DNA from: Candidatus Poribacteria bacterium
Lineage (GTDB): Bacteria; Poribacteria; DTPJ01; WJIO01
Direction: 5' to 3'
Length of the DNA: 5,665 bases
Assembly: GCA_014730235.1 (NCBI GenBank)
Contig: WJIO01000425.1
Location: 1-5,665 of the forward strand
Below are positions 1-5,665 of the stretch, piece after piece (the first letter of the stretch is position 1; every line of letters begins with the position of its first letter). Both the position numbers and the translations under genes were made by a program. The notes under the pieces were generated by a model. It ran no database searches and had not been told where the DNA came from. It saw nothing but the letters and a program-made list of their open reading frames with translations.

Positions 1-252
1 ATATGTCCTCAGGGAGCAATAAGTGATTACTGGAAACCATCCAAAGATGGAGCTGGAAATTCCATCATCTATATATGTTTCCCAAAAGCCAAATGCCTTT
101 TATGCGAGAGTCGGTCATTATGCACACGTAGCAAGAAAGGCTGCAGAACCATAGGTATACGTCCCCAAGCCCAGTATGAGGCTTTACAGAAAGCTCGTAA
201 GCGGGAGAAGACCCAGGAATGGCAAGTATGTCATGGTAACCCATTCAGATGA
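1..252 (+). pseudogene. IS1182-type transposase, internal/C-terminal fragment (5' cut by window, 3' broken)
   Basis: Frame 1 is open from the window start to a TGA at 250-252 (83 residues). It begins ICPQG and carries a cysteine cluster (C32, C35, C41, C48) followed by a basic helical stretch (EALQKARKREKTQEW). This 'CPxG ... CxxC ... CTRSKKG' pattern is typical of the region just before the last catalytic part of IS1182-family DDE transposases (DDE_Tnp_1_6 type), which cut and paste their own element. In intact relatives the chain continues after this helix into a segment with the catalytic Glu. Here the similarity ends around W74 (220-222), and eight further residues lead to the stop, so the catalytic end is missing. 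The sequence downstream belongs to another transposase in another frame. The family call is from memory of the motif pattern. I am confident that it is a transposase relic and less sure of the subgroup. Confidence 0.72.
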
Positions 253-586
253 ATGTCCCTTGGGGGTGCTGTGCAGTCCTGACACCAAGCATGCACCGGT
301 AGTTTATGTCAAGACCAGGGATGATCCCCGACTGTATCCCCCTGTCCGACGTGGTTCATCCCAATACAAAAAACTCATGAACCTGCGGAGTGGCTGCGAA
401 CGGTCAAATGCCCAGAAGAAGGAAGTCTATGGCTTAGGCAGCAGGCCTTGCCGGAGTGATACTCATTTCCTGATTAGGTTATATCTTGTGTCTATCATTG
501 AGCATGCAAAGGCATGGCTGGCAGAAGACATGAAGGAGTCAGACGCCAGTAATCCGGCTGATTTTCTGAAGGCGTCAAGCCCATAG
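176..586 (+). pseudogene. DDE transposase C-terminal remnant of a second, different IS
   Basis: This is a 136-codon reading frame in frame 2. The first ~14 residues (MRLYRKLVSGRRPR) are only an out-of-frame reading of the IS1182 relic. Recognisable transposase sequence starts near residue 15 (about 218). It runs through an ECPLG-like cysteine segment (C27, C33), DDPRLYPPVRRGS (49-61), and RSGCERSNAQKK (71-82), the 'R..CER.N' motif carrying the third catalytic acid, E75. It continues into a hydrophobic helix LIRLYLVSIIEHAKAWLAED (99-118) and ends at TAG 584-586. This is the usual end of an IS4/IS5-superfamily DDE transposase, but the N-terminal region with both catalytic Asp residues is absent. 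The ATG at 176 is therefore not a genuine start, and no activity is expected. The fragment keeps an open frame, which suggests the rearrangement is fairly recent. The exact IS family is uncertain. Confidence 0.7.
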
Positions 587-685
587 AAAGTTCCTGACTC
601 TCAGCATTCAGACAGACAATCAAACCCAACAGGACCAGTCTGCCCATTTCCCTGTCAACAATCTTTCCAAACTGCATAAAACACA

Positions 686-715
686 AAAAAGACGCGTCAT
701 CAACGCGCCTTTTTG
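686..715. terminator. Symmetrical terminator-like hairpin
   Basis: The stem AAAAAG(A)CGCGT pairs with ACGCG(C)CTTTTT around the five-base loop CATCA. A single A:C mismatch separates the GC core from the A/T arms. The GC core followed by a T-run on either strand makes it a plausible bidirectional rho-independent terminator. It lies about 100 bases after the stop of the transposase remnant and would also shield the CRISPR remnant and IS debris from each other's transcription. The 587-685 stretch before it contains nothing else I can recognise. Confidence 0.6.
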
Positions 716-784
716 TTGTTTCTATGTCTTTCTGTCAGGATTTTACACCTTGACCATGCCTTAAGCCAATCCATTTGCCTTTTC

Positions 785-806
785 AGCTTATTTAACTGAA
801 TAAGCT
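785..806. repeat. 8-bp perfect inverted repeat next to the CRISPR remnant
   Basis: AGCTTATT (785-792) and AATAAGCT (799-806) are exact reverse complements around TAACTG. The repeat ends two bases before the truncated CRISPR repeat, on the leader-distal side. It has no following T-run on either strand, so it is not a standard terminator. Its role is unknown. Confidence 0.5.
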
Positions 807-807
807 C

Positions 808-828
808 AGTCGGGTCTACTATTCTAAC
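808..828 (-). repeat. Truncated terminal CRISPR repeat (21 nt)
   Basis: It is identical to the first 21 minus-strand bases of the full repeat. The remaining 16 bases, including the ATTGAAAC tag, are replaced by unrelated sequence (792-807) that belongs to the neighbouring inverted repeat. A crRNA ending here could still have a normal 5' handle, because that handle comes from the intact repeat. Confidence 0.68.
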
Positions 829-866
829 AGGAGTACCAGCTGAAACTAGATATCTCTGGGCAATCT

Positions 867-903
867 GTTTCAATCCCCTTGAAGTCGGGTCTACTATTCT
901 AAC
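867..903 (-). repeat. Intact CRISPR direct repeat (37 nt)
   Basis: This is the leader-proximal repeat. On the minus strand it starts GTTAGAATAG, has CCCGAC in the middle and ends ATTGAAAC. The central part offers only weak pairing (CCCGACTTCAAGGGG), so a long stable hairpin is not evident. Confidence 0.7.
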
Positions 904-1013
904 ATACCCCTTTTTAAAGCCTTGATATATAAGGCTTTAGACAGCCATTTTTCCAAAGCTATACTTTGTGAATGCTTAATTAACATTTGCTAATAGGTTT
1001 TGAGTCAATTTTA
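904..1013 (-). promoter_or_regulatory. Probable CRISPR leader with possible promoter
   Basis: This is the AT-rich tract upstream, in minus-strand sense, of the intact repeat, where a leader is expected. On the minus strand a TTGACT (1008 down to 1003) lies 18 bases before GTTAAT (984-979), a weak-to-fair sigma70 pair that would transcribe into the array. Thirteen bases from the repeat there is a 9-bp perfect inverted repeat: TAAAGCCTT (915-923) and AAGGCTTTA (931-939). The leader call follows from array polarity. The promoter elements are only a suggestion, and the TTGACT overlaps the terminal repeat of the 1001-1118 element. Confidence 0.35.
915..939. repeat. 9-bp perfect inverted repeat in the CRISPR leader
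   Basis: TAAAGCCTT and AAGGCTTTA pair around GATATAT. It sits immediately outside the intact CRISPR repeat and lacks a 3' T-run on either strand. It could be a protein-binding site or an RNA hairpin in the array transcript. Confidence 0.5.
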
Positions 1014-1118
1014 GCTTAAAAAACGTGCCTCAAATCCTTATGTGACGCTGAAAGACAGAAATCCGGGAAAACCTATGTGGCATTTTGCGACAAGGTTTTC
1101 TATTTACAAATTGACTCA
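1001..1118. mobile_element. 118-bp inverted-repeat-bounded segment (MITE-like or IS-end relic)
   Basis: TGAGTCAATTT (1001-1011) and AAATTGACTCA (1108-1118) are exact 11-base reverse complements bounding 96 bases with no gene. A second inverted repeat is nested inside: GAAAACCT (1067-1074) and AGGTTTTC (1093-1100). The interior (1028-1095) is richer in GC than its very AT-rich flanks, so it looks inserted. Short length, terminal inverted repeats, internal hairpin potential and lack of coding capacity fit a miniature inverted-repeat transposable element. No convincing target-site duplication is visible next to the ends (only T/TT), so an old IS end or a large hairpin remains possible. Confidence 0.4.
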
Positions 1119-1193
1119 TTAAAAATTTATCTAATCAAGAATAATCAAAAAACAAATAAAAGTCAAGAAAAAAATGAGAAGCTTTAAAAGTTC

Positions 1194-1222
1194 TTGACAT
1201 AAAAATATATATTTGTTAGATT
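1194..1222 (+). promoter_or_regulatory. Sigma70-type promoter of the VWA/tubulin-like operon
   Basis: There is a perfect -35 TTGACA (1194-1199), a 17-base spacer of A/T only apart from one G, and a -10 TAGATT (1217-1222, four of six consensus positions). An A/T-rich upstream tract (1120-1190) could act as an UP element. The predicted start near 1229 gives a leader of about 70 bases before the ATG at 1302. It is the best promoter seen on the plus strand of the intergenic region and is correctly placed and oriented for the operon. Confidence 0.6.
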
Positions 1223-1264
1223 ATAAAAAGCATCACAACAAAAATTTCTAATAGACGGCTTTTG

Positions 1265-1293
1265 ATTTAGAAGTGCCGCGGCGGTTTCTAAAT
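1265..1293 (+). promoter_or_regulatory. Stem-loop in the mRNA leader just before the first gene
   Basis: ATTTAGAA (1265-1272) pairs with TTCTAAAT (1286-1293), extended by two G:U pairs, closing a GC-rich loop that contains the self-complementary GCCGCGGC (1275-1282). The stem ends eight bases before the ATG at 1302, exactly where a Shine-Dalgarno site would be expected, and none is present. The 5' arm TTAGAA could alternatively pair with TTCTAA at 1246-1251, so two conformations are possible. A role in restraining or timing translation is inference. Confidence 0.4.
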
Positions 1294-1301
1294 ATAATGA
1301 A

Positions 1302-2867
1302 ATGAAAAAAATAATGAAATATAATATAATTTGCATAGTTATTTTAATATCTCTATATTATGCAGATAACGTATTTGCTAATACTGACAGTCTGGAGTTT
1401 TTATATAGTAAATATAAAGTAGATGAACTTAAGGCTGACTTTGTTATAATGATAGACACATCCGGTTCAATGAATCAGGCGGAGAGATTTAAACAAGTTA
1501 AACAATCAACGGCTGAATTTATACAAGCCTTAAATTACGGTGATTATTTATCTATAATTGCATTTGACAATATAACCAGGTATCTGGTAATTCCACAAGA
1601 GATTTCAATTATTAACAGGGATAAAGTTTATCAAGCTATTTTAAATCTATCCCCGCCAAAAGGACAAAAAACTGATATAGGAAGGGCATTGGAACAGGCC
1701 GTATCTGAATTAAACAGACCCAAATCTAACAAATTGCAATTTCTTCTCTTTATAACCGATGGCAAACATGATCCACCACAAAACAGCCAATATCTTACCT
1801 CTGAATCTGAAGAATGGAATAAACTTGTAAATAATACAAGTCGAGTTTTAAAAGGACACCTGATTCAGGCAATTGCTTTGGGTTTAACAAGCAATGCTGA
1901 TATAGAATTGGTAAAAAGGGTATTTCCTGATACTATACCACTGATTGTGGATAAAAATGGTCTTAAAGCCTTCTTTAAAAGATTAAAAGATGAAATCAGG
2001 ATGAGAAAACTTGCACTTCAGATTCAAGAGGAATTAAATTCCAATAATCTGTCTTTATCTTATAAAACCAAGCAGCCAATAAAAATTAAATCCGGCAGCA
2101 TACAAACAATATCAATGGACATTAAATCCGGTTATAATAATCTCAATCTGATAGCCAGTCTGGATAACATAGAATCCGATAATAAATCATTTTCATTGTC
2201 TTTATCTTCTTCACCATGTGCTTTTAAACTTAGTCCAGGGGATAATGAAGAATGTTTAATTTCCGTAAAAAATCTGGAGAAAAAAGACTGGTTTTCTTTA
2301 AGGAAAATAGAAAATATAGATTTAAATATAATCCATAAAATTTCTTTGGAATTTAAACCTGAAAACCCCTTGGCAAAAATAGGAATTGACAATAAAAAAC
2401 AGGATATATATAAGATTAAACTTCAATTGCAATTATCTTCGGGTTTCACTATATGGCAAATCAGTCTGTTTTTAACCAGTGTGTTAGCATTGACATTAGC
2501 TTTATGGATATTTGTTTTTAAGCCTATAAGGGCGAGAATTAAACCACCAGAATTACATGGAACTCTAATGTTTTTGGATGCGCCACCAGGTCAATCCTTA
2601 AGCACTATTAGCTTAGAGGGAACTGAATCTAAAATACTGGGCAGTGATGAATCATGTGATATAAAATTACCTGGAGCATCAATAGAACCTCAGCACGCAG
2701 TGATTTATGCTGAAAAACCCGGAAAAATGTTCGTGAAATCTACAGGTGGTAAAGTTGCTATACAGGATTTAACAACTTATGAAGAAACAGATATATATTT
2801 CTCCGCACATGAGCTTAATTCAGGTTCAGTAATAAAAATCGGAGATTATAGGATTCAATGGTCATAG
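1302..2867 (+). CDS. Membrane-anchored VWA domain protein with cytoplasmic FHA-like domain
   Basis: The protein has 521 residues. Residues 1-26 form a signal peptide (basic MKKIMK, hydrophobic core IICIVILISLYY, likely cleavage after VFA). A von Willebrand A domain spans ~45-235 with a complete MIDAS metal site: D52-T-S54-G-S56, T124 and D153. Residues 240-380 form a mostly beta-like linker with a Cys pair (C306, C318). A transmembrane helix (~383-406) is followed by KPIRARIK, a positive-inside signal, so VWA faces the periplasm and the C-terminus the cytoplasm. Residues ~418-521 resemble an FHA domain (ILGSDESCDIKLPG ... PQHAVI ... SGSVIKIGDYRIQW), but the usual pThr-contacting Arg and Ser are S448 and E462; H465 is kept. 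The first ATG is chosen because an in-frame TGA lies at 1263-1265; M5 (1314) is an alternative. No Shine-Dalgarno site is visible. The likely role is an envelope scaffold or adhesion/sensing partner of the tubulin-like protein encoded next. The domains are well supported; the role is inferred from context. Confidence 0.88.
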   Translation: MKKIMKYNIICIVILISLYYADNVFANTDSLEFLYSKYKVDELKADFVIMIDTSGSMNQAERFKQVKQSTAEFIQALNYGDYLSIIAFDNITRYLVIPQEISIINRDKVYQAILNLSPPKGQKTDIGRALEQAVSELNRPKSNKLQFLLFITDGKHDPPQNSQYLTSESEEWNKLVNNTSRVLKGHLIQAIALGLTSNADIELVKRVFPDTIPLIVDKNGLKAFFKRLKDEIRMRKLALQIQEELNSNNLSLSYKTKQPIKIKSGSIQTISMDIKSGYNNLNLIASLDNIESDNKSFSLSLSSSPCAFKLSPGDNEECLISVKNLEKKDWFSLRKIENIDLNIIHKISLEFKPENPLAKIGIDNKKQDIYKIKLQLQLSSGFTIWQISLFLTSVLALTLALWIFVFKPIRARIKPPELHGTLMFLDAPPGQSLSTISLEGTESKILGSDESCDIKLPGASIEPQHAVIYAEKPGKMFVKSTGGKVAIQDLTTYEETDIYFSAHELNSGSVIKIGDYRIQWS

Positions 2868-2871
2868 GAGG
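2866..2871 (+). promoter_or_regulatory. Strong Shine-Dalgarno site of the tubulin-like gene
   Basis: AGGAGG lies five bases before the ATG at 2877 and overlaps the TAG stop of the VWA gene. This fixes the start of the second gene and suggests tight coupling within one mRNA. The first gene of the operon has no comparable site, so the downstream protein may be made in greater amount. Confidence 0.8.
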
Positions 2872-2876
2872 GGAAA

Positions 2877-5665
2877 ATGTCTGATAATACAGAAATAATA
2901 CAATCTGTTCAAAAGAATATCGAACCTACTTTATTTGTTGGTTTAGGCGGAACAGGAGCAGAAATTATATCGAGAGTTCGAAGAAAATTGAACCTGTTAT
3001 ATGCTGAAACTAATCCAGAGGAACTTGAACTTATACAATATGCTGTATTGGATACATGTCCCTATGAAAGTCATAGTAGTTATGTGAAAGAGGGATTAGA
3101 TCCCAATAAGCATTATTTTTACCTTGGTGGATTTAACCCGTCAGATGAAATATCAAGCCAGTATGAATATAACGATGACCTCAGAGATTGGTGGGATAGA
3201 AATGCCTATGTGCCAACGGCGATACTGGACGATGGTGCATCCAGAGAAAGACTTCTGGGAAGGTTATGCTTGTATCGAAATCGAAACAGGATATGGACAG
3301 AACTGGAATCAAAAATAGTCAATTCCAATAATCTCAGGGATAGACTACTTTCACAGGATAATCTCGTAAGTAATAACAACTGCCAGATGTATATTGTCAC
3401 TGGTTCATGTGGAGGTACAGGAAGCGGAATGTTTCTGGATTTATCTCATATGTTATGGAGAATTGGAGATGAAACATTTGGAAATCCACCTGATATTACT
3501 GCGGTAATAGTGCTACCATTTATATACGCTCGCAAATATCGTAGTATAAGTCCGAATTTAGAGACTATATATAGAGCTAATGGCTATGCTTTTCTCCGGG
3601 AATTAGAATATTTTCTGGAAAACCCTGAACAGATAAATGATTACTGTTTTGATTCTTTTGAGCGCAAGTCAGGAGAAATACCACAAATAAACAACTGGCG
3701 TCCTTTCCATCAAGCCTATCTAATTGATAACGAGATAAGTGGTGCAGGCCAAATTCGTGACACGAAAGACTTATATTCCTATATATCAAAGTCGCTTTTT
3801 CATTGGTATGTAACCCCAAATCAAGCTTTTGCACCGCTGATATTAAGCAATATAAAACGAAGACTGGAACATGGCAGGGACCAACTATATGATAAGCCAA
3901 CAGCTTTTAGCTGCGTAGGTATATCAACGCTGGAATACCCAAGACAGTTGATTTTGAATTATCTTAGAAATAAATTTTCATACGATATAATACAAAATGC
4001 TTTTCTGAAAAGTGGAGATTGGATGTCACAATCAGCCAAAAATGAATCTCAGGGCATTGAAGGTGGTAGTGGTAAAGGTTGGGTTGACCATCTGGGAAGA
4101 GATCAACTAAAAGAACTGGAAAGGCTTCTTGGCGATGAGATAAGAAGTTTAATGAATGCATGTCCAAGCCTGGATAGTTTTAAAAAAGATAGTGAATTAG
4201 ACCATGATCAGCTTTTGGAGCAGGCCAGAAAATTTGTAGACGCGTTTGAAAACATTGTGCAGCAAAGTGCTCCACAGAGATTTAAGGAAATATATTCTAG
4301 CTTTATCAAAGATACAAAGTCTGAGATAGAGACTACTATAGGTGAGTTACTTGATACATGTAAACATGGTATACACTATGTTCGAGAGATAATACTTCAG
4401 ACAGATAACCTTTTAACTGAAAATCTCAGCCAGATAAGAGAAGAAATACATAAAAAAGACAGCAGTTTTAAAGCCTTGAAGCAGAATCTTTTAAATGGTA
4501 AAGAAGAAGGTTCAATAAGCTCTATAAAAGATGCCAAAGGTAAACTGTTGAGAAAAGATAAAATTCTGGCAAATGTGATTGAGAAATTTGTTGATAACTT
4601 AAAAAGCTTCCTTTCTGCTGGGTTAGAAAGAGAAGCGGCGGAAATTAAAGAAAAACTTATTTTGGACATAGCTGGTGATCCCCAGGCTGCAAGAACAACA
4701 AAAATGCAGGTAGTAGAAGCACATCAGGGACACCAGGTGGAACTCTCAATTCTGGATAGATGGGTATCAGATATAAGGAATTTCGCTGCTGATCTGGAAA
4801 AACTTGCTTTAGAATTAAATGATAACGCAAAATTAAACAGATATTATGCCGCAGGTTCAGAACTAACAACACAGTATACTCCCAAGGCAACTTCTATTGA
4901 AGAACTGAAGGAAAGCGAAAGAATCCAGGAGATATATTCAGGCAAAGTAAACTCTCAGGCAGATGAACTTGAAAATTTACTTCAATCCTGGCATAGTGAT
5001 AATGAATTAGAAATAAAATTGCATAACCTTGACCAAAAAGACCAGGTTTTGGATTTATTAAAGGAGCTTCTTAGGAAACGAGCAGAATTTCTATTTGTGG
5101 GCGAAACATCCAAATCCATACATCAACAACTGGCACAGGTTTCCGCAGAAGAGAATAAAGAGTTGTATGATAGACTTGTCAGCCTGTCAGCTCCTTCATG
5201 CCGTTTGGATATTGCCAGACTTAATCAACACGATAGAGAAGCTATTTCAACAATATGGTCTCTTGGCAGTCAGGAGGATATTTTAGATAACCTGGGTATA
5301 AGTGCTCCTGGAAGGATTGCCTGGAGCAAGACTGAACCGGATAAAATATCTCTTGTTACTTTACAGCATGGATTTCCACTTTATGCTATAGAGGGTATAG
5401 AACTGCTTCGTTCTGCATACAATTCGGTTGTGTCAAACCAGCGAATATGTCCACACATTCGGGCCCAATGGAATAGAAGTAGTTTGGAGGAAAGGAGTGA
5501 AGCAAGTGTCTCCATATCAGAAGACGCAAAACTATATTTTTCTCTGGGGTTATTTGTTGATTATCTTTTAAAATTTGACGACACAAAAATATACGTTGAG
5601 GAATTATTCAACCAGGAAGTTACTTTTAATAAACAAGAAAGAAAAGGTTTTATTCATAAATCCGA
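2877..5665 (+). CDS. Tubulin/FtsZ-superfamily protein (Tubulin_2 / tubulin-like), 3' end beyond window
   Basis: The frame stays open for 929 codons to the window end without a stop, so the protein is larger than this. It begins MSDNTEIIQS. The N-terminal ~400 residues show the nucleotide-binding core of the tubulin/FtsZ superfamily: strand plus T1 loop LFVGLGGTGAEI (19-30), a strand ending AVLDT (56-60), a basic segment ERLLGRLCLYRN (124-135), and the tubulin signature C178GGTGSG184 preceded by strand MYIVTGS, then a helix. I could not identify the T7 catalytic loop. Residues ~405-760 are charged and largely helical, with coiled-coil character (440-600, 675-740). A more hydrophobic conserved-looking stretch, ISLVTLQHGFPLYAIEG, lies at 824-840. 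It has no signal peptide or membrane helix, so it should be cytoplasmic. It starts nine bases after the VWA gene, clearly co-transcribed. Family knowledge: such FtsZ-like proteins occur beside VWA membrane proteins and are predicted to remodel membranes. GTP binding is likely; hydrolysis and polymerisation are unproven. Confidence 0.85.
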   Translation, partial: MSDNTEIIQSVQKNIEPTLFVGLGGTGAEIISRVRRKLNLLYAETNPEELELIQYAVLDTCPYESHSSYVKEGLDPNKHYFYLGGFNPSDEISSQYEYNDDLRDWWDRNAYVPTAILDDGASRERLLGRLCLYRNRNRIWTELESKIVNSNNLRDRLLSQDNLVSNNNCQMYIVTGSCGGTGSGMFLDLSHMLWRIGDETFGNPPDITAVIVLPFIYARKYRSISPNLETIYRANGYAFLRELEYFLENPEQINDYCFDSFERKSGEIPQINNWRPFHQAYLIDNEISGAGQIRDTKDLYSYISKSLFHWYVTPNQAFAPLILSNIKRRLEHGRDQLYDKPTAFSCVGISTLEYPRQLILNYLRNKFSYDIIQNAFLKSGDWMSQSAKNESQGIEGGSGKGWVDHLGRDQLKELERLLGDEIRSLMNACPSLDSFKKDSELDHDQLLEQARKFVDAFENIVQQSAPQRFKEIYSSFIKDTKSEIETTIGELLDTCKHGIHYVREIILQTDNLLTENLSQIREEIHKKDSSFKALKQNLLNGKEEGSISSIKDAKGKLLRKDKILANVIEKFVDNLKSFLSAGLEREAAEIKEKLILDIAGDPQAARTTKMQVVEAHQGHQVELSILDRWVSDIRNFAADLEKLALELNDNAKLNRYYAAGSELTTQYTPKATSIEELKESERIQEIYSGKVNSQADELENLLQSWHSDNELEIKLHNLDQKDQVLDLLKELLRKRAEFLFVGETSKSIHQQLAQVSAEENKELYDRLVSLSAPSCRLDIARLNQHDREAISTIWSLGSQEDILDNLGISAPGRIAWSKTEPDKISLVTLQHGFPLYAIEGIELLRSAYNSVVSNQRICPHIRAQWNRSSLEERSEASVSISEDAKLYFSLGLFVDYLLKFDDTKIYVEELFNQEVTFNKQERKGFIHKS

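Follow-up and report, generated by a model that had tools for sequence, protein, structure and literature searches.

A VWA membrane protein encoded beside a long-armed tubulin homologue in Candidatus Poribacteria: a possible membrane-anchored tubulin switch

The window, which is the whole 5665 bp stretch analysed here and also an entire contig (C372) of its genome, carries two neighbouring genes. The first one codes for a membrane protein with a VWA domain and a tail of FHA type, the second one for a large tubulin-like protein. Our tentative reading, to which we give slightly less than an even chance, is that they belong to a membrane-anchored switch or scaffold based on tubulin: a VWA receptor, a FHA-fold tail, a GTP-gated tubulin and probably a degenerate tubulin partner. 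What counts for it are the intact motifs, the orthologous pair of locus L078 with its second tubulin, the contrast in an acidic T7-like residue between two classes of operon, the superposition on CetZ1 and the FHA-like tails of related proteins.

The gene pair and its relatives

The genome has 5.53 Mb in 451 contigs and is 91.6% complete. In the window two co-directed ORFs occupy positions 1302–5663; they are separated, stop to start, by nine bases (2868–2876), just as the first-pass annotation had described them. All features are given in Table 1. The tubulin gene runs past the end of the contig, which counts against our reading. The same genome has a second pair of VWA and Tubulin_2 genes in contig C418 and a separate canonical FtsZ in contig C139 (PF00091, 8.5e-48). 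When all six frames of this genome were searched with PF00091, there was a signal at C139, a weak one at C418 and none at C372.

Table 1. Features of the window, in the order of their positions
Feature	Position	Strand	Evidence
IS1182-family transposase, 3' remnant (neighbour outside the system)	1–586	+	PF13751 1.3e-9; IS1182 NF033551 8e-7; homologous block on C422
CRISPR mini-array: truncated repeat 808–829, spacer 830–866, full repeat 867–904 (neighbour)	808–904	+	Repeats; same repeat on C422
VWA-TM-FHA-fold membrane protein, 521 aa	1302–2867	+	ORF; Pfam VWA_2 1.7e-15, VWA 1.2e-13, FHA 3.1e-6; L078 orthologue aligned over 461 aa
Signal-peptide-like hydrophobic N-terminus, residues 8–26	1323–1379	+	Hydropathy; helix in model
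VWA domain, MIDAS DTSGS 52–56, T124, D153	1437–1796	+	Pfam; conserved columns; model Z 19.6
Single TM helix, residues 387–405	2460–2516	+	Hydropathy 2.39; helix 385–412 in model
Putative cytosolic FHA-fold tail, apparently without the pThr-binding Arg, Ser and Asn	2637–2843	+	PF00498; alignment with canonical FHA domains; tail model pLDDT 42–76
AGGAGGGG, ribosome-binding-like stretch 5' of the tubulin ATG	2866–2873	+	Sequence
Tubulin-superfamily (FtsZl1/Tubulin_2) protein, 929 aa readable, 3' end beyond contig	2877–5663	+	PF13809 2.4e-44; L077 orthologue 26% over 940 aa, E 3e-65
Tubulin core part 1 (predicted), residues 15–380; T1 at 22–27, T4 at 177–184	2919–4016	+	AF2 pLDDT mostly 80–96; Foldseek
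Putative T7-like loop position, WYVTPNQ, without the acidic residue of many relatives	3798–3830	+	Alignments; equivalence to FtsZ T7 inferred
Helical/coiled-coil arm inserted in the tubulin fold (predicted), residues ~381–784	4017–5228	+	AF2 secondary structure; superposition range 16–853, 304 aligned residues
Tubulin core part 2 (predicted), residues ~785–876, completing the second domain	5229–5504	+	AF2 pLDDT 80–94 at 821–870; CetZ1 alignment ends at residue 853

Relatives were obtained from genome searches and from a scan with an alignment as query. Single-sequence scans of a collection of genome contigs and of IMG/VR with the tubulin protein gave no relative, and a PF13809 search within the same GTDB family found this genome alone. 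Two loci have an orthologous pair. In L078, from candidate division WOR-3, the VWA protein is 25% identical over 461 aa (E 8e-36) and the tubulin 32% over 389 aa. In L077, from Abditibacteriales, the tubulin aligns along nearly its whole readable length (Table 1) and has a VWA partner in front. More generally, a protein with a DxSxS (MIDAS) motif is found directly upstream in at least 40 of the 77 related tubulin genes with a readable upstream gene, a count made with a regular expression in which many loci are Nostocales. The co-occurrence of both genes, which had been supposed from a single stretch, is thus real. The window is a diverged member of this group, with orthologues at only two of the loci seen. 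In L078 the pair is followed by a second tubulin homologue and then (7633–10542) by a transglutaminase-like membrane protein, a MlaD protein and an ion channel with a RCK domain; in L067, too, a transglutaminase-like protein comes after the tubulin, as judged by eye.

The VWA membrane protein

By hydropathy the order of segments is signal peptide, VWA domain, a poorly modelled stalk, TM helix and tail. The VWA domain would lie outside the membrane and the tail in the cytosol. The VWA_2 match of Table 1 covers residues 48–155. Residues D52, S54, S56, T124 and D153 of the MIDAS fall in invariant or near-invariant columns in the alignment of relatives, so that the metal site (DxSxS, T, D) appears complete. 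The predicted domain superposes on a solved VWA structure (4fx5) over 176 residues, with Z 19.6 and rmsd 2.5. Hydropathy, Pfam and conserved columns agree with the architecture first proposed from the sequence: a signal peptide, a VWA domain with intact MIDAS, one TM helix and a FHA-like tail.

The tail is matched by Pfam FHA (PF00498) at residues 446–514 with 27.9 bits, for a cut-off of 20.7; in a genome-wide FHA search it scores E 1.2e-6. Compared with canonical FHA domains, IGR is replaced by LGS, the S three residues before the His is replaced by E and NG(T) is gone, while the His is retained. From this alignment the Arg, Ser and Asn of the pThr pocket appear to be lost. The model gives the tail a low to moderate confidence (Table 1), which counts against our reading.

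Many VWA partner proteins have a tail of some 100 residues behind the TM helix. An HMM made from 13 such tails, with that of the window excluded, matches 47 proteins whose genes directly precede that of a tubulin, and also one canonical FHA protein (E 3.9e-8). It seems, then, that a cytosolic tail of FHA-like type is a common feature of VWA partners. The window tail itself matches this HMM weakly (E 0.41), which also counts against our reading; it is reached independently by Pfam FHA, as are 2 of the 33 partner proteins scanned. A comparison of cyanobacterial tails with window-type tails by hhalign was weak (53%), and a phmmer comparison of the FHA tail with the PDB gave only chance-level matches. 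The FHA protein of contig C84, which has a similar length, turned out to be unrelated to the VWA-FHA protein. Its locus in the same genome (L162, 1444–5964) codes for a FHA-containing protein with a P-loop-like end, beside further uncharacterised ORFs, and is possibly a separate locus of conflict type.

The tubulin-like protein

The Tubulin_2 profile (PF13809) covers residues 19–371 with 152.5 bits (E 2.4e-44), well above the cut-off of 27. Together with the matches of the VWA and FHA models, it bears out the classes first assigned to both proteins. The T1 loop (GLGGTG, 22–27) and the T4 loop (CGGTGSG, 178–184), also noticed at that stage, are both present: their glycines G22, G24, G27 and G179–G184 are nearly invariant in an alignment of 36 sequences. 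Through these two loops the protein would bind GTP.

An AlphaFold2 model was obtained from the 36-sequence alignment, with plasmid rows left out. It has a mean pLDDT of 76, and the small alignment counts against our reading. Among the 50 Foldseek matches listed there are only tubulin and FtsZ. VIA-align superposes 304 of the 330 residues of CetZ1 on the model range 16–853 (Z 26.1, rmsd 3.4), and with tubulin it superposes 347 residues, reaching model residue 876. Long helices are found at 399–770, followed by an alpha/beta segment at 785–876. The first part of the core ends around residue 380, therefore the rest of the second-domain strands must come from 785–876. The model thus predicts that the C-terminal part finishes a tubulin fold which is interrupted by a helical arm of about 400 residues. 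That the C-terminal half looked unlike tubulin would then be simple to explain: the fold would be interrupted, not replaced.

A T7-like loop and two operon subclasses

Many relatives have a motif [ILM][DE]F[SAG]x[DE], with consensus LDFSxEF, between the predicted helices H7 and H8. It is near to the VDFADV of the genome's own FtsZ. When the FtsZl1 profiles were compared with this FtsZ by hhalign, the T4 region alone was aligned, so that the name T7 for the loop comes from its motif and position and should be taken as tentative, which counts against our reading. At this column, assigned by motif, the window reads WYV in the alignment.

The operons fall into two subclasses. In the Mot-like subclass, in cyanobacteria, the tubulin gene is followed by MotA/ExbB-like and MotB/OmpA-like genes; in relatives from the phylum of the window the Mot-like genes are upstream and a Hsp70-like gene comes after the tubulin. 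In the tandem subclass a large protein follows the tubulin, with about 530 to 1100 aa where it is complete. The T7-like column has D or E in 25 of the 26 tubulins classed with Mot-like genes nearby, whereas the acid is missing in 32 of the 34 main tubulins with an adjacent second homologue. After clustering, the Fisher p is 0.001 at 60% identity, 0.015 at 45% and 0.03 at 40%: judged from these alignments, the contrast remains when relatedness is taken into account, but it is modest. The orthologue L078 belongs to the tandem subclass, as do the copies in Thermaceae plasmids. The window appears to have no T7-like acid and is therefore placed in the tandem subclass; the contig ends before the next gene.

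The large downstream protein is, as judged by profile comparison, a tubulin homologue without GTP loops. Of 15 second proteins, 6 match Tubulin_2 with an E of at most 0.1, the lowest being 3e-28. Between the profile of this family and that of the main tubulins hhalign aligns 712 columns (E 1e-40), and the gene after the tubulin in L078 is such a homologue (97%, E 5e-11). None of the 32 members keeps the GGTGSG loop, and none of the three downstream proteins scanned has a curated NCBIfam name. Firmicutes systems with two tubulins were noted earlier (PMC7159879); an earlier description of a partner without GTP loops was not found in the literature. The possibility that the second homologue supplies the T7 acid in trans was dropped, as there is no consistent acid in the second homologues. 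By analogy with the orthologue, the genome of the window would also have such a partner. A search of this genome (92% complete) with the second-tubulin profile gave nothing beyond the two known tubulin genes, which counts against our reading; a search for the rest of the operon with the downstream protein of L067 gave the same result.

The Mot-like subclass suggests a different function, in which the envelope would be moved or shaped by the tubulin-like protein together with OmpA-like anchors and Mot/Tol-like proteins driven by protons, the VWA protein being a periplasmic arm. Several loci of the same phylum (L026–L031) share a conserved block with genes for MotA/ExbB-like, OmpA/MotB-like, zinc-ribbon and VWA-like proteins, a small membrane protein, Tubulin_2, a Hsp70/MreB-like protein and others. 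This is a system of envelope type in which both the tubulin and the actin fold have relatives. This combination, the MotA-like and MotB-like pair after the cyanobacterial tubulin, the MlaD gene of L078 and the motor-coupled vWA proteins predicted in PMC12204202 all speak for such a function. The window, however, has the features of the other subclass, a short tubulin and apparently no T7 acid, and no Mot-like gene is found in the 10.5 kb examined in L078. We consider an envelope motor unlikely here.

The apparent losses of the T7 acid and of the phosphate-binding residues of the FHA tail might also mean that the operon is degenerating and its function has been lost, the more so as an IS remnant and a truncated CRISPR repeat are found upstream. 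Yet neither frame is interrupted in 1,450 codons, and the MIDAS, T1 and T4 motifs are conserved. By the same alignment the T7 acid is also absent from the orthologues L077 and L078, which belong to other phyla, and therefore its loss is old. A decaying locus is highly improbable.

The neighbouring IS and CRISPR sequences

The region 253–1095 of the window, which contains the transposase end, the IS edge, the truncated repeat, the spacer, the full repeat and a leader, is 80% identical to positions 387–1228 of locus L163 on contig C422. There it adjoins type III cas genes (Cas6, Csm2 and Csm3). Leader-like copies are also found on contig C128. The blocks of C372 and C422 have different spacers, and their first repeats are truncated at an identical position, as though the element were lying in a repeat. 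An imperfect inverted repeat (1001–1118) with 24-nt arms, 75% complementary, is found at the leader's distal end, before the operon; it could be a feature of the leader or of a promoter. What had been called a CRISPR remnant beside IS debris is indeed adjacent to it, but it is an array of two repeats (one truncated) with one spacer and a leader, in a block repeated on another contig. The block is an independent repeated unit outside the operon and gives no evidence for mobility of the latter. In several lineages the relatives sit among housekeeping-looking genes, for example a lipB-like gene (read by eye). The suggestion of a mobile accessory cassette is not sustained by these data.

A role in conflict had also been suggested. 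In such an anti-phage or conflict role the VWA protein would sense an event at the surface, and the tubulin-like protein would assemble as a sensor or effector scaffold. Support comes from outside the window, whose locus gives no evidence of its own: systems predicted in PMC7159879 join GTPases, tubulins (two in the Firmicutes versions) and vWA proteins, and in Thermaceae plasmids the trio of VWA protein, tubulin and second homologue lies beside Hma genes and brxL. In these plasmids (L068, L069) brxL comes after the trio, and HmaB/HmaC are upstream in L069. Caspase-family and OmpA genes are also found near an Azospirillum plasmid copy. On the other hand, PADLOC has no match to the VWA protein and matches the tubulin weakly, as LmuB (E 0.015); the adjoining CRISPR/IS block is independent; several relatives lie among genes of housekeeping appearance; and IMG/VR yielded only one relative, a locus found with the alignment query. 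A conflict role of the window system is possible, and as its main explanation we find it doubtful.

Proposed mechanism

In the switch or scaffold that we favour, the VWA domain would bind a ligand outside the cytoplasmic membrane through its metal site, and one TM helix would join it to the FHA-fold tail in the cytosol. The tail would recruit the large tubulin-like GTPase. The pThr-binding residues are missing from the tail, so that this docking, if real, is probably independent of phosphate, as judged by the alignment. The recruited protein, with a helical arm of some 400 residues projecting from the second domain of its fold, would bind GTP through the intact T1 and T4 loops. With a T7-like loop that lacks its acid, the protein is expected to be poor at the usual head-to-tail hydrolysis of GTP. 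A second tubulin homologue which has lost the GTP loops would probably act with it, as in related operons. Instead of a treadmilling filament, the outcome may be an assembly at the membrane that is gated by GTP and is slow or goes one way; it would serve either envelope organisation or defence.

A more ambitious version is that of a distinct prokaryotic tubulin machine. In it a transmembrane VWA receptor would control the joint assembly of a long-armed GTP-binding tubulin without the T7 acid and a homologue without GTP loops; the polymer or ring that these two make at the membrane would be GTP-gated, essentially irreversible and linked to a ligand outside. We regard it as rather unlikely. If it is correct, there are prokaryotes in which a tubulin works together with a degenerate one, both being controlled from outside the cell. 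FtsZl1/Tubulin_2 proteins are found in many bacterial phyla and in some archaea, and the predicted interruption of the fold by an arm, the apparent lack of a catalytic residue and the probably phosphate-blind tail are new clues on how such systems might work.

Comparison with known systems

The SctD/YscD/PrgH proteins of type III secretion are single-pass inner-membrane proteins with a cytosolic domain of FHA fold. The VWA protein of the window shares this organisation. It differs by having an extracytoplasmic VWA domain instead of ring-building domains, and a tubulin homologue as its partner; the Yop-YscD_cpl profile matches it below the cut-off (E 7e-4, 20.2 bits, cut-off 33.2). With CetZ, tubulin and FtsZ the tubulin-like protein shares the fold (Z 26 to CetZ1) and the T1 and T4 GTP-binding loops, but it has the arm of about 400 residues, apparently no T7 acid, and no match to PF00091.

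The GAP1-N2 conflict systems (PMC7159879) also have a tubulin with a C-terminal coiled coil and an extracellular vWA protein with a TM helix. Their tubulin-bearing versions come from Firmicutes and Actinobacteria, those of Firmicutes with two tubulins. No gene for a GAP1 or TRAFAC GTPase is visible on the 5.7-kb contig of the window, which ends within the tubulin gene.

The closest systems are the vWA/FtsZl1 operons described by Makarova and Koonin in 2010 (PMC2875224). The link to these FtsZ-like families, already proposed in the first-pass annotation, is supported by the Tubulin_2 match and by the vWA gene in the same operon. The kind of system is therefore known; an experimental characterisation of any FtsZl1/Tubulin_2 protein was not found in the literature. 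Genes for an associated GTPase, OmpA-like protein or kinase are frequent in these operons, not universal, and none is found on the contig upstream of the window pair. An N-terminal FtsZ-like GTP-binding domain, a long coiled coil and a C-terminal domain are common to both, as are an adjoining vWA gene with TM or signal peptide and a canonical FtsZ elsewhere in the genome. In PMC2875224 no resemblance to tubulin was seen in the C-terminal domain, and T6-H7 could not be placed; in our model the C-terminal part belongs to the tubulin fold, and some members of the family have a recognisable T7-like motif. A FHA-type tail on the vWA protein is not mentioned in the main text of that work, whereas the protein of the window has one.
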